Positions 1 to 64,000 of a stretch of 64,000 nucleotides of DNA are shown piece after piece (the stretch's first letter is position 1; every line of letters starts with the position of its first letter). A program made the position numbers and the translations under genes. The notes under the pieces were generated by a model. It worked only from the letters and a program-made list of their open reading frames with translations, did no database searches and had not been told where the DNA came from. The stretch comes from Methylomarinum sp. Ch1-1 (GTDB lineage Bacteria > Pseudomonadota > Gammaproteobacteria > Methylococcales > Methylomonadaceae): NCBI RefSeq assembly GCF_030717995.2, contig NZ_CP157743.1, positions 3,188,501-3,252,500 of the forward strand, read 5' to 3'.

Positions 1-1919
1 TCTTGTTCCTCTCGTTGAAAAAATTGTCGCACATCGGCGATATCTCGAGTTCTTTTCATGGCTGGCACGCTGTCCAAAAACATTTGTCCGTAGGCGCGCT
101 TCAATAGACGCGGATCACAGACCATCAGTACGCCTTTGTCGTTGACATCGCGGATCAATCGCCCGACCCCCTGCCTCAGGGCGATTACCGCCGCCGGCAA
201 CTGGTGTTCGAAAAAAGGATTGCGCCCTTGTTTTTCCATCGCGTTCAGACGCGCTTTCAGCACCGGGTCGCCTGGCGAGGCGAACGGCAGTTTATCGATG
301 ATGACGCAGGACAAGGCGTCGCCGCGCACATCCACCCCCTCCCAGAAACTGGCGGTCGCCAGCAGGATAGCATTGCCCTGCTGCTTGAATTCCTCCAGCA
401 GCGCCGATTTGGATCGCCTGCCTTGCACTAGCAGCGGATATTCCAATCGGTCTTCCAGCAATTGCGCCGCTCGCTGCAGGGCCCGATGACTGGTGAACAA
501 AAAGAACGCCCGCCCCCGGCTCGCTTCCAGCACTGGCACGACGAATTCGATGATCTTGTCGGTATAATCCGGTTGAGTCGGTTTCGGCAAGCCCCTAGGA
601 TGATAAAACAACGATTGATTGGGGTAATCGAATGGGCTTTCCCAGCTATGGGTTGCGGCATCGAACAAACCGAGGTTTTTGCTGAAATGGACAAAATTGT
701 TGGCGACGCTGAGAGTCGCAGAGGTGAAGATCCATGTCGCCTGATGATGCTGCATAAACGACTTGAATTCCTTGGCGATATCCAGCGGCGTCCGGCTCAG
801 CGTGAAACTCTTGCTATGGGTCTCATACCACTTGATCCATTCGCCATGGGTGTCGTTGATAATGCTGTCCAGTTGCGCCTCATAGGTCTCCGCGCGTTCA
901 AAACAGGATTCCAGACCCTTGCTGCGCACCGAGGCGATTTCCAACTGGTCGGTCAGCCTTTGCAGTTGTTCATGCACGGCGTTCAACGCGCCGGAAATTT
1001 TCGGATTATTCTCGATTTCCTTCCATTCTCCGCGCCGCAATTCCAAGCCGAATGCCAAGCGCAAATCCTTGACATCCAGTTGCAAGTCTTCGCATGCCTG
1101 GCGTAAATCCGGCATATCCTTGGCGTCACTGAGGTATTCGCTGAGCGTATCGGTCGCCAGGTCGTTGAGCTGCTTCCCCCCCAGGGACGTACCGAGGAAA
1201 TTGGAGGCGGTATCGGCCAGTTGGTGCGCCTCGTCGATGATAACAACCTCTACATTGGGCAATAATTCGCCAAAACCGGTTTCTCGAATCGACCAATCGG
1301 CGCATAACAGATGGTGATTGACGACGATAATATCGGATTCCTGGGCCCGCTTACGCGCCTTGACCAGAAAGCAATCGGCATAATCCGGGCAATCCTGTCC
1401 CAGGCAATTATCGACGGTCGAGGTGGCATTGAACCAGACCGGATCGCCTTCTTTAACGTCGCTGATTTCGGAAATATCGCCGACTTTGGTCCGTTTCGAC
1501 CAGGACTTGATCTGCGCCAGCGCCGCCGCATCCTCTTTGTGATGACCAAATGAGGAATTCAGTGCATTATCAAGACGATAAATGCATAGATAATTGGCTC
1601 TGCCTTTTAACAAGGCGGCCTTGAACGGCGTTTTTTTCAGCGCCTTCCGTATCAGCGGCAAATCCTTGTTGAATAACTGATCCTGCAGATTTTTGGTGCC
1701 GGTAGAAACAATGACTTTTTTACCCGATAAAATAGCGGGAAGTAAATAGGCAAAAGTTTTACCGGTGCCAGTGCCGGCTTCGGCTATTAAATTCTGTTCC
1801 TCGGCTATGGCCGAGGCAATCGCCTCTGCCATTTCAAGCTGTGCCGAACGGGGCCTATAACCTGAAATCACCGAAGCCAAGGCCCCATCACTGGCGAAAA
1901 TTTGCTCGAACTCTGTCAC
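1..1919 (-). CDS. DinG/YoaA-family ATP-dependent DNA helicase (3' end cut by window)
   Basis: Superfamily 2, XPD/DinG-like 5'-3' DNA helicase; family members unwind forked or R-loop DNA during repair. Translating the minus strand from a GTG at 1919 gives one open frame to the window edge. It shows Walker A (EAGTGTGKT) about 45 residues in, a Walker B/DEAH box (IIDEAH) and, between them, the four-cysteine Fe-S region (a Cys in ANYLC, then CLGQDCPDYADC). The C-terminal helicase half contains the ASFWEGVDVRG and ALRQGVGRLIR motifs. The GTG start is chosen because no ATG lies upstream in frame and the Walker A spacing fits the family. The frame is still open at base 1, so the last residues are missing. 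YoaA rather than DinG proper is likely from length and Fe-S layout, but this was not tested. Confidence 0.88.
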   Translation of the reverse strand, partial: MTEFEQIFASDGALASVISGYRPRSAQLEMAEAIASAIAEEQNLIAEAGTGTGKTFAYLLPAILSGKKVIVSTGTKNLQDQLFNKDLPLIRKALKKTPFKAALLKGRANYLCIYRLDNALNSSFGHHKEDAAALAQIKSWSKRTKVGDISEISDVKEGDPVWFNATSTVDNCLGQDCPDYADCFLVKARKRAQESDIIVVNHHLLCADWSIRETGFGELLPNVEVVIIDEAHQLADTASNFLGTSLGGKQLNDLATDTLSEYLSDAKDMPDLRQACEDLQLDVKDLRLAFGLELRRGEWKEIENNPKISGALNAVHEQLQRLTDQLEIASVRSKGLESCFERAETYEAQLDSIINDTHGEWIKWYETHSKSFTLSRTPLDIAKEFKSFMQHHQATWIFTSATLSVANNFVHFSKNLGLFDAATHSWESPFDYPNQSLFYHPRGLPKPTQPDYTDKIIEFVVPVLEASRGRAFFLFTSHRALQRAAQLLEDRLEYPLLVQGRRSKSALLEEFKQQGNAILLATASFWEGVDVRGDALSCVIIDKLPFASPGDPVLKARLNAMEKQGRNPFFEHQLPAAVIALRQGVGRLIRDVNDKGVLMVCDPRLLKRAYGQMFLDSVPAMKRTRDIADVRQFFQREEQ

Positions 1920-1972
1920 TGCAACATCAAAACCTAAAAAAGCCGCTTAGCCTAACATGGCAAATATTTACG

Positions 1973-2551
1973 TCAAGGGCTAACGAAACTTTCTGCCTTT
2001 ATTTTGGCTTCCTTTGCGCCATGATAATTTTGCTGCATTTTCCGCGCTTCACTGATTAACAACCAGCTTTTTCTTTTTAATGCGCTATCGCCCGCAGCCA
2101 GCAAGGCCGCTTTCTTGGCTAAGTCCTCGGCCAGTCTTGGCTTTTCCTGTTTCATCCTGATTTCGGCTAATTTATAAGTCAGTGTCGGATTTCTGGGGTC
2201 TATTCTTAACGCCCGTTCCAGGCCGGCGACAGCCGATTCCAAATCACCGGAACGGCTGCTTCGATCCGATTCCGCCACTAAGGCGATGACAGCGGGCGAC
2301 ATGGATGGCGCACGATAAGCCGGTTTAGAGGTCGGCAAAGAGGCGGCCTGCTCCTTCTGTTGCAATACTTCCCTATCTTCAGAAGACGGCGTATCGACAC
2401 CTGTCGCCGAATATGAACGCCCTGTTTCCGATTCGTAAGGATTCGTCACCCGCTTGCCGTATACCGGCGCAGGAGGTTGGTAACCGTAAAACTCGCTACA
2501 AGCTTGCAGCAAACAAAAAGGGAGCGCAAGGATGAGTTTATAATGTTTCAT
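1973..2551 (-). CDS. TPR-containing lipoprotein
   Basis: 192-residue exported protein. The N-terminus has a basic and hydrophobic signal ending in a lipobox (LLQAC, Cys at about residue 18), so it is probably lipid-anchored in the cell envelope. A proline-rich, low-complexity segment follows to about residue 85, then a helical part with a tetratricopeptide-like repeat (DLESAVAGLERALRIDPRNP) that continues to the C-terminus. TPRs mediate protein-protein contacts, so a scaffold or assembly role is plausible, but no partner is evident. It lies just downstream of the helicase start, in the same direction. No specific family was recognised beyond lipoprotein plus TPR. Confidence 0.7.
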   Translation of the reverse strand: MKHYKLILALPFCLLQACSEFYGYQPPAPVYGKRVTNPYESETGRSYSATGVDTPSSEDREVLQQKEQAASLPTSKPAYRAPSMSPAVIALVAESDRSSRSGDLESAVAGLERALRIDPRNPTLTYKLAEIRMKQEKPRLAEDLAKKAALLAAGDSALKRKSWLLISEARKMQQNYHGAKEAKIKAESFVSP

Positions 2552-2763
2552 ACGGGCTTATGTCTTATGAGTGGTAACGCCGCGCCCTATCAGGCGCCGG
2601 CCAGCTAATTTCGCCCCTATGATCAACACGGCACAATCTATTCGAAAGATGACGGTGTCTGTTACAAGCTTCGCCTGAGCCTATAAGAGCGCCGAACTTC
2701 ATTATATCAAACCGATCCACAACGGCATGAATTATACGACAAGGCCAGCAACATCAATTTGGC

Positions 2764-3210
2764 TCAGCAATTCTCAGTTTGAGCGTTTTAGTGGTGTTTA
2801 GGGCCTAGGGTTGTGTTTGGCGAGCATGTCGGTGGCAAGCCCCCAAGGATGGGTTTACCCAGCACCTAAATTCCCAGAAATTCCCACTTTGGCGTTCAAA
2901 AAGGGCATGGGGTGTGTTTGGCGAGGATGTCGGCAGCAAGGATGCTGCCGTCAAGCCCCCAGGGATGGGTTTACGGCGCTCCTCGACAGACACACCCCAT
3001 GCCCTAAACACCGCAAAAATACTCAAACTGATGATATGGGAATTGCTGCTAAATTCCATGGCTACTGGACTATATTTTACATTCCAGGATAATTTAGGTG
3101 CTGGGTGAACTTCGTTCCTCGCCAAACACAACCCCAGGCCCTCTTTGCTGTCCAAATTGAGAATTGCTGAATTTGGTTAATAAAGAAACGCTCAAACTGA
3201 GAATTACTGC
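2764..3210. repeat. Nested inverted-repeat element (MITE-like)
   Basis: The gap between the lipoprotein and smr genes is filled by concentric inverted repeats. The outermost is a perfect 20-bp pair at 2769-2788 and 3186-3205. Inside it is a 25-bp pair at 2798-2822 and about 3118-3142 (one mismatch), then a 16-bp pair at 2857-2872 and 3091-3106 (acccagcacctaaatt and its complement). Innermost is a 15-bp pair at about 2906-2920 and 2991-3005 flanking a further short palindrome. No convincing gene lies inside. The 16-bp motif recurs around the group II intron locus at 60.2 and 62.6 kb, so it belongs to a dispersed family. The right end touches the smr stop codon, so it may also act as that gene's terminator. 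Confidence 0.7.
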
Positions 3211-3803
3211 TACAAAGCCTTGCCCAACCTGGCGGCATGACGCTCTCTGTTTTCCATTCTCTTCTGTTCGCTCTTCCGTAACATCACATAAACAGCGGCA
3301 CTGCCGCCGTGATGTTTCAGCGCGGTATGAAAAACCTGGACGTTTTTTAATTCCGGCAACCACTGAGCCAAGTAGCTTTTTAGCAAATGACCGCCCTGAC
3401 CATGACCGAAAAAAACTAACACGCTACGAACATTCATTTCCTGACAGTCATCGACAAACTGCACGAGCTCGTCTCGCGCCTGCTGAGGCGTTTTGCGGTT
3501 CAAATTCAATGTCGCTTCCTGAGGATATTTGCCGGTACGCAGATTTTTAAAAACGCCGCTTTGAATACCGTCACGCTTAAAACATAACCAGTCATCGGCG
3601 GTTAATTTTTTTCTCAGCACCAGCGACAACGGACACTCCGTTTCATCTCGATCAAAAGCCGCGCACTCTCTTCTGTACTGTTGCCCGGGATTTTCAGCAA
3701 CGACTTTTTTCATTGCAACCCTGGCATCGCGATGAATCGGCCGCACACCTTCCATTTCCTTGCTAAACAGCTCCACATCATTATTTATTGCTGAAGTCTT
3801 CAT
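3210..3803 (-). CDS. Smr-domain protein (SmrA/YdaL-like)
   Basis: Small MutS-related (Smr) domain protein of 197 residues. The C-terminal half carries the Smr signature: hydrophobic strand SVLVFFGHGQGG, helix LKSYLAQWLPEL, then FHTALKHHGGSAAVYVMLRK, which matches the GxGxH/GGxGA-type core of Smr endonucleases. The N-terminal half (about 1-100) is the charged region typical of proteobacterial SmrA proteins. The ATG at 3803 is preferred over the upstream GTG at 3812 because a strong ribosome-binding site (aggtgag) sits 5 bases before the ATG. Smr proteins cleave nucleic acids; the substrate here is unknown. The leader is nearly identical to that of the SDR gene at 5553. Confidence 0.8.
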   Translation of the reverse strand: MKTSAINNDVELFSKEMEGVRPIHRDARVAMKKVVAENPGQQYRRECAAFDRDETECPLSLVLRKKLTADDWLCFKRDGIQSGVFKNLRTGKYPQEATLNLNRKTPQQARDELVQFVDDCQEMNVRSVLVFFGHGQGGHLLKSYLAQWLPELKNVQVFHTALKHHGGSAAVYVMLRKSEQKRMENRERHAARLGKAL

Positions 3804-4028
3804 CGCTCTCACCTATCTGACACGCCCAAACGAACACACTGTTTGCAAGACAGCGAAAACCCAGTATAAGTTTCCTAACTCTTATCCGATCAAAAACGTC
3901 CCCTAGAAAAACATTAATTAAATCACAGAGCTCATCAAGATTTGCTCGGCCTGCACCAAAGTACAATAGATTTTTGCTGAGCGCCGATGTAACTTGGATT
4001 TTCAGCCCCATCGGAGAGGAGAGTCATC

Positions 4029-4277
4029 ATGAATGAGCTAAATCACAACGATATCGATTATGAGCATATGGATGATCTGCCGTTAGCCGATCACATCGAA
4101 TGGAGTCTATACAAAGCGAACGAGATTCTTCCAGCGGATTTCGACTTCGAGTCGCATCATTGGCAGGCTGATAACAAAAACCACTACGCCCTTCCTCAGC
4201 AGGGCTCCCTCATTAAAAAACACCTTCTTGGGCGGGGCGGGTTATTTAACCCGCCCCGAACGTTTAACTTACTCTAA
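4029..4277 (+). CDS. Small hypothetical protein
   Basis: 82-residue acidic ORF with a good ribosome-binding site (ggagaggag, 9 bases before the ATG). The N-terminal 65 residues are rich in Asp, Glu and His (for example DIDYEHMDDLPLADHIEW) and look like a real small cytosolic protein. The last 15 codons run through a strong GC-rich hairpin (4234-4260) that resembles the gene's own terminator, so the annotated C-terminus may be longer than the ancestral one. No family recognised. It is divergent from smr and followed by repeat-filled DNA. Confidence 0.5.
   Translation: MNELNHNDIDYEHMDDLPLADHIEWSLYKANEILPADFDFESHHWQADNKNHYALPQQGSLIKKHLLGRGGLFNPPRTFNLL
4230..4264 (+). terminator. Rho-independent terminator-like hairpin
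   Basis: Perfect GC-rich stem (cggggcgggtta and its complement) with a minimal loop, followed by aacgttt. It overlaps the end of the small ORF at 4029-4277 rather than lying after it. Confidence 0.55.
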
Positions 4278-4339
4278 TCACGGTTGAATCGTTCAGGACC
4301 TCGTTGACCTGCATTTCGCATAGCGATGCGGACTACTTG

Positions 4340-4790
4340 CTTTTCGCGCCGAGGGCGGCGCTCCTACGCAAAGCACCGTCTTGCCTTCGGATGTGTCGAA
4401 CACCGTGAAGCGCATCAAAACCGGTGCGCTTCCTATCGCCAGCACACCCTACCCTACCCTACCCGCACCGGTAGGGCGGATCAAGCGTAGCGGATCCGCC
4501 AACGTAGGGCGGCTTCGCGAAGCAAGCCGCCAAAAACCGTCGCCGGAGGCAAAATTGGGGTCATTGTGGTATCCGGGCGCATTACCTGGCGGCGAATCAC
4601 CCTACGGTTGCATGCCAATGTAGCCTTGCCTTCGGATGTGTCGAACAGCGTGAAGCGCATCGAAACAAGGTGCTCTTCCTACCATCAGCACACCCACATC
4701 CGTGAGATGGATCTCGCACAGCGGATCCCCCTGGCGTATTTGTTGTTAAATTCTGTTTTGCCACTCATTCATTTACTGAGGTAGCCCTGC
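4340..4790. repeat. Intergenic repeat cluster (REP-like units)
   Basis: Contains two diverged copies of a roughly 70-bp unit (4380-4447 and 4625-4694), each starting ttgccttcggatgtgtcgaa and ending cagcacaccc. Four cctac repeats follow the first copy at about 4448-4467. Palindromic stretches include gcggatc/gatccgc and ggcggctt/aagccgcc. The phrase gagggcggcgctcctac at 4352-4370 recurs in altered form at about 17934-17953. No gene is supported in this gap. Confidence 0.6.
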
Positions 4791-4857
4791 CTTCCTCAGA
4801 TCAATCAAACCACTGTTGAGCGATTTCGGCCAAAATGAAAATATGGACTGACTGCGG

Positions 4858-5553
4858 TCACCAAGGCAAGGCCGCGCCATCGTAGTTGAGAAAACTGCCG
4901 CTTTGGGAAATATCAAACACATCGATTTGCTTCATCATTCCGGCCACACTGGTTTCGGCGTCGATTAATGCATCAGGCCCACCCATGTCGGTTTTAACCC
5001 AGCCCGGATGAAAAATTAATACGCCGATACCGGCGGAACGCAAATCGATGGCCAGGCTCTTCATCGCCGCGTTCAGAGCCGCCTTGCTGGACCGATACAA
5101 CAAGCTGCCGCCGCTGTTGTTATCGGCAATACTGCCCATCAAGCTGCTCACCGCGACAATCAATGGCTTGGCGCGACGACGCAAATGCGGAGTAAAAGCC
5201 TCGGCGACCTTCACCGCTCCAAGCACATTGGTTTCCAGCGTAGTGCGCCAGGCCTGATAATCCAGACGGCCATAGCCGTGTCCCCTACAATCCCCATAAT
5301 AAGCGGCATTGGCGATTAGCTGATCGATCGCGGTATCCGCCAGCTGTTCCGCCAAGCAATCGATAGTGGCGTGATCGCAAACATCTAGTCGATAAATCTG
5401 GACATTCGCGTTGTCGCTGGCAAGCCGCTTCAATGCGGAGGCCTGCTCCGGCCCGCGACAACAGGCGATCACCCGCCAGCCTGCCCGCGCATATTGCCGG
5501 CAAAATTCCAGCCCCAATCCGCGGTTGGTTCCAGTCACTAACACCGTGTTCAT
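4858..5553 (-). CDS. Short-chain dehydrogenase/reductase
   Basis: Classical SDR of 231 residues: Rossmann nucleotide-binding motif TGTNRGLG at residues 7-14, NAA motif (LIANAAY), catalytic Ser in VAVSSLMGS and the YxxxK pair in YRSSKAALN, then HPGWVKTDMGG, where many SDRs carry the PG motif. It therefore probably reduces or oxidises a small carbonyl/alcohol with NAD(P)H in the cytosol; the substrate cannot be read from sequence. Its closest style is the C-factor/sniffer-like subgroup. Start: the ATG at 5553 has aggtgag 5 bases upstream; a GTG at 5562 lies inside that site and is rejected. Confidence 0.85.
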   Translation of the reverse strand: MNTVLVTGTNRGLGLEFCRQYARAGWRVIACCRGPEQASALKRLASDNANVQIYRLDVCDHATIDCLAEQLADTAIDQLIANAAYYGDCRGHGYGRLDYQAWRTTLETNVLGAVKVAEAFTPHLRRRAKPLIVAVSSLMGSIADNNSGGSLLYRSSKAALNAAMKSLAIDLRSAGIGVLIFHPGWVKTDMGGPDALIDAETSVAGMMKQIDVFDISQSGSFLNYDGAALPW

Positions 5554-5617
5554 AGCTCTCACCTATAGACTTGCTGCAATACCCTATCCCTGTCGCTGAA
5601 GCTTTATCGTAACAGGG

Positions 5618-7198
5618 CTATAATTCCCGAGTGGCGTTGAATTGAATATCGGGCCATCGCTCTTCGGTCAACTGCAGATTAACCCGGCTGTTGGCCAGAT
5701 AGACCAGATATCCGCCACCGTCTTCGGCCAGATTATCGTACGCCTTCCTCTTAAACTCTTCCAGCTTGGCCGGGTCATCGGCGCTGACCCAACGCACGGT
5801 GTTGATGCCTATTGCATCATAGACACATTCCACATTGTATTCGGTTTTCAGCCTATGCGCGGTCACATCGAACTGCAACACCCCGACCGCACCTAAGATC
5901 AGGTCGTTGTTTTTCAATGGTTTGAAAAGCTGCGTGGCGCCCTCTTCGGTCAACTGGGTGAGGCCTTTTTGCAAAGCCTTGGAACGCAACGGGTCCTTCA
6001 GTACCACACGACGGAACAATTCCGGGGCAAAATAAGGAATACCGCCAAATTTTAATTTTCCCCCCTGGGTGAAGGTATCGCCGACCTGGATCGTGCCATG
6101 GTTATGCAAGCCGATGATATCGCCGGGATAGGCCTCCTCGACGTTTTTACGGCTATCTGCCTGGAAGGTGATCGCGTTTCCTACCTGAATGTTCTTGCCG
6201 ATACGGACATGATTGATCTTCATCCCCTTATCGAACTTTCCGGAACAAATTCTCATGAAGGCGATTCGGTCGCGGTGGGCAGGATCCATGTTGGCTTGAA
6301 TTTTGAACACGAAGCCGCTGAATTTTCCTTCATCCGGCGCCACATCCCGCTGCTCGGCCTGTCTCGGTTTAGGCGCCGGGGCATATTCAGCGAACGCATC
6401 CAGCAATTCAATAATGCCGAAATTGTTGATCGCCGAGCCGAAAAACACCGGCGTCAACTGTCCCGACAAATAGTCTTCCAGGTTGAACTCATGGCTAGCG
6501 CCTTTAACCAGCTCAATCTCTTCACGCAGTTCCTCGGCCTGGTCTTTCAACACCTCATCCAATTTTGGGTTGTCCAGGCCCTTGATGACTTCGGCTTCGG
6601 CTATTTTGCCTTCATGGTGGGGACTGAATAACAAAACTTCATCTTTATATAGATGATAAACGCCCTTGAATCGCTTGCCCATGCCGATAGGCCAGGTCAT
6701 CGGTGCGCAATTGATTTTCAGCACGCTCTCGACCTCGTCGAGCAACTCGATCGGCTCACGCCCCTCGCGGTCCAGCTTGTTGATAAAGGTCAATATCGGC
6801 GTCGTGCGCAAGCGACACACTTCCATCAACTTAATGGTTCGAGCCTCGACACCCTTGGCGACATCGATTACCATCAACGCCGAGTCGACGGCGGTCAACG
6901 TACGATAAGTATCTTCCGAAAAATCCTCATGCCCAGGCGTGTCGAGCAAGTTGAGTATGCAGTCCTTGTGTTCGAACTGCATCACCGAGGTCGTCACGGA
7001 AATGCCCCGCTCTTTTTCCATTTCCATCCAGTCCGACGTCGCATGGCGGGCCGCTTTACGCCCCTTCACCGAGCCGGCCAGCTGTATCGCGCCGCCGAAC
7101 AGCAGCAATTTTTCGGTAATGGTGGTTTTACCGGCATCGGGGTGCGAAATGATCGCGAAAGTCCTGCGCCTGTTGATTTCTGTGGATAATGCTGACAT
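5618..7198 (-). CDS. prfC: Peptide chain release factor 3
   Basis: RF3, the translational GTPase that recycles RF1/RF2 from the ribosome after termination. 526 residues, the usual family length. G1 ([10 protein letters not shown]), G3 (DTPGHEDF) and G4 (NKLDR) motifs are intact near the N-terminus, followed by the beta-barrel and C-terminal domains ([19 protein letters not shown] is characteristic). The ATG at 7198 gives the canonical start ([20 protein letters not shown]); an upstream TTG at 7216 would add six atypical residues. It is co-oriented with galE upstream, with a short gap. Confidence 0.97.
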
Positions 7199-7254
7199 GC
7201 GTGTATGAGGATACAATAAAACCTGTCATTATAACGTAATTTTCGGTCCCGTTC

Positions 7255-8301
7255 TTATTCGTATCCACGCGGATTGCTTTTCTGCCAACGCCAGGTATCG
7301 GCCATCATATCCCGCAAGTTTTTCTCCGCTTGCCAATGCAACCTCGTAGCGGCCAACTGGGGGTTGGCGTAACATTCGGCGATATCGCCGGCGCGCCTAG
7401 GCGCTATCTTGTAATTGATTTTTCGCCCGGTCACTTCGCTAAAAGCGTGGATCATATCCAGTACGCTATAACCGTTACCGGTGCCCAAGTTGAAGGGTTC
7501 GCAGACGGCTTCCGTCTTCTCCGTCGCCACCAGGAAGTCCAGCGCCTTGACATGGCCCTTAGCCAGATCAACGACATGGATGTAGTCTCTGACGCCGGTA
7601 CCGTCTTTAGTCGGATAATCATTGCCGAATACCGATAGTACCTCCAACTTGCCGATGGCGACCTGGGATAAATAAGGCATCAAATTATTCGGAATACCGT
7701 TCGGATCTTCTCCGATCAGACCGCTATGATGGGCGCCAACCGGATTGAAATAACGCAAGATGGCGATTTTCCAGGGATGCTCGACGGCATTCAATTCGTC
7801 GGACTGGGCGATATCGCGCAGAATTTCCTCGATGAACAATTTGCTTCTGCCGTAAGGGTTGGTGGCCTGCAATGGAAAGCCCTCCATGATCGGCACGCTG
7901 TCGGGATCACCGTATACGGTCGCCGAAGAACTGAACACCAGCTTATTGACATGATGCTCCTTCATCACCTCGACCAGAATCAAGGTCGAGTTGATATTAT
8001 TGTCATAATAACTGACCGGTTGCTGACAGGACTCGCCGACGGCCTTGAATCCGGCGAAATGAATCACCGCCGTAATATCGTGGGCCTGAAAAATGGACTG
8101 TAATTTGGCTCTATCCCTGACGTCGACCTGATAAAAAACGACGTCTTGGCCAGTAATCGTCTTGATGCGATTGATCGCCTCGACTTTGCTGTTGGATAAA
8201 TTGTCGACAATGACGACCTTAAACCCCGCCCCTAACAGCTCCACGCAAGCATGACTGCCGATATAGCCGGCGCCTCCGGTCACTAAGATTGTTTTACTCA
8301 T
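7255..8301 (-). CDS. galE: UDP-glucose 4-epimerase
   Basis: Extended-SDR epimerase that interconverts UDP-glucose and UDP-galactose for the Leloir pathway and for exopolysaccharide or LPS precursors. 348 residues, family length. NAD-binding GGAGYIGS near residue 8, catalytic Ser-Ala-Thr context (FSSSATVYGD), YGRSK active site, then YFNPVGAHHSGLIGEDPNGIPNN and the C-terminal GTGNGYSV region are all intact. It is followed by prfC on the same strand; no other sugar-nucleotide genes are adjacent. The start ATG follows a weak ribosome-binding site. Confidence 0.96.
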   Translation of the reverse strand: MSKTILVTGGAGYIGSHACVELLGAGFKVVIVDNLSNSKVEAINRIKTITGQDVVFYQVDVRDRAKLQSIFQAHDITAVIHFAGFKAVGESCQQPVSYYDNNINSTLILVEVMKEHHVNKLVFSSSATVYGDPDSVPIMEGFPLQATNPYGRSKLFIEEILRDIAQSDELNAVEHPWKIAILRYFNPVGAHHSGLIGEDPNGIPNNLMPYLSQVAIGKLEVLSVFGNDYPTKDGTGVRDYIHVVDLAKGHVKALDFLVATEKTEAVCEPFNLGTGNGYSVLDMIHAFSEVTGRKINYKIAPRRAGDIAECYANPQLAATRLHWQAEKNLRDMMADTWRWQKSNPRGYE

Positions 8302-8381
8302 TAACTAAAGACTATGCAGAAAAATATAACGTTAGAAAAGCACCGCCAGCATTGACGACGAAACTGGGCGACTGCACCGGT

Positions 8382-9233
8382 TCAGTCAAAACAAATCTTT
8401 TTGACATCGTCATACCAGCCGTCCTCCCAGGACTCGCTGTTATCCGACCACCATACCATACCGTCGGCGTATTTTTTGACGAACAGGCATTGCCGCCTAA
8501 TTAAATCGGCAGGCAGAATTTCGCGACTGACGTTGTTGGCTGATAAGCCGCGTTGCCAGAGTATCGGATAAACCGGCTTGGCAAACGTCTTTGCAATATA
8601 CAATTGCGTGCTCATCGTATAGAACAAATGCTCTGAATCGCCGTATTGAACAAAAAAAACCGGATAGAGACTGTCGGATTCCAGCAGTACCGGAGATAGC
8701 TCGGATAAAATACTCTGATAATCGCGCATACGGATATCAGGTTTTTGCAATGCAAACCAGGGAGAATAAGGCATGCCGAAATAACCAAGATTGACTTCCG
8801 GAGCCACTTCGTGCGCCCATTTCAGTATCTGCAGATACCATTTGACATGAAGCTGATTGGCTTCAGAATCGCCAGCCGAGGTTATTTTCCAGCTGTCTAT
8901 TTTGAGTATCAGCCTTTTCTTACTGCGCTGTTTTAACAATAATTCCTTGACCTTGAACTCATCGGGAGGGCGACCGGCATTGTCGCCTTCCCCTAACAAT
9001 TGATCTTCATACAGTATCGTCACCGGATATCCCAGCCAGGGATAAATTTTACCGCGATACTGACTGCCGTCGAGCAGCTTAAAAGCTTCGGCTTGACCCG
9101 CAGAAGAAGGATTCAGAGTGAGGTCTCGATTAATCTTGTCGACGAGGTCATTCTCTACCCCCTTTTTTATTGCAAACCATAAGGGTATTGCTAGAAGCAA
9201 CATACCCAAAAGAAAAACGCCTTTCTTTATCAT
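8382..9233 (-). CDS. Membrane-anchored protein, possibly hyaluronidase-like (GH56) fold
   Basis: 283-residue protein with one N-terminal transmembrane segment (about residues 5-23) and the rest presumably periplasmic. No family was recognised outright. Several stretches in order recall the GH56 hyaluronidase barrel: GYFGMPYSPW (compare the Gly-Tyr/Phe-x-Pro motif), SDSLYPVFFV (compare ALFPSVYL), a helix before KPVYPILW (compare PVYVFTR) and DGMVWWSDN near the C-terminus (compare GVILWGD). The strand expected to carry the catalytic Asp-x-Glu reads LKIDSWK, so the catalytic Glu is not apparent. The match is by eye and weak: a TIM-barrel relative, perhaps non-catalytic, is the most that can be said. 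It lies between galE and the AMIN-barrel gene on the same strand. Confidence 0.4.
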   Translation of the reverse strand: MIKKGVFLLGMLLLAIPLWFAIKKGVENDLVDKINRDLTLNPSSAGQAEAFKLLDGSQYRGKIYPWLGYPVTILYEDQLLGEGDNAGRPPDEFKVKELLLKQRSKKRLILKIDSWKITSAGDSEANQLHVKWYLQILKWAHEVAPEVNLGYFGMPYSPWFALQKPDIRMRDYQSILSELSPVLLESDSLYPVFFVQYGDSEHLFYTMSTQLYIAKTFAKPVYPILWQRGLSANNVSREILPADLIRRQCLFVKKYADGMVWWSDNSESWEDGWYDDVKKICFD

Positions 9234-9449
9234 GACCCGCCCGTTATCGATGTCACCTAGGCAATTTATTCAACATATATGACCGACAATAAAGCCGTAA
9301 AAATGCTGAATAGCTGCCATGCGGAAATAGCCTCATATAAAAGCAAGCAATATTCGTTCTCATTAAACTATCCCTTTATTTTATAAAGAAAAATATTTTT
9401 CCCAGATAAAAATATTGCGCCAAGTGTCAAATATTCCGACAACAAGCCA

Positions 9450-11114
9450 TTAAAAATGATAGTTCAACTCTATCCTGAAATGATCGTCTTCCCTTAAAAA
9501 ATAAGGACTGTCATAGGATGGAGAGCCAGCATACAAACGCATCTCCGCCTCTATCGTCCAACTATCTCCAAGCCTACGACTCGCCTCGATATTATAGAAT
9601 TTGCTGTTACTGGTCCTGTCGAACAACACCCCGGCGAGAATCTCGGTGCTTTGCGCATCATTGAAACCGAAACGCAACGCCGTAAGAAAATCGTCCTGAA
9701 AGGGAGCGTAGAAATTCCTAGAACCCCGGGTATCGTACATATATTCAAGCACGAAGCCTAAATCCAGGCCGCTTTCATACACATTGAACAAGGTATATTC
9801 GAAGCCCCCGACGGCGGCGAAAAAAGTCTTGCCCATGCCGGAGCGCACCATCGCTTCGAGCTTCCATAGCCAACTCTCGTGGGTCATTTGAAGGTCGAGG
9901 CTAGTTTGGTTGATGGTTTCGTAAAGCGGCACAATTTTACTGATCTGGCCGTTACGATCGAAAGTAGGAATGAAACGCGGCTCCCTACCCATACCGTAAA
10001 AATGGGAAATACCGATATCCCAGGCACCAAAATAATGCGCCCAGCGCACCGCATAAGACATATGCTTTTCCAGCCCGCTCCTGTCGAAGATCGCATCGCC
10101 GACCGCAATTTCCGGGATCAATCTGAAACGCCCTTCCACGCCGGAAAAAGTTCTTTCCCTGAATCCCGGCATCACGAACAAATCAATGGTCCCCCAATCA
10201 TTGATCAGTGCAAGATTGACCATCGGCTGGCCTAATTTATCCTCGGTGTCGGGATTTTCGACCAGGTCCGTTTGATTGATGATGTCGATCAGATGCAAAC
10301 CTTCGGCGACGCCCCAGAAAATCTTCCGAAAACCGGTTCTTAACTCCCAGTCTCGTTCCGCCATCAACCAAGTCAGCTCACGGATATCGAAATGAGTTCT
10401 ACGATTATCATGCTGGGAATAGCGATAGAATGGCACAAAGGCGAAACTTTGCCGACCGTCATCCCACGTCTTATAGAATTCCGCCTGAAAAACGCCCGAA
10501 ACATAATTATTATGTTGTTCCGGCGCCAAGCCTTCATGGATAAAGGCGAGATTTTCGACGCCGATGGCACCAGAAATATCCCAATCCGTTAATAGTTCCG
10601 GGATGGCTTCTTCGGCTTCGTCATCGTTCGCCCCTTGGGTTGGCTTCCGGGTATTAGCTACGAAAATAGGCGACTTCGCGGGCGTTTTCACCGTCAAAAA
10701 AACCGTTAATGTTTGCTGTCCGACCGACACTTCGGTTTGGCTGTTAAAACTGTCGATGACCACATCATCCTTCAGCTCGATGACGAGCCTGGCCTTATTG
10801 CCTGAATAATTGGCTGCGCGGACGGCAGTGACGAATGGATGCGCCGGCAATGATTGGGGCAAGTCCTCGCCTATGCCGGCGCCGGTAACATCGATGACCA
10901 GACGTTGCGGATTATGCAGCGGATGAATCTCAAATTGGCTGTTTTCAGGTAGGTTGAAATGAAAAACCGCCTTGTTTTCGGCCAGCACTTCCTGACGAGC
11001 CAGGATGACCTGCGCAGTCTGCGCAAACAAAGGCGCAGAAGCCAGCCACAAAACATTGAAGATCAGCGGCGTTAATGAACGCCTAGCCAAACGATTGAGC
11101 GCGTCCCCGATCAT
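9450..11114 (-). CDS. AMIN-domain outer-membrane beta-barrel protein
   Basis: 554-residue exported protein. After a signal peptide (cleavage likely after LFAQ, about residue 32) comes a beta-rich domain of about 100 residues with the AMIN pattern (HPLHNPQRLVIDVTGAG, then VRAANYSGNKARLVIELK). AMIN domains bind peptidoglycan or secretin-type proteins. From about residue 180 on, the sequence alternates aromatic and polar residues like a beta-barrel and ends in the outer-membrane C-terminal signature (ELNYHF). The ATG at 11114 is preferred over a TTG at 11150 because it gives a standard signal peptide and avoids overlap with the upstream gene. Function unknown; the cargo or partner is not indicated by neighbours. 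Confidence 0.7.
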   Translation of the reverse strand: MIGDALNRLARRSLTPLIFNVLWLASAPLFAQTAQVILARQEVLAENKAVFHFNLPENSQFEIHPLHNPQRLVIDVTGAGIGEDLPQSLPAHPFVTAVRAANYSGNKARLVIELKDDVVIDSFNSQTEVSVGQQTLTVFLTVKTPAKSPIFVANTRKPTQGANDDEAEEAIPELLTDWDISGAIGVENLAFIHEGLAPEQHNNYVSGVFQAEFYKTWDDGRQSFAFVPFYRYSQHDNRRTHFDIRELTWLMAERDWELRTGFRKIFWGVAEGLHLIDIINQTDLVENPDTEDKLGQPMVNLALINDWGTIDLFVMPGFRERTFSGVEGRFRLIPEIAVGDAIFDRSGLEKHMSYAVRWAHYFGAWDIGISHFYGMGREPRFIPTFDRNGQISKIVPLYETINQTSLDLQMTHESWLWKLEAMVRSGMGKTFFAAVGGFEYTLFNVYESGLDLGFVLEYMYDTRGSRNFYAPFQDDFLTALRFGFNDAQSTEILAGVLFDRTSNSKFYNIEASRRLGDSWTIEAEMRLYAGSPSYDSPYFLREDDHFRIELNYHF

Positions 11115-11130
11115 CGCCGTAAAGACTCTT

Positions 11131-11862
11131 TTATTCCAGACACCTGCCAACCTCGTCTCTCAATCTTAAGCTTAATCGATTTCGCGCACAGTCCTTATTA
11201 GCGGCAATTTCGATTAATCCTGAAGAATTGTTATACCAAAACGCCTCGCCTTCCTGAACATCGGAAAAGGTATCGGCTTGTTTAATGCTGCGGCCGTTGA
11301 CCTGAAGCGTCTCTCCGTTCCAATGGTCGTCAAAACGTATACCGGTCATCGCATTGCCATAATGATCGAAATAGATAACCCGCTGCAAATCTTTCGCCCA
11401 ACCGTGCAAGGACTGTTGATACGGCTGCAAGTCATCATCATCGGCGCTATTGACGGCCAATCGAGCGGCCACCGGCGCGAAAATATCCCGACCATGAAAA
11501 CTAGTGGACCAGCGCTGCGGTCGCCAGATAATTTCAAACCAACGGCGCTGACTGGCATGAACAGCCGCGGTGTTCAGCAATCCATTATCGGGGCCGACAA
11601 AAAACCGTCCGTCCGCCTCCAACACAACGGCGGAGCGCTCGCCGCCGACACCGGGATCAACGACGGCCAAAAAAACAGTGCCTACCGGAAAATCCTTAGC
11701 CATGGCGGCTAGCAGATAAGAACTCAACAACGGATCGGATTTCGGCGCATTGCTCAGCAAATTGATGACTCTACAGTCAGCCGCAATCTCGGCGATCACC
11801 GATTCCATTTGTCCCAGATAAGGGCCCTCCGCGCCGAAATCGGTGAACAAAACAATCGCCAT
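11131..11862 (-). CDS. SAM hydroxide adenosyltransferase (SAM hydrolase, DUF62)
   Basis: 243-residue member of the family that hydrolyses S-adenosylmethionine to adenosine and methionine (DUF62/SAM_adeno_trans, related to fluorinase and chlorinase). Family hallmarks: N-terminal IVLFTDFGAEGPYLGQM, AVVDPGVGG, FVGPDNGLL, SFHGRDIFAPVAA and the late IYFDHYGNAMTGI. Its physiological role is unclear in most bacteria. The start ATG lies 2 bases after the ttcA stop (TAG-TG-ATG), so the two are almost certainly co-transcribed; an upstream GTG-type start inside ttcA is rejected. Confidence 0.9.
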   Translation of the reverse strand: MAIVLFTDFGAEGPYLGQMESVIAEIAADCRVINLLSNAPKSDPLLSSYLLAAMAKDFPVGTVFLAVVDPGVGGERSAVVLEADGRFFVGPDNGLLNTAAVHASQRRWFEIIWRPQRWSTSFHGRDIFAPVAARLAVNSADDDDLQPYQQSLHGWAKDLQRVIYFDHYGNAMTGIRFDDHWNGETLQVNGRSIKQADTFSDVQEGEAFWYNNSSGLIEIAANKDCARNRLSLRLRDEVGRCLE

Positions 11863-11864
11863 CA

Positions 11865-12761
11865 CTACAATTCCAGGATTTCCAAGCTTCTGTCCCGCCA
11901 ATTGACCAAGTTTGACACCACCGTCTGATTCGTTTCAAACTCGTAGGGCGTTCGCTCTCCGCTGCGGTCGATTTTTAGATTCTTAAAATCGAACAACTCG
12001 TTATCGCCCAATTGTGACGGAGCGATATTCTGCAGCGCGGTAAAAATGGCCTCGGTGCGCCCGCCGCCTTTGTTCTCCCATTCAGTCAGCATGGCTTTGA
12101 TGGCCTGACGCTGCAGATTCTCCTGCGAGCCGCACAGATTACAAGGAATAATCGGAAATTCCATCGCCTCGGCATAGCGCTTGATATCCTTCTCGCGGCA
12201 ATAAGCCAGGGGCCTGATGACGATGTTACGCTGATCGTCGGACAATAATTTAGGCGGCATCGCAGAAATACGGGAACCATAAAACATGTTCAAAAACAGC
12301 GTTTCGACGATATCGTCCTTATGATGACCCAGCGCCAATTTAGTGGCGCCTATCTCTTCGGCAAACGAGTATAACGTGCCTCGGCGCAAACGCGAACACA
12401 AGCCACAGGTCGTCTTGCCTTCCGGTATTTTGGACTTGACGATCGAATAAGTATCTCGATTGATAATATGATATTCGATCCCCAAGTCAGCCAGGTATTC
12501 GGGCAGTACATGTTCGGGAAAACCGGGTTGTTTCTGATCCAGATTGACCGCAACGAGATCGAAATCAACCGGCGCGCTTTTCTTAAGACTCATCAAGATG
12601 CTGAGCATCGTATAGCTGTCCGCACCGCCTGATAGACAGACCATGACCCGGTCGCCCGCTTCTATCATGTTGTAATCTTCTATCGCTTGCCCGGTTTGTC
12701 GGCGCAAGCGCTTTTGTAATTTATTAAAATTGTATTTTGCCGACCCCGTTAACGTTTTCAT
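11865..12761 (-). CDS. ttcA: tRNA 2-thiocytidine(32) synthetase
   Basis: ATP-dependent, Fe-S-containing enzyme that thiolates C32 of certain tRNAs. 298 residues. The PP-loop is at residues 44-49 (SGGADS) and the Fe-S cysteines are at about C119-x-x-C122 (CGLC) and C207-x-x-C210 (CNLCGSQ), as expected. Also present are the [19 protein letters not shown] core and [10 protein letters not shown]. One oddity: the PP-loop reads SGGADS where the E. coli protein has SGGKDS. It heads a transcription unit with the SAM hydrolase. Confidence 0.95.
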
Positions 12762-12862
12762 GCAGAAACTGTCACCATGCTAGAAAAAACCGAGCATTAT
12801 GAACGATTTTCTTTGTAAATTAAAGAGTTAAAAAGCAAGGCCTCGTCCCATAGATGACAACC

Positions 12863-13462
12863 TCAACTCGCTTCGGCCCTGAGTACAGCCCTATGTATAT
12901 ATAGCCATTGTATTGCGATGATCGGAATCGCCGATTCGATTTTACCTTCTTCCAACAGCCGATAAACCACGTCGAACTTGACCGCGCTGACCCGGATATC
13001 CTCATCCTCATGATCCAGCCCATGGATGCCGCCAACCCCGCTGCTATCAACCCGGCCATAAAACAACGTCAACCATTCCGAGGCGCCGCCCGGCGTCGTG
13101 TAAAAACTCCGAATCAAACGCAGCTCCTGAATATCGCAACCGGCCTCCTCTTTGGCTTCGCGCATCGCCACTTGCTCGGCGCTTTCACCTTCCTCAATCG
13201 CGCCGGCAACGATTTCCAGCAACCAAGCCCGCTCCGGCTGCAAGATCGCCCCGACCCTGAACTGCTCGATCAACACGACCTCGTCCCGCAAGGGATCATA
13301 CAACAACACCGCGACACAGTTACCGCGGCGGAATAATTCGCGGTCCAATTCCTTGCTCCAGCCGCCCTGAAACAGCGTATGCCTGAGCCGATATTTTTCC
13401 AGCCTGAAAAAACCGTTATAAACCGTTTCCTTATCGACGATTTCGAAGCGTTGTTCCGTCAT
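12863..13462 (-). CDS. nudF: ADP-ribose pyrophosphatase (Nudix)
   Basis: Nudix hydrolase that cleaves ADP-ribose to AMP and ribose-5-phosphate. 199 residues. The N-terminal RFEIVDKETVYNGFFRLEKY region is typical of NudF. The Nudix box (GX5EX7REUXEEXGU) is complete: G-AIEEG-E-SAEQVAM-REAKEEAG, at about residues 93-115. The gene's ATG overlaps the stop of the upstream dehydrogenase-like gene by four bases (ATGA), so the pair is translationally coupled. Confidence 0.92.
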   Translation of the reverse strand: MTEQRFEIVDKETVYNGFFRLEKYRLRHTLFQGGWSKELDRELFRRGNCVAVLLYDPLRDEVVLIEQFRVGAILQPERAWLLEIVAGAIEEGESAEQVAMREAKEEAGCDIQELRLIRSFYTTPGGASEWLTLFYGRVDSSGVGGIHGLDHEDEDIRVSAVKFDVVYRLLEEGKIESAIPIIAIQWLYIHRAVLRAEAS

Positions 13463-14571
13463 TTTTGATATTCAACCCGATAAATCACGCCCAAGGTATC
13501 GTCGGCTATCAACAGACTACCGTCGGGCAACTGCAATATATCGGTCGGGCGTCCCAAAACTTCGTCTGTTTCGGTCAGCCAACCGCTGATAAAAGCCTGT
13601 TCTTTATAGGGTTTGTTGTTTTTGAACTTAACCAGCGCAATCCGATAGCCGTGCGGCTTGCTGCGGTTCCAGGAACCGTGTTGTGCTACCAATAATTGAT
13701 TGTGAAAGCGTTTAGGAAACTGCTTGCCGGAATAAAAGCGCAGACCCAACGGCGCCATATGGGCCTTGAATTTCCACTCCGGCGCGACAAACTCGTCGCA
13801 ACGCCGATCGCCGGCCAATTCAGGATCGGCGATGCTGCCGGCATGACAATAGGGATAGCCGAAATGTTGGCCTTTCTCGCTCCAACGATTTAATTCATCG
13901 GGCGGCACATCATCCCCAAGATAATCGCGGCCGTTTTCGGTAAAAAATAACGCATCGCTACCCGGTCGCCAATCAAAACCGACCGTGTTGCGTATGCCAC
14001 GGGCCAGAATCTCGAAGCCGCTGCCGTCGACATTCAACCTGACCAGCGAGGTGTAGATTTCCTTGTCCGGATTGCAGATATTGCAGGGGGCGCCGACCGA
14101 CGTATAGAGCTTGCCGTCCGGACCGAAACGCAGATATTTCCAGCCGTGGTGCTTGTCGCTCGGCAAGCGGTCATAAACCACGACCGGTTTAGGAGGGTTG
14201 GCCAGATTGTCGCCGATGTTGTCGAAGCGTAAGATGCGGTTGGTTTCGGCGACAAACAACTGATTATTACGGTAAGCCACGCCATTAGGCATATAAAGCC
14301 CCTTCGCGAGTTCGTAGCGCCGTTCGGCGACGCCGTCATGGTCGACATCCTGCAACGCATAAACAGCGCCTTGCTGACGCGTACCGACATATATCACGCC
14401 TTGATCACCCAATGCCAGGGACCTGGCGTTCGGAACATCGCTGGCAAACAAAGAGATTTTAAAACCCACTGGCAATTGCAGTTGCCGTAGTACTTGTTGC
14501 TTATCCGCCTCAGCCGCACCAATAGCTTGAGTGGCCGCCAGCATCGCCAAAAAAAAGGCAAATATTTTCAT
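13459..14571 (-). CDS. Glucose/sorbosone dehydrogenase family protein, exported
   Basis: 370-residue protein with an N-terminal signal peptide (hydrophobic to about residue 19, AIGAAEA) and six-bladed beta-propeller repeats of the soluble glucose/L-sorbosone dehydrogenase type, a family that often uses PQQ. Supporting motifs are DKHHGWKYLRFGPDGKLY, GIRNTVGFDWRP, FTENGRDYLGDDVPPDELN, GQHFGYPYCH and VAQHGSWNRS. It probably oxidises a sugar or alcohol in the periplasm; substrate and cofactor are unproven here. Its stop overlaps the nudF start. Confidence 0.82.
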   Translation of the reverse strand: MKIFAFFLAMLAATQAIGAAEADKQQVLRQLQLPVGFKISLFASDVPNARSLALGDQGVIYVGTRQQGAVYALQDVDHDGVAERRYELAKGLYMPNGVAYRNNQLFVAETNRILRFDNIGDNLANPPKPVVVYDRLPSDKHHGWKYLRFGPDGKLYTSVGAPCNICNPDKEIYTSLVRLNVDGSGFEILARGIRNTVGFDWRPGSDALFFTENGRDYLGDDVPPDELNRWSEKGQHFGYPYCHAGSIADPELAGDRRCDEFVAPEWKFKAHMAPLGLRFYSGKQFPKRFHNQLLVAQHGSWNRSKPHGYRIALVKFKNNKPYKEQAFISGWLTETDEVLGRPTDILQLPDGSLLIADDTLGVIYRVEYQK

Positions 14572-14683
14572 TTTTTACTCCTTGCAATAAACTTTATCGC
14601 ATCTTAACACTCTATCAATTGAATTTAATATCCCGCATCCCTATATATTGAACAACACTATAATAAGTTAAAGGTTCTACAAC

Positions 14684-15559
14684 ATGATGAGAATACTTCT
14701 TTTCCTCGCGACCAATGCGGCCATCCTGGTCGTCATCAGCGTCATATTCAATCTGCTGGGCTTGAAAAGCACCCTGGATGCCCAGGGCGTCAATCTGAAT
14801 CTCGAAGCCCTGCTGATCATGTCCGCGATCATCGGCATGACCGGTTCGGCGATTTCGCTGGCCCTGTCCAAGTGGTCGGCGAAAAAGGCGATGGGCGTCC
14901 ATGTCATCGAGCACCCGCAAAACCAGACCGAACAATGGCTGGTTAACATCGTCGCCCAGCAAGCCAAACAGGTCGGCATCGGCATGCCGGAAGTCGGTAT
15001 CTTCCAGACGCCGGAACCCAATGCCTTCGCCACCGGCATGAGTCGGAACAATGCGCTAGTCGCGGTCAGCACCGGCTTGCTGCAAAACATGAATGCCGAC
15101 GAGGTGGAAGCGGTGGTCGGCCATGAAATCAGCCACGTCGCCAACGGCGACATGGTGACGATGGCCTTGATGCAAGGCGTCGTCAACACCTTCGTCTATT
15201 TCTTTGCGACCGTCATCGGCCATGTCGTCGACCGCGTCGTCTTTAAAACCGAACGCGGTTATGGACCGGCCTATTATGTGACCCAAATCGTCATGCAAAT
15301 CGTATTGTCGATACTGGCGTCGATGCTGGTCATGTGGTTCTCCCGCTACCGGGAATTTCGCGCCGACGCCGATGGAGCCAGACTGGCGGGCCGGCAAAAA
15401 ATGATCGGCGCGCTACGCGCCTTACAAAGAGCGCATAACCCCGAAGACTTGCCGGGACAACTGGCGGCTTTCGGCATCAACGGCGGCGGGATGCAAAAAT
15501 TATTCATGAGCCACCCGCCTCTGGAGGAGCGCATCGCAGCGCTGCAAAATCAACGTTAA
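14684..15559 (+). CDS. htpX: Membrane protease HtpX
   Basis: Zinc metalloprotease of the inner membrane that degrades misfolded membrane proteins. 291 residues with two N-terminal transmembrane segments, the active-site HEISH at residues 147-151, two further hydrophobic segments and the downstream Glu in REFRADADGARLAG (third zinc ligand). Ends with HPPLEERIAALQ, typical of HtpX. Monocistronic: it is followed immediately by a terminator at 15574. Confidence 0.97.
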   Translation: MMRILLFLATNAAILVVISVIFNLLGLKSTLDAQGVNLNLEALLIMSAIIGMTGSAISLALSKWSAKKAMGVHVIEHPQNQTEQWLVNIVAQQAKQVGIGMPEVGIFQTPEPNAFATGMSRNNALVAVSTGLLQNMNADEVEAVVGHEISHVANGDMVTMALMQGVVNTFVYFFATVIGHVVDRVVFKTERGYGPAYYVTQIVMQIVLSILASMLVMWFSRYREFRADADGARLAGRQKMIGALRALQRAHNPEDLPGQLAAFGINGGGMQKLFMSHPPLEERIAALQNQR

Positions 15560-15573
15560 TTTCTCCCCCTCAA

Positions 15574-15603
15574 CGCCGGTTTTTCTGACCGGCGTCTTTT
15601 TAA
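15574..15603 (+). terminator. Rho-independent terminator of htpX
   Basis: Stem cgccggt (15575-15581) pairs with accggcg (15589-15595), followed by tcttttt. The next gene's ATG at 15606 lies directly after the T-run, so that gene must be read through or use a promoter within this interval. Confidence 0.85.
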
Positions 15604-15605
15604 CT

Positions 15606-15830
15606 ATGAATCAGTGCATCCGCTTTCATTTACACATCGGCTATGACCAATACCTCAGCGTTTATCAAGGTCTCAGTAAAACGGTCCGCGTCAAGGCCGA
15701 CGACGGCCGTCTGATCGATTTTCCGGCTGGCAATATTCAGCCATTCCTGACTAAGGATGGCATTCATGGATATTTTGAGATGGAGCTTTCTCGACAACAT
15801 AAGTTTATCGGCATCAAAAAAATACGCTGA
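15606..15830 (+). CDS. DUF2835 family protein
   Basis: 74-residue cytosolic protein of the DUF2835 family, common in gammaproteobacteria and of unknown function. The family pattern is visible: an N-terminal strand (IRFHLHI), YLSVYQGLSKTVRVKADDGR, LIDFPAGNIQPFLTKDGIHG and a final FIGIKKI. It is followed by a convergent ABC transporter pair on the other strand. Confidence 0.75.
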   Translation: MNQCIRFHLHIGYDQYLSVYQGLSKTVRVKADDGRLIDFPAGNIQPFLTKDGIHGYFEMELSRQHKFIGIKKIR

Positions 15831-15846
15831 ATGATCGTCATCAATC

Positions 15847-16617
15847 TTAAAACTGGACGGGCTTAAAAACCGAAATCAGGAATAACACGACACTGGCGAT
15901 GATAATCATCGGACCGACCGGCAAACCGAAAAAGGCATAAATCAATATGCCGACCACACAGGACAGAGCGCCTGCCGCGATGCTGACCCAGACATAGCTT
16001 TTAAGGCTGCCGCTGATATTTTTGGCGGTGCAAGCCGGCACGGCCAACAGTGCGGCCGTCATCAAGCCGCCGACGATACGGACGCCTAAGGCCACTGTGA
16101 TCGAAATACAGACAAGGTAAAGGATATTGTTGCGTTTAAGGTTGACGCCATTACTGTGAGCCAGATCCGGCGAGATGCCGGCCAATATCAATTCCGAATA
16201 GATAGATTTGATCGCCGCATACAGACACAGCGAAATCACCACCGCCATGACCGTCGTGGTTAATGAAATCTGGGAAATATCACCTAACAAGGCGATATCG
16301 GTTTCTTCCTGCGGCAAAAACAGAAAAGCGGTCGCCAAAGATCCTGAAAAGACGACAGCGGTCAGCGCCTCAAGATGCAAACGTGTTTTCTGCTCCAAAT
16401 ACCAAATAATCGTCACGCCGAAAGCCAGAAACAATATTGCCCCGAGCGAAACATCGAAATCGTATAACAAGGCCAGCGCGACGCCGGGCAGGGTCAAGTG
16501 ACCGAGCGCGCCCCCCATCAGGGCCATGCGCTTGGTCAACATCAACGACCCCAGATAACCGGCCACGGCGCCGATCGCGCCGCCTAAAATCAGTGCAAGC
16601 AAGATGTGTCCAGTCAT
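15847..16617 (-). CDS. Metal ABC transporter permease (ZnuB/MntB-like)
   Basis: 256-residue integral membrane protein with about eight transmembrane segments; the ABC-3 permease family that imports Zn2+, Mn2+ or Fe2+. Family features include AVAGYLGSLMLTKRMALMGGALGHLTLPGVALA at the N-terminus, the central LAGISPDLAHSNGV loop that contacts the ATPase, and VGGLMTAALLAVPACTA. It starts 6 bases after the ATPase stop, so the two form an operon. No solute-binding protein is encoded next to it, so the binding component must lie elsewhere. Metal specificity cannot be read from the sequence. Confidence 0.88.
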   Translation of the reverse strand: MTGHILLALILGGAIGAVAGYLGSLMLTKRMALMGGALGHLTLPGVALALLYDFDVSLGAILFLAFGVTIIWYLEQKTRLHLEALTAVVFSGSLATAFLFLPQEETDIALLGDISQISLTTTVMAVVISLCLYAAIKSIYSELILAGISPDLAHSNGVNLKRNNILYLVCISITVALGVRIVGGLMTAALLAVPACTAKNISGSLKSYVWVSIAAGALSCVVGILIYAFFGLPVGPMIIIASVVLFLISVFKPVQF

Positions 16618-16623
16618 GATCTG

Positions 16624-17322
16624 TCACCTGTGTTGATGGCGGTAAAATTTGATGCCGGTTCCGTACAATGCTTTCAATTGTTCCGGCGTCAACACTTCTT
16701 CGGGCTTGCCCATGCACATCTGCTGCTTGTTCAAACAAATGACCTGGGTGGCGTATTCCCAGACGATATTCAAATCATGGGAGACCAACAGGATCGTCAA
16801 TTCCTGATTCCGCCAGAATTGATGCAATAAGCTGTAGATGGTTTCCTCGCCGCCGACATCGATGCCCGAGGTCGGCTCGTCCAGAATCAACACATCCGGT
16901 TTGTCGAGCAAGGCCCAACCGATCATCATGCGTTGAAACTGCCCGGTAGAAAGCTCGCCGAACTGGTGGCTCAACAAGCTCTCGTCCAGACCGACTTGAC
17001 TCAGTATCTCTGAGACGTCACCCTCCGCCGGATTTTTGAAGGCGTAAAATTCGTCGATGGTCAGCGGCGGCAGGTTTTGTCGCTGCAGAAATTCTTGCGG
17101 CGGCAAATAACCGATCTTCCGAGCCTGCCAAGTGATCGTTCCGTGATAGGGCAACAAATTCTGCAAAGCCCTGAGCAAGGTCGTTTTGCCGGCGCCATTC
17201 GGGCCCAAAACGACCAGAATATCTCTTTTGTCCACGGAAAAGGACAGATCGCTGATCACGCCGGCGCCGTCATAAGCGACATCAAGGTGGCTGACCGTTA
17301 ACACCGCGTTTTCATCAGTCAT
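16624..17322 (-). CDS. Metal ABC transporter ATPase (ZnuC-like)
   Basis: 232-residue ABC ATPase partner of the adjacent permease. Walker A GPNGAGKTT, signature ELSTGQFQRMMIG (the family LSGG is LSTGQ here), Walker B VLILDEPTSG and the switch His in LLVSHDLNIV are all present. The ATG at 17322 follows agaggtagcagc, a good ribosome-binding site; the longer reading frame starting at 17358 is rejected. The C-terminal CLNKQQMCMGKPEEVL stretch resembles ZnuC-type regulatory tails. Confidence 0.9.
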   Translation of the reverse strand: MTDENAVLTVSHLDVAYDGAGVISDLSFSVDKRDILVVLGPNGAGKTTLLRALQNLLPYHGTITWQARKIGYLPPQEFLQRQNLPPLTIDEFYAFKNPAEGDVSEILSQVGLDESLLSHQFGELSTGQFQRMMIGWALLDKPDVLILDEPTSGIDVGGEETIYSLLHQFWRNQELTILLVSHDLNIVWEYATQVICLNKQQMCMGKPEEVLTPEQLKALYGTGIKFYRHQHR

Positions 17323-17492
17323 GCTGCTACCTCTTATTTTTATTGAAAGCGGTTTCAAATTTTAAGAATTTATTATATTCTAAAAACATGCATTAGCTAT
17401 TTATCGCATGAAAACTCATGTTAGCATTATTTCTGTTACTGCGAGCAAGTGCGCCTAATTGTAGCCTATCCAATCCTTTATAGGAGTTGAGC

Positions 17493-17867
17493 ATGAAAAT
17501 AGCAGTCGCAAGCCAAAACCGGCGAGACATCACCGAGCACGCAGGACGCTGTCGAAAATTCTGGATTTACCACATCGAAAACGATTCGATAGCCGACAAA
17601 CAATTGCTGGAACTGACTAAGGAACAATCGTTTCACGACAGCTTCCCGCACGACCCTTCGCCGCTGGATGATGTTCAGGTACTGATCGCCGGCGGCATGG
17701 GCTCGGGTCTGGTGCGTCGACTCGAAGACAAGAACATCGAAGCCGTCGTGACGACGGAAACCGTACCCGATCGGGCGGTCGAATCCTATCTCAATGGAAG
17801 CTTGGTTACTCGCGCGATCGAACCACATGAGCACGGCCATAGACATGCCCATGAACGCGGCGACTAA
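17493..17867 (+). CDS. NifX/NafY-like dinitrogenase iron-molybdenum cofactor family protein
   Basis: 124-residue small RNase H-fold protein of the Nif11/NifX/NifB-C group that binds metal-sulfur clusters or cofactors. Family features are the N-terminal MKIAVASQN.RDITEHAGRC strand-loop and the central VQVLIAGGMGSGLVRRLEDKNIEAVVTTE. The C-terminus is His-rich (HEHGHRHAHERGD), suggesting metal binding. No nitrogenase gene is in the window, so a general metal-cofactor role is just as likely. The start ATG follows taggagttgagc. It is divergent from the ABC transporter and just upstream of a radical SAM gene. Confidence 0.75.
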   Translation: MKIAVASQNRRDITEHAGRCRKFWIYHIENDSIADKQLLELTKEQSFHDSFPHDPSPLDDVQVLIAGGMGSGLVRRLEDKNIEAVVTTETVPDRAVESYLNGSLVTRAIEPHEHGHRHAHERGD

Positions 17868-17904
17868 CTGACCCGTTAGGAACTCTTTCTTAATCCATAG
17901 GCTC

Positions 17905-17960
17905 TCGTAGGAGCGCGAAACGTTTCATTCGGCCCGAGGGCGGGACTCCTACTGCTGGTT
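17905..17960. repeat. REP-like palindromic repeat
   Basis: Inverted gtaggag/ctcctac ends enclose gcgcgaaacg...gggcgggactcctac. It shares the gagggcgg..ctcctac phrase with 4352-4370, so it belongs to a dispersed family. Confidence 0.5.
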
Positions 17961-17991
17961 TGAAACGAATATAACGTCGAGGAAGCATGAC

Positions 17992-18936
17992 ATGAACATC
18001 GTATTCGGCCCCGTTCCATCCAGACGCCTGGGGCGCAGCCTGGGCATCAACAATATTCCGCCCAAACATTGTTCCTATTCCTGCTTGTATTGCCAGGTCG
18101 GCAAGACGTCTCAAACCGAAATCGCGCCGCGCGTCTTTTTCCAACCGGAAAAAATCGTCGAGGCCGTCAAAGACCGTTTGTCGAGACTGGAACCTGATGA
18201 GCGCGTCGATTATCTGACCTTCGTCCCGGACGGCGAACCGACGCTCGATCGAAATCTGGCGACATCGATCAAGCTATTGCGCGAGTTGAACATCAACATC
18301 GCCGTCATCAGCAATGCCTCGCTGATCTGGCGCGACGATGTCAGGGAAGCGCTGAAACTGGCCGATTGGGTGTCGCTGAAGATTGACAGCGTCGATGCAG
18401 ACTGTTGGCGGCGCATTAACCGCCCCGATCCCGCTTTGAGACTGCAAACGATATTGCCGGCCATTCAATCATTCGCCGACGGCTTCGACGGTTTCCTGGC
18501 CACCGAAACGATGCTGCTCGAAGCCATCAATACCGCCGACGAGCAGATCAACCCATTGGGCGATTATCTGGAACAACTGCAACCGGATAAGGCCTATCTG
18601 GCCATCCCAACCCGGCCGACCGCCGAAGCCGGCATGGCCGCGCCCGATGCCGAGCGGCTCAATGCGATTTATCAAACGATCAAAGCACGCCTCGCCAATG
18701 TCGAGCTGTTGACCGGCTATGAAGGCAACGCCTTCGCTGCCAGCGGCGATCCGGTCGAGGATTTATTGGCGATCACGGCGGTCCACCCGATGCGCCGGGA
18801 CGCCGTTCAGACCCTGCTGGCCAAGAGTCAAAGCGACTGGTCTATCGTTGCAAACCTGGTCCGGAAAAACCAGTTACGGGAATTACAATATCAAGGCAAG
18901 ACTTACTATCTGAGAGCTTATCGACCCAAGAAGTAG
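17992..18936 (+). CDS. Radical SAM protein
   Basis: 314-residue radical S-adenosylmethionine enzyme. The cluster motif is C27-x3-C31-x2-C34 (CSYSCLYC), preceded by the subfamily-typical FGPVPSRRLGRSLGINNIPPKHC. Downstream are DYLTFVPDGEPTLD (the GGEP-like SAM-binding motif as DGEP), VISNASLIW and LKIDSVD. The C-terminal third looks like a small winged-helix domain. The reaction is unknown; members of this subgroup are often annotated only as radical SAM. It follows the NifX-like gene in the same direction, which hints at a metal-cofactor role, but this is only context. Confidence 0.85.
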   Translation: MNIVFGPVPSRRLGRSLGINNIPPKHCSYSCLYCQVGKTSQTEIAPRVFFQPEKIVEAVKDRLSRLEPDERVDYLTFVPDGEPTLDRNLATSIKLLRELNINIAVISNASLIWRDDVREALKLADWVSLKIDSVDADCWRRINRPDPALRLQTILPAIQSFADGFDGFLATETMLLEAINTADEQINPLGDYLEQLQPDKAYLAIPTRPTAEAGMAAPDAERLNAIYQTIKARLANVELLTGYEGNAFAASGDPVEDLLAITAVHPMRRDAVQTLLAKSQSDWSIVANLVRKNQLRELQYQGKTYYLRAYRPKK

Positions 18937-18954
18937 ATTGGGCCGAATGGCATA

Positions 18955-19015
18955 TAGTCCAACATCTTGAGTTTGTTGTTGGGTTACGCTTCGCTAACCC
19001 AATCTACATTTTTCA
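18955..19015. repeat. Palindromic intergenic repeat, possible terminator
   Basis: Hairpin around ttgggttacgc/gctaacccaa (about 18979-19002), followed shortly by acattttt. It may terminate the radical SAM gene before feoAB. Confidence 0.5.
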
Positions 19016-19040
19016 GCATCCCCTAACGGAGAAAGTATTG

Positions 19041-21560
19041 ATGCGATTGAAAGACATGCAGACTGGCGACAGCGGCCGCATTCTCGGTTTCGACCCGGCA
19101 TTTCGTCCCCACCGGCATAAATTGCTGGCGATGGGCCTGACCCCCGGCGCCGACTTCAAGATCGTACGCATCGCGCCATTGGGCGATCCGGTCGAAATTC
19201 GGATACGCGGCGCCGATCTGAGTCTGCGCCGCGACGAGGTGGCGGGTCTGCGAGTCGAACGTCTGGCTAACGAAAGCACCGGGGCGCGGCGGACGACGCC
19301 CGAGCCGGCATTCACGATCGCGCTGATAGGCAATCCCAACTGCGGCAAAACCACGCTGTTCAACGGCTTGACCGGCGCCCGCCAACATGTCGGCAACTGG
19401 GCCGGGGTCACGGTCGAGAAAAAATCCGGCGCTTATCGATACGCCGGTAAGCGTATCAACGTCGTCGACCTGCCCGGCATCTATGCGCTGGACGTCGGCG
19501 AAAAAGCCTCGTCGCTGGACGAACAAATCGCCCGCGATTACATCCTGGCTCAGCAGGCCGACCTGATCGTCAATATCGTCGACACCTCGCATCTCGAACA
19601 TAACCTGTATTTAACTCTGCAACTGCTGGAAATGCGGCTGCCGCTGCTGGTGGTGCTGAACAACATGGACGACGCCAGCGGCCGCAATTTGCTTATCGAC
19701 AGCGACGAAATCGCCCGCCGTCTCGACTGTCCCTTGGAATCGTTAATCGCGACCCGGAGCGCGCAGGTCCAGGCCTTGAAATCGACCATCGATGGCCTCG
19801 TGGCACAAAATATCCTGGCCCATACGGTGGTCGATTACCCACCCAAGATTGCGCAGGCGCTCGATCACCTGACCCCTCAGATTGAACAGCAGTCAGGCAA
19901 GCCCGTCGGCGACGCGCGCTGGCTTGCCACCAAGTTGCTGGAACGGGACGGTTACGCGCTAACCCACGCCGCCCCCTCCGTGCTAGCGACAGCCGAGCAA
20001 TTGCGCCGGGAAATCGAGGATCAAAGCGGCGAAGAAGCCGATATCTTGATTGCCGACAGCCGTTACGCCTACATCAACCGGCTGGTGAGCGAAACGCTGA
20101 CGTCCTCGGCGGCTCTTGGTCGCAGCCTGTCCGATAAGATCGACAGCATTATCTTGCATCGTTTCCTGGCGATTCCGATCTTCTTCGCGGTGATCTACTT
20201 ACTGTTCACGTTGACGATCAAACTCGGCCGCGCCTTCAAGCCTTTCTTCAACGATCTCGCCCAGGCGTTGTTCGTCGACGGCGTCGGCCATTTTCTGACG
20301 CTGCTGGACAGTCCGTCCTGGCTGATCGTCTTGCTATCCTCGGGCGTCGGCAACGGCGTTCGCGAAGTCGCCGCATTCGTGCCCATCCTCGGCTTTCTGT
20401 ATTTGTTCATCTCGCTGCTGGAGGAGTCGGGCTATATGGCGCGGGCGACGTTTGCATTGGACCGGCTGATGCGAGTATTGGGGCTGCCCGGCAAGGCCTT
20501 CGTGCCGATGATCCTCGGCTTCGGCTGCAACGTGCCGGCGATGATGGCGACCCGTACGCTGGAACGGCCGCGCGACCGCCTGCTGACCATCCTGTTGAAT
20601 CCGCTCATGACCTGCGGTGCGCGCCTGGCGGTGTTCACGCTGTTCGCCGCGGCGTTTTTCCCCGACAACGCGGAACTGATCGTGTTTACCTTGTACCTGA
20701 TCGGCGTCGGTTTTGCGGTGCTGACCGCGTTGCTGCTGAAACACACGTTTCTCCATCAGGAATTCTCGTTGGTATTGATGGAAATCCCCAGCTACCATAT
20801 ACCGAAACTGAAAAACGTCTGGCTCAACAGTTGGACCCGGGTCCGCGCCTTCGTCGTCAGGGTCGGAAAAATCATCGTCACGATGGTCGTGATCCTGAAC
20901 CTGCTCGCGTCGATCGGCACGGACGGCTCGTTCAAGACCAACAACATCGAACATTCGCTGCTCAGCGCGGCCGGACGCGCGGTTACGCCGGCGCTGGCGC
21001 CGTTGGGCGTCGAACAAGACAATTGGCCGGCGACGGTCGCGTTGCTGACCGGCGTACTGCATAAGGTCGTCGTGATCAGCACGCTGAAAACGATTTATGC
21101 GGAAACCGATGCCAGAAAAGCCGTCGACGGTGCGCAAGCCTTCGACTTGGGCGCTTCGGTCATAGCGGCCTTTAACACGATACCGCAGGGTCTGAAAAAA
21201 ATGTTCGGCCTCGCTGGCATGCAACAGACATCCGGCCCCTCTCCATTCACGGCGGCATTGCATAGGCATTTTCACGGCCAAATCGGCGCCTTCGCCTATT
21301 TACTGTTCGTATTGCTTTATTTTCCGTGCATCGCGACGACGGCCGCCGCCTATAAGGAATCCGGTCGGGGCTGGGCGCTGTTCATGGTGGTCTGGGCCAG
21401 CGCCCTGGCCTATCTGAGCGCGACGCTGTTTTATCAACTGGCGACCTACACTCAGCACCCGGCCAGTTCGACGGCCTGGCTGGCCGGAATCGCGCTGACC
21501 GCCTCAGGGATTGTGCTGAGTTTTCGCCATTGGGGCAAACGGCGCACCGTGGCAGATTGA
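19041..21560 (+). CDS. feoB: Fused FeoA-FeoB ferrous iron transporter
   Basis: 839-residue Fe2+ importer. Residues 1-78 form a FeoA (SH3-like) domain (MRLKDMQTGDSGRILGF, LAMGLTPGADFKIVRIAPLGDPVEI). A linker leads to the FeoB G-domain with G1 GNPNCGKT, G2-like WAGVTVEKK and G3 DLPGIY. The C-terminal membrane domain carries the two Gate motifs (VPILGFLYLFISLLEESGYMARATF, FGCNVPA). FeoA and FeoB are usually separate; fusions occur in several phyla. A TTG at 19038 is in frame, but the ATG at 19041 with ggagaaa upstream is the better start. It lies upstream of a P1B-ATPase and an SmsCB-like pair, suggesting an iron and Fe-S regulon. Confidence 0.95.
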   Translation: MRLKDMQTGDSGRILGFDPAFRPHRHKLLAMGLTPGADFKIVRIAPLGDPVEIRIRGADLSLRRDEVAGLRVERLANESTGARRTTPEPAFTIALIGNPNCGKTTLFNGLTGARQHVGNWAGVTVEKKSGAYRYAGKRINVVDLPGIYALDVGEKASSLDEQIARDYILAQQADLIVNIVDTSHLEHNLYLTLQLLEMRLPLLVVLNNMDDASGRNLLIDSDEIARRLDCPLESLIATRSAQVQALKSTIDGLVAQNILAHTVVDYPPKIAQALDHLTPQIEQQSGKPVGDARWLATKLLERDGYALTHAAPSVLATAEQLRREIEDQSGEEADILIADSRYAYINRLVSETLTSSAALGRSLSDKIDSIILHRFLAIPIFFAVIYLLFTLTIKLGRAFKPFFNDLAQALFVDGVGHFLTLLDSPSWLIVLLSSGVGNGVREVAAFVPILGFLYLFISLLEESGYMARATFALDRLMRVLGLPGKAFVPMILGFGCNVPAMMATRTLERPRDRLLTILLNPLMTCGARLAVFTLFAAAFFPDNAELIVFTLYLIGVGFAVLTALLLKHTFLHQEFSLVLMEIPSYHIPKLKNVWLNSWTRVRAFVVRVGKIIVTMVVILNLLASIGTDGSFKTNNIEHSLLSAAGRAVTPALAPLGVEQDNWPATVALLTGVLHKVVVISTLKTIYAETDARKAVDGAQAFDLGASVIAAFNTIPQGLKKMFGLAGMQQTSGPSPFTAALHRHFHGQIGAFAYLLFVLLYFPCIATTAAAYKESGRGWALFMVVWASALAYLSATLFYQLATYTQHPASSTAWLAGIALTASGIVLSFRHWGKRRTVAD

Positions 21561-21668
21561 ATGGATAGATGTGCTGAACGCAGTGAAGCGCATCGATAAC
21601 CGATTCATACGCATGATGCGCTTCGTTCCTCAGCGGCATCACAAATTGCTTTAACTCAGGACACAAAT

Positions 21669-23660
21669 ATGGCTTACAAAATTTATTTCGATCAAATCGA
21701 CGCACAGCTGCTTAAAATCAGTCCGCATCAGGACATCATGTTGCTCAGGGTCATCGCCGCGGTGATCCCGATGATCTTTTACGGCCTCGATGCGCTCTAC
21801 GACCTGCCTGCGCTGTATTGGCTGGGCATGCCGTTTTATTTGTTCTGTCTGGCGCTATATCTGGAAGGCCTGCTGAAAAGCCTGCTGTTGATGCGCAAGG
21901 TCTCGGCGGAGCTGCTGATCGTGCTGGTCATGACGGTTACGCTGATCGACGGCGCGCCGTTGAGCGGCGCGATGGTGGCCTGGTTCATCGGTTTAGGGCT
22001 TTATATCTCGTTTACGATCATCCGCAAGAACCGGGAAAAAATCGAAAGCCTGATCCAAGAAGGCAAGAAAACCGCCCAGTTGTTGCAAGGCGACCGGATC
22101 GAGGAAGTCCCGATCAACCAAATCAAAAAAGATGATGTCGTCATCATTCCCAAAGGCGCGATGGTGCCGATCGACGGCCTGATTCTCGACGGCGCTTCGT
22201 CGATCGACGAGGCGATCATCACCGGCGAACCCTTCCCTGTCTACAAAGAAAAAGGCGCCAGCGTCACCTCCGGCACGCTGAATCTGACCGAGCCGCTGCA
22301 GGTCAAGGCCGATAAAAACGGCGACGACTCGTTCATTGCAGTCATCAGCCAGGAAATCGAAAACAGCCTGCTGAATAAATCGGAGCTGCAGCGGCGCGCC
22401 GACACCACGGTGCAGATCTTATTGCTGTCGGTCACCGCCTATGCGTTCATGTTGTTCTACATCACCGGCAGCCTGCATCTGATGGCGACCGCGCTGGCCG
22501 TGGTCTGCCCTTGCGCCTGGGCGCTGGCGACGCCGACCGCGTTCGCCGCCAATATCGGTCGACTGGCGCGCAGCAACATCCTGGCGCGGGGCGGCGAGCC
22601 GCTGGAGAGCATGCAGGACATCAAAACCCTGATTCTGGACAAAACCGGCACCGTGACGCTGGCCGAACCGGAAGTCAGCCAAGTCATCGAGCTCGATATG
22701 CCGAAACTGCGCCTGTTGCAACTGGCGGCGTCGATAGAGTCCCGCTTCGATCACCCGATCTCACGATCGATTATCAACTACGCGAAACAACAGGGCGTCG
22801 ACGCCTTGCTACCGGTTAAACAGGCCGAGGACCTGCCTGGCCGCGGCATCAGGGGACACATCGAACAGCAGGAAATATTGCTGGGCAGCGCCGAAACGCT
22901 ACGTTATCAGGACATCGAGATCCCGGCCATCGATTACAGCGGCCGCGCGATCTGGCTGGCGCTGGACGGGCAAGTTCAGGGCGTGATCGTGATACGCGAC
23001 ATCATGCTGGCGGAAATGCAAAACCTCGCCGCAACGATACACGACTGCGGCATCGACAGAGTCGTGCTGGCGACCGGCGATAACGAGGAACAGGAAGCCC
23101 GGCGGGTGGCCGACTACATCGGCGCCGATGAATATCATTTCAATTGCACGCCGGAGGATAAAACGGCGCTGATCCAGAAATTCCAGGCCCAAGGCCGGGT
23201 CGCGATGGTCGGGGACGGCGTCAACGATGCGCCGGCCCTGGCCGCCGCCAATGTCGGCATCGCCATCGGCGGTCACAAGAATGTCAGCCTGGCGATCGTC
23301 TCCTCGGATATCGTGATCCTCGGCCACGACGCCCAGGACATGGTCACGATCCTGCGCCTCAGTCATAAGATGGGCAACATCATCCGCCAGAATTATCTGT
23401 GGGCCGTCGCCTTCAACAGCGTCGGTCTGGCGCTGGCGACCTTCGGCTTTCTGAACCCGATCTTCGCCGCGTTGCTGCACCACTTCAGCTCGGTGTTCGT
23501 CGTCGTCAATGCCGGCCGCCTGTATTTCACCGGCATAGAGCGATCGTTGCTGGGACCGGTTTTCCAAAAAATGGATAGTTTGACCGAACGCAAGCGACTG
23601 TGCCGCAATCCGGCGCAACCGTCCACAGCCGAAAACGCGGTCGCCGAACAAGAAGGTTAA
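21669..23660 (+). CDS. P1B-type heavy-metal-translocating ATPase
   Basis: 663-residue P-type ATPase. Order of features: four N-terminal hydrophobic segments with no HMA metal-binding domain, actuator domain with TGEPFPV, transmembrane metal site CPC (VVCPCAWALATPTA), phosphorylation motif DKTGT, the P1B-specific HP dipeptide (RFDHPISRS) and the hinge MVGDGVNDAPALAAANVGIAIG. The CPC motif fits Cu+ or Zn2+/Cd2+ export, but position next to feoAB and an Fe-S pair raises the possibility of iron, as for P1B-6-type enzymes. Its stop is 3 bases before the next gene's ATG, so transport and Fe-S genes are one operon. Confidence 0.9.
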   Translation: MAYKIYFDQIDAQLLKISPHQDIMLLRVIAAVIPMIFYGLDALYDLPALYWLGMPFYLFCLALYLEGLLKSLLLMRKVSAELLIVLVMTVTLIDGAPLSGAMVAWFIGLGLYISFTIIRKNREKIESLIQEGKKTAQLLQGDRIEEVPINQIKKDDVVIIPKGAMVPIDGLILDGASSIDEAIITGEPFPVYKEKGASVTSGTLNLTEPLQVKADKNGDDSFIAVISQEIENSLLNKSELQRRADTTVQILLLSVTAYAFMLFYITGSLHLMATALAVVCPCAWALATPTAFAANIGRLARSNILARGGEPLESMQDIKTLILDKTGTVTLAEPEVSQVIELDMPKLRLLQLAASIESRFDHPISRSIINYAKQQGVDALLPVKQAEDLPGRGIRGHIEQQEILLGSAETLRYQDIEIPAIDYSGRAIWLALDGQVQGVIVIRDIMLAEMQNLAATIHDCGIDRVVLATGDNEEQEARRVADYIGADEYHFNCTPEDKTALIQKFQAQGRVAMVGDGVNDAPALAAANVGIAIGGHKNVSLAIVSSDIVILGHDAQDMVTILRLSHKMGNIIRQNYLWAVAFNSVGLALATFGFLNPIFAALLHHFSSVFVVVNAGRLYFTGIERSLLGPVFQKMDSLTERKRLCRNPAQPSTAENAVAEQEG

Positions 23661-23663
23661 ACG

Positions 23664-24386
23664 ATGGCCTTATTGGAAATCCATCATGCCCGCTTCAAGG
23701 CCGGCAATCGAACCATACTGAACGACCTGAGCCTGTCCATCGAAGCCGGCGAGACCCATGTATTGATCGGCACCAACGGCACCGGCAAGAGCACGTTGGC
23801 GCGACTGATCATGGGCTGCGACGGTTACCGCCTCAGCGCCGGAAAAATCCTGTTCGCAGGCGAATACATCGGCGACCGACGCATGCAGGACCGCGCCCGC
23901 CTCGGACTGTCGATGGTCTGGCAGGAGCCGGCCCTGTTCGAAGGCATCTCGGTGCGCGATTACCTGAGTCTTGGCGACAAGCAAATCGATCCGTCATCCT
24001 GTCTGAACCGGTTCGGATTGAACCCGACTCACTATCTAGAAAGGCCGCTCGACCAGACCATGAGCGGCGGCGAGCGCAAACGCATCGAACTGGCCTCGAT
24101 GCTGGCCCTGCAACCCAAACTGTGCATCCTCGACGAGCCGGTGTCCGGCATCGATCTGCTCTCGATTCGCAACATCCTCTCCGTCATCGGCCGTATCAAG
24201 CAAAACGGCTCGGCAATTTTGTTGATCAGTCACCGCGAAGAAGTCGCCGCCATCGCCGATCGCGCCTCGCTGCTGTGCGGCGGCCATATCATCGCCAGCG
24301 GCGATCCACAACAGATCGTCGAACAATACAAATCCCGACAATGTATCGTCTGTGACGGTCAGGAGTGCGACTATGCAGCGGGTTGA
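23664..24386 (+). CDS. SufC/SmsC-like Fe-S assembly ATPase
   Basis: 240-residue ABC-type ATPase of the SufC branch: Walker A GTNGTGKST, SufC-like insertion MQDRARLGLSMVWQEPALFEG, signature MSGGERKRIELA, Walker B LCILDEPVSGID and switch His SHREEV. It does not look like a membrane transporter ATPase. The C-terminus carries three cysteines (QCIVCDGQEC), unusual for SufC. It overlaps the SufB/SmsB-like gene downstream by 14 bases, consistent with a two-subunit scaffold like the minimal Sms system of archaea. Confidence 0.82.
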   Translation: MALLEIHHARFKAGNRTILNDLSLSIEAGETHVLIGTNGTGKSTLARLIMGCDGYRLSAGKILFAGEYIGDRRMQDRARLGLSMVWQEPALFEGISVRDYLSLGDKQIDPSSCLNRFGLNPTHYLERPLDQTMSGGERKRIELASMLALQPKLCILDEPVSGIDLLSIRNILSVIGRIKQNGSAILLISHREEVAAIADRASLLCGGHIIASGDPQQIVEQYKSRQCIVCDGQECDYAAG

Positions 24387-25308
24387 GTCATTTTATGCGC
24401 TATTGAATGCCGCCGGCGCCGACGGCGCAGTATTGAACGACCGCGACACAGCCCACCTGGTCGCCGATGGTCAAACCCTGCTGAGCCGACAGACGATCCC
24501 CGGCGTCGCGATGAAGATTGACGAACAAGATGACATCACCCTCGCCAAAATCCGCATCGCCCGCAATCAACACATCCACAAGCCGATCCATCTGTGCTTC
24601 GGCCTGCTGCAACGCATAGGCGGACAGCGTTTCAACCTAGCTATCACGCTGGAAGCCGGCGCCAAGGCCACGTTCATCGCCCACGGCCTGTTCGCCAACG
24701 TCGAGCGCCTCCGACACCGCATGGAGAAAACCATCGAACTCGGCGAAGGCTCGGAACTGCATTTCAGCGACAGCCATATACACGGCCTGTCGGCCGGCAT
24801 CGATGTGCAGACGAAAAATACCGTCAAGGTCGGCAAAAAAGCCCGTTACAGCGCCGATTTCTCGTTGACGTCGGGCCTGGTCGGCAAGCTCGACCTGAAG
24901 GAATCGGTACAGGCCGACGACGAGGCCGTTGTCGAATTGGTCTCGCGCGTCTACGGCCATCAACTCGACCGCATCAGCATCGACGAAAAAGTCAGCCTGA
25001 ACGGCCGTTTCTCCCGCAGCATGATCAAAAGCCGGGTCGCATTAGAGGACGAAGCCCGAGCCGACATCGTCGGCGTCACCGAGGGCCGCGCCGAAGGCGC
25101 CCGAGGTCATATGGACTGTCTGGAAATCATCAAGGACCAGGCGATCGGTCAATCGACGCCGATCGTCAAGGTTTGTCACCCTCTGGCCAAGATCACCCAT
25201 GAAGCGGCGATCGGCACGGTCGACAAGAAACAACTGGAAACCTTGATCGCCCACGGTCTGTCTCCGGAACAAGCCACCGACATGATCGTGTTGGGCATGT
25301 TGCGCTGA
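24373..25308 (+). CDS. SufB/SufD/SmsB-like Fe-S scaffold protein
   Basis: 311-residue SufB/D-superfamily protein, much shorter than SufB (about 480) and close to the archaeal SmsB length. A right-handed beta-helix-like core spans about residues 60-280, with family landmarks FIAHGLFANV, RHRMEKTIELGEGSELHFSDS, KDQAIGQSTPIVKVCHPLAKITHEAAIGTVDKKQLETLIAHGLSP and ATDMIV near the end. The single Cys in KVCHPLAKITHEA lies where SufB uses Cys/Glu/His for cluster assembly. ATG at 24373 has aggag 7 bases upstream; a GTG at 24352 is rejected. Confidence 0.82.
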   Translation: MQRVESFYALLNAAGADGAVLNDRDTAHLVADGQTLLSRQTIPGVAMKIDEQDDITLAKIRIARNQHIHKPIHLCFGLLQRIGGQRFNLAITLEAGAKATFIAHGLFANVERLRHRMEKTIELGEGSELHFSDSHIHGLSAGIDVQTKNTVKVGKKARYSADFSLTSGLVGKLDLKESVQADDEAVVELVSRVYGHQLDRISIDEKVSLNGRFSRSMIKSRVALEDEARADIVGVTEGRAEGARGHMDCLEIIKDQAIGQSTPIVKVCHPLAKITHEAAIGTVDKKQLETLIAHGLSPEQATDMIVLGMLR

Positions 25309-25370
25309 TTTCCCTATAATGAATAAGGATATTATAATATGAGACTAATCGCCGAACACCCGGGAGAATC

Positions 25371-26539
25371 ATGACTATAACCGAGAATCTGTTAAACGCG
25401 GTTCGAGACATCGAGCCAATCATTCGCCAATACGCCCCCGAAGCCGAGCGCGAACGAAAACTGTCCGCGCCGGTGGCCGAGGCGATGCATCGGACGGGAC
25501 TCTATCGCATGTGGCGGCCCAAGGCCTTCGGCGGTTATGAATTGGACCCGGTCTCGGGTTTCCGCATCATCGAAGCCGTCTCGCGCATCGACAGCGCGGC
25601 GGGTTGGAACCTGCAAATCGCCGTCGCCCACGACCTGTTCGCGCCGTGGTTCGACGACAGCGCGGCGGCGGAGATTTTCCACGCCGACGCGATTCCAGTC
25701 GGCGCCTTCAACCCCGCCCGCAAAGCCGTTCCGGTGGCGGGCGGCTACCGTATTTCCGGGCGCACCTCGTATGTCAGCGGCGCCCACCATGCCACGGCCT
25801 TCATCGGCTTCGCCAATGTCCATGACGACGGCGAGTTGCGCCTGGACGACGACGGCAATGCCGTAACCAAGATTATCGCGGTCCCGGCCTCCGAGGCGGA
25901 AATCGTCGACAATTGGAACACCATGGGCATGCGCGGCAGCGGCAGTCATGACGTCGCCATGCAGGACGTCTTCATTCCCGAACACTGGACCGCGCCATGG
26001 AGACCGTTGCAACAACCCGGCGACGCCTACACGGGGCGCTTTACCGCCTGACGATTTGGCCGGCGATCGGTGCGCTGGTGGCGCCGGCGCTGGGCGTCGC
26101 ACGCGCGGCCATCGACGAAGCGATAGAACTGATCGGCAACAAGGTTCCGGCCTACGGTCAGAAAACGCTGAAGCATCAGGGTGTCGCGCAAGCACAGCTG
26201 GCCAGGGCCGAAGCCAAGCTCGGTTCCTGCCGCGCCTATTTCTTCGAGGCCTTCGAGCAAGCCTGGCAGGAGGCCGTCTCCGACCGACCGATCACGCTTA
26301 AACGTAAAGGCGACATGCAGCTGGCGATGACCCATGCGACGCAGGAATGCGCCCAAGCCGTCAGGCTGATCCAGGAGATCGCCGGCGCCTCGGCGATACG
26401 CGAAGAATCCCCTTTTGCCCAACACTTCCGCGATGCTCACGTCATCGCCCAACACGGCTTCACCAACGCCAGCAAGCTGGAATCGGTCGGTCAAATCCTG
26501 CTCGGGCTCGATCCCGACTGGCCGTTTTTCCGTTTCTAA
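25371..26539 (+). pseudogene. Acyl-CoA dehydrogenase-like flavoprotein, frameshifted
   Basis: The first frame (25371-26051) encodes the N-terminal and central acyl-CoA dehydrogenase domains (GLYRMWRPKAFGGYELDP, AAGWNLQIAVAHD, GMRGSGSHDVAMQDVFIP) and stops. The next frame continues seamlessly from about 26037 with the C-terminal four-helix domain (LYRLTIWPAIGALVAPALGVARAAIDEA, ending LDPDWPFFRF). One missing G in a G-run at 26033-26036 would explain the break: adding one base gives YTGALYRL. The family includes acyl-CoA dehydrogenases and two-component flavin monooxygenases such as DszC/HpaB-like proteins. A true mutation or a sequencing error cannot be told apart here. Confidence 0.8.
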
Positions 26540-26614
26540 TCCGGCCGCGTCCCGCGCCGTTCAGGCCGCGGCCCCAATTCATAATCGAACAACTACGAGA
26601 GGCACGAGACAATC

Positions 26615-27436
26615 ATGGAACAAAGCATGAACGAATTGATGAGCCACACGACCGATATGGGCCAGGCCGAGATGTTTTCCAAGGACTGGTATAACGAATA
26701 TTTTCGTCGGGCGGTCGAAAGCCGGGCGCATTCGCGCTTTTGTGAGGCCGTTTACGGCCGGGACCTGTGCCAGCACGGCATGATGGACATCGAGGAAATG
26801 GAATTTCTGGCGACATTGTTGAAGCCCGGCGAGAAGGTGTTGGAAGTCGGCTGCTCGAACGGCTATATCAGCGAATATCTGCATGGGCAGAGCGGTTGCG
26901 ATATCCTCGGTCTCGATTATGCCGATGCAGCCATCGCCCAGGCGCAAGCCCGGACCCGGGAGACGGCTTCGCTGAATTTTCGCTGCGCGGATCTGATCCG
27001 GGATGAGTTGCCGGACGGCGATTACGATACGATCCTGGCGATCGATTCGATCTACTTCATGGGCGATTACAACAAGACCCTGGCCAAGCTCAATGCCAGA
27101 CTGAAGCCCGGCGGCCGAATGCTCATCGCCGCGTTCCAGGCCCGAGAAGACGACGAGCCCGAGACCATACTGCAACCCGGCCATACCCGCATGGACAAGG
27201 CTTTGCAGACTTTAGGCTTCACCTATGTTCAGCACGACTTCACCCGGAACATCCGCGAGCACTGGATAAAAAACTACCAATACTCACACACCCTGCAAGC
27301 CGAGTTCACGGCCGAAGGCAACGCCTTCCTGTGCGAGGCCCGCATGGCCGAAAACGGCTGGTTCAAGGACCACGCCGAGCGCGGAACGCTGGTGCGCTTC
27401 CTGTATGTGATCGAGCATAATCCCGCATTGGCTTAA
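26615..27436 (+). CDS. Class I SAM-dependent methyltransferase
   Basis: 273-residue Rossmann-fold methyltransferase. Motif I is VLEVGCSNGYIS (about residue 75), followed by the acidic D at LGLDYAD, motif II DYDTILAIDSIYFM and post-II LKPGGRMLIAAF. The N-terminal 60 residues (FSKDWYNEYFRRAVESRAHSRF) may be a substrate lid. The product is unknown; SAM-binding is well supported, the substrate is not. It is the last gene of the plus-strand block, convergent with the ZIP transporter. Confidence 0.82.
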   Translation: MEQSMNELMSHTTDMGQAEMFSKDWYNEYFRRAVESRAHSRFCEAVYGRDLCQHGMMDIEEMEFLATLLKPGEKVLEVGCSNGYISEYLHGQSGCDILGLDYADAAIAQAQARTRETASLNFRCADLIRDELPDGDYDTILAIDSIYFMGDYNKTLAKLNARLKPGGRMLIAAFQAREDDEPETILQPGHTRMDKALQTLGFTYVQHDFTRNIREHWIKNYQYSHTLQAEFTAEGNAFLCEARMAENGWFKDHAERGTLVRFLYVIEHNPALA

Positions 27437-27461
27437 GGTTCTCCAACAGAATAGGAACGCC

Positions 27462-28334
27462 TCAACCCAAAGCGACGTCGAGCACCATCATCACGATAAA
27501 CCCAACTATCGCGCCCAGCGTCGCGATCTCGGTATTGCCGCGATCCCGCGACTCGGGGATCACCGCATCGATGACGACATAGATCATCGCGCCGGCGGCG
27601 AAGGCCAAGGCATAAGGCATGATGGGCATGCAGGCGGTCACGGCGGCCGCGCCGATCACCGCGGCTATAGGCTCGACCACGGCCGATAACTGACCGTAAT
27701 AGAAACTGCGGAGTTGCGACCAACCGGCGCGACGCAAAGGCAACGCCACCGCCGAACCTTCGGGAAAATTTTGCAAACCGATGCCGAGGGCAAGGGCGAT
27801 TGCGGCGCCGAGGCTAGTGGAATCGAAACCGCAGGCCAAGGCACCGAAGGCGACACCGACCGCTAAGCCTTCGGGAATATTATGCAGCGTTATCGCGAAA
27901 ACCAATAACAAGGTGCGTCGCCAGGTCGTGTCTTCCGCCGTTTCTGTCTGCACTGACGCTCCAAGCTGAAAATGCGGCAACAACTTGTCGGACAGACTGA
28001 GTACGAACGCCCCCAGTCCGAATCCCAGCGCCGCCGGAAACCAGGCCAAAGCGCCATAACCCTGCGACAAGTCGATCGCCGGAGCCAATAATGACCAATA
28101 ACTGGCCGCCAACATCACCCCGCCGGAAAATCCAAGCATCGCATCCAGCAATTTCTGGTTGATGCGTTTGGTGAAGAATACCAACGCTGCGCCCAGCGCA
28201 GTCATGCCCCAGGTAAACAAGGCAGCCAACAGGGCCTGGAGGATATGAGATCGCTCGGCAAACCAATGGAAGGCTACTTGAAAAATACCAGCGTCTAAGG
28301 TGCTGAATAAAGTCGGATGCCAATCGATAGTCAA
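27462..28334 (-). CDS. ZIP family divalent metal transporter
   Basis: 290-residue inner-membrane protein with about eight transmembrane segments. The ZIP signature is clear: HNIPEG in the fourth segment and QNFPEG in the fifth, the binuclear metal site, plus the Gly-rich AMLGFSGGVMLAASYWSLL motif. ZIP proteins carry Zn2+, and often Fe2+ or Mn2+, into the cytosol; a periplasmic-facing loop with His/Glu is near the N-terminus. The stop of the DUF1232 protein upstream is one base before its ATG (28334 versus 28336), so the two are co-transcribed. Confidence 0.9.
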   Translation of the reverse strand: MTIDWHPTLFSTLDAGIFQVAFHWFAERSHILQALLAALFTWGMTALGAALVFFTKRINQKLLDAMLGFSGGVMLAASYWSLLAPAIDLSQGYGALAWFPAALGFGLGAFVLSLSDKLLPHFQLGASVQTETAEDTTWRRTLLLVFAITLHNIPEGLAVGVAFGALACGFDSTSLGAAIALALGIGLQNFPEGSAVALPLRRAGWSQLRSFYYGQLSAVVEPIAAVIGAAAVTACMPIMPYALAFAAGAMIYVVIDAVIPESRDRGNTEIATLGAIVGFIVMMVLDVALG

Positions 28335-28335
28335 G

Positions 28336-28797
28336 TTAATTTCCGTCTCGATCGTGATTCAACAGGCGTCCGAAAGCATCCTCATATTCCGAACGTTTTT
28401 CTCGCCACTGCGCGTATTTATCGATCTCGACTTTCACCAGTTTCAAGACAACCACCATCACTGCGACATCATCGAGATAGCCAACCACCGGAATGAAATC
28501 CGGAATCAACTCGACCGGATTAATCAAATACAGCAGACCAAACGCCACGGCGACAATCGCCCAGGTCTCGATATCCTTGTAGACGCCCGAACGATAATCC
28601 CTGATCAATTCCAGACACAGCAACACATCCTTAATAACTTTATGCAAGGCAGGAATGCTTTTAGCCTTAGCCTCGATTTCGCGCGCCTTTTCGATAATCC
28701 GATCAAAATGCCGCCCCGTCATTTTTTTGCCGTTGCGTTTAAAGAAGGCTTGATTCAAGCCGTCTTTAGCGCGCCGGTTTTTGTCATCAACATTCAT
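28336..28797 (-). CDS. YkvA/DUF1232 family membrane protein
   Basis: 153-residue protein. The DUF1232 motif is visible in the middle: LLYLINPVELIPDFIPVVGYLDDVAVM, spanning two short hydrophobic helices. The N-terminal part is basic and helical, with a likely cytosolic face. ATG at 28797 (MNVDDKN) is preferred to the longer frame starting at 28845, which has no ribosome-binding site. The family's role is unknown. It is upstream of the ZIP transporter and convergent with nothing nearby. Confidence 0.8.
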   Translation of the reverse strand: MNVDDKNRRAKDGLNQAFFKRNGKKMTGRHFDRIIEKAREIEAKAKSIPALHKVIKDVLLCLELIRDYRSGVYKDIETWAIVAVAFGLLYLINPVELIPDFIPVVGYLDDVAVMVVVLKLVKVEIDKYAQWREKRSEYEDAFGRLLNHDRDGN

Positions 28798-28845
28798 ATT
28801 GAATTCCGTTAAGCGACTTGCAAAAAAGTGGATAGCGGATTGCAA

Positions 28846-29207
28846 GCGCCACCGAGGCTTCGGACATCAATCTAGCGATGCGATTAAAGACCGATTAGGT
28901 ACTTACTCAACCAGGGGAATCGGCAATTCGTTTAACACCTAATCTCAACTCGCTTAGTACTGATCGATTTCGAATAAGATAGGAGCCTACAATGATGCCT
29001 ATCGTGAAAGTTCGGGCGGAAAACTCATCGTGCAGAAAGATAAATCTCGGGAGCTCTACCGACTACTGAGTGAATCATATTATGGGCGCAAATTACGCTT
29101 GTCAATGTCGATCGGAAATGCCAGTATTTTACAGCCAACGTTGAATAACCGCATCCAGTCACGGATATTCGGATAAAACCTTTAATGCTCCCGGGGTAGC
29201 GTTCTGT
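28846..29207. other. Intergenic region without recognised gene
   Basis: A 362-base gap between the divergent DUF1232 and methyltransferase genes. ORFs here are short and unconvincing. No palindrome or known regulatory box was recognised; it must hold two promoters. Confidence 0.5.
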
Positions 29208-29843
29208 ATGCCAAAAATTGCACCGTTCGAAGATCATCATCTACGCTATGAAGCGTGGTTTGAAAAACATGAAGCCGCCTATATTTCGGAACTTCTCGCG
29301 CTACGCCCCTTCGTTCCATGGCGGGGGTTGGGACTCGAAATCGGCGTCGGCAGCGCCCGTTTCGCCGCGCCGCTGGGCATACAGGTAGGCGTAGACCCTT
29401 CCCCCGCCATGCTGGCGCATGCACGGGCCAGAGGAATCCAGGCCGTGCATGGGACGGCCGAGAATTTACCTTTCGCGACAGACAGTTTCGATTATGCCCT
29501 GAACGTGACAACCATTTGTTTCGTCGATTCAGCAACAGCTATGATGGCCGAGTCACGCCGAATACTCAAACCCGGCGGGCGTCTGGTGATCGGCTTCATC
29601 GACCGGACCAGCTCGATCGGCGCACATTATCTGGCGCATCAGCACGAAAGCGTTTTTTATCAGGAAGCCACGTTCTTTTCCGCCGACGAAGTGGAAAAGC
29701 TGCTACTCGATAACGGATTTACCATTGATGCCTGGGGCCAGACACTCGCACACCCCCTTCCGGAAATACGGGAGATCGAAGCCTTACGCCCAGGGCGCGG
29801 TCATTGTTCTTTTGTGGTAGTTTCGGCGACAACAGAAAGCTGA
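29208..29843 (+). CDS. Class I SAM-dependent methyltransferase (UbiE-like)
   Basis: 211-residue methyltransferase. Motif I GLEIGVGSARFAAPLG, then VGVDPSPAMLAHARARG, ENLPFATDSFDYALNVTT and ILKPGGRLVIGFIDR are all typical of the ubiE/COQ5-like group. The substrate is unknown. It precedes two half-permease genes with a 99-base gap in the same direction, so the three may act together on a methylated compound. It lacks the paired cysteines of ArsM arsenite methyltransferases, with only single cysteines in TTICFV and GHCSF, so arsenic methylation is not indicated by its own sequence. Confidence 0.8.
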   Translation: MPKIAPFEDHHLRYEAWFEKHEAAYISELLALRPFVPWRGLGLEIGVGSARFAAPLGIQVGVDPSPAMLAHARARGIQAVHGTAENLPFATDSFDYALNVTTICFVDSATAMMAESRRILKPGGRLVIGFIDRTSSIGAHYLAHQHESVFYQEATFFSADEVEKLLLDNGFTIDAWGQTLAHPLPEIREIEALRPGRGHCSFVVVSATTES

Positions 29844-29942
29844 TCGATCGCCGTTGTGGTAAAGAGTCCGCTTCAGTTGGAATGCGCCGATGATCCTGCA
29901 GCAAGTAAACAGCAGATAGTCAGCTAAGAGCCTGTAAACATT

Positions 29943-30377
29943 ATGTATAAAGCTAATTTACTGATTTGCTTTGAAAAGAGCGCACGGACTTTCATTAATG
30001 TCTTGCCTATTATCGTCGGCATGCTGTTGCTGACCAGTCTCCTAATCACACTGTTCCCGGAGCAGTTTTATGCTGGCCTATTTGGAAATGGTTCTCTTCT
30101 CGATACCCTGCTTGCCGCTACTATCGGCAGCATGACCGCCGGCCATCCGCTGGCCAGCTATCTATTGGCCGGAGAAATGCTAAATGGCGGCGTAGGATTA
30201 ACAGCCGTTACCGCCCTGCTGGTAACCTGGGTCACAGTCGGAATGATACAGATACCGACCGAAGCGTTGATATTGGGAGCGCGCTTTGCCGTTTATCGCA
30301 ACCTGATCGCTTTTTTAATGGCCATTGCGATCGCGTTTTTGACCACATCCACCCTGCGCTTACTGGGTACGATCTGA
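29943..30377 (+). CDS. Permease, first half (DUF318/ArsP-YraQ-like)
   Basis: 144-residue membrane protein with about four transmembrane segments. It looks like one half of the DUF318 predicted permease family (ArsP/YraQ type), whose members are normally about 300 residues with internal duplication. A family-like motif ATIGSMTAGHPLASYLLAGEML lies in the second half. The family includes exporters of organic arsenicals (ArsP), but here the substrate is unknown. The stop codon is immediately followed by the start of the second half. Confidence 0.6.
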   Translation: MYKANLLICFEKSARTFINVLPIIVGMLLLTSLLITLFPEQFYAGLFGNGSLLDTLLAATIGSMTAGHPLASYLLAGEMLNGGVGLTAVTALLVTWVTVGMIQIPTEALILGARFAVYRNLIAFLMAIAIAFLTTSTLRLLGTI

Positions 30378-30884
30378 ATGCGGGGCGAACAACAAAAAAA
30401 CCGTTACCACGGCTGGACGTTTCTAGTCTTGGTATTGTTCGCTTATGGCTTGGTCGGTATTCTTAATCCGGAAGCGTCGATACGAGCACCGACTTTTTTC
30501 AGACAGTCAATGGGAAAGTTGATACCCGTATTAGGACTGATTTTTTTACTGCTGCTTATCGCCAATCTCGTGGTCGATCCTAAACGAATCAGCCGTTATT
30601 TGGGCAAACAGAGTGGTCTCCAAGGTTGGGGAATGGCAGTGATCGGAGGTATCGTCTCAATGGGACCGATCTATGCCTGGTACGCCCTATTGAGCGAACT
30701 GCGGCAAAAAGGAATGCGAGAGGCGCTGATCGCGACTTTTCTCTGTAGTCGGGCGATAAAACCGCCGTTGCTGCCGTTAATGATCCATTATTTTGGCGTG
30801 ACCTATACGTGGGTGCTGTGTTTATATCTGATAATCTTTGCCGTCATCAATGGTTTGTTGGTTGAAAGACTTTCATTGCACTGA
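30378..30884 (+). CDS. Permease, second half (DUF318/ArsP-YraQ-like)
   Basis: 168-residue membrane protein with about four transmembrane segments and the motif SMGPIYAWYALLSELRQKG, similar in layout to the first half's GSMTAGHPLASY motif; then FLCSRAIKPPLLPLMIHYFG. It starts at the base after the TGA of the first half-protein, so the two subunits are made from one message and probably assemble as a heterodimer. Splitting at this point and the different N-termini argue for two real genes rather than a broken one. No ribosome-binding site is visible in the zero-base gap, so coupling is likely. Confidence 0.6.
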   Translation: MRGEQQKNRYHGWTFLVLVLFAYGLVGILNPEASIRAPTFFRQSMGKLIPVLGLIFLLLLIANLVVDPKRISRYLGKQSGLQGWGMAVIGGIVSMGPIYAWYALLSELRQKGMREALIATFLCSRAIKPPLLPLMIHYFGVTYTWVLCLYLIIFAVINGLLVERLSLH

Positions 30885-30911
30885 CAAAAATAAAGCGGCT
30901 TTAATGTAACT

Positions 30912-32849
30912 AGTGTCTGACAGAAAAAGCCTTTTTTTCAACCGATACCCAACTTTTGCCACACTCATTTTGATCAGCCCAGGCCATTTTCCGGAAAAAA
31001 TCCATCGCTGACTCGTCTGATTTCTTCATTAGCGGGCCATTCACCGGTCTGCGGACGCAACTATCCTGTAGTGAGCCTTTTCTCACTCCGATGGTATTGT
31101 TCAGGCCGCTTGTTGGTAGGGGCCGCGCTTGCGTTTTTCTTTCGCCTGCGCCTGCTGACGCAGGATGGCGCCCAACCGTTTGATATTGCGCGAGACGACC
31201 GCCAGTGCGACATAGCGTTTGAAGCCATAGAGGCCGTGGTCGGGGCAGATATCCAAGCCGTTATGCTCCAGGGCATTGATGGCCGATTCCACGGCGGAGT
31301 GTTGGTGGCGTAGTTGTTTAAAAGCATTGCTGCCTTCCCGCGCTTGATCCGCGGCGCTGAGTCGGCCTTTTTTGGGCAAAACCACCTGTTCCAGATGATT
31401 TTTCAGTTCCTTTTGGTTAGCCGGGCTGTGAAAGCCTTTGTCGAAGCTGGTCACGGTCAGTTCGGGGAAGCGCCGGCGCGTTTCGGTGACCATGTCGACG
31501 GCGACTTTGTCATCGGTTTGCTTTTCCATCACTAGGTGGTGAAGAACGAAGCGATGGTGGTCCTCCATCACGCAGACCCTTAAACCCAACTCAACCGGGA
31601 CGCCTGCTTTGCCTTTGCTGATCCATTCGGTGTGCGGTTCAAACACGGAGAAGATCTTTTCGGCATGAGGGATGGTCTCGCTGCGTATGACGCGGCGCTC
31701 AATTTGGTCCAGCAGCAGGCGGGCATAGGCCTGGTAGGATTGCAACGGCTGCGTTTCATCGGCCAGGGCGCCACGGTCCAGGACTTGTTTTAAGGTGCGC
31801 TCGGATTTGCCCAGGTAGGCGCTCGCCAGGTCCAGGTAGGTCTGATGAGCCTGTTGGATGGCTTGTTCCCGTACGGCTTGTTTGTTTTCATCCTGGCTGG
31901 TGGAGCGTTTGAGCTGTTGAGCTCTTCGGTACTGTTGTTTGAGTCGCCGGATGTTGTGCCGGTATTGGCGCCAGTCCGGCAGGTCATAGTGTTTCGCCAG
32001 CGTATGACTCTCTTCAATGGCTTTGCGGATCGCATCATACAGCAGGTTGATGTCGGTCGGAAAATGGACGTCGGTTTCGACCACAAAGGAATCGCACCGT
32101 CCTCTCAGTTTATCGCTGTGGTCGACCGTCGCGGCGGCAGTCGAGTCACTGCGGACGGTTGGCCCAGCGTTTGGCTTTTTTTTTACCAGGGCATGGCCGG
32201 CTCTGACCACTTCCTGGTTGATTTGATCGAACAGTTCCGGGGTGAACAGCCTCAGATTGTCTTTGATGCGCTGGAGAGAATACTTCGTGTCGTCACACCA
32301 GTCGCTATGGCCCAGCATCTGTCGAATGGTATTGTGGTGGTTGGCCAGTTCATGGATGCGGTCATAGTCGGTATTCAGGCCCAGACGCAAAACGCCCAGC
32401 ACTAGAATTTTCCATTGTTCCAGGCCGGGCCGACCGCGCCCTGGGTCAGCGGGTTGCTGACGCTCTGCTTCGCTAAGGCCCTGACCGCTTCGGTAGGGGA
32501 TAACCTGCTCGAGGATGGCGAACACACGGTCGCGCAGTTCGGGCGTGGTATAGATGTACTGCAACCCTAGCAGCAGTTGCGGGATGTCGTCTCTGGATTT
32601 GAGGTTAATCTCGATGTCGGCAATATCGACCTGACCGAGGCTCATTTGCGGATTCTTGACGGTGCGCATAGGATTTCAACGGACGAAGATTTCTGGTTTT
32701 CGTAAATTTTTATGGCGGCGCTCACCCAAAATCAGTACCTTACGGATTGAGCAACGCAACAATCGTGATTTTGGGCTGCAAACTCATTTCCCGGAATTCA
32801 TTATATCCCATTGATTATTTTAGGGATAATCAATTTTCGGTCAGGCACT
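30912..32849 (-). mobile_element. Insertion sequence with intact ends (ISNCY/IS5-like)
   Basis: 1938-bp element with 16-bp imperfect terminal inverted repeats (agtgtctgacagaaaa at the left; agtgcctgaccgaaaa as the complement of the right) and a 4-bp AACT target duplication at 30908-30911 and 32850-32853. It encodes one transposase. It separates the split permease from the cobalamin riboswitch leader. Confidence 0.85.
31101..32669 (-). CDS. DDE transposase of the IS
   Basis: 522-residue transposase. The N-terminal domain has a helical DNA-binding region (LEQWKILVLGVLRLGLNTDYDRIHELANHHNTIRQMLGH). The DDE catalytic core follows: first Asp in VRSDSTAAATVDHSD or FVVETDVHFPTD, second in TSFDKGFHSPAN and Glu in SAVESAINALEHNGLD. 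A basic helical insertion sits in the middle. The frame is complete with no internal stop, so the element may still be active. The name ISNCY is a guess from architecture. Confidence 0.85.
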   Translation of the reverse strand: MRTVKNPQMSLGQVDIADIEINLKSRDDIPQLLLGLQYIYTTPELRDRVFAILEQVIPYRSGQGLSEAERQQPADPGRGRPGLEQWKILVLGVLRLGLNTDYDRIHELANHHNTIRQMLGHSDWCDDTKYSLQRIKDNLRLFTPELFDQINQEVVRAGHALVKKKPNAGPTVRSDSTAAATVDHSDKLRGRCDSFVVETDVHFPTDINLLYDAIRKAIEESHTLAKHYDLPDWRQYRHNIRRLKQQYRRAQQLKRSTSQDENKQAVREQAIQQAHQTYLDLASAYLGKSERTLKQVLDRGALADETQPLQSYQAYARLLLDQIERRVIRSETIPHAEKIFSVFEPHTEWISKGKAGVPVELGLRVCVMEDHHRFVLHHLVMEKQTDDKVAVDMVTETRRRFPELTVTSFDKGFHSPANQKELKNHLEQVVLPKKGRLSAADQAREGSNAFKQLRHQHSAVESAINALEHNGLDICPDHGLYGFKRYVALAVVSRNIKRLGAILRQQAQAKEKRKRGPYQQAA

Positions 32850-32876
32850 AACTAGCTGAAGTTTTCTAAAAATTCA

Positions 32877-33047
32877 TCAAGCCACCATGCGTAACAGCAC
32901 CTCGACCAGCGAATTTTTCGTGGGATTGGCTGGTTTGTGGTAAATCCTATCAAAATCCACACTGAGCGAGGCCTCGGCAATGAGGCGCCGAACATCGTAA
33001 AAGGCGAAACTGGTTCGTCCCTTAACCTTATGCCGGCGCTGCGACCC
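32877..33047 (-). pseudogene. Degraded ORF fragment upstream of riboswitch
   Basis: On the minus strand an open frame of about 56 codons ends at 32877 with a protein-like sequence (VRRLIAEASLSVDFDRIY, then NPTKNSLVEVLLRMVA). It has no convincing start: the first in-frame stop upstream is at 33048-33050. It looks like the 3' end of a gene cut by rearrangement. No family recognised. Confidence 0.35.
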
Positions 33048-33199
33048 TTATGACATTGAGCCTATTGTTCCACAAACGTCGGCTTCATTTTTCGTAACAC
33101 CCCCTCTTATATGCCTTCAAGGCATTTGATAGTACAAAATTTAGGAGGATTAACAAAAAACGTAGCCATTTTTACCACGTATGATTTATACTGGCTAAA

Positions 33200-33395
33200 C
33201 GATAAGGTGCTTCGGTCCGCATATGTGTGCCGAAGTTAAACGGGAAGTCCGGTGAGATAGTTATCTATCGAGTCCGGCGCAGCCCCCGCTGCTGTAAGCC
33301 TGATGATTCGTCCTGATGCCACTGCGCGTTTTGTGTGGGAAGGTGGACGATTTCAAATGACGGTGAGCCAGAAGACCGGCCTGATCTAATTATGG
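33200..33395 (+). ncRNA. Adenosylcobalamin riboswitch
   Basis: The leader of the cobalamin operon has the cobalamin-riboswitch landmarks in order: aaggtgcttc near 33203, the cgggaagtccggtg segment at 33241-33254, gcgcagcccccgctgctgtaa at about 33279-33299, and the B12 box gagccagaagaccggcct at about 33365-33382. It lies about 115 bases before cbtB and should reduce expression when adenosylcobalamin is abundant. Confidence 0.92.
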
Positions 33396-33510
33396 TTGCT
33401 GACTCTCGGTGGGAGAGCGCAGGCAGGAGACCTTCTCGAAATCCGTCTCTGTACGCGTCATTTTCCTATCCAGTCTGCTCCCGAAATCCACTTTGTTCGA
33501 GGAGACTGAC

Positions 33511-33690
33511 ATGTTTTTTCAATCCACGTTTTCCACTTTGGCTGCCGCGCTCGATGCGCGCATTATCTCTGGCGTATCCATGATACTGTTCGGCGCATCC
33601 ATGGTGCTGGCCGTTGGTTTTAAGCCGCTTGCCGAAGTACACAATACGACTCACGACACCCGCCACGCCACCGGTTTTCCTTGCCACTGA
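33511..33690 (+). CDS. cbtB: Cobalt transporter subunit CbtB
   Basis: 59-residue membrane protein with one transmembrane segment (about 18-38) and a His-rich C-terminus (HNTTHDTRHATGFPCH) that is the CbtB signature and probably binds cobalt. ATG at 33511 follows gaggagactgac. Directly under the cobalamin riboswitch. Its TGA stop overlaps the cbtA start (TGATG). Confidence 0.9.
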   Translation: MFFQSTFSTLAAALDARIISGVSMILFGASMVLAVGFKPLAEVHNTTHDTRHATGFPCH

Positions 33691-34424
33691 TGAGCATGTC
33701 GAAATCACTACTGTTGTCTGCCGGCATTTCCGGAATTGCGGCGGCGATATTGTTATCCCTGATTCAAATTCTATGGGTTACGCCGTTGATTCTGCAAGCC
33801 GAGACCTTTGAAACAACCCTGTCGTCGGCATCCGATTTATCAGCGGACGCCATTGCCGGTCATGAACACCTAGACGAAGCCTGGCAGCCCGAGGACGGCT
33901 GGCAACGAACGCTGGCGACGGTCAGCGGCAACATCCTTATGGCCATCGGTTTCGCCTCGATGTTGACGGGCGCCTATTGCTTGCGGAAGCCTTCGCGCTG
34001 GACTAATGGCCTTGCATGGGGCTTGGCGGGATATGCGGTGTTTTTCCTAGCCCCAAGCTTGGGACTGCCGCCGGAATTGCCCGGCGCCGAGTCCGCCGAG
34101 TTAGTCGCCCGCCAATATTGGTGGTTGGCGACGGTTTGCGCGACGGCAGCCGGCCTGGGACTGTTGTTTCTGCAAAACCATAAGGTCTTAAAATGGGCCG
34201 GCGCTTTGCTGATATTCCTCCCACATGCGATAGGCGCACCGCAACCGGCCATCGCGACAAGTCTGGCGCCGGCAGCATTGGAAGCGCAATTCGTACAGGC
34301 GACCAGTCTCGGCAATTTGCTGTTCTGGCTGGCCTTGGGCGGCTTGTCGGCGGCGTTGGCGATTCGTTTCGAGCCGAAAAAGCAAGATCCGCTTTCGCCG
34401 GCACGGGAGAGCGCACATGGCTAA
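33690..34424 (+). CDS. cbtA: Cobalt transporter subunit CbtA
   Basis: 244-residue inner-membrane protein with about five transmembrane segments, the CbtA family of predicted B12-regulated cobalt transporters. Family features are the N-terminal hairpin (ISGIAAAILLSLIQILWVTPLILQAETFE), HEHLDEAWQPEDGWQRT, the small-residue GLAWGLAGYAVFFLAPSLGLPPELPG and HAIGAPQ. It overlaps cbiF by 8 bases. The N-terminal start is set by the cbtB overlap (ATG 33690), because a TTG at 33681 lies inside cbtB. Confidence 0.9.
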   Translation: MSMSKSLLLSAGISGIAAAILLSLIQILWVTPLILQAETFETTLSSASDLSADAIAGHEHLDEAWQPEDGWQRTLATVSGNILMAIGFASMLTGAYCLRKPSRWTNGLAWGLAGYAVFFLAPSLGLPPELPGAESAELVARQYWWLATVCATAAGLGLLFLQNHKVLKWAGALLIFLPHAIGAPQPAIATSLAPAALEAQFVQATSLGNLLFWLALGGLSAALAIRFEPKKQDPLSPARESAHG

Positions 34425-35196
34425 AGTCTGGTTTGTCGGCGCCGGTCCAGGCGACCCCGAACTGATTACCGTCAAAGGTCAACGCTTATTGGCCCAAGCC
34501 GGTGCGGTGTTGTTTGCCGGCTCTTTGGTTAATGAAGCGGCCACCTTATACGCCCCTGCCGGATGTCTGATTCGAGATTCCAAAGACATGACGCTGGGCG
34601 ACATCACCGCATGGTTGATCGAGCAGGCCGGGCAACATGAAACCGTCATCCGGCTGCAAACCGGCGACCCCTGTCTTTACGGCGCGTTGACCGAAATGGT
34701 ACGGCCGCTGGATCAAGCCGGCATCGACTGGGCGGTAGTGCCCGGCGTTTCTTCGGCATTGGCATCGGCGGCTGCGGCCGGCGAAACCTTGACGCTGCCG
34801 GAAGTCACGCAAACCGTGATCTTGAGCCGAGTCGCCGGGCGCACACCGATGCCGGCCGGCGAAGAACTGGAAGCTCTGGCTGCGCACCGCAGCACCTTAT
34901 GTCTTTTCTTGTCGATTACGCTGTTGGCCGAGGTGCAGAGAGCCTTGCTGGCCGCAGGCTGGCCCGAGACTGCGCCGATGCTGGTGGTGCAAAAAGCCAG
35001 TTGGCCCGGCGAGGAGAAAATCGTGCGCGGCACCTTGCAAGACATTCGGGAGCGTTGCCGCGCCGAAAAGATTAACAGCCAGGCGATGATCATCGCCAGC
35101 CCGGCGCTCGGCGCTCGTTATTGGCCCGAGATTCAGCATTCCAAACTCTACGATGCCGGTTTTTCGCATCGCTTCCGCAAGGCCACGAAAACATGA
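34417..35196 (+). CDS. cbiF: Precorrin-4/cobalt-precorrin-4 C11-methyltransferase
   Basis: 259-residue tetrapyrrole methylase (CobM/CbiF) that adds the C11 methyl during corrin-ring synthesis. Landmarks are VWFVGAGPGDPELITVKGQRLLAQA, the SAM-binding RLQTGDPCLYGAL.EM and VVPGVSSALASAAAAGETLTLPEV. With CbiX, CbiD and CbiG in the same operon this is the early-cobalt (anaerobic-type) route, so CbiF is the better name. Its stop overlaps the CbiX start by four bases (ATGA). Confidence 0.93.
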   Translation: MAKVWFVGAGPGDPELITVKGQRLLAQAGAVLFAGSLVNEAATLYAPAGCLIRDSKDMTLGDITAWLIEQAGQHETVIRLQTGDPCLYGALTEMVRPLDQAGIDWAVVPGVSSALASAAAAGETLTLPEVTQTVILSRVAGRTPMPAGEELEALAAHRSTLCLFLSITLLAEVQRALLAAGWPETAPMLVVQKASWPGEEKIVRGTLQDIRERCRAEKINSQAMIIASPALGARYWPEIQHSKLYDAGFSHRFRKATKT

Positions 35197-36044
35197 ATTC
35201 AAACTTACAAACACAAACCGTTTTATTGGTCGGCCACGGCTCGCGCGAAGCCTCCGGCAATCTGGAAATTCTGGCCTTTGCCGACGAATGGCGAAAACGC
35301 CAACCGCAACGCCATATCGAAGTCTGCTTCATAGAATTTGCCGACGTGCTGTTGGACGAGGGCCTGGATAAAGCGGCGCAACGCGGCGGCCAGGTCGTCG
35401 TCGTGCCGTTGATTCTAAATGCCGCCGGCCACGTCAAGATGGAAATCCCCGAGCATATCGAACATGCCCGTTTGCGCTATCCGGCTGTCGAGTTCATCTA
35501 TTGCCGGCACCTGAGCGCATGCGAGGAAATCCTGACCGCGATGAAACGCAATCTAAGCAAAGCGATGCATGCCTTGGACGCGCCGGACCCGCGCAATACC
35601 GGCGTCATCGTGTTGGGGCGCGGTTCGTCGGATCGGGTCGCTAACGGCGAAGTCGCCAAAATCGCGCGCTGGCTGTACGAAGAAAGCGATCATGATCTGG
35701 TCGATATCGCCTTTACCGGCATCACCCATCCGCGCTTGGAATCGGTAGTGCAGCGCCAGATCAGGCAAGAGATGCGGCAGATCGTGGTGTTGCCGTTTTA
35801 TCTGTTCACCGGCACCTTGATCGAACGCATACGCCGTCAGATGGAGCGGCTGCAAAGCCAGTATCCGCAAGTTAACTTTGCCCTCGGCGATTATCTGGGT
35901 TTCGAGGACGAAATTTACGAACTGCTGGATCAACGCATAGAGGAAGCCACTTCCAACACCCAACCAATGATGATGGAATGCGACGGCTGTAAATATCGCG
36001 AATTCGCCGCCGATCATGGTCACGGTCATCATCACCATGCTTGA
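35193..36044 (+). CDS. cbiX: Sirohydrochlorin cobaltochelatase CbiX (long form)
   Basis: 283-residue class II chelatase that inserts Co2+ into sirohydrochlorin. N-terminal chelatase half: VLLVGHGSREASGNLEILAFADEWR and VPLILNAAGHVKMEIPEHIEHAR (catalytic His in LVGHGSRE and AAGHVKME). The second half repeats the fold (VIVLGRGSSDRVANGEVAK, QIVVLPFYLFTGTL). The C-terminus has CDGC and a His tail (HGHGHHHHA), likely for cobalt or Fe-S binding. ATG at 35193 is in the overlap with cbiF; a longer frame from 35121 is rejected. Confidence 0.93.
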   Translation: MNSNLQTQTVLLVGHGSREASGNLEILAFADEWRKRQPQRHIEVCFIEFADVLLDEGLDKAAQRGGQVVVVPLILNAAGHVKMEIPEHIEHARLRYPAVEFIYCRHLSACEEILTAMKRNLSKAMHALDAPDPRNTGVIVLGRGSSDRVANGEVAKIARWLYEESDHDLVDIAFTGITHPRLESVVQRQIRQEMRQIVVLPFYLFTGTLIERIRRQMERLQSQYPQVNFALGDYLGFEDEIYELLDQRIEEATSNTQPMMMECDGCKYREFAADHGHGHHHHA

Positions 36045-36053
36045 AAACGCCTT

Positions 36054-36722
36054 ATGAAAAACATCGTCACCGAACAACTGACCCATGCCGGTCGTCAAAT
36101 CGAACACGACTCCTTTGCCATCGTCGATGCCGAAGCCGGCCCGCATGGCTATTCGACCGAGGAATGGCAAGTGGTCCGCCGGATGATCCATGCCACGGCC
36201 GATTTCGAATTCAACGGTTTGACCCAATTTGCGCCGCAGGCTGTGGCAGCCGGGGTGCAAGCGCTATTAAGCGGTGCGCCGATAGTGGCCGACGTAGAAA
36301 TGATTTGCGTCGGCCTCTCTACGCCGCGCCTGAATCATTTTAATGTCACCACTCATCAGTTCATCGCCGACGAAGACGTCATCGCCCAGGCCAAAGCCGA
36401 AAACAGCACGCGCGCCGTGCAGGCGATGCGCAAGGCGCAACGCCTGAATTTGCTGGATGGCGGCATCGTCGCGATCGGCAATGCGCCGACCGCCTTGCTG
36501 GAAGTGGTGCGCATGGTGCGGGAGGAAAAGCTGCGGCCGGCCCTGGTCATCGGCATGCCGGTCGGTTTCGTTTCGGCGGCCGAATCCAAGGCGCAGCTCA
36601 GCGAAACCGAAACCGAAACCATCCCCTGGATCGTCATCGATGGCCGCAAGGGCGGATCGACACTAGTGGTGGCCGCCATCCACGCCTTGCTGGCCTTGGC
36701 CGAAGCGCAACAAGCGGCATAG
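36054..36722 (+). CDS. cbiC: Precorrin-8X/cobalt-precorrin-8 methylmutase
   Basis: 222-residue CobH/CbiC enzyme that migrates the methyl from C11 to C12. Landmarks are the N-terminal RQIEHDSFAIVDAEAG, the RRMIHATADFEF active-site segment (with the catalytic His), GAPIVADVEMICVG and AIGNAPTALLEVVRMV, then GMPVGFVSAAESKAQL. It follows cbiX by 9 bases. Confidence 0.95.
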   Translation: MKNIVTEQLTHAGRQIEHDSFAIVDAEAGPHGYSTEEWQVVRRMIHATADFEFNGLTQFAPQAVAAGVQALLSGAPIVADVEMICVGLSTPRLNHFNVTTHQFIADEDVIAQAKAENSTRAVQAMRKAQRLNLLDGGIVAIGNAPTALLEVVRMVREEKLRPALVIGMPVGFVSAAESKAQLSETETETIPWIVIDGRKGGSTLVVAAIHALLALAEAQQAA

Positions 36723-36735
36723 GCTGAAGCGGCGC

Positions 36736-37836
36736 GTGGAACGTAAACGCAAAGGCACTCGCAAAGGCTATACCACCGGCGCCTGCTCCGCAGCGGCGGC
36801 GCGGGCCGCGGCGTTGGGGCTATTAACCGGCAGCGTGCCGGAAACAGTCGAATGCGAGTTGCCGAATGGGCAACGGGTATGGTTTAGCGTCAGCGATGCA
36901 TTCTGCGATGGCCTATCGGCGCATGCGGTGGTCATCAAGGATGCCGGCGACGACCCGGACGTCACCGACAAGGCCCCGCTGACCGCCGACCTGCGCCTGC
37001 TTCCCGAACCAGCGAATACCGTGATTTTGAAAGGCGGGGATGGGGTCGGCACGGTGACGATGCAAGGCTTGGGTTTGGAAGTCGGCGGACCGGCGATCAA
37101 TCCGGCGCCGCGCCGCAATATCGAAGCCAACGTCCGCGCCGCCGCAGGACCGTTGCTGCGACAAAGGGGCCTGGAAGTGACCATTTCGGTGCCGGGTGGC
37201 GAAGAATTGGCGAAAAAAACGCTGAATGATCGTCTGGGCATAGTCGGCGGGATTTCGATTCTGGGTACGACCGGCATCGTTCATCCTTATTCGACGGCCG
37301 CGTTTCGGGCCAGCGTGATTCAAGGCATCGAAGTGGCCGCCAATCAGGGCCAGGCTGTCGTGGTATTGACCACCGGCGGCCGCACCGAAAAGTTCACGAT
37401 GCGCGAATTACCCGAACTGGCTCCGGCCTGCTTCGTGCAGATGGGCGATTTCCTGAAATACGCGCTGGACACCGTAGTCAAATGCGGGATTCGCCACGTG
37501 GTGATCGGCGGTATGGTCGGCAAGCTGACCAAGATTGCCCAAGGCGAAACCATCACCCATGCCAACCGCAGCGCGGTCAATACCGATCTGTTGGCGAACA
37601 TCGCCGCCGAGATTGGCGCTCCTCCGGCCGTTTGCAACGAGATTCGGCAATCGGAAATGGCCCGTTACGCCAGTGAGCGCATGGAGGAATTGGGCTTGAT
37701 CGATCCGTTTTATCGGGCATTGGGCCGGCGCGTCATCGCCACGTTACGCGAGCGCTATGCCGGACAATTTCATTTACGCATATTGATGTGCGATTTCGAC
37801 GGCAACAAGTTGGCCGAAGTCGCAGGAGAACTTTGA
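36736..37836 (+). CDS. cbiD: Cobalt-precorrin-5B C1-methyltransferase
   Basis: 366-residue CbiD, which methylates C1 of cobalt-precorrin-5B in the anaerobic pathway. N-terminal signature RKGYTTGACSAAAARAA, then VVIKDAGDDPDVTDKA, GGDGVGTVT, GISILGTTGIVHPYS and the late HVVIGGMVGKLTKIAQGE. It starts with GTG at 36736. CbiD is diagnostic for the anaerobic/early cobalt route; the aerobic pathway has CobF instead. Confidence 0.95.
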   Translation: MERKRKGTRKGYTTGACSAAAARAAALGLLTGSVPETVECELPNGQRVWFSVSDAFCDGLSAHAVVIKDAGDDPDVTDKAPLTADLRLLPEPANTVILKGGDGVGTVTMQGLGLEVGGPAINPAPRRNIEANVRAAAGPLLRQRGLEVTISVPGGEELAKKTLNDRLGIVGGISILGTTGIVHPYSTAAFRASVIQGIEVAANQGQAVVVLTTGGRTEKFTMRELPELAPACFVQMGDFLKYALDTVVKCGIRHVVIGGMVGKLTKIAQGETITHANRSAVNTDLLANIAAEIGAPPAVCNEIRQSEMARYASERMEELGLIDPFYRALGRRVIATLRERYAGQFHLRILMCDFDGNKLAEVAGEL

Positions 37837-37837
37837 G

Positions 37838-39136
37838 ATGATGGAACCCTGCCGAATCATCGGCGTATTGGACAACGGCAGCCGCAGTCTGACGGCCGAC
37901 GCCTTGGCGTATCTGCAGCAGGCCGAAGTCGTGATCGGCGGATCGCGATTATTGGCTTTGTTGACCGATGTAATAGCGCCAAGCGCCGAACGCCGCGACC
38001 TGACCGGTCAATTAAGCCGCGTGCCATTGTGGATAGCTGAGGCACAACAAACCGGCAAAAAAGTCGTGGTCGTCGCGACCGGCGATCCCTTATGTCACGG
38101 CATCGCCCATTTTCTGATCGACAAACTCGGCCGCGAACGCCTACAAATTCTACCCAACCTGTCCATGCTGCAATTGGCCTGCGCGCGTTTGGGGCTGGCC
38201 TGGCAAGAGGTGCGCATCGGTTCGGTGCATAGCCGCGATGCCGGCGAATGGATTTGCGGCGCCGATGCCCGGCATGGTTTGTACGGATTGTTGCAACTAT
38301 TGCGGCAATCGCCGTTGACGGCGGTGTTGACCAGCCCTGACAACACCCCGGACCGCATCGCCCGTATGTTGCAACGGGAAGAACTGACCGAAGATTACGA
38401 CATCGCGGTGGCCGCCCAACTGATGCAAGCCGAAGAAGCTAACTCGGGTTGGCTGTCGGTCGACGAGGCCGCCGGCCGCCGTTTCGCCGACCCCAATATC
38501 GTGCTGATCCGGCGCAAGCCTGTTAAACAAGAAGCGCTGTTCGGCCTGCCGGACCGGCGCTATCGACAACGCAAGCCCGATAAAGGCCTGATCACCAAAC
38601 GCGAAGTGCGCGCCGTCTCATTGGCGCGAATGGCGCTCAAGCCCGACAGCGTCGTCTGGGATATCGGCGCCGGTTCCGGTTCGGTCGGCCTGGAGGCCGC
38701 GCGGTTATGCCCGCAAGGCCATGTCTACGCCAGCGAGAAAAACGCCGAAGACGTGGCCATCGTGTCGGCCAACCGCAGCAGTCTGCAAGTCAGCAACTAC
38801 ACGCTGCGCCACGGCCGCGCGCCGGATGGCCTGGAAAGCTGGCCCGATCCCGATGCGGTATTCATCGGCGGCTCCGGCGGCGAATTGCGCGAGCTGATTG
38901 CACTATGTCTGAATCGTTTGCGCGAAGGCGGCCAGTTGGTCATGAACTTCGCAACGCTGGAAAACCTGGCCACGGCCACAGAGGCGTTGAAAGCGGCCGG
39001 CGCCGACTGGGATGTGGTGCAGCTGCAAGCCGCACGCAGCAAACCGATTTTGCACATGCACCGCTTGCAAGCCGAAAACCCGATCTGGATCGTTTGCGCG
39101 CAATCCGGTGCGCCACAGGAAACAAACGATGAATGA
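37838..39136 (+). CDS. cbiET: Precorrin-6Y C5,15-methyltransferase (CbiE-CbiT fusion, CobL)
   Basis: 432-residue bifunctional enzyme. Residues 1-200: CbiE-type tetrapyrrole methylase (IIGVLDNGSRSLTADALAYLQQA, VVVVATGDPLCHGIAHFL). Residues about 235-410: CbiT-type SAM methyltransferase and decarboxylase (LITKREVRAVSLARMAL, VWDIGAGSGSVGLEAARL). Together they methylate C5 and C15 and decarboxylate the C12 side chain. It starts one base after the cbiD stop and overlaps cbiL by 8 bases. Confidence 0.94.
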   Translation: MMEPCRIIGVLDNGSRSLTADALAYLQQAEVVIGGSRLLALLTDVIAPSAERRDLTGQLSRVPLWIAEAQQTGKKVVVVATGDPLCHGIAHFLIDKLGRERLQILPNLSMLQLACARLGLAWQEVRIGSVHSRDAGEWICGADARHGLYGLLQLLRQSPLTAVLTSPDNTPDRIARMLQREELTEDYDIAVAAQLMQAEEANSGWLSVDEAAGRRFADPNIVLIRRKPVKQEALFGLPDRRYRQRKPDKGLITKREVRAVSLARMALKPDSVVWDIGAGSGSVGLEAARLCPQGHVYASEKNAEDVAIVSANRSSLQVSNYTLRHGRAPDGLESWPDPDAVFIGGSGGELRELIALCLNRLREGGQLVMNFATLENLATATEALKAAGADWDVVQLQAARSKPILHMHRLQAENPIWIVCAQSGAPQETNDE

Positions 39137-39905
39137 GCGTACACCAGGGCGTCTGTTCGGCGTCTCGCTGGGGCCCGGCGATCCCGGCCTGATAACCCGC
39201 CGCTCCTGGGAATTGTTGCAGCGACGAGATTGCTGCTGGACTTATCCTGTCCGGCGCAAGGGCGCCGACAGCCATGCCTTGCAAATCGCCTTGCGCGGCG
39301 GCTTAGCCCTGCCGCCGCAACAGTCGGCGTTGATCTTTCCGATGACCCACGATACCGAGATTTTGGCCGGCTACTGGCTGCGCGCCGCCGAAACCGTATT
39401 GGCGCATCTGCACAGCGGTCGGGACGTGCTGTTTCTGGTCGAGGGCGACGCCTCCACCTATTCGACTTTCGGCCATCTGGCCCGCACCGTAGAGGCTTTG
39501 GAAGCCGCCGTCGCGATAGAAACCGTACCCGGCGTGTCGTCTTTCAACGCCGCCGCCGCGCGCGTGGCGATGCCGCTGGCCGATACCGACGAGACCGTCG
39601 CGATCATTCCGGCCGGTTATGGCATCGGCATGATCGAACGTTTGCTGGACGATTTCGACACGCTGATCTTGCTGAAAGTCAAACCGTTATTGGACGACAT
39701 CATCGATTTATTGCAGCGCCGCAATCTGCTGGCGCAAGCGGCCTTCGTCGAAAAGGCCGGCGCGCCGGAGGAACGGGTCGAGCGCGATATCGAGCATCTG
39801 CGCGGCGCAAAGGTCAACTATTTGTCCTTGCTGCTGATCCGCAATCCGCACCGGCGGCGTGGCGAACTGATTCGCGGCTGCCGCAAGAAAACCACAACGA
39901 GCTAA
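39129..39905 (+). CDS. cbiL: Precorrin-2/cobalt-factor II C20-methyltransferase
   Basis: 258-residue CobI/CbiL that adds the C20 methyl. Landmarks are LFGVSLGPGDPGLITRRSWELL, VLFLVEGDASTYSTFGHLARTV, IETVPGVSSFNAAAARVAMPLA and the C-terminal VNYLSLLLIRNPHRR. ATG at 39129 lies in the cbiET overlap; the longer frame starting at 39012 is rejected. Confidence 0.93.
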   Translation: MNERTPGRLFGVSLGPGDPGLITRRSWELLQRRDCCWTYPVRRKGADSHALQIALRGGLALPPQQSALIFPMTHDTEILAGYWLRAAETVLAHLHSGRDVLFLVEGDASTYSTFGHLARTVEALEAAVAIETVPGVSSFNAAAARVAMPLADTDETVAIIPAGYGIGMIERLLDDFDTLILLKVKPLLDDIIDLLQRRNLLAQAAFVEKAGAPEERVERDIEHLRGAKVNYLSLLLIRNPHRRRGELIRGCRKKTTTS

Positions 39906-39913
39906 ATACTATC

Positions 39914-40660
39914 ATGAATTCACTGTCCGAACCCCGTATCGCCCTGGTCGCGATCACCAAACACGGCCTTTCGCAAGCCCTGGACCTGGCCGCGCACTTA
40001 CCCGAATCCCATTTGGCGGTTTCGGAAAAATTCGCCGCCGATTTGCCGGCTATCGCCAATCCCATCGAAGTATTGCCAGGCGCCTTGCGCACGAATATCG
40101 GCAGGCTGTTTGAAAACTACGATCAGTTGGTGCTGTTCATTTCGCTGGGCGCGGTGGTCAGGCTTGTTGCACCGCACCTTAAATCCAAGGATGAAGATCC
40201 CGGCGTGGTCGTCATCGACGATGCCGGGAAATTCGTGATTCCGGTGTTGTCCGGCCATGTCGGCGGGGCCAACGCCTTTGCCGAACGGTTGGCGGCGCTG
40301 TTGGATGCGCAAGCCGTATTGACCACGGCGTCCGATGTCGGCAAAACCATCCCGGTGGATATTCTGGGCCGGGAATTGGGCTGGCGGGTCGAGGCGCCGA
40401 AAATCAACATCACCCGCGTATCGGCGCATGTCGTCAACGAAGAGCCGGTTGCCTTCGTGCAGGAGGCCGGCGCCAAGAACTGGTGGTCGCGGCCGACGCC
40501 GCTGCCCGGCAATATCCATGTGTTCGATAGTTTTGAACAGGTCGATCTCGACCATTATCGCGCCGTGCTATGGGTTACCCGTCGCGACATCGAGCCCGGA
40601 TGCTGGGAAAAACTCGCCGAACGTCTGGTGGTTTATCGCCCGCCGCTGGATCAGAACTGA
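39914..40660 (+). CDS. cbiG: CbiG N-terminal part (cobalt-precorrin-5A hydrolase)
   Basis: 248-residue protein covering the CbiG N-terminal and central domains: RIALVAITKHGLSQALDLA, LVLFISLGAVVRLVAPHLKSKDEDPGVVVIDDAGKFVIPVLSGHVGGANAFAERLA, then TTASDVGKTIPVDILGRELGW. CbiG opens the ring-A delta-lactone in the anaerobic pathway. The C-terminal CobE-like domain, usually part of CbiG, is the next gene, overlapping by one base (TGATG), so here the protein is split in two. Confidence 0.92.
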   Translation: MNSLSEPRIALVAITKHGLSQALDLAAHLPESHLAVSEKFAADLPAIANPIEVLPGALRTNIGRLFENYDQLVLFISLGAVVRLVAPHLKSKDEDPGVVVIDDAGKFVIPVLSGHVGGANAFAERLAALLDAQAVLTTASDVGKTIPVDILGRELGWRVEAPKINITRVSAHVVNEEPVAFVQEAGAKNWWSRPTPLPGNIHVFDSFEQVDLDHYRAVLWVTRRDIEPGCWEKLAERLVVYRPPLDQN

Positions 40661-41055
40661 TGAAAGTCATACTGGGTCTGGGCTGCGATCGCGATACCTC
40701 GCCAGCTACTTTGCAGAGCGCGGTCGACCAGGCTTTGGTTCTGGCGGGTTTGGACAAGCGCGCCGTTGCCGGCCTGGCGACCATCGACAAGAAAAACGAC
40801 GAGGCCGCGATTTTACAGCTGGCGCAGCGGCACGGCTGGCCCTTGCAATTTTTCAGCGCGCAACAACTGGCGCAAGTCGATGTGCCGAATCCGTCGGAAA
40901 CCGTGCGCAAATACATGGGCACGCCCGCAGTCGCTGAAGCGGCCGCGCTGTTGGCGGCCAATGCGACTATGTCGGCCTTATTACTGGAAAAACACAAATA
41001 CCGCGGCGAGGACGGTAAAAACGCCACGGTTTCGATAGTCAACATGAGAGACTGA
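40660..41055 (+). CDS. cobE: CbiG C-terminal domain / CobE-like protein
   Basis: 131-residue protein equivalent to the C-terminal CbiG_C/CobE domain: VILGLGCDRDTSPATLQSAVDQAL, VAGLATIDKKNDEAAILQLAQRHGWPLQFFSAQQL, NPSETVRKYMGTPAVAEAAALLAA. CobE function is not fully defined; in CbiG the domain accompanies lactone opening. Start ATG overlaps the CbiG stop; its stop overlaps cbiH by one base. Confidence 0.9.
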   Translation: MKVILGLGCDRDTSPATLQSAVDQALVLAGLDKRAVAGLATIDKKNDEAAILQLAQRHGWPLQFFSAQQLAQVDVPNPSETVRKYMGTPAVAEAAALLAANATMSALLLEKHKYRGEDGKNATVSIVNMRD

Positions 41056-42431
41056 TGAACAAAGGCAAAATTTTATTGGTAGGTTTCGGCCCCGGCGCGC
41101 CGGAGCATATGAGCCAACGCGCCCTCGACGCCATCGCCGAAGCGGATGTGGTGATCGGTTATTCCACTTACATCAAATTGGTGCAGGACCTGCTTGACGG
41201 CAAGGAAGTGATCCGTAAAGGCATGACCGAAGAGCTGGATCGCAGCATCGAGGCTTACGAACATGCCCGATTGGGTAAAACGGTCGCACTGGTGTCGTCG
41301 GGCGACATCGGGGTTTACGGCATGGCGGGACCGACCTACGAAGTCTTGTTCCAGGCCGGCTGGACGCCGGATAGCGAATTAAGCGTCGAAGTCATTCCCG
41401 GCGCGACGGCCTTGAATGCTTGCGCGGCGCTGGTCGGCGCGCCGCTGACGCACGACTTTTGTTCGATCTCGTTATCCGATTTGCTGACGCCGTGGCCGAC
41501 CATCGCCCGCCGGTTGGAAGCCGCGGCTCGGGCAGATTTCGTCGTCGGGCTGTACAACCCGAAAAGCGGCCGCCGCACCGGGCAGATCGTCGAGGCGCAA
41601 CGGATCTTGCTGTTGCATCGCCGGCCGGAGACGCCGGTGGCGATCGTCAAATCCGGCTACCGGCGGCGTCAGTCTATTCAGATGACGACATTGGCGCATA
41701 TGGCCGATTGCGAGATCGGCATGCTATGCACGGTATTGATCGGCAACAGCAGCACCTTCGTTCGCGAAGGCTTGATGGTGACGCCGCGCGGCTATGCCAA
41801 TAAATATGACACCCTTACAGGCGACACCAAAAACGGCGAGCAGGCGGGCCGTTCGCTGAGTATGGGGCTTAACGGCTGGCATGCCTGCGTGCGCCGTCAT
41901 ATTGGCGAGCATCCGGAGGCGAACCTTCGCGACGTCGCCGCGCATTTCGACGCGCCGTTGGGCGAAATAGTGGCGGCTGTCGCGAAAGCCGGAGAAGAAG
42001 ATGATGCTGGAACGATGCTGGCCCGGCCAATAGCTGACGATCAGCTGGAAGACGTGCTGGTTACCGCACGGAATTGGGGGCGACTGCGGGCCGTGGTGCG
42101 CAGTCATGGCGCCATCGCCGAAATCCTGTTGGAAGCGCAAAACCTGACCCGGAAGGATTCATGGCTGAATTTAACCAACAAGCATTGCCATTTGCATGTC
42201 GATACCGGCCGCATCGCCAGCGCCTGGTTTTTCAGTCAGGGCGACAAACAACGGGGAATGTATTTGCTAGACGCTCACGGAGAAGCGATTTGTTCGTTGC
42301 TGCTGGTCAAAGCGGGCGGTCAATTCGACCAGAATGCTCTTGAGTGCTTCCAGCAAGCCATCGAACAATTCGGTCAAACGCCAAGCTTTACAGAAGACGA
42401 TATTTCCGAACAAGAGAAAAACGATGAATGA
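41055..42431 (+). CDS. cbiH: Precorrin-3B C17-methyltransferase (CbiH/CobJ) with C-terminal heme-utilisation-like domain
   Basis: 458 residues, about twice the usual 240-250. Residues 1-250 are a standard CobJ/CbiH ring-contraction methylase: ILLVGFGPGAPEHMSQRALDAI, VALVSSGDIGVYGMAG, VIPGATALNACAALVGAPLTHDFCSISLSD, GLYNPKSGRR and NSSTFVREGLMVTPRGY. The C-terminal 170 residues are different: ARNWGRLRAVVRSHGAIAEI, NLTNKHCHLHVDTGRIASAWFF, KQRGMYLLDAHGEAICSLLL. These recall the HutX/ChuX-HmuS heme-binding fold (strand pattern and the R.A.FF...G..L.D..G.... motif). This second domain could hold the corrin or a heme; the match is by eye. It overlaps the ferredoxin gene by 8 bases. Confidence 0.85.
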   Translation: MNKGKILLVGFGPGAPEHMSQRALDAIAEADVVIGYSTYIKLVQDLLDGKEVIRKGMTEELDRSIEAYEHARLGKTVALVSSGDIGVYGMAGPTYEVLFQAGWTPDSELSVEVIPGATALNACAALVGAPLTHDFCSISLSDLLTPWPTIARRLEAAARADFVVGLYNPKSGRRTGQIVEAQRILLLHRRPETPVAIVKSGYRRRQSIQMTTLAHMADCEIGMLCTVLIGNSSTFVREGLMVTPRGYANKYDTLTGDTKNGEQAGRSLSMGLNGWHACVRRHIGEHPEANLRDVAAHFDAPLGEIVAAVAKAGEEDDAGTMLARPIADDQLEDVLVTARNWGRLRAVVRSHGAIAEILLEAQNLTRKDSWLNLTNKHCHLHVDTGRIASAWFFSQGDKQRGMYLLDAHGEAICSLLLVKAGGQFDQNALECFQQAIEQFGQTPSFTEDDISEQEKNDE

Positions 42432-42780
42432 CACGACTATTCCCGAAAAACCCAAGCTGGGCGATTACAAACGCCATTTGCTGGTCTGCACCGGTCCTCG
42501 TTGTACGCAAAACGGCGAATCTCAGGCCTTGTTCGACAGCCTGGGCGCAAAGTTCAAGGCGGCGGGTCTGGATAAGGGCGCGTTACGGGTGAAACGCACC
42601 CGCACGGCTTGTTTCGCCACCTGCAAGGCGGGGCCTATCGTCTGCGTGCAGCCAGATGGCGTTTGGTATTACAACGTCACCGAAGCCAATCTCGACCGTA
42701 TCATAGAGCAGCATTTGCTCGGCGGCGCGCCGGTGGATGAGCTGATTTTTCATCACGGCCCCGGATGCGAATATGACTAA
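42424..42780 (+). CDS. Thioredoxin-like [2Fe-2S] ferredoxin of the cobalamin operon
   Basis: 118-residue thioredoxin-fold ferredoxin. The cluster cysteines are visible as CTGPRC and, about 40 residues later, CFATC. HLLVCTGPRCTQNGES and ACKAGPIVCVQPDGVWY-like stretches are typical of this family. It likely supplies electrons to a corrin-synthesis step (compare CbiW ferredoxins in other anaerobic B12 operons). Last gene of the riboswitch operon; no CbiJ/CobK reductase, CbiA, CobA or adenosylation gene follows. Confidence 0.85.
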   Translation: MNDTTIPEKPKLGDYKRHLLVCTGPRCTQNGESQALFDSLGAKFKAAGLDKGALRVKRTRTACFATCKAGPIVCVQPDGVWYYNVTEANLDRIIEQHLLGGAPVDELIFHHGPGCEYD

Positions 42781-43005
42781 TAGGGAGATTTAATCAGGTA
42801 TTTCCGGTCGGCTATTCGAGATTACTTACTAACGGTATCCGTTATATAAATCTCAATTAGCTATCCGGCGAGCGCTAAAAATCCGACATTCAGATCTTCT
42901 ATATTTCGATCTACTGACTGGCTGGTATCGCATCTCGCTCGCGGCAACACCACTATACATAAAAGGAAACTTCACATAATGGCCGAATTCGGAAATACCG
43001 TTCAG

Positions 43006-44223
43006 TTAATCGAAAAAGCTGGCGACATTGGCGCCTTGTTTCGTCGACAGTTCACGGGCAATACGGTTTCTCAAGCGATAAGGCACCTTCTCGTTCATGA
43101 CAATGGCAAAAGGCCGCCACCGGCCATGCTCGACGAAATAACCCGCCAACGCGCTGACGCCGTTTAGCGTTCCGGATTTCGCGTAGATGCCGGGTTCAAT
43201 TTCCGGCAACAAATGCTTCCAAGGGCGAAAAGCCTGTAACAACTCGGTCAACTGTTGCGGCGATAGACGGTTAGTGTGGGACAAGCCGGCGCCATCGGCC
43301 AAAGCAAAATTTTTCCAGGCAAAGCGGCGGGATAGCTTTTCTTCCATATAACGCTGCACATCGGCGGTGTTGGCCGGGCGGCCATAGGTTTCCGAGCTCA
43401 GCATTAAAATCAATTGATTGGCGATGAAATTCGTGGAATATTTCAGCATCGTTCGCACGATCTCGCCCAGCGTCTTGCTGTTGACGTGCGTATAAAAAAC
43501 AGGCCGGTTAGGAACTTGGCCGAAAACAATCTGAAGCTGAGAACCAACTTCGACACCCTGTTTCCCTAACAAAGCCGCCAACAATTCGGCGAAATATCGC
43601 TCGGCGTCGCGCGGACTCGGGCCGGTTTTGACCCGCAAGACACCATTGCCAATCGAGTCCGCTAAACTTTCCGCATAAGCGGTCAGAGGCGTATGGGCTT
43701 CGGCAGACGCCACTCTGCCACTAACCTTTTTAAGGTTTACCGTGTTGAAATTTGCCGCGACGGCGCTAGGCACCGCATCGTAGGGATTGTTGGTCGCACC
43801 GGTGCCAGGCAACACTAAATCTTCAGCAAAAACCGACGTATCCAAACCGATGGTTTCAATTTGTTTCAAACCTTTCCGTTTAAGATTCCTGGCGATAATT
43901 TCCAGTTCTTCCGAAACCAGATAAGGATCGCCGCTACCTTTGACCCACAGCGTTTTGCTGGCATCGTCCAGATAAAATCGGGTGCGAAAGCGATAGTCTT
44001 CGCCCCACTGCCTTAACGCCATCCAGGCGGTCGCCAGCTTGGTCGTCGAGGCCGGAATCAAAGGCCTGTCGGCATGGTCGGCAAGAACAGTCCGTCCACC
44101 CGAATCTAATACAACCAGACCCGCATGATTAAGTCTGGAAAAAGCCGACAAGGCCTCACCCGCAATGCTTGAAACAGGTGTCAAAAGCGCTAACGCAATC
44201 ACCCAGGTTAGAATAGGTTTCAT
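43006..44223 (-). CDS. dacB: D-alanyl-D-alanine carboxypeptidase/endopeptidase PBP4 (S13)
   Basis: 405-residue exported peptidase that trims or opens peptidoglycan cross-links. Signal peptide (MKPILTWVIALALLTPVSSIAGEA), then the active-site triad: S59-x-x-K62 (PASTTK), SxN in KYSTNFIAN and KSGT in YAKSGTLNG. A beta-rich inserted domain spans about residues 95-260, as in DacB. The ATG at 44223 gives the signal peptide; the upstream start at 44250 adds an improbable leader. It is shorter than E. coli DacB (477). Confidence 0.9.
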   Translation of the reverse strand: MKPILTWVIALALLTPVSSIAGEALSAFSRLNHAGLVVLDSGGRTVLADHADRPLIPASTTKLATAWMALRQWGEDYRFRTRFYLDDASKTLWVKGSGDPYLVSEELEIIARNLKRKGLKQIETIGLDTSVFAEDLVLPGTGATNNPYDAVPSAVAANFNTVNLKKVSGRVASAEAHTPLTAYAESLADSIGNGVLRVKTGPSPRDAERYFAELLAALLGKQGVEVGSQLQIVFGQVPNRPVFYTHVNSKTLGEIVRTMLKYSTNFIANQLILMLSSETYGRPANTADVQRYMEEKLSRRFAWKNFALADGAGLSHTNRLSPQQLTELLQAFRPWKHLLPEIEPGIYAKSGTLNGVSALAGYFVEHGRWRPFAIVMNEKVPYRLRNRIARELSTKQGANVASFFD

Positions 44224-44290
44224 AGGACTCAATGTGAAAGAAACATACATAGAAACTCCCTCTTAACGATAGGAAAACAATTGTTGCTTG

Positions 44291-44380
44291 CGAATTGAAT
44301 TCTGCTCAATGCGGCTTTGTTCTTAAATCAACATTCGAATTGAATTCTGCTCAATGCGGCTTTGTTCTTAAATCAACATT
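44291..44380. repeat. 45-bp perfect tandem duplication
   Basis: Two identical adjacent 45-base units (44291-44335 and 44336-44380), each starting cgaattgaattctgctcaat and ending aaatcaacatt. It lies 68 bases before the start of dacB, in its promoter region. Confidence 0.95.
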
Positions 44381-44620
44381 TATAGTATATACCCGATGCT
44401 GATAGGAAGCGTTAAAGCGATCAAGTTCGGTAAGGATTATGCTAAAAATAACTTCCCGATTGGTTTCCATGCTCTGCGCTCATCTTTATACATAAGTCTC
44501 GTCATACCCGCCGGGAAGAGGGTATCCAGCGCCAAGAATGGCGGGCAAAATACATCCATATAGCCTGGATTCCGGCAATTCCTGCCGGAACATAAAGATG
44601 TGTATAACGATGATTGCTAT

Positions 44621-44713
44621 GCGTGGAAACCCGGTCAGGGACGCTTCAGCGTCCCTGACCGCAGAGCGGTTCAGTCTTCATTCCCACGCAGAGCGCGGGA
44701 ACGATAGTGCAGA
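44621..44713. repeat. Intergenic hairpin repeat
   Basis: Perfect 12-bp stem ggtcagggacgc (44633-44644), loop ttca, gcgtccctgacc (44649-44660). It is enclosed by gcgtggaa and ttcccacgc arms (about 44621 and 44690). It has the look of a dispersed genomic repeat; the rest of the 44251-44830 gap contains no supported gene. Confidence 0.6.
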
Positions 44714-44830
44714 TACCGGAAGTTATACTTTCGCACTTCAAAAGAAACCCGATGGAAAGGGCGAGTGTAGGAATACGTAAGAAAGACGCTTGAAGATCTG
44801 ATTTTCAGAGGGCTCCAAGCGCCACAATCA

Positions 44831-46234
44831 TTATTTCAGATCTTCTGCCGTCAACTGCGTCAGCGGTTTGCCTTTATACTCGCCGGTCAGGGTTTTCAGA
44901 AAGGCGACTATCTTACCAATCTGGTCACCGGTCAAGGTTTTGTCTAATTGAACCTGAGCCATGATTTTTACCGCCTCGGCAAGCGTTTCGACAGAACCGT
45001 CGTGAAAATAAGGAAAAGTCAACTCGATGTTACGCAACACCGGCACCTTGAAATAATGGCGGTCTTTCTCCTGCTTCGTGACATTGAAACGGCCTGAATC
45101 GACTTCGGTCAAAGGCCCTCCGCGTAATTTGAAATAGTCGCGTTTGACGCCCATTTTTTCGTAGGACAAACCACCTAGCGCTGGCCCGAAATGACAGGAA
45201 CTACAATTTTTCTTAAACAAGTCATAACCTTCCTTTTCATCGACACTCAGAATTTCCTCATCGCCTCTCAGATACTGGTCGAATCGGGAATTCGGCGTCA
45301 CCAACGACTCTTCAAAAACGGCGATCGCATCGGTCACGGTCATTTTCGTCAGACCCTGTTCAGGATACAATGCGGCGAAAGCCTGTTGATATTCGGGAAC
45401 TTGTTTTAATTTTTCAACTACATTGCTCCACTCGGCGCCCATTTCGACCGGATTGGCGACCGGCCCTGCGGCCTGCTCCTGCAAGTCCTTCGCTCGGCCA
45501 TCCCAAAATTGCGAAATGTTATACATCGCATTGTAAACGGTCGGGGAATTGATCGGTCCTAGTTGTCCTCGTATGCCGGTCGCGACCTTGGACTGATCGG
45601 TTCCGCCTCGAGCCAAGTCGTGGCAAAACGCGCAGTTCAGGGTGTTATCGCCGGACAGTAAACGTTCATGAAACAACTTGTCGCCCAGCGCGACTTTGGC
45701 CTCGTCCAGCTCGACCGACAATGGCAACGGCTGCACCGGTTCGCCTTTTAGCCAAGCAACAGCTCCTTGAGCCCAAGGCAGATTCGCACGTTCCTCGGCA
45801 ATCCATGCGAGGATGCTTTGTTTCTCGACGTCAGTCAAACTCCCCGTCCAATGCATCAAGAGATATAGCGTCGGCGGCATACTGTCGTTACGGATAACGC
45901 TCTCGATCCTGGCCAGCATCAGCGGCGTAAATGCTTCTTTCCCGCTGTATAGTTTTTCGGTCAAATGCAGACGTTGACTGGCTTGTTCGATATCATGTTG
46001 CATCAGTTGTTTGGCGATCGGCAATTGCGCATATATCGGCATACGAGCCATGCCGGGCGAATGGCAATAGACACATTTCTGCTGTAATATCGACGAAACT
46101 TTGACAAAAGTTTCGCCGCTGCCCTTAACTGGCGCAATCGATTCGTTTTCACCCTGTAAACCAATCAGATTGGAAAGGGCGAAAAATATCATCACTGCCG
46201 ACAATAACAGCAAAAACCATGCTATTTTTTTCAT
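44831..46234 (-). CDS. Tri-heme cytochrome c peroxidase (YhjA/Ccp-like)
   Basis: 467-residue membrane-anchored peroxidase. N-terminal transmembrane anchor (about 5-25), then three CxxCH hemes: CVYCH at 54-58 in an extra N-terminal domain, CAFCH at 201-205 and CSSCH at 344-348 in the classic CcpA/MauG di-heme core. The core also has the SPTVYNAMYNISQFWDGRAKDLQEQA and PVLRNIELTFPYFHDGS segments. The extra heme domain and anchor match the E. coli YhjA type, which takes electrons from quinol to reduce H2O2 in the periplasm. It lies downstream of a multicopper oxidase, same strand. Confidence 0.9.
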   Translation of the reverse strand: MKKIAWFLLLLSAVMIFFALSNLIGLQGENESIAPVKGSGETFVKVSSILQQKCVYCHSPGMARMPIYAQLPIAKQLMQHDIEQASQRLHLTEKLYSGKEAFTPLMLARIESVIRNDSMPPTLYLLMHWTGSLTDVEKQSILAWIAEERANLPWAQGAVAWLKGEPVQPLPLSVELDEAKVALGDKLFHERLLSGDNTLNCAFCHDLARGGTDQSKVATGIRGQLGPINSPTVYNAMYNISQFWDGRAKDLQEQAAGPVANPVEMGAEWSNVVEKLKQVPEYQQAFAALYPEQGLTKMTVTDAIAVFEESLVTPNSRFDQYLRGDEEILSVDEKEGYDLFKKNCSSCHFGPALGGLSYEKMGVKRDYFKLRGGPLTEVDSGRFNVTKQEKDRHYFKVPVLRNIELTFPYFHDGSVETLAEAVKIMAQVQLDKTLTGDQIGKIVAFLKTLTGEYKGKPLTQLTAEDLK

Positions 46235-46343
46235 AATCAGAATCCCATTGTTAGAGCGTTCATATTGAACAACTTGTGTGCGGATACAGAGCCAGCTTTA
46301 GTGAGTCGTTAAATTAACCTCGGGTCGGTTCAAGACCGAATCC

Positions 46344-47954
46344 TTACTTGATCAGGAAATCGCGCATCATGCCCATATCTTCATGTTCCAGGTTATGACA
46401 ATGGTACATAAACAATCCTTTGAAGTCGTTAAACGGTTTCAGCACCGTGACCTTTTCGCCCGGCATCACCAAAACGGTGTCTTTCCAACCGCTGTCGACC
46501 AATCCGGCCTCGACTGTATCATAGCCACGCCGATGCCTAGAATTGACCTCGCGTTTGATAACTTGAAATTGCTCACCATGTAAATGCATCGGATGCGGCA
46601 TCGCCATCATGCCATGCATACCATGATGGAATCCGTTGTCGAATTCGATGACTTGCAGGGTATTGACCGGTATGACTTCGTCGGCCCTAACATCGTTCAT
46701 TTTATAGGAACGACCATTCAATAACGCCGACATATGGCGCATCGATAAGGTGATTCTCCTAGGGTGATCGGCATTGGCGGCCTCTTTATAATGCAAAGGT
46801 TCAATCGTCGTTAACCGCTCCGGCAAACGCTGATGACCTTGGCTTTGTTTCACCACCTTCACTTTAAACAATGGATAATCGCCGCCTAAAGGCAGTGCAC
46901 CTCCCATCATGCGCCCTCCTCCCATGCCGCCGCCCATCATGCCGCCGCGATGCCCCCCCATCATGCCGCCCCCCATCATATGTCCGGAAGCGGAAAACGG
47001 AATGCTGCGCAGCGTGAGCTCGCTACCGACTTTATAATCGCTAAAATCGACCCAAAGTTCTCGACGCTCCGCCGGCCCGAGCATCAGATAGGGGTAACGT
47101 TGCGGGCGTTCTAACAAGCCACCATCGACACCGATGACGGTAAAAGGTGAGCCGTCATCCCAAGCCAATTTATAAATACGGGAGTTGGAGCCATTCAACA
47201 CCCTCAATCTATAGGCTCGGGTTTCGACCGGCAATTTAAAATCAGGCTCCCCGTTGACAAAAATACGGTCACCGAGAAAGCCTTGCATGCGCTGCATCAT
47301 ATGACTGATATAACGCAACTGGTTGTTGCGATCGAAACTGCGGTCCTGTATCACTAGCGGTATATCGTATTGACCGCTGGGCAATTCCAGTGCTTGCTCT
47401 TCATCGTCGCTGACGATAAATAAGCCGGCAAGGCCGGAATAGACTTGGTTAGCGGTGACACCGTGAGTGTGGGCATGGTACCAATAAGTGCCGGCGCGAT
47501 TTAGAATCTCGAATTCATAGACATAGGTCTGGCCATGATGAATCGCATACATCGGATTGCCGTCCATGTCAGCAGGGACATGCAAACCGTGCCAATGCAG
47601 AATCGATTCGGCCGGTAAATTATTCCTCAGATAGATACGAACTTTTTGCCCCTTGTGCAGATGTATTGTCGGAGCGAGATAAGTGCCGGGAATATCACCC
47701 AAGACATTTTTGTTTCCCTTCATTACGTTTCCGGAAATTTTCCAGATCCGGGTGGGTTTTCCATCAAAGATAGGAATGCGGACCGAATCCATCTTCAATT
47801 CGATCTCCGCATCGGGGTTAAAATTGGGCGATGGTTGATTTTTCATCGCGGCAGTTTTGGCCGAAACCAAGACGGGATGAGAGACTGCCGCAGCGACTGT
47901 GACACCGGTATATTTCAGCAACCTTCTGCGTTGTATATCCATCGTTTTTTTCAT
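46344..47954 (-). CDS. Multicopper oxidase with Met/Gly-rich insertion (CueO/CopA-like)
   Basis: 536-residue three-cupredoxin oxidase. Twin-arginine signal (IQRRRLLKYTGVTVAAA) exports it folded. Copper motifs: HWHGLHV, WYHAHTHG, HPMHLHGEQF and the T1/T3 signature HCHNLEHEDMG. A Met/Gly-rich loop (about residues 325-350: HMMGGGMMGG, MMGGGMGGGRMMGG) resembles the Cu(I)-sequestering insert of CueO. It likely oxidises Cu(I) or metals and phenolics in the periplasm. ATG at 47954 is preceded by ttggagcatacagag; the TTG at 47969 is rejected. Confidence 0.92.
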   Translation of the reverse strand: MKKTMDIQRRRLLKYTGVTVAAAVSHPVLVSAKTAAMKNQPSPNFNPDAEIELKMDSVRIPIFDGKPTRIWKISGNVMKGNKNVLGDIPGTYLAPTIHLHKGQKVRIYLRNNLPAESILHWHGLHVPADMDGNPMYAIHHGQTYVYEFEILNRAGTYWYHAHTHGVTANQVYSGLAGLFIVSDDEEQALELPSGQYDIPLVIQDRSFDRNNQLRYISHMMQRMQGFLGDRIFVNGEPDFKLPVETRAYRLRVLNGSNSRIYKLAWDDGSPFTVIGVDGGLLERPQRYPYLMLGPAERRELWVDFSDYKVGSELTLRSIPFSASGHMMGGGMMGGHRGGMMGGGMGGGRMMGGALPLGGDYPLFKVKVVKQSQGHQRLPERLTTIEPLHYKEAANADHPRRITLSMRHMSALLNGRSYKMNDVRADEVIPVNTLQVIEFDNGFHHGMHGMMAMPHPMHLHGEQFQVIKREVNSRHRRGYDTVEAGLVDSGWKDTVLVMPGEKVTVLKPFNDFKGLFMYHCHNLEHEDMGMMRDFLIK

Positions 47955-48004
47955 CTCTGTATGCTCCAAATTTTATTTAATTATTATGGGATATAACCAT
48001 CTAT

Positions 48005-48024
48005 CTGAATAATAATGATTTCAG
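48005..48024. promoter_or_regulatory. Imperfect AT-rich palindrome upstream of multicopper oxidase
   Basis: ctgaataataatgatttcag is a short dyad (ctgaa...ttcag) about 50-70 bases before the start. It resembles a degenerate Fur/Zur-type box, but the match is weak and may be chance. Confidence 0.2.
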
Positions 48025-48258
48025 GTAGAGCATCAGCAGCCTCTTCATGCCCTTCGAATTCGTCAAAAAACAGGCTGGAATGCAAGCAATCTGTAATTAA
48101 TAATAAACTGATATTGCTTGTCAAACCAGCCTTTTTGTTTGACCGTCACAAAGAGCGATGTCCGCTAGAGTCCAAGAGTTTATGTTGAAGTTTGTCAATT
48201 ATTACGCCTGCTTATGCACATGTTCAGGCAGTTTCATAGCAAAATTAATCAAACAACC

Positions 48259-48762
48259 TTAATAACCCGGCGGCAGCAGCGGCTCTATGCCCTCGAATTC
48301 TGCCTTGGGGTGATGCTTGGTGATTATTTTACTGATTTCCTCGATACGTTCTTTGGCAATATCCACCATGACTAACAATTCACCTTGTTCGATCGCCTCT
48401 TCATACTTTTTAACTTTTGAATTGCCTACTTGTAATCCGGCCAATCCACTCATCATCGCGCCTATCGTCGCCCCATACACGAGTATGCCTAGAATAGGGC
48501 CGCCGGCGATCGCATAACCGGCAAAACGCAAGCCTACCAGCCCGGCCAATAAACCGGTGGTCGCACCTAGCGCAGCTCCCCGTTCCACGGCGGGAATAAA
48601 GTCGGTTTTTTGGAATTCGGTCGCTTCAGGCAAATCTTTTAATGGTGTATCCCGTTTGGCCAATATATGCAAATGTCGGTCTTCGATACCTTGCACACGT
48701 AATTCATCGACAATTTTATGGGTGATTTCGATATTCGGCGCCAAAAAATAGATTCTTCTCAT
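48259..48762 (-). CDS. DUF1269-like membrane protein
   Basis: 167-residue protein with an N-terminal nucleotide-like fold (RRIYFLAPNIEITHKIVDELRVQGIEDRHLHILAKRD), a central Gly/Ala-rich hydrophobic hairpin (GAALGATTGLLAGLVGLRFAGYAIAGGPILGILVYGATIG) and a C-terminal helix-strand region. This is the DUF1269 arrangement; function unknown. It is upstream of the oxidase gene but separated by about 300 bases. Between it and 50164 no other gene is supported, only repeats. Confidence 0.7.
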   Translation of the reverse strand: MRRIYFLAPNIEITHKIVDELRVQGIEDRHLHILAKRDTPLKDLPEATEFQKTDFIPAVERGAALGATTGLLAGLVGLRFAGYAIAGGPILGILVYGATIGAMMSGLAGLQVGNSKVKKYEEAIEQGELLVMVDIAKERIEEISKIITKHHPKAEFEGIEPLLPPGY

Positions 48763-49180
48763 GTCCTTCTCTCCGCGTTAATGACTAAAGGGCTAATCCT
48801 ATGACAAAAGTGCTGTTTAACCCTGAGGCAAGCGCTGAACAATGCCATTCGAGATTCTCAACACCCATCCCGGGAATAAAGTTTTCCTAGCTAACAATAT
48901 CAATCACTTGTCATGATGGATATTGGCTATGCCTCCCTGCCAACTTGACACGCCGGTTAAATCAGCATTGACTCAACTGAATTTTTAAAACTTTTGTTAA
49001 CTTAACGATAACCCATTTTATTAATAGAGGTAAAGCCCATAAATTCCTCACTTTAAGCCCACTAAACATAGAGACAGAAGAGCTAAAGAGTTTGACTGTT
49101 TTAAAGATTATTAGTACCGATATCACATCAGTTAAAAGCAAAAAAGCAGCCAATGTAAATACATAGTAAAAACTTAGCTC

Positions 49181-49496
49181 ATACTAGCGCGCCACTATTT
49201 CTGCGAAAGCTTGTTTTGGGCATCCCAGCCCAAGCAAGCGGCAGAAATTACGTGGCGATTATTGCCTCCGGCGGCCCCGATTCGTCCTGCGTCCGTGCCA
49301 CTCCGCCATATCATCGTAAACTCGATGCTGGCTCCGTCGCACTCCCACAAATGACTTGACGGCGTTTCGGGAGACTTTTTATTTTGTCTCCACCTTCGCT
49401 CTCGCTTCGATTCCGACAAAACAATCGGCCCTACGCCTATCGGGGACTAAAAATCTTCACTTCGCTGGCGCTCCGTTTCCAAGATTTTCAGCGTAA
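49181..49496. repeat. Dispersed repeat, copy A (uninterrupted)
   Basis: About 310 bases nearly identical to 60258-60534 plus 62576-62602. It begins atactagcgcgccactattt and ends ctccgtttccaagattttca. It carries a 74-codon ORF on the minus strand, which is probably a by-product of the repeat rather than a gene. The second copy is interrupted by a group II intron. Copy A has 11 additional bases (49458-49468, cacttcgctgg) at the place where the intron sits in copy B. Confidence 0.9.
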
Positions 49497-49737
49497 GCGT
49501 TATGTTTTGCTGTATGGTTTGTTTTTTCTCGGACGCCCACTCGGCGCAAAAAGCTTCATTCGCCCGCTACTACGGCTATTCATGGATAACGGCGAGAGTT
49601 TAACCTCGCTTTGTTATGTCCGGCATTGCTTTAATGAGTTAAGATATTACCTTGAATTGAGCGCGGTATAAGTATATATTGAACAGCAGTCTATGTACTA
49701 GACAGCTTTAAACATTGCCGTTATATACGAATATGTC

Positions 49738-49832
49738 GTAGGTAGGCTGAGCGCTTACGAAGCCCAACATTTCCGGCGCACCTAATTTGTTGGGCTTCAT
49801 TTCATTCAGCCCAACCTACAAATTGAGACATT
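49738..49832. repeat. Palindromic intergenic repeat
   Basis: gtaggtaggctgagcg...gcccaaca and tgttgggc...cagcccaacctac are inverted arms of an intergenic hairpin repeat. Confidence 0.55.
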
Positions 49833-49903
49833 CCGCAATATATGTATAACGATAAAGCTTTAAACAGATGACCTCTGTACGCATTCTTAAGAAAAATAAC
49901 TAG

Positions 49904-50060
49904 TAATTATTCAGCGTATTTTTATCAGAGGGAGTAGGCTATTGATTTATCGGGCTGTCTGCAACAGGACGTTGCAGTCAGAGCTTACATGGAAGTATTC
50001 ACGCGTCCCGAGAAATCAATGGTCTACTCCCTAAACCCTGAAAGATACTGAATAGTTACA
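49904..50060 (+). repeat. Inverted flanking repeat, left copy
   Basis: About 155 bases (from taattattcagcgtattttt to ctgaatagttac) that match the complement of 59124-59330. This copy lacks about 55 internal bases present in the right one. Its own ends (agggagta...tactccct) are inverted, so it is a MITE-like palindrome. With the right copy it brackets the amyloid-like cluster. Confidence 0.85.
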
Positions 50061-50164
50061 ATAACTAAAACTAATAAATTAAGCTCTACCGAATCAAAAA
50101 TAAACCAGGTTTAACATCTTCATAAATTTTTATAAACCGGTAAGGCAAATAAGCTGGCAAAAGA

Positions 50165-51481
50165 ATGGATTTGAATACATTTAATAATTCTCGCTACTTC
50201 CGAATGAATTGTTTAAACAAGGTGTTTTTTTGTTTATTGTCATTTTATGGCGGAAATGGCTATGCTGAAAACGACTTACAACGAGACAACCCATTAGAAC
50301 AATACCGCCAGCTATTTGCCGAACAACAAAAAGAATTCGAGAAACAACGTCGAATTATCGAAGAACAAGGCAAAGAGATCGAAATCCTTAAGGCTCGCAT
50401 CAATTCCTTAGCGGCGCAAAGCCCCTCGTCACAGCCACCTGCTACTGAAGCCAATAACGATCAAACCGTGATAGCCGCGACATCCCCCAAAAAGAAAATA
50501 GAAATACCGAGCAAACCGGTCGGCCAGGCGCCGCCTCAAGCGAGTGAAAAACCCCGCCCTCCCGAAATCCCAAGATTAAGCGAGACAGTCGGCGGCGTCT
50601 TAACCAGAAAAGGCAATCTAGTCATCGAGCCTGCATTGGAATACGCCTATACCGATAATAATCGAGTTTTTCTTGATGCATTTACATTTTTACCGGCAAT
50701 CGCTGTCGGCCTAATCGACCTGCGTGAAATTAAGCGCCATAGTTTCATTGGAAGCCTAGCGGCGCGTTATGGCATCACAGACAGATTGGAATTTGAATTC
50801 AGAGCTCCTTATGTATACCGCTCCGACAGTCAACGTTCTCGAGCCGTTAGCATTGGCGTCGGTGAAGATGAAATATTTAACGCCAGCGGCAATGATATTG
50901 GGGATCTGGAATTCGCCACTCGCTATCAACTCAATAGCGGCAGCGGCGGTTGGCCGATTTTTGTAGGCAACATGGTGGCGACGGTTCCAACCGGGACCAG
51001 TCCTTTTGAAGTTGATTTTGTGCAATCCACACCGGGTGCTGTTTTCCCCACTGAATTACCCACCGGCTCCGGTTACTTCAGCTTTCAACCCAGCATTACC
51101 GCGCTTTACCCTAGCGATCCAGGCGTCTTCTTCGGCAATCTGAGTTACAGCTACAATGCGGAAACCAATGAAAATGTCGGTAAGGTCGACCCAGGCGATG
51201 CAGTCGGCCTAAGTTTCGGCATGGGTTTCGCCCTGAATGCACGCTCTTCCTTTAGCCTGGGTTATTCCCATAAGCATGTGTTTGAATCCGAAATTAACGG
51301 CCAAACAGTGAATGGCAGTGAACTGGATATTGGTCAATTATTAATCGGCTATTCATTCAGATTCACGCCCAAAACGAACATCAATTTATCTTTGGGAATA
51401 GGCACGACAGAAGATGCTCAAGATATTAAACTCAATCTTAGACTGCCGATGACCTTCGACTTTTTGTCCCAGGCTTATTGA
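50165..51481 (+). CDS. FapF-like outer-membrane protein (coiled coil plus beta-barrel)
   Basis: 438-residue exported protein. Possible signal sequence around residues 14-35 (MNCLNKVFFCLLSFYGGNGYA; a start at 50204 would make it canonical). Residues 43-80 form a charged coiled coil (EQYRQLFAEQQKEFEKQRRI), then a Pro-rich linker to about 145. From 150 to the end it is a beta-barrel of alternating polar and aromatic strands (AYTDNNRVFLDAFTFLPAIAVG, LEFEFRAPYVYR). Coiled-coil-trimer plus barrel is the layout of FapF, the exporter of Pseudomonas functional amyloid. Adjacent genes (C39 peptidase, repeat proteins) support this. It is convergent with them, with an IS between. Confidence 0.65.
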   Translation: MDLNTFNNSRYFRMNCLNKVFFCLLSFYGGNGYAENDLQRDNPLEQYRQLFAEQQKEFEKQRRIIEEQGKEIEILKARINSLAAQSPSSQPPATEANNDQTVIAATSPKKKIEIPSKPVGQAPPQASEKPRPPEIPRLSETVGGVLTRKGNLVIEPALEYAYTDNNRVFLDAFTFLPAIAVGLIDLREIKRHSFIGSLAARYGITDRLEFEFRAPYVYRSDSQRSRAVSIGVGEDEIFNASGNDIGDLEFATRYQLNSGSGGWPIFVGNMVATVPTGTSPFEVDFVQSTPGAVFPTELPTGSGYFSFQPSITALYPSDPGVFFGNLSYSYNAETNENVGKVDPGDAVGLSFGMGFALNARSSFSLGYSHKHVFESEINGQTVNGSELDIGQLLIGYSFRFTPKTNINLSLGIGTTEDAQDIKLNLRLPMTFDFLSQAY

Positions 51482-51531
51482 CGGGACGATGCGAGATTAG
51501 TTTGTCTTCCCAAAGTTGAGAGCCCGCATTC

Positions 51532-51581
51532 CTTTATAGTGTTATGTCACGACAATCTTTATAGTGTTATGTCACGACAAT
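51532..51581. repeat. 25-bp tandem duplication
   Basis: Two adjacent identical units (ctttatagtgttatgtcacg plus acaat) lie 50 bases after the FapF-like gene. Confidence 0.9.
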
Positions 51582-51886
51582 ATTGCCCAATGTTTCATGA
51601 AGATGGCGGTGTAGGTAGCAGCGATAGCGAAACCCATCAATAGCCTAGACAGATGGGTTTCGCGTTGCTCTCGACAACCGCTCCCCGCGTTGCCCTACTT
51701 TTTGCATCCTTGCAGTCGCATCCATCCCCCCACAAGAAACCAGAATCACCCATGCAAATCAATTTATTACGGATTGTTAAGATTTTTTATCGTGTACAGA
51801 GCGGGAAATTATTGAAGCTTGAAAAGAAGCTCATATCGTAAAGACTCAGCGCAATTTAAAAGGGAGTCCCCTATCGTTTCTGCTTA

Positions 51887-51922
51887 TTGGAGTCTTTGTT
51901 GGAGTCTTTGTTGGAGTCTTTG
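51887..51922. repeat. 12-bp triple tandem repeat
   Basis: ttggagtctttg occurs three times without spacer. The surrounding 51482-52143 contains no supported gene. Confidence 0.9.
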
Positions 51923-52143
51923 TAAGTGCCAAGAAATTAGTCAGACGGTCAGATGCTTAGTCATTCCGGCATGAATTGCCGGAATCCTGTCACCATGGAT
52001 GATAGCTTATACAACTGAACTCATGACCAATCACCTACTCGAACAAAAATGCGGACTAGGACTACCGCAACCGCCATGACGGATGCGGTATAAATAAATC
52101 GATAACAGCTCGCAAAACTGACTTTTAAAAAATTGGCTCTCTA

Positions 52144-53518
52144 GGATTTCCCGTGGTAACCCCAATATCTAGTGTCCCGTAAACAAAGTCCGGCGTCCCT
52201 GCACATCCAGCCAAATATGCTGGAATAATCGGCCCAGGTTATAAATACCGTAGCAGCGGCGCTTGATCACTTTGATTTTGTTATTCAACCCTTCAACAAA
52301 CCCGCTGGTTTCACGCCGAATAAAATAGTTGGTGATGTGATCACGCCAGTTGTTTAATGTTGTGACAAAAGACGTGAAACAATCCAATCTCAATTCCGCA
52401 ATTCTATTCAGCCACTGCGTTAACGCCTGTTCGGCCTGCGCTTTGGTCAGGTTCTGTTCAAAGAGACCGGTTAGGACTTCACGTTGAACATAGACCTCTT
52501 TCAGTACCGGTGCCTGCCGGAATAACGCCAATAAAACGATTTGCTGTTCTTCGGTCAAGCGATTCCAAGGCTTTCGAAACGCCCACATGGCGCCTTTCAG
52601 TTGAGCATACTCCGATTCCGGTAAGGTTTGTTTCAGTTGCTTCATTTCGGCTTTGCGCGCTTTATCGGCACAGTCACGATAATGTTTGGCGACATGAAAG
52701 CGGTCTACCACAACCTGAGCGTTGGGTAGGGTTTCTTGAGCGGCATTACAGTAACCTTCGTTCATATCGATGCAGACACGACGGATGCTTTGGCATTGCC
52801 GAGGCGGCAGCGTCTTTAAAAAGGCCTTGACGGTTTCTTTTTTGCGATCCGGTAACACCGCCAAGAGATACTTTTCACGTTGCGCCGTCAGTCCGGACAC
52901 GATGACGACAAAATCCTTATGGCCTTTCTTCAAGGCAATTTCATCAATTCCAATCAACTCTAAATCGGGCACTGTCGACCAGTCCACTTGGCGCTGAATA
53001 TGCCGATCGAGGACACCTTCAATACAACCGATGCTGAGATTCCGTTTCAGGCTGACGTCACTGAGCGTGCTATTGACCAACTCGCGTAAAATCCAATTCT
53101 CATAGGCTTTGGTATGCGGACTCTTGGGATCGTACCACTCGCAACGTTGCGTTGTCGTTGGCCCTTTGTCACAGTAGGGACATTGAAAACGCTTCGGCCG
53201 GATGCGAATCCAGACCGGTCGGTCAAAAATCGGCAGATGCCGTAGCGTAATCGCTTTGTCGTAACCGTGAAATTTGTCGATCGTCCGTCCGCAGTGACGA
53301 CATACCGCCGTATCACGGGTACTGACAACAGTGATCACCAGACCCTTATCGGTTTGTTCGTATTTTTCGACGCTAACATTGGGCAAGTCTAACGGTATTT
53401 GTATCTGCGGTTGATTCATTGGCATTCAAAAAAAAGTCGTGTCGTTCTGGTATTTTACAAGAGGCTCCGGTTGCGGTCTTCTAACATACTATATGTTGTG
53501 GTCTCCCACGGGAAATCC
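52144..53518 (-). mobile_element. ISL3-family insertion sequence
   Basis: 1375-bp element bounded by 13-bp perfect terminal inverted repeats (ggatttcccgtgg at 52144-52156, complement at 53506-53518) with looser similarity further in. It encodes one full-length transposase. No 8-bp target duplication is visible at the edges (gctctcta left, ggaagaac right), suggesting a rearranged or old insertion. It sits between convergent genes of the amyloid-like cluster. Confidence 0.85.
52169..53425 (-). CDS. ISL3-family transposase
   Basis: 418-residue transposase. N-terminal zinc-finger pair (CRHCGRTIDKFHGYDKAITLRHLPIF, then CPYC) and helix-turn-helix region, then the ISL3 DDE core: GIDEIALKKGHKDFVVIVS (first Asp), VCIDMNEGYCNAAQETLPNAQVVVDRFHVAKHY (second Asp), and ETSGFVEGLNNKIKVIKRRCYGIYN (Glu region). 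The frame is complete, so the transposase could be functional. Confidence 0.93.
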   Translation of the reverse strand: MPMNQPQIQIPLDLPNVSVEKYEQTDKGLVITVVSTRDTAVCRHCGRTIDKFHGYDKAITLRHLPIFDRPVWIRIRPKRFQCPYCDKGPTTTQRCEWYDPKSPHTKAYENWILRELVNSTLSDVSLKRNLSIGCIEGVLDRHIQRQVDWSTVPDLELIGIDEIALKKGHKDFVVIVSGLTAQREKYLLAVLPDRKKETVKAFLKTLPPRQCQSIRRVCIDMNEGYCNAAQETLPNAQVVVDRFHVAKHYRDCADKARKAEMKQLKQTLPESEYAQLKGAMWAFRKPWNRLTEEQQIVLLALFRQAPVLKEVYVQREVLTGLFEQNLTKAQAEQALTQWLNRIAELRLDCFTSFVTTLNNWRDHITNYFIRRETSGFVEGLNNKIKVIKRRCYGIYNLGRLFQHIWLDVQGRRTLFTGH

Positions 53519-53560
53519 GGAAGAACCAAAAAATTACCACAAAAACAAATAAATGAAGAA

Positions 53561-54052
53561 TTATTTAACCATTGTCGGCAAAATATAATTTCGAAAAGCG
53601 CCCGCCATATCATGGTTAATATTTTTCAAATTACTTATGTCTATATTAATGGTATTGACTGTGCGTATCACCTGGTTATCCAAGTTATTCTGAATAACGG
53701 AATTCAGCATCGAATGAGTTAAGTCGGCGGCAAAATTTAATGAACCATTTTGAATCAGAGGGATATTTTCAGGCAATTTTAAATAAGACGAAAATGATTC
53801 TACGCCGTTGCGATAAATTATTTTTTCAAAGCTAAAGTCAACCACCATTCCATTAGCCAGAGCGAAGCCTCCTCGCAACGCATCCAATTCGGCATTTGAA
53901 ACTTTACGCCAGTCAGGCCTGATTCGGCTCTCCGGATAATCCCCATCATCCGCTTCGGCAAAGGTAATCGATCCCAACAAACTCAACAGCAATGCAACTC
54001 CGGCGGGTTTGATCAATTTAATTCGAAAAAAACGGTATTTGTATGCTTTCAT
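53561..54052 (-). CDS. Small exported protein with double-glycine motif, amyloid-like cluster
   Basis: 163 residues from ATG 54052 (aggaga 9 bases upstream). A signal peptide ends near FAEADD (about 32). Then comes VSNAELDALRGG at residues 51-62, a close match to bacteriocin-type double-glycine leaders (LSxxELxxIxGG), followed by FALANGMVVDFSFEKIIYRNG. The C-terminal part contains SVIQNNLDNQVIRTVNTINIDI, repeated in pattern in the protein at 54789. It may be a secreted cofactor of the fibre (FapA/FapE-like position) processed by the adjacent peptidase. Function unproven. Confidence 0.6.
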   Translation of the reverse strand: MKAYKYRFFRIKLIKPAGVALLLSLLGSITFAEADDGDYPESRIRPDWRKVSNAELDALRGGFALANGMVVDFSFEKIIYRNGVESFSSYLKLPENIPLIQNGSLNFAADLTHSMLNSVIQNNLDNQVIRTVNTINIDISNLKNINHDMAGAFRNYILPTMVK

Positions 54053-54065
54053 CTTGATCACTCTC

Positions 54066-54758
54066 CTATAAATCGAAATTGCCCGGCTGCAGCAGGTTAA
54101 AATCAGCCAAACTTGACCTGTCTACCGCAGTGCCTAAGGGCGCCTTGACCCTGAGAGCCCATTCGCGTCGATCCTGAAAATGATTCGCCGCCAGCTCCTG
54201 TTTATCATGAATTAAAAACAGGATGCGATGATTCCAGATCTCTGAAAATTTATCTCGGTCTATCGCCTTAACGCCGACGGCAGGATCGCCTACCAAAACC
54301 TCGGTATCACTCACCCCTTTAATAAGAACGAAATGCATATAGCCATTATTATTGATAATGGTTATGGCCGGGACATTAGCCTTCGTCAGCTGATCCAAGT
54401 TTATCCTAAAGCCGTCGGAGCTATAGCCCTTTCTCTCCAGATAGAGCTTCATATCCAACAATGAAAAGCCTAATTTTTTTATTTTTTCCTGATCGCCATG
54501 CCGATACATATCAAGAAAAACATGTTGTTCATTGACATTGTCTTCGTAGTGAAAAGTCAGCAAGCTGGCCAATGCCGCCGAACCACAGCTAAAGTCGAAT
54601 TGCTGCCTGTAGACAGTTTTAAACAAGCGTTCTTTAAAACTCGTTACCGAAACATTGTAATTACCGCCGCCGGCTATGCCATTCAGCGCGATACTGCCTG
54701 CGCATGCCGGCATCACGGGCAACACAGCCAGCACATAGGCTAAAATCAGATGTTTCAT
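54066..54758 (-). CDS. C39-family peptidase (FapD-like)
   Basis: 230-residue exported cysteine peptidase. Signal peptide to about residue 20, then the C39 active site: oxyanion Gln Q52, nucleophile C58 (QQFDFSCGSAALASLL), His H142 (YMHFVLIKG) and Asp D158 (VGDPAVG). No ATPase or membrane exporter domain follows, unlike ABC bacteriocin exporters, matching the free-standing FapD peptidase. An ideal ribosome-binding site (caggaggtggtgt) precedes ATG 54758. It is flanked by two proteins with double-glycine motifs, likely substrates. Confidence 0.85.
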   Translation of the reverse strand: MKHLILAYVLAVLPVMPACAGSIALNGIAGGGNYNVSVTSFKERLFKTVYRQQFDFSCGSAALASLLTFHYEDNVNEQHVFLDMYRHGDQEKIKKLGFSLLDMKLYLERKGYSSDGFRINLDQLTKANVPAITIINNNGYMHFVLIKGVSDTEVLVGDPAVGVKAIDRDKFSEIWNHRILFLIHDKQELAANHFQDRREWALRVKAPLGTAVDRSSLADFNLLQPGNFDL

Positions 54759-54788
54759 ACACCACCTCCTGACAGTCGAATTAACACG

Positions 54789-55145
54789 CTAAGGCGTGAT
54801 CGTCACATTCACTATCGTCGAGTCCTGAATAATGACCTGATTTCCGGTATTTTGAATTACCGAGATGAAGCCACTAGAGCCGGCAAAGGAACCGTTATCG
54901 ATCATATTGAAGCCATTGGTATTATTTACCGCCACGTTATCAGCCATATAGGCCCCCACAGACATTTTGTTAAGCGTCGTCACATCAACTACGCCCCCAC
55001 GCCCCCGCGCCTCGTCCAACTCGTTTAACAACACCGGTTCAACATTCGGCAGCGCATTCTCTCGAACCACATCCGCGCGCAGATTGCTTTGACTTGACAA
55101 CAAAACCAGAAGAGATAACAGGTATTTTTTTAATCGTATTTCCAT
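54789..55145 (-). CDS. Small exported protein with double-glycine motif, amyloid-like cluster
   Basis: 118 residues from ATG 55145 (gagg about 8 bases upstream). Signal peptide to about LRAD (24), then NELDEARGRGG with Gly-Gly at 50-51, and GAYMADNVAVNNTNGFNMIDNGS. The C-terminus SVIQNTGNQVIIQDSTIVNVTI parallels the IQN...NQVI pattern of the 53561 protein, so the two are distant paralogues. It lies between the peptidase and the repeat proteins; a role as fibre-associated or minor subunit is inferred. Confidence 0.6.
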   Translation of the reverse strand: MEIRLKKYLLSLLVLLSSQSNLRADVVRENALPNVEPVLLNELDEARGRGGVVDVTTLNKMSVGAYMADNVAVNNTNGFNMIDNGSFAGSSGFISVIQNTGNQVIIQDSTIVNVTITP

Positions 55146-55240
55146 CACAAACTCCTCCTGAATTAATGAACCTGTAACTGCCGGTGAACATGTTGTCCAC
55201 CGGCATACATACCAACCAAGTTAAATCGACAGCAATCAGC

Positions 55241-56206
55241 TTATGGTGCAGGCTGAGCAACATTAACATTACCCTGGAATGACACTTGTTGTTGTGTCAG
55301 AGCCGAAGCCCCAGAGTTTTGAACGTTTTGGCTGATGCCTGCGAAGCTGCTGAAAGATCCTTCTATGCTGTTATTGGCGGGAATTCCGGCAACCAAAGTA
55401 GGTATGCCATCAGCGCCTTGGCCGGTCACACTGCCCATCAACTCCGAGTTATTGACCGAATAAGTCGCTGTCGCATTGCCGACGCCGGCAACCGCATTGC
55501 CCTTGCCATACGATTGGACATTGGTTTCAGTGTAGGTCGAGGTGGCATTTCCGGCATTGGATGATGCCGCCCCATCTCCAGAGGACTTTGCATAATTGTT
55601 GGTCGAATTGTCGCTGTTGTCCGACGTAGCATTACCGGTGCCATTCACCGCAGCGGCCTGATCCTTGGCTTTTACAAAGCTATCATTTTTGGAAATATTT
55701 GTGGTATTTCCGCTATCGTTGGTGCTGCTGTTGGTATAGCTGAAGCTCTTATCCTCAGTTTCATTGATCGTTGAGGAATATGAATTGCCGCTATTGTTAG
55801 TACTGCTATCCGTATAGCTGAACGTCTTGTTCTCGGTCTCATTTTTAGTATAAGACTCGCTATTACCGCTGTCGTTGGTGCTGCCGTCCGTGAAACTGAA
55901 GCTCTTATTTTCGGTTTCACTGGTGGAGATATTTTTACTGAGCGTCTTGGTGACATTCACCGTTTCAGCGTTATTGCTATAATTCTGACTGCTGTCATTA
56001 ATTGTCTTGCTGGCGCTGCCGCCGTTTGCTGTCGAATTTTCGCTAGCCGAGGCGTTAGCTTTTCCATAAGCATCCGACGTCACCGAAGCGCTTTGCGTAT
56101 CAACTACCTCGGTTGCTGTGTTGGTTGGATTTGCCCAGACATTTGACGAGGCGCCCAAAATCAGCGCAATACTTGCGGCCAATACTGTTTTATTTTCTGT
56201 AATCAT
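55241..56206 (-). CDS. Repeat-rich secreted protein, candidate amyloid subunit (copy 1)
   Basis: 321 residues from ATG 56206 (atggag upstream). Signal peptide cut after SNVWA (about 26). Ser/Thr/Asn/Gly-rich mature protein with three consecutive units of about 26 residues between residues 95 and 175, each shaped (K)SFSYTxSSTNxSGN followed by a variable S/T/N stretch and NETExK. Then a Gly/Asn/Ala-rich domain (AAAVNGTGNATSDNSDNSTNN) and a conserved C-terminal tail (SFAGISQNVQNSGASALTQQ). Low in charge and hydrophobics, like FapB/FapC fibre proteins, but sequence identity is unknown. Paralogous to the gene at 56316. Confidence 0.6.
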   Translation of the reverse strand: MITENKTVLAASIALILGASSNVWANPTNTATEVVDTQSASVTSDAYGKANASASENSTANGGSASKTINDSSQNYSNNAETVNVTKTLSKNISTSETENKSFSFTDGSTNDSGNSESYTKNETENKTFSYTDSSTNNSGNSYSSTINETEDKSFSYTNSSTNDSGNTTNISKNDSFVKAKDQAAAVNGTGNATSDNSDNSTNNYAKSSGDGAASSNAGNATSTYTETNVQSYGKGNAVAGVGNATATYSVNNSELMGSVTGQGADGIPTLVAGIPANNSIEGSFSSFAGISQNVQNSGASALTQQQVSFQGNVNVAQPAP

Positions 56207-56315
56207 GATACTAACTCCATCAATTGTAATGACGATATGGAAATCGAAGAATGACGCCTGTGTAAGGTTCATCCTGCTTCCAATATTTGCCTACACGATA
56301 AAATGAGGCACCTGT

Positions 56316-57269
56316 TTATTGGCCGACATTCACGTTGCCTTGAAACGACACTTGCTGCTGGGTCAAAGCGGCGGCGCCTGAGTTCTGTACGTTCTGACTA
56401 ATGCCGGCAAAGCTATTAAATGAGGTCGTGATGCTATTGTTTACGGGAGTTAATTCTGCCCCACCTGGTATACCGGCCACACCCATGCCTGAAACTTCAC
56501 CGCTTAATACCGAGTTATTGACCGAATAAGTCGAATTGGCGTCGCCGACTCCGGCAACCGCATTGCCACGCCCTTCTGAAGCCACATCAGTGCTGGTATA
56601 AACGGAAGATGCATCTCCAGCATTTGAAGAAACGGCGCCGTCGCCGTAGGCTTTGGATTTGTTGTTGATCGAGTGGTCGCTGTTATCGGACAAGGCGTCG
56701 CCGTTGCCATTGACTACGGCCGCCTGATCTTTGGCCTTGGCATAGCTTTTATCGATATTGATCGTTTTGCTGTTGTTACTGTCGTTACTGCTGCTATCGC
56801 TTTTCGATTTATTCAGCACAGTCGAATAAGACTCGGAAATCGTTTCAGAGTTGTTACTATCGTTTGTACTGTTATTTGTTTTAGTTTTACTGATGGTTTC
56901 CGTTTCCGTTTTGGAAATGGTTTTAATGTTATTACTGAAGTTAACACTGTCATCAGTTTTTGTTTTAGTGATGGTTTCAGATTCCGTTTGAGTAAACGTT
57001 AAATCCTTGGATTTGCTTTTCGTGATGTTGGTCGTATTGCCGCTATCGTTGGCGCTGCTGTTGGCATAATCGACGGTTACCGTACCGCCTGTTGCGGTGC
57101 TGCCTTCGGTCGCGGATGCATTTGCTGCGCCGTCAGAAATCGAATCGACATAGGCGGTCTGGCTAGTAGCGCTGCCGGCTTCATTAGTCGGATTCGCCCA
57201 AGCACTTCCGGCTGAACTCAATACTAGGGTGATACTGGCGGCAAGTAATGATTTATTGAAATAAAACAT
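56316..57269 (-). CDS. Repeat-rich secreted protein, candidate amyloid subunit (copy 2)
   Basis: 317 residues from ATG 57269 (aaggag 8 bases upstream). Same plan as its neighbour: signal peptide (cut after GSAWA, about 25), then NPTNEAGSATSQT. Units of about 26 residues follow (TETETISKTKTNNSTNDSNN, then SKSDSSSNDSNNSKTINIDKS) and AVVNGNGDALSDNSDHSINN. It shares the SFAGISQNVQNSGAAALTQQ tail, then QVSFQGNVNV. First gene of the minus-strand block, so likely the main subunit with the strongest promoter. The gene may have duplicated to give two fibre subunits. Confidence 0.6.
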   Translation of the reverse strand: MFYFNKSLLAASITLVLSSAGSAWANPTNEAGSATSQTAYVDSISDGAANASATEGSTATGGTVTVDYANSSANDSGNTTNITKSKSKDLTFTQTESETITKTKTDDSVNFSNNIKTISKTETETISKTKTNNSTNDSNNSETISESYSTVLNKSKSDSSSNDSNNSKTINIDKSYAKAKDQAAVVNGNGDALSDNSDHSINNKSKAYGDGAVSSNAGDASSVYTSTDVASEGRGNAVAGVGDANSTYSVNNSVLSGEVSGMGVAGIPGGAELTPVNNSITTSFNSFAGISQNVQNSGAAALTQQQVSFQGNVNVGQ

Positions 57270-57332
57270 GTCTTTAACTCCTTCTAAATTTATAAGGTCA
57301 CCAGAACAACTGTCTGATGGGTCGGTATGCGA

Positions 57333-57352
57333 GATAATTATCATTACGATAC
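57333..57352 (-). promoter_or_regulatory. Fur-box-like sequence
   Basis: gataattatcattacgatac about 65-85 bases before the subunit ATG (57269). On the minus strand it contains taatgataat, the core of the Fur hexamer repeat. Only about two thirds of the 19-base consensus agrees. Confidence 0.2.
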
Positions 57353-57902
57353 CCGCAATTATCTAACGCGTAATCAGTGTCGCCAATACGACCTTAAATT
57401 TCCATAAACGGGACATTAAATTTATCTAAAAAATCGAGCATTTATTTTATCTGTGATTGTTAACCTCCACCGGCAAAACATGGGCTTCCACGTCATCGTG
57501 AGCCGACACTACCAGGTAAAAATAACTGATGCTTGACATTAACAGAGAGTCTGCCATCTGATATCTTCTGAATGTCATGATTTTTTACAGGATTTTTCTA
57601 GCATTATCGACACCATAAGCCTGATCTTTCCTTTTAAAATAACAAATATCCGTTTGATATCTTTCACTTATAGATCGACTTACCCATCAGGTCATCAGTT
57701 ATATTAACTCTCTTGAGTGTCATTTTTTTTTACAGTCGTTAGTTGTCTCGCGGCTAATATAATTCCTTTAGTCGACTATTTTTCTTCTGACATGGGGGCA
57801 CAAAATTCTTACAAAAAGAGTAACGATGTCCTGTTGCAAGCACATTAAGACGATAATTCAGACCGTAAGACACACAATTAATGACATGGAGCATCCTGTA
57901 AT

Positions 57903-57918
57903 TGGCATGAGCTGTGCT
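57903..57918 (+). promoter_or_regulatory. Possible sigma-54 promoter
   Basis: tggcatgagctgtgct has the GG and GC elements exactly 10 bases apart as in -24/-12 promoters, with one mismatch in the TTGC part. It lies about 210 bases before the regulator ATG. Confidence 0.2.
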
Positions 57919-58126
57919 AAATATTTAAATACCTTATGATTTATAGACTTTTGAGATCACTAAAAGCCGGAAAAACTATTAACAATCGATAGCACTATTT
58001 TTCTGGAGAAAAGACTTATGCCAAGACAACGTTTTTGAATCGGCTTGTTATCATCCGAATTTCATTGGCCCCAATAGGACACAAATTAAATTTTTGATCG
58101 ACCAGCTGCAACCGAGGATAGAAGCT

Positions 58127-58999
58127 ATGCTGTTAAATCGCCATATATTATTAATATCCGACGATAATTATATTCTGGGCATGATCAAAGGGTATTGCGT
58201 TGCCTACGACTTAACATTAGAGGAATTATCGAATCACGAAATATTACAAGAAAATAATATAAATAAAAGCGTTAAGCTGATTATTGTTGATTTGCGTAAA
58301 CAAAAATCATCACTGACAAAACCCAACCTTAATCTATTACATCAAATCAGTGATGGGCATCATATACCGGTCTGTGCAATCCTAGACCCCTTGCAAGATC
58401 AACTGAGCAAAGATGCCCCATGGATAGAATGCTTTTTGAAAGAACCGATATTGGAACAGTTAGGTAACTACCTGCGAACCCAGTTTCATCATAAGCCTCA
58501 TTCTTTTCCCGAACGAAGGCGTAAAGATAGAAGGACTAATACGGACCGACGCCGATTTTTTTCCTCCTCGCAACAAGCAAGTCCGTCTCATGCTTATGTC
58601 CATAGCTCACCTTTTTCCGTTCCGGAAAAAAACGACAATACTTATTTTCTTGGCCCTTTTGAAATCAACACAAACTGCAAATCTGTTTATTTGCAAGACA
58701 AGAATCTGGGCTTAACGTGCAAAGAGTTTAGTCTTTTCAGTTTACTTGCAGCTGATGTTGAACGCGCCTTCACAGCGGATGAAATCATTCAGCACCTGTG
58801 GCCCGGAACCGACCGAGCCAATAAATCCGACCTTTACCAATATATGCACCTGTTACGCAAAAAAGTCGAAAAAGATCCCGCCCGCCCTTATTGGATAATC
58901 AATGTCAAAGGCGTTGGATATAAGCTTAATATAACGCCTGCATTGAAAGAGAGCGGGCAAACACTCGAATATCTGAATTACAAACAAGCATCATCTTGA
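58127..58999 (+). CDS. Orphan OmpR-type response regulator of the amyloid-like cluster
   Basis: 290 residues from ATG 58127. N-terminal receiver-like domain (1-120) keeps the acidic pair (LLISDDN), the phospho-acceptor Asp (LIIVDLRKQ) and the Lys (ECFLKEP), but the usual Ser/Thr strand reads VCAILD. A basic linker (about 135-155, ERRRKDRRTNTDRRR) follows. The C-terminal winged helix is OmpR/PhoB-like (LTCKEFSLFSLLAADVERAF, QYMHLLRKKVEKDPARPYWIINVKGVGYKL). No kinase gene is adjacent. Divergent position suggests it controls the fibre genes. Confidence 0.8.
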   Translation: MLLNRHILLISDDNYILGMIKGYCVAYDLTLEELSNHEILQENNINKSVKLIIVDLRKQKSSLTKPNLNLLHQISDGHHIPVCAILDPLQDQLSKDAPWIECFLKEPILEQLGNYLRTQFHHKPHSFPERRRKDRRTNTDRRRFFSSSQQASPSHAYVHSSPFSVPEKNDNTYFLGPFEINTNCKSVYLQDKNLGLTCKEFSLFSLLAADVERAFTADEIIQHLWPGTDRANKSDLYQYMHLLRKKVEKDPARPYWIINVKGVGYKLNITPALKESGQTLEYLNYKQASS

Positions 59000-59123
59000 A
59001 ATCGGGGATAACGGCTAAAAAGAGAGGGGGCTACGCATATCGCCAATAAAACTCCCAAAGCCCTAGTCTATGGGAGTTTTACTAGCGAAGGTAAAAAGCG
59101 AGATGCAGTGATGAAAAAAGAAG

Positions 59124-59330
59124 GTAACTATTCAGTATCTTTCAGGGTTTAGGGAGTAGACCATTGATTTCTCGGGACGCGTGAATACATCCATGTAAGC
59201 TCTGGCTGCAACGTCTGACCGTCAGGGACGATGGAAATGCAGATTTTGCAGGAGCAAAAAACCTGCCTGTTGCAGACAGCCCGATAAATCAATAATCTAC
59301 TCCCTCTGATAAAAATACGCTGAATAATTA
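59124..59330 (-). repeat. Inverted flanking repeat, right copy
   Basis: 207-base full copy of the repeat at 49904-50060 in opposite orientation (starts gtaactattcagtatctttc, ends cgctgaataatta). The extra 55 internal bases (about 59215-59270) share a core with 62786-62894. It ends 14 bases before the small membrane gene stop. Confidence 0.85.
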
Positions 59331-59344
59331 CAAAAGAAGATGCC

Positions 59345-59500
59345 TTAACGGCCGCCGATGTTAAGGTTTTCTTCGAGAGTGCTGAAAACGGTCGCCGTGG
59401 CGAAAAGGACGGTTGAAATGATGAATTCTCCGGACATAAACCCGAAGACACCGACAAAAAACAGCCCACCAACCCAAATATCTTTTTTCAAACTAGTCAT
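59345..59500 (-). CDS. Small membrane protein
   Basis: 51 residues from ATG 59500 (agagg 8 bases upstream): MTSLKKDIWVGGLFFVGVFG, then a second hydrophobic stretch (FIISTVLFATATVFSTL). Two short transmembrane helices with a basic N-terminus. No family recognised. A longer frame from 59548 has no good start. It is the first gene right of the flanking repeat. Confidence 0.5.
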   Translation of the reverse strand: MTSLKKDIWVGGLFFVGVFGFMSGEFIISTVLFATATVFSTLEENLNIGGR

Positions 59501-59667
59501 ATTAGCATCCTCTGTATGGGTTAAAAATAATAAGTTGCCTACGGGCACACTATAATTAACTATACAAAAAGAAACAATACGGCTTTATTTAACTTAATTA
59601 TTTCTTATAAAGAAACAATATCATGAAACTTTTTCTCGCTGTATCCTTCTACTTAAAATTTAGTAAA

Positions 59668-60153
59668 TCACCGTGTCGCCAGTTCACGATAGGCGGAATC
59701 GAAATACAACAACGGCTCTCCTGAACGACAGCACACTTCTTCAACTTGGCCGATAACGACCCAGTGCGTGCCGGCCTCGACCTGCTGAACCACCTTGCAT
59801 TCAAGCGAAGCCAAGGCCTCATCCAGCACCGGCGATCCTAGCGCGCCTTCATGCCAGGCAACGTTAGCGAAACGCTCCTCCTGACTGCTGCCACCGGCGA
59901 ATTGATTAGATACTTGCTGTTGTTCGGCGGTCAGAATGTTCACGGCAAAATGTTTTCCTTCCAGCATTACCTCGCCAGTATCGGTAGAGCGATTGATACA
60001 GACCAGAATTTGTGGCGGCTCCAATGAAACACTACTGAATGAGGTGGCCGTCATGCCCTTGATGCCGTGCTGCTCGGTTTTTGAGGTCACCACGGTGACA
60101 CCGCTCGCCCATAATTTCAGAGCATTCTTAAATTCTTGATCGTTAACTGCCAT
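59668..60153 (-). CDS. Flavin reductase family protein
   Basis: 161-residue FMN-binding split-barrel protein of the HpaC/flavin reductase family: N-terminal LWASGVTVVTSKTEQHGIKGMTATSFSSVSLEPPQILVCIN (the family's flavin-binding strand-loop), GKHFAVNILTAEQQQVSNQFAG, LGSPVLDEALASLECKV and THWVVIGQV. It reduces FMN or FAD with NAD(P)H for a partner monooxygenase; no partner is adjacent (the broken acyl-CoA dehydrogenase-like gene at 25.4 kb could belong to such a pair, but this is speculation). Confidence 0.88.
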   Translation of the reverse strand: MAVNDQEFKNALKLWASGVTVVTSKTEQHGIKGMTATSFSSVSLEPPQILVCINRSTDTGEVMLEGKHFAVNILTAEQQQVSNQFAGGSSQEERFANVAWHEGALGSPVLDEALASLECKVVQQVEAGTHWVVIGQVEEVCCRSGEPLLYFDSAYRELATR

Positions 60154-60241
60154 AATTTTCTCTTAGTCATATTTAATCGTATCTGTAACTAGTCAGTATA
60201 AAAATGCTTTTACTATCAGTTACTTGCTCCAGAAGACGCCG

Positions 60242-60259
60242 TTCACCCAGCACCTAAAT
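60242..60259. repeat. 18-bp inverted repeat, left arm
   Basis: ttcacccagcacctaaat; its exact complement is at 62637-62654. Together they bracket repeat copy B and the intron. The same motif is in the nested repeat at 2857-2872. Confidence 0.85.
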
Positions 60260-60534
60260 ACTAGCGCGCCACTATTTCTGCGAAAGCTTGTTTTGGGCAT
60301 CCCAGCCCAAGCAAGCGGCAGAAATTACGTGGCGATTATTGCCTCCGGCGGCCCCGATTCGTCCTGCGTCCGTGCCACTCCGCCATATCATCGTAAACTC
60401 GATGCGGGCTCCGTCGCACTCCCACAAATGACTTGACGGCGTTTCGGGAGACCTTTTATTTTGTCTCCACCTTCGCTCTCGCTTCGATTCCGACAAAACA
60501 ATCGGCCCTACGCCTATCGGGGACTAAAAATCTT
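60258..60534. repeat. Dispersed repeat, copy B (intron-interrupted), left part
   Basis: 277 bases nearly identical to copy A at 49181-49457. The remainder of the copy (cgctccgtttccaagatttt...) resumes at 62576-62602 after the group II intron. Confidence 0.9.
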
Positions 60535-62575
60535 ATCGGGTCAGAGGGAGCCGCAGCTCCCGTCTGCCCACAGAACCGTGCGTACGGGTCCGTACACGGC
60601 TCCTCACGTAAGACGAATCCATTGAGATACCTCAAACCAATGCGCTAACTGTCGGTCGGATCGTATTTCCTGTCCCATCAGGTTGATAAACCAACTGTTC
60701 GGATAGGCTCTCGTCACCGCTCGGGTTGCGGAAAGCGCCCACCGTTTCTTGTTGGAAAAGACCGTCTGGGCGGCTTGCTTTCGCGGTACGCCCCGTTTGA
60801 CCAGGTTTCGATACAGATGCTGTTTCCGCTTCTGCTGACTCACCAGCCTCGCTCGTAATCGTCGCCGGATATGGGCTTCGATTTTCCTCAGCTGGGACGG
60901 GTATTGGGTCAAGCTGTAGTAGTTGGCCCAGCCCACGTACCACTGATTAAGGTCGGCCAGGGTGTGATTCAGCGTCTGATGGGTGCCTCGCGGCGTTAAG
61001 GCTTTGACTTTACTCATGGCCGTTTGCAGGGCTTTGTGCGCAATCGCTACCGTCCCGTCGACCACGGTAAAGCCTAAGAACTTTACCGCATCGGATTTAG
61101 CCACTTGGCTTTTCTCCCGGTTCACCTTCAGTTTCAGCTTGTTTTCGATGAATTGGCTGACTTTCTCCATCACTCGCTCCGCCGCCTTTTGCGACCCAAC
61201 GAAAATGTTGCAGTCATCGGCAAACCGACAAAATTCCAGTCCGCGCTTTTCCAATTCCTGATCCAGTTCGTCCAGAACAATGTTGCTCAGCAAGGGCTTA
61301 ACGGTCCGCCCTGCATCGCACCTTCCTTGTTGGGGTTGACGACGCCGTTGATCATCACGCCACTGCGCAGCATCATGCCGATCAAGCGCAAGATGCGTTT
61401 GTCGGCGATCCGTTGCCCCATCCGGCCAATCAGCCGGTCGTGGTGAATACGATCGAAGAACTTCGATAAGTCGATGTCCACCACATAGGGTTTACCGCTT
61501 TCCACGATCCGTTGCGCCGCTTGCACCGCTTGGTGTTGACTCCGTCCCGGACGAAAGCCATAGCTGTGCCCTGAAAAATGCGGATCAAAGATCGGTTCCA
61601 GCAACAATTTCAGGGTCGTCTGTACCACACGATCCCGCACCGTCGGTATGCCGAGCAGACGTACGCCCTTGCCGCCAGGCTTAGGTATTTCCACTCGGCG
61701 AACCGGCGAGGGTTGGTAAGTCCAATCCTGCAATTCCTGTTGCAGACGACTTAGCTCTTCGTCTAAACGGGCTTCAAAGTCGGCTATCGTGACCCCGTCA
61801 ATGCCGGGTTTGCCTTTGTTCTTCTTCACCTGTTCAAATCCCGCACTCAAATACAACGTTGAGCACAGTTGGTCAAAGAGTCTTGGTTCCTCAATCAATC
61901 GGTCATGTTCGTTCATTTCACTTTTTTTTCTCTCTCTTGCAATGGCCTTTCTTCAATCTCGCGCAATCGATTCGTTCACTGTTTACGACGCGAATAGTCG
62001 ATTGCTCCTGTCAGGCTGATCTCAGACCCTCAGTTTATAATCAACGGCCATGGCCGCTTACGTGTTCCACCCTTCACCTCCAACTTCCTGTCACTGGTTC
62101 GATGTTTTTCCCTCAGCTATGTCACCATAACCTCATCGGCATCGAACTTTACGATTACTACGGCTTCATCTGCAGACCCTCGGTTCATCACGTCAGCATT
62201 ACTGCTGCGCTTAGGGCTTAAGGTGTCGCAGTTACACCGACCCGAAGCCGACGGCCCTTCACTGGGTAAGATAGTCAACTTTATCTCGGTCCACCTACCT
62301 TCAATACAACAGCAAGTTACGGTGAGAATATCGGACTTCGGTGGACGCGGGCACCTCATCCTCTTGCTGCCGCCTTACGAAGGTTCACTCTCGTTTAGGT
62401 GACCGATTCGGCTAGAGCTTCTTTCAGATTCCGCATTGGCTCTCGGTAACCGTGCTTCCCTGTTGGGTAGCTACCGGGAGTTTCTTTGGACACCCTTGCT
62501 TTCGCCTACTTCTTCCCTTCTCACAGGGCAAAGGCTGGACTTTCACCAGCTAGCTGACTACCATGCCAGTCACAC
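60535..62575 (-). mobile_element. Group II intron
   Basis: 2041-base intron on the minus strand. The 5' end reads gtgtgactgg (at 62575, GUGYG consensus). Domain V is the 30-base hairpin at 60573-60602 (gagccgtgtacgg...cgcacggttc), and the 3' end reads acccgat (AY) at 60535. RNA domains I-III lie at about 61920-62575, and the reverse transcriptase at 60604-61916. It has no HNH endonuclease, typical of group IIC. It sits in a repeat next to an aaaatctt/aagatttt hairpin. Confidence 0.85.
60604..61916 (-). pseudogene. ltrA: Group II intron reverse transcriptase/maturase, frameshifted
   Basis: N-terminal frame (61287-61916) encodes RT motifs 0-4 (KNKGKPGIDGVTIADF, RPGRSQHQAVQAAQRIVE, YVVDIDLSKFFDRIHHDRL) and breaks off at GGPLSPC-stop. 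The next frame (to 60604) carries LLSNIVLDELDQELEKRGLEF, the catalytic RFADDCNIF (a YADD variant) and the maturase X domain. A single missing base at about 61292-61293 (LSPC instead of LSPLLSN) would restore a protein of about 437 residues. Unless corrected by frameshifting or an error in the sequence, the enzyme is inactive. Confidence 0.9.
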
Positions 62576-62654
62576 CGCTCCGTTTCCAAGATTTTCAGCG
62601 AACGAAGATGATTTATCGCAGCCATTAGCCTATGGAATTTAGGTGCTGGGTGAA
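62576..62654. repeat. Copy B right part and 18-bp inverted repeat, right arm
   Basis: 62576-62602 completes the dispersed repeat interrupted by the intron (cgctccgtttccaagatttt). 62637-62654 is the complement of the 18-bp arm at 60242. Confidence 0.85.
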
Positions 62655-62785
62655 TATATCCCTATAGGCTCGGATGCGACATCCCTGTCGCATACACTTC
62701 TTCCGCAAGCAATTGATAGTAAAAGACATATTTTCTCATTATCAAGCTGAATAATTACTCGTATCTATTCAATCATCATAAACAA

Positions 62786-62894
62786 GGCTGCAACAGGCAG
62801 ATTTTTGCTCTGACCGCCCAGGAAGGCGGAAATGTAGAATCTACCTGCAAAATCTGTATTCCCATCGTCCCTGATGATCAGACGTTGCAGCCAT
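62786..62894. repeat. Core shared with the flanking repeat
   Basis: ctgcaacaggcagatttttg...cctgcaaaatctg...catcgtccctga...cagacgttgcagcca matches the complement of the interior of 59124-59330, with about 30 extra bases inserted (a small palindrome with ccgccc and ggcgg arms). The gap 62655-62980 has no supported gene. Confidence 0.7.
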
Positions 62895-62980
62895 AACTTA
62901 CGCCGCACAGGGAAGTGCAAGTGCCGCGTAAGATAGGACATCGCTAGCGGCCGCCACACACAGAATAGTTATCATTTAAT

Positions 62981-63295
62981 CTACTTTGATGATTTAGCGA
63001 ATAATTTTCTTAAATCATAATGGTATATAAAGCCCGGCAATGCGAATACGCCAAACAGGCATAAGGTCGTGACATAAAACTCCCAATCCTGGGACTGATG
63101 CATGCCGGTCAATTTAAATTCAAGCCCCCAGGCCAGCAGGCCGGTCAAAAGATAATAGACCAGCCATTCCAACCATCGCCACCAGGCATTTTTGTCAAAA
63201 GCAATAAACAACAAAAATCGCCCACTCAACCAAGGCAGGTTGGCCGTTATCAACGCGGTGACAATAAAAGCTTGATATAGCGCCGTCAGAGTCAT
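62981..63295 (-). CDS. DUF2818 family membrane protein
   Basis: 104-residue protein with three transmembrane segments (ALITANLPWLSGRFLL, WLVYYLLTGLLAWGLEF, FYVTTLCLFGVFALPGFIYHY). This matches the DUF2818 layout. The ATG at 63295 shares a base with the lysS stop (TGATG), so translation is coupled. Function unknown. Confidence 0.75.
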   Translation of the reverse strand: MTLTALYQAFIVTALITANLPWLSGRFLLFIAFDKNAWWRWLEWLVYYLLTGLLAWGLEFKLTGMHQSQDWEFYVTTLCLFGVFALPGFIYHYDLRKLFAKSSK

Positions 63296-64000
63296 CAACC
63301 TTTGGGACGCATATGCGGGAATAACAACACATCGCGAATGCTGGGCGCATCGGTAAACAACATCACCAAACGGTCGATGCCGATGCCCTCACCCGCCGTT
63401 GGCGGCATGCCGTGTTCCAGCGCGGTAATATAATCGGCATCGAAATGCATCGCTTCATCGTCGCCGGCTTCTTTTTCCTCGACCTGTTTTCTGAAACGCT
63501 CGGCCTGGTCTTCGGCGTCGTTCAATTCGGTAAAACCATTGGCGATTTCGCGGCCGCCGACAAAAAATTCGAACCGGTCGGTGACATGAGGGTCGTCGTC
63601 GTTGCGCCTGGCCAATGGGGAAACTTCTACCGGATAGGCCGTGATAAAGGTCGGATTCATTAACCGGTGCTCGACGGTTTTTTCGAAAATCTCGATCTGC
63701 ACCTTACCTAAACCATAACTGTCTTTAATCGGTATACCGAGTTTTTCCGCGACTTTGACCGCCGACTCACGGTTAGCGATATCAGCCAGCGTCAGTTCCG
63801 GGTTGAAATGCAGTATCGATTCGAGCACGGTCATGCGCTCGAACGGTTTTCCGAAGTCATACTGCTCCCCTTGATAGTCGATCACCGTTTGACCGACCAC
63901 ATCTTCAGCCAAGCCCTTCAGCATCGCCTCGGTCAGGTCCATCAGGTCGCCGTATTCGGCATAGGCCTGGTAGAATTCCAGCATCGTGAATTCAGGATTA
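63295..64000 (-). CDS. lysS: Lysyl-tRNA synthetase, class II (5' part beyond window)
   Basis: C-terminal 235 residues of Lys[22 protein letters not shown] (family-typical), [21 protein letters not shown] (compare PTFIxxxPxExSPLA), then [64 protein letters not shown] with class II motif 3 (GIGIDRL). The frame is open to base 64000; the N-terminal OB domain and motifs 1 and 2 lie outside. Confidence 0.95.

Follow-up and report, generated by a model that had tools for sequence, protein, structure and literature searches.

Methane-eating bacterium predicted to carry an unnamed system related to, but separate from, the Fap amyloid system of Pseudomonas, with candidate fibre subunits

The 64,000-nucleotide stretch of DNA analysed here (the window) contains a group of genes in which two repeat proteins (R1 and R2), a small exported protein (A), a C39 peptidase (D) and a second small exported protein (E) lie in the order R-R-A-D-E on the minus strand, and an outer-membrane barrel (F) and a regulator (Reg) are encoded on the plus strand. 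All the parts named in the preliminary description (a barrel, a C39 peptidase, two small exported proteins, two repeat-protein paralogues and a divergent OmpR-type regulator) were found in place:

50165–51481, plus strand: F, FapF-like outer-membrane barrel, 438 aa (profile and PDB matches, alignment)
52135–53527, minus strand: ISL3 insertion, transposase at 52169–53425 (family matches, limits by eye)
53561–54061, minus strand: E, FapE-like exported protein, 166 aa (profile comparison with FapE)
53867–53902, minus strand: double-glycine leader of E, VSNAELDALRGG followed by residue F, predicted D cleavage site (motif conservation)
54066–54758, minus strand: D, C39 peptidase with signal peptide (Pfam and NCBIfam matches)
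54789–55148, minus strand: A, small exported protein of 119 aa that may be a nucleator or a minor subunit (profile comparison)
54993–55028, minus strand: leader-like motif of A, LNELDEARGRGG (pattern search)
54804–54908, minus strand: single Fap-like imperfect repeat of A (limits by eye)
55241–56206, minus strand: R2, low-complexity N/S/T-rich exported protein (relatives' alignment)
~55262–55372, minus strand: single C-terminal imperfect repeat of R2
56316–57269, minus strand: R1, paralogue of R2 (relatives' alignment)
~56319–56441, minus strand: single C-terminal imperfect repeat of R1
58094–58999, plus strand: Reg, OmpR-type winged helix, divergent from R1 (Trans_reg_C match)

The open reading frames of the repeat proteins, as listed, span 55241–56272 and 56316–57344 on the minus strand, and their likely starts (~56206 and ~57269) were judged from relatives; signal peptides and heptads in the window's proteins were judged by eye. 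Scans for promoters (14 sites, against 18.6 in shuffles) and terminators (12 against 9.7) were uninformative. Reg matches Trans_reg_C (E-value 1e-15) and has an N-terminal part that looks receiver-like by eye, with no receiver-domain match in Pfam; the phospho-acceptor Asp is not conserved in an alignment of nine Reg sequences. A regulator of this type was recognised only in the window and eight related loci (9/46), so that the idea of a system with its own regulator would apply to these loci and does not extend across the 46.

The ISL3 transposon, which sits between E and F and is flanked on both sides by the 8-bp sequence AAAAAATT (52127–52134 and 53528–53535), is no part of the fibre system. 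The idea that it had inverted F was dropped, because a simple insertion would leave the 8-bp duplications intact, as they are here, and a convergent F is common at other loci (see below). Inverted repeats around the locus, considered as the marks of a special cassette, were likewise set aside, having at least 43 matches in the genome (40 of the 230 candidates were scored).

By its sequence, F is a FapF homologue that belongs to a clade of its own, apart from Fap. It matches the NCBIfam FapF model (NF058560; E-value 2.6e-45, 155 bits, under the 700-bit cut-off) and FapF crystal chains in the PDB (5o67; E-value 3.8e-31 over residues 148–431), and a signal peptide, a heptad-like N-terminal stretch and a Pro-rich linker can be recognised by eye; the F alignment comprised 13 sequences, the window's included. 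Since the 700-bit cut-off is passed by none of the 369 genomes of the window's taxonomic class, Fap loci included, we regard it as very strict. In the F tree (which omits L042, where F is split, and loci without F), 32 rows of the window's system lie on one side of a 100/99 branch, and 15 Fap rows lie on one side of another 100/99 branch, apart from the window's clade. Some Fil-like rows fall between both clades on weakly supported branches (84/60, 92/75), which makes 'sister of Fap' a loose term for the window's system.

D matches Pfam Peptidase_C39 (E-value 2.1e-20) and the NCBIfam FapD model (NF058616; E-value 1.4e-40, 139 bits, under the 330-bit cut-off). Its catalytic residues are C58, H142 and D158, and the C, H and D are each kept in all 58 D proteins. 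For the small exported proteins, family searches gave little: E has no match to Pfam or to the FapE model NF058559, and a weak match to SrfC_fam alone in NCBIfam (E-value 0.0049, 16.3 bits, cut-off 500), while A matches no family in Pfam or NCBIfam and, among PDB sequences, has two chance-level matches alone (E-values 0.68 and 0.86). Profile comparison with hhalign (values for single profile pairs, with no database search; 5 of 33 E and 5 of 35 A were left out) related the E family to FapE (score 48.5; best of 40 shuffles 14.9) and the A family to the E family (71.5; best shuffle 20.2), the R C-terminus (49.4; 13.5), FapE (45.8; 14.9) and the Fap repeat (28.5; 14.4), each score lying above all 40 column shuffles; the 12 FapE sequences were chosen by a pattern containing the RG motif, so the RG-motif part of the FapE test is circular. 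The same comparison related E neither to the Fap repeat nor to the C-terminus of R, for which the score was 10.3 and the best shuffle 10.0. When the Fap-repeat profile was applied to single proteins, 26 of the 35 A proteins exceeded the 95th percentile of their own shuffles, as did 7 of the 23 R proteins and 2 of the 33 E proteins. A C-terminal QN motif is present in 39 of 45 A and 28 of 45 E proteins. Small proteins resembling A by eye also occur at the Fap loci L080, L082 and L090.

R1 and R2, at 54% identity to each other, both include 78-nt units that have diverged. Neither matches the FapB or FapC models at E ≤ 1, and R2 has no match among PDB sequences. The R family is weakly related to the Fap repeat (probability 31%, score 20.8; best shuffle 11.5), and for a narrower R set the relation is marginal (15.6 against 14.1). 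Among relatives, selected in part for their composition (above 45% N, S, T, D, G and Q), the passenger ranges from (DNS)n to Gly-rich and the C-terminus is conserved. The Fap-like C-terminal repeat is single in 44 of the 46 R proteins counted (these leave out contig-end fragments at L036, L104 and L139 and the second A/R-like protein of L105, 6458–7444); the other two have four in tandem, like a multi-repeat amyloid subunit.

Other genomes share the block R-A-D-E-F. Of 45 F places from a class-wide search, 36 were taken, and the first loci were assigned to the window's system when they had A, D and E. L047 and L048 stayed outside the classes, as did L038 and L039, where A and D are fragments. 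In all 44 loci where the three were found, out of 46 in the class, A, D and E are contiguous on the same strand, which argues that the grouping is not by chance, with the caveat that the count is not independent of how the loci were classed. When new places were instead chosen by F score alone (at least 289 bits), 12 of 13 had A-D-E beside F or within ~2.5 kb, the sole exception (L146) having F alone, and none had a Fap-repeat match at E < 0.01; at low F scores (at most 223 bits), FapB/C-type repeat proteins were present at all five places taken from the 28 listed. D and F occur together at 42 loci; at 21 of these F follows downstream on the same strand, at 19 it is convergent and at two it lies upstream. 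Several families of the window's taxonomic class have the system, which was also met in one alphaproteobacterium (L032) and in a further genome belonging to a different class (L148). Two genomes hold both it and Fap: G072 (L087, L088) and G499 (L149, L142).

The leaders of C39-processed bacteriocins follow the pattern E-8, L-7, G-2, G-1. All 45 E proteins carry R[GA]G[FLI] (at L031, where E is split into two ORFs, the motif-bearing piece was counted), and RGG[FLI] occurs in 79 of 6,600 shuffled E sequences and 13 of 919 other ORFs. A looser pattern, L...(RG, RA or SGR) within residues 21–115, is found in 40 of 45 A proteins and in 604 of 9,000 shuffles; one of the five A proteins without it in the searched stretch, that of L105, has its leader further along, beyond this stretch. 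All 14 Fap loci checked by position (L092, which has no D, was left out) have a homologous motif in the gene at the FapE position, for example in LSDEELGGLRGRY. In place of the second G of E, FapE carries R or K (RG[RK][YF] versus R[GA]G[FLI]), so the cut may lie elsewhere; D columns differing between the classes were listed, and none could be linked to this difference. Taken together, the conservation of these motifs suggests that D probably cleaves E, and A, at its double-glycine leader, and that FapD probably cleaves FapE at the homologous motif.

One study of Fap reports that the active-site Cys of FapD is required for FapC secretion and that no peptides were detected from the first ~70 residues of FapE, and describes the target of FapD as unclear (PMC5557850). 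A second account calls the FapD substrate yet to be determined (PMC6173800), and a 2025 review states that FapD 'is thought to' process FapE and FapF (PMC12822426).

That the window holds Fap-like machinery, as initially proposed, is well supported by these comparisons: F and D are homologous to FapF and FapD, and E is related to FapE by profile comparison. The suggested search against Fap profiles recovered F and D, both below cut-off, and no match for R, A or E; together with the separate F clade, this indicates that the system is not Fap as curated. The two share a FapF-type barrel, a free-standing C39 peptidase, a FapE-like protein with a homologous leader motif, exported subunits with imperfect repeats and, in many loci, the order D-E-F. 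They differ in that the window's subunits mostly combine one C-terminal repeat with a low-complexity passenger, whereas Fap subunits have three repeats, as well as in the leader motif, the F clade, the OmpR-type regulator of a minority of loci and the extra protein A. No FapA was recognised by eye in the window (the presumed FapA of the Fap locus L082 itself matched no model). The gene order had been thought to differ from Fap, but R-R-A-D-E corresponds to FapB/C-D-E with A added. An exporter on the opposite strand proved to be no departure, convergent F being common and a fapF separated from the operon being a known Fap deviation, as is the absence of fapA from some Fap operons (PMC3792158).

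Other systems resemble the locus in part. D and F also match FilB (E-value 1.7e-37, 129.3 bits, under the 475-bit cut-off) and FilC (E-value 3.9e-20, 72.5 bits, under the 630-bit cut-off) of the Acinetobacter Fil system, which likewise pairs a C39 peptidase with a barrel and which we take to be the Fil-like class met here. A pattern search without a control placed small proteins that carry double-glycine-like motifs in the neighbourhood of Fil-like D-F pairs, but the Fil-like loci seen are without the A-D-E-R block and their F rows fall outside the window's clade. Peptidase-containing ABC bacteriocin exporters share the C39 domain and the double-glycine leader pattern, whereas the window has a free-standing peptidase and Sec-signal precursors, and no ABC transporter was found among the 10 window proteins scanned against Pfam and NCBIfam. 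Curli (csg) is organised along the same lines, with a nucleator, a major subunit and a dedicated pore in the outer membrane, but no csg family appeared among the matches of those 10 proteins.

Several other readings of the locus have to be weighed. It could be a divergent Fap operon, with R1/R2 as FapB/FapC, E as FapE and the small A as an add-on. The D-E-F core and similar order, the profile relation of E to FapE and the fact that fapA loss and a separate fapF occur within Fap (PMC3792158) are consistent with this, and the cut-offs alone do not exclude it, since proteins of L082, a Fap locus, match the FapE, FapB and FapC models (E-values 6.6e-33, 6.9e-29 and 6.1e-53) below cut-off as well. 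Unlike those proteins, however, R, A and E give no hit to any Fap model at E ≤ 1; the F clades are separate, G072 and G499 hold both systems and nearly all R proteins have a single repeat, which makes this reading improbable. The suggestion that R forms a hydrophilic, non-amyloid coat or adhesin, in which the low-complexity brush is the functional part and the C-terminal repeat a docking or secretion tag, draws on the variable passengers beside a conserved C-terminus and on the consideration that a subunit with a single repeat may be unable to stack in the manner of FapC; given the four-repeat R proteins at two loci and the related repeat in A, we consider it possible but on the unlikely side.

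Two further readings concern single components. That D turns E and A into peptides for secretion, either bacteriocin-like ones or signals, with F as their outlet, is suggested by the bacteriocin-type leaders and strikes us as very unlikely, as the precursors have a Sec signal (by eye), no ABC transporter was found among the proteins scanned, E is related to FapE and the genes are linked to R. Least credible is the notion that F is a phenol/MetA (COG4313-like) uptake channel unrelated to its neighbours: F does match Pfam Phenol_MetA_deg above cut-off (E-value 5.6e-6, 27 bits against 22), but its FapF matches are much stronger and it is linked to A-D-E.

We consider it likely that R-A-D-E-F constitute a Fap-related surface-fibre assembly system with its own clade, in which D cleaves the leaders of E and A for export via F. 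All components would exit the cytoplasm by Sec (signal peptides by eye), after which D would act in the periplasm, cutting E at or next to RGG so that a second leader, of bacteriocin type, is removed; A would probably lose one as well. Leader removal would license export through the FapF-like barrel F. Outside the cell, the FapE-like E and A, with its one imperfect repeat, may anchor and nucleate the structure, which R, with its low-complexity passenger, would join via its single Fap-like C-terminal repeat, polymerising into a fibre or a coat. Control of the operon probably falls to Reg, whose gene is divergent from R1.

More broadly, the odds seem to us about even that these loci represent a widespread, undescribed class of Fap-related fibre systems with mostly single-repeat subunits, and that the C39 peptidases of all three classes (Fap, the window's and Fil-like) act on dual-leader substrates, that is, on proteins with a Sec signal followed by a double-glycine-type propeptide. 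If so, this would be a general maturation code for the secretion route, and FapE would be named as the FapD substrate; the almost canonical leader of the window's E family, set against the FapE stretch LSDEELGGLRGRY, points to a concrete, testable and likely cutting site of FapD. The 2025 review calls Fap evolutionarily fixed and finds exactly three repeats in almost every case, a picture drawn from screens in which a match to the FapB/C repeat was a requirement (PMC12822426). Judged by our own repeat profile rather than the published models, such screens would probably miss the window's class, in which related machinery goes with mostly one repeat, and four at two loci. A methane-eating bacterium thus appears to carry an unnamed system with candidate fibre subunits, related to the Fap amyloid system of Pseudomonas but separate from it, and the class of this system would be a natural set for asking what minimum number of repeats a secreted fibre subunit needs.

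The preliminary description had proposed a Fap-like amyloid system here, and the gene products that it named (seven, the regulator included, if both repeat proteins and both small proteins are counted singly) are all present:

50165-51481 (+), F, FapF-like outer-membrane barrel
53561-54061 (-), E, FapE-like exported protein
54066-54758 (-), D, C39 peptidase
54789-55148 (-), A, small exported protein
(-), R1 and R2, low-complexity paralogues with a single C-terminal repeat
58094-58999 (+), Reg, OmpR-type regulator

An ISL3 transposon additionally lies between E and F. The proposed kinship with Fap, the Pseudomonas system, held for F and D: in NCBIfam profile searches they matched FapF (E 2.6e-45, 155 bits, cut-off 700) and FapD (1.4e-40, 139 bits, cut-off 330) below the cut-offs, as well as FilC (3.9e-20) and FilB (1.7e-37), respectively. 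R1, R2, A and E were matched by no Fap model at E ≤ 1 (the sole match of E was a weak one to SrfC_fam, 0.0049). This absence is informative for R, A and E because the same models match the proteins of L082, a Fap locus (FapE 6.6e-33, FapB 6.9e-29, FapC 6.1e-53, each below cut-off). Over residues 148/149-431, F can be aligned to FapF chains of known crystal structure (5o67, 5o65 and 5o68). Among named records, D is best matched by those of Methylobacter and Methylomicrobium (68-70% identity), which points to a methane-oxidising gammaproteobacterium as host. Reg carries a winged helix (Trans_reg_C, 1e-15) behind a receiver-like part whose phospho-acceptor Asp is not conserved in an alignment of nine sequences. 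A small protein at 48259-48762 (-) has sub-threshold matches to the stress-protein families YflT and DUF1269.

The surroundings, within contig C2 of the 4.77-Mb genome, are rich in repeats. Inverted MITE-like repeats (49903-50059 and 59124-59331; 66- and 92-nt arms, 97-98%) bracket the whole system. With 40 of 230 candidates scored, a 157-base query taken from them has at least 43 matches in the genome, and 40 of these span almost its whole length. Two direct copies of a 277-bp repeat with 99% identity flank the locus at 49181-49457 and 60258-60534, 11 kb apart, and one copy adjoins a group II intron (60535-62446, (-); two Rfam matches). The intron's reverse-transcriptase-like product, recognized by eye, is split over two overlapping ORFs (60604-61293 and 61287-61916) and is therefore possibly broken.

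Relatives were collected through D (13 of 61 genomes, the host's own included, plus 12 named loci), and the profiles of A, D, E, F, R and Reg built from them were run on the ORFs around FapF-family matches, which occurred at E ≤ 1e-10 in 39 of 369 genomes of the class (45 places, 36 of them used). The neighbourhoods were then sorted by gene content.

Neighbourhoods sorted by gene content (L numbers are compared loci)
Fap: L080-L087, L089-L095
R-A-D-E-F: window, L021-L037, L088, L096-L110
Fil-like D-F pairs (named after Fil, an Acinetobacter system): L040-L046, L111-L115

Together with 12 blocks from new genomes, described below, R-A-D-E-F amounts to 46 loci. The full set of A, D and E was detected in 44 of these, contiguous on one strand in 44/44; F alone was found in L101 and L110. 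The position of F, scored in 42 loci, is downstream on the same strand (21), convergent (19) or upstream (2), and Reg was found in nine of the 46, the window included. L144 (1988-7370) holds a tandem R-A-D-E R-A-D-E duplication beside a single F, and L039 (9388-10047, genome G035) just short pieces of A and D (64 and 60 aa), apparently a decayed copy. Occurrence of the block's F in the host's family is patchy: at 360 bits or more it is found in 16 of 151 genomes, counting the host; the genus's five other genomes have no such match.

When 58 F proteins were placed in a tree, one 100/99 branch set apart the 32 R-A-D-E-F rows and another the 15 Fap rows. The 11 Fil-like rows, which may still share one origin, are ungrouped in the best tree (two changes), and because some sit next to one clade or the other with weak support (84/60, 92/75), "sister of Fap" is a loose term for R-A-D-E-F. 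Two genomes carry both systems (G072, L087 Fap and L088 R-A-D-E-F; G499, L149 and L142); they are therefore distinct. We also selected new F places by F score alone from 398 genomes of the phylum (37 with a match at E ≤ 1e-20). Where F reached at least 289 bits, A-D-E adjoined it or sat within ~2.5 kb at 12 of 13 places (the remaining one, L146, had F only), and no Fap-repeat match at E < 0.01 turned up at any of the 13. At 223 bits or fewer, 28 places were listed; in each of the five examined (L149-L153) the Fap-repeat profile hit encoded proteins at 1e-19 or better. One of the 12 new blocks (L148, G735) lies outside the window's class, and another R-A-D-E-F block occurs in an Alphaproteobacteria record (L032).

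Published Fap screens demanded a FapB/C repeat match (PMC12392863, PMC12822426, both in excerpt); there, 1031 of 1094 FapC genes have three repeats (PMC12392863), and Fap is termed evolutionarily fixed (PMC12822426). Excerpts of a 2018 review report fapD and fapF homologues colocalised in five further phyla and contain no description of the R-A-D-E-F block (PMC6173800), which is likewise undescribed in titles and abstracts among the matches listed from the open-licence literature.

The C-terminal consensus of R, NSISGSFAGAAGITQVAQNSGANSLVQQNVSVQANV, occurs once in 44 of 46 R proteins. In the other two (L098, 4893-5804, and L105, 3058-3963) the major subunit carries four tandem Fap-like repeats rather than one, the inner copies being independent because the profile held C-terminal copies only; the L098 protein matches FapB faintly (E 0.081). 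These proteins are a possible bridge between FapC and single-repeat R. The passenger before the repeat varies: many have SDN repeats, others are Gly-rich, and those of the window contain 26-residue units. Profile-profile comparisons, each against the best of 40 column shuffles, related A to E (71.5 versus 20.2), R C-termini (49.4 versus 13.5), FapE (45.8 versus 14.9) and the Fap repeat (28.5 versus 14.4), and E to FapE (48.5 versus 14.9). R and the Fap repeat are more weakly related (20.8 versus 11.5, probability 31%; 15.6 versus 14.1 with a narrower R set), and E showed no relation to the Fap repeat or the R C-terminus. Among 2111 ORFs of R-A-D-E-F loci, eight of the ten Fap-repeat matches at E ≤ 1 were labelled A. 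An extra small protein near FapB in three Fap loci (L080, 13267-13581; L082, 13249-13668; L090, 4630-4968), with a leader-like motif (e.g., EDSELHEISGKG) and an N/Q-rich end, is possibly a counterpart of A. The E protein of L098 (6924-7442) has a sub-threshold Pfam match to RHIM, an amyloid-forming motif (residues 99-114; E 0.011, 15.7 bits, cut-off 20).

The catalytic C39 Cys, His and Asp are retained in all 58 D proteins, across the three locus kinds. For 45 D genes, taking the downstream product as E and the upstream one as A, R[GA]G[FLI] and [LM]..xR[GA] each occur in 45/45 E proteins, with RGGF in 41 (RGG[FLI] in controls: 79/6600 shuffled E, 13/919 other ORFs), and L...(RG, RA or SGR) in 40/45 A proteins versus 604/9000 shuffles. 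Bacteriocin double-glycine leaders follow the pattern E-8, L-7, G-2, G-1, which the window's stretch, VSNAELDALRGG-F, some 25 residues past a Sec signal judged by eye, fits. In Fap loci a homologous stretch is encoded by the gene at the FapE position (e.g., LSDEELGGLRGRY; RG[RK][YF] in 14/14 loci). In L031 (2879-3371) the E gene is two overlapping ORFs with the leader in the first (a broken gene or a sequencing error), and an uncontrolled pattern search found small proteins with ELASTEGG, EMDKVEGK or AMDQVTGG near Fil-like D genes. According to excerpts of Rouse et al. (PMC5557850), canonical C39 sequences are missing from Fap proteins and the target of FapD is unclear; GG and GA motifs of FapE suggest processing, and complete N-terminal processing was seen for FapE alone.

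Most likely, then, the block, whose homology, linkage and conserved motifs are plain, assembles a surface fibre or coat via a Fap-type route, in which D would cut E, and probably A too, in the periplasm. Cleavage and export are presumed here, as are regulation and an amyloid nature, and the main rival to an amyloid fibre is a coat that is made by the same route but is not amyloid. For Fap itself, the comparison of E with FapE offers a candidate FapD cleavage site, at which the cut would fall after RG or after RGx.
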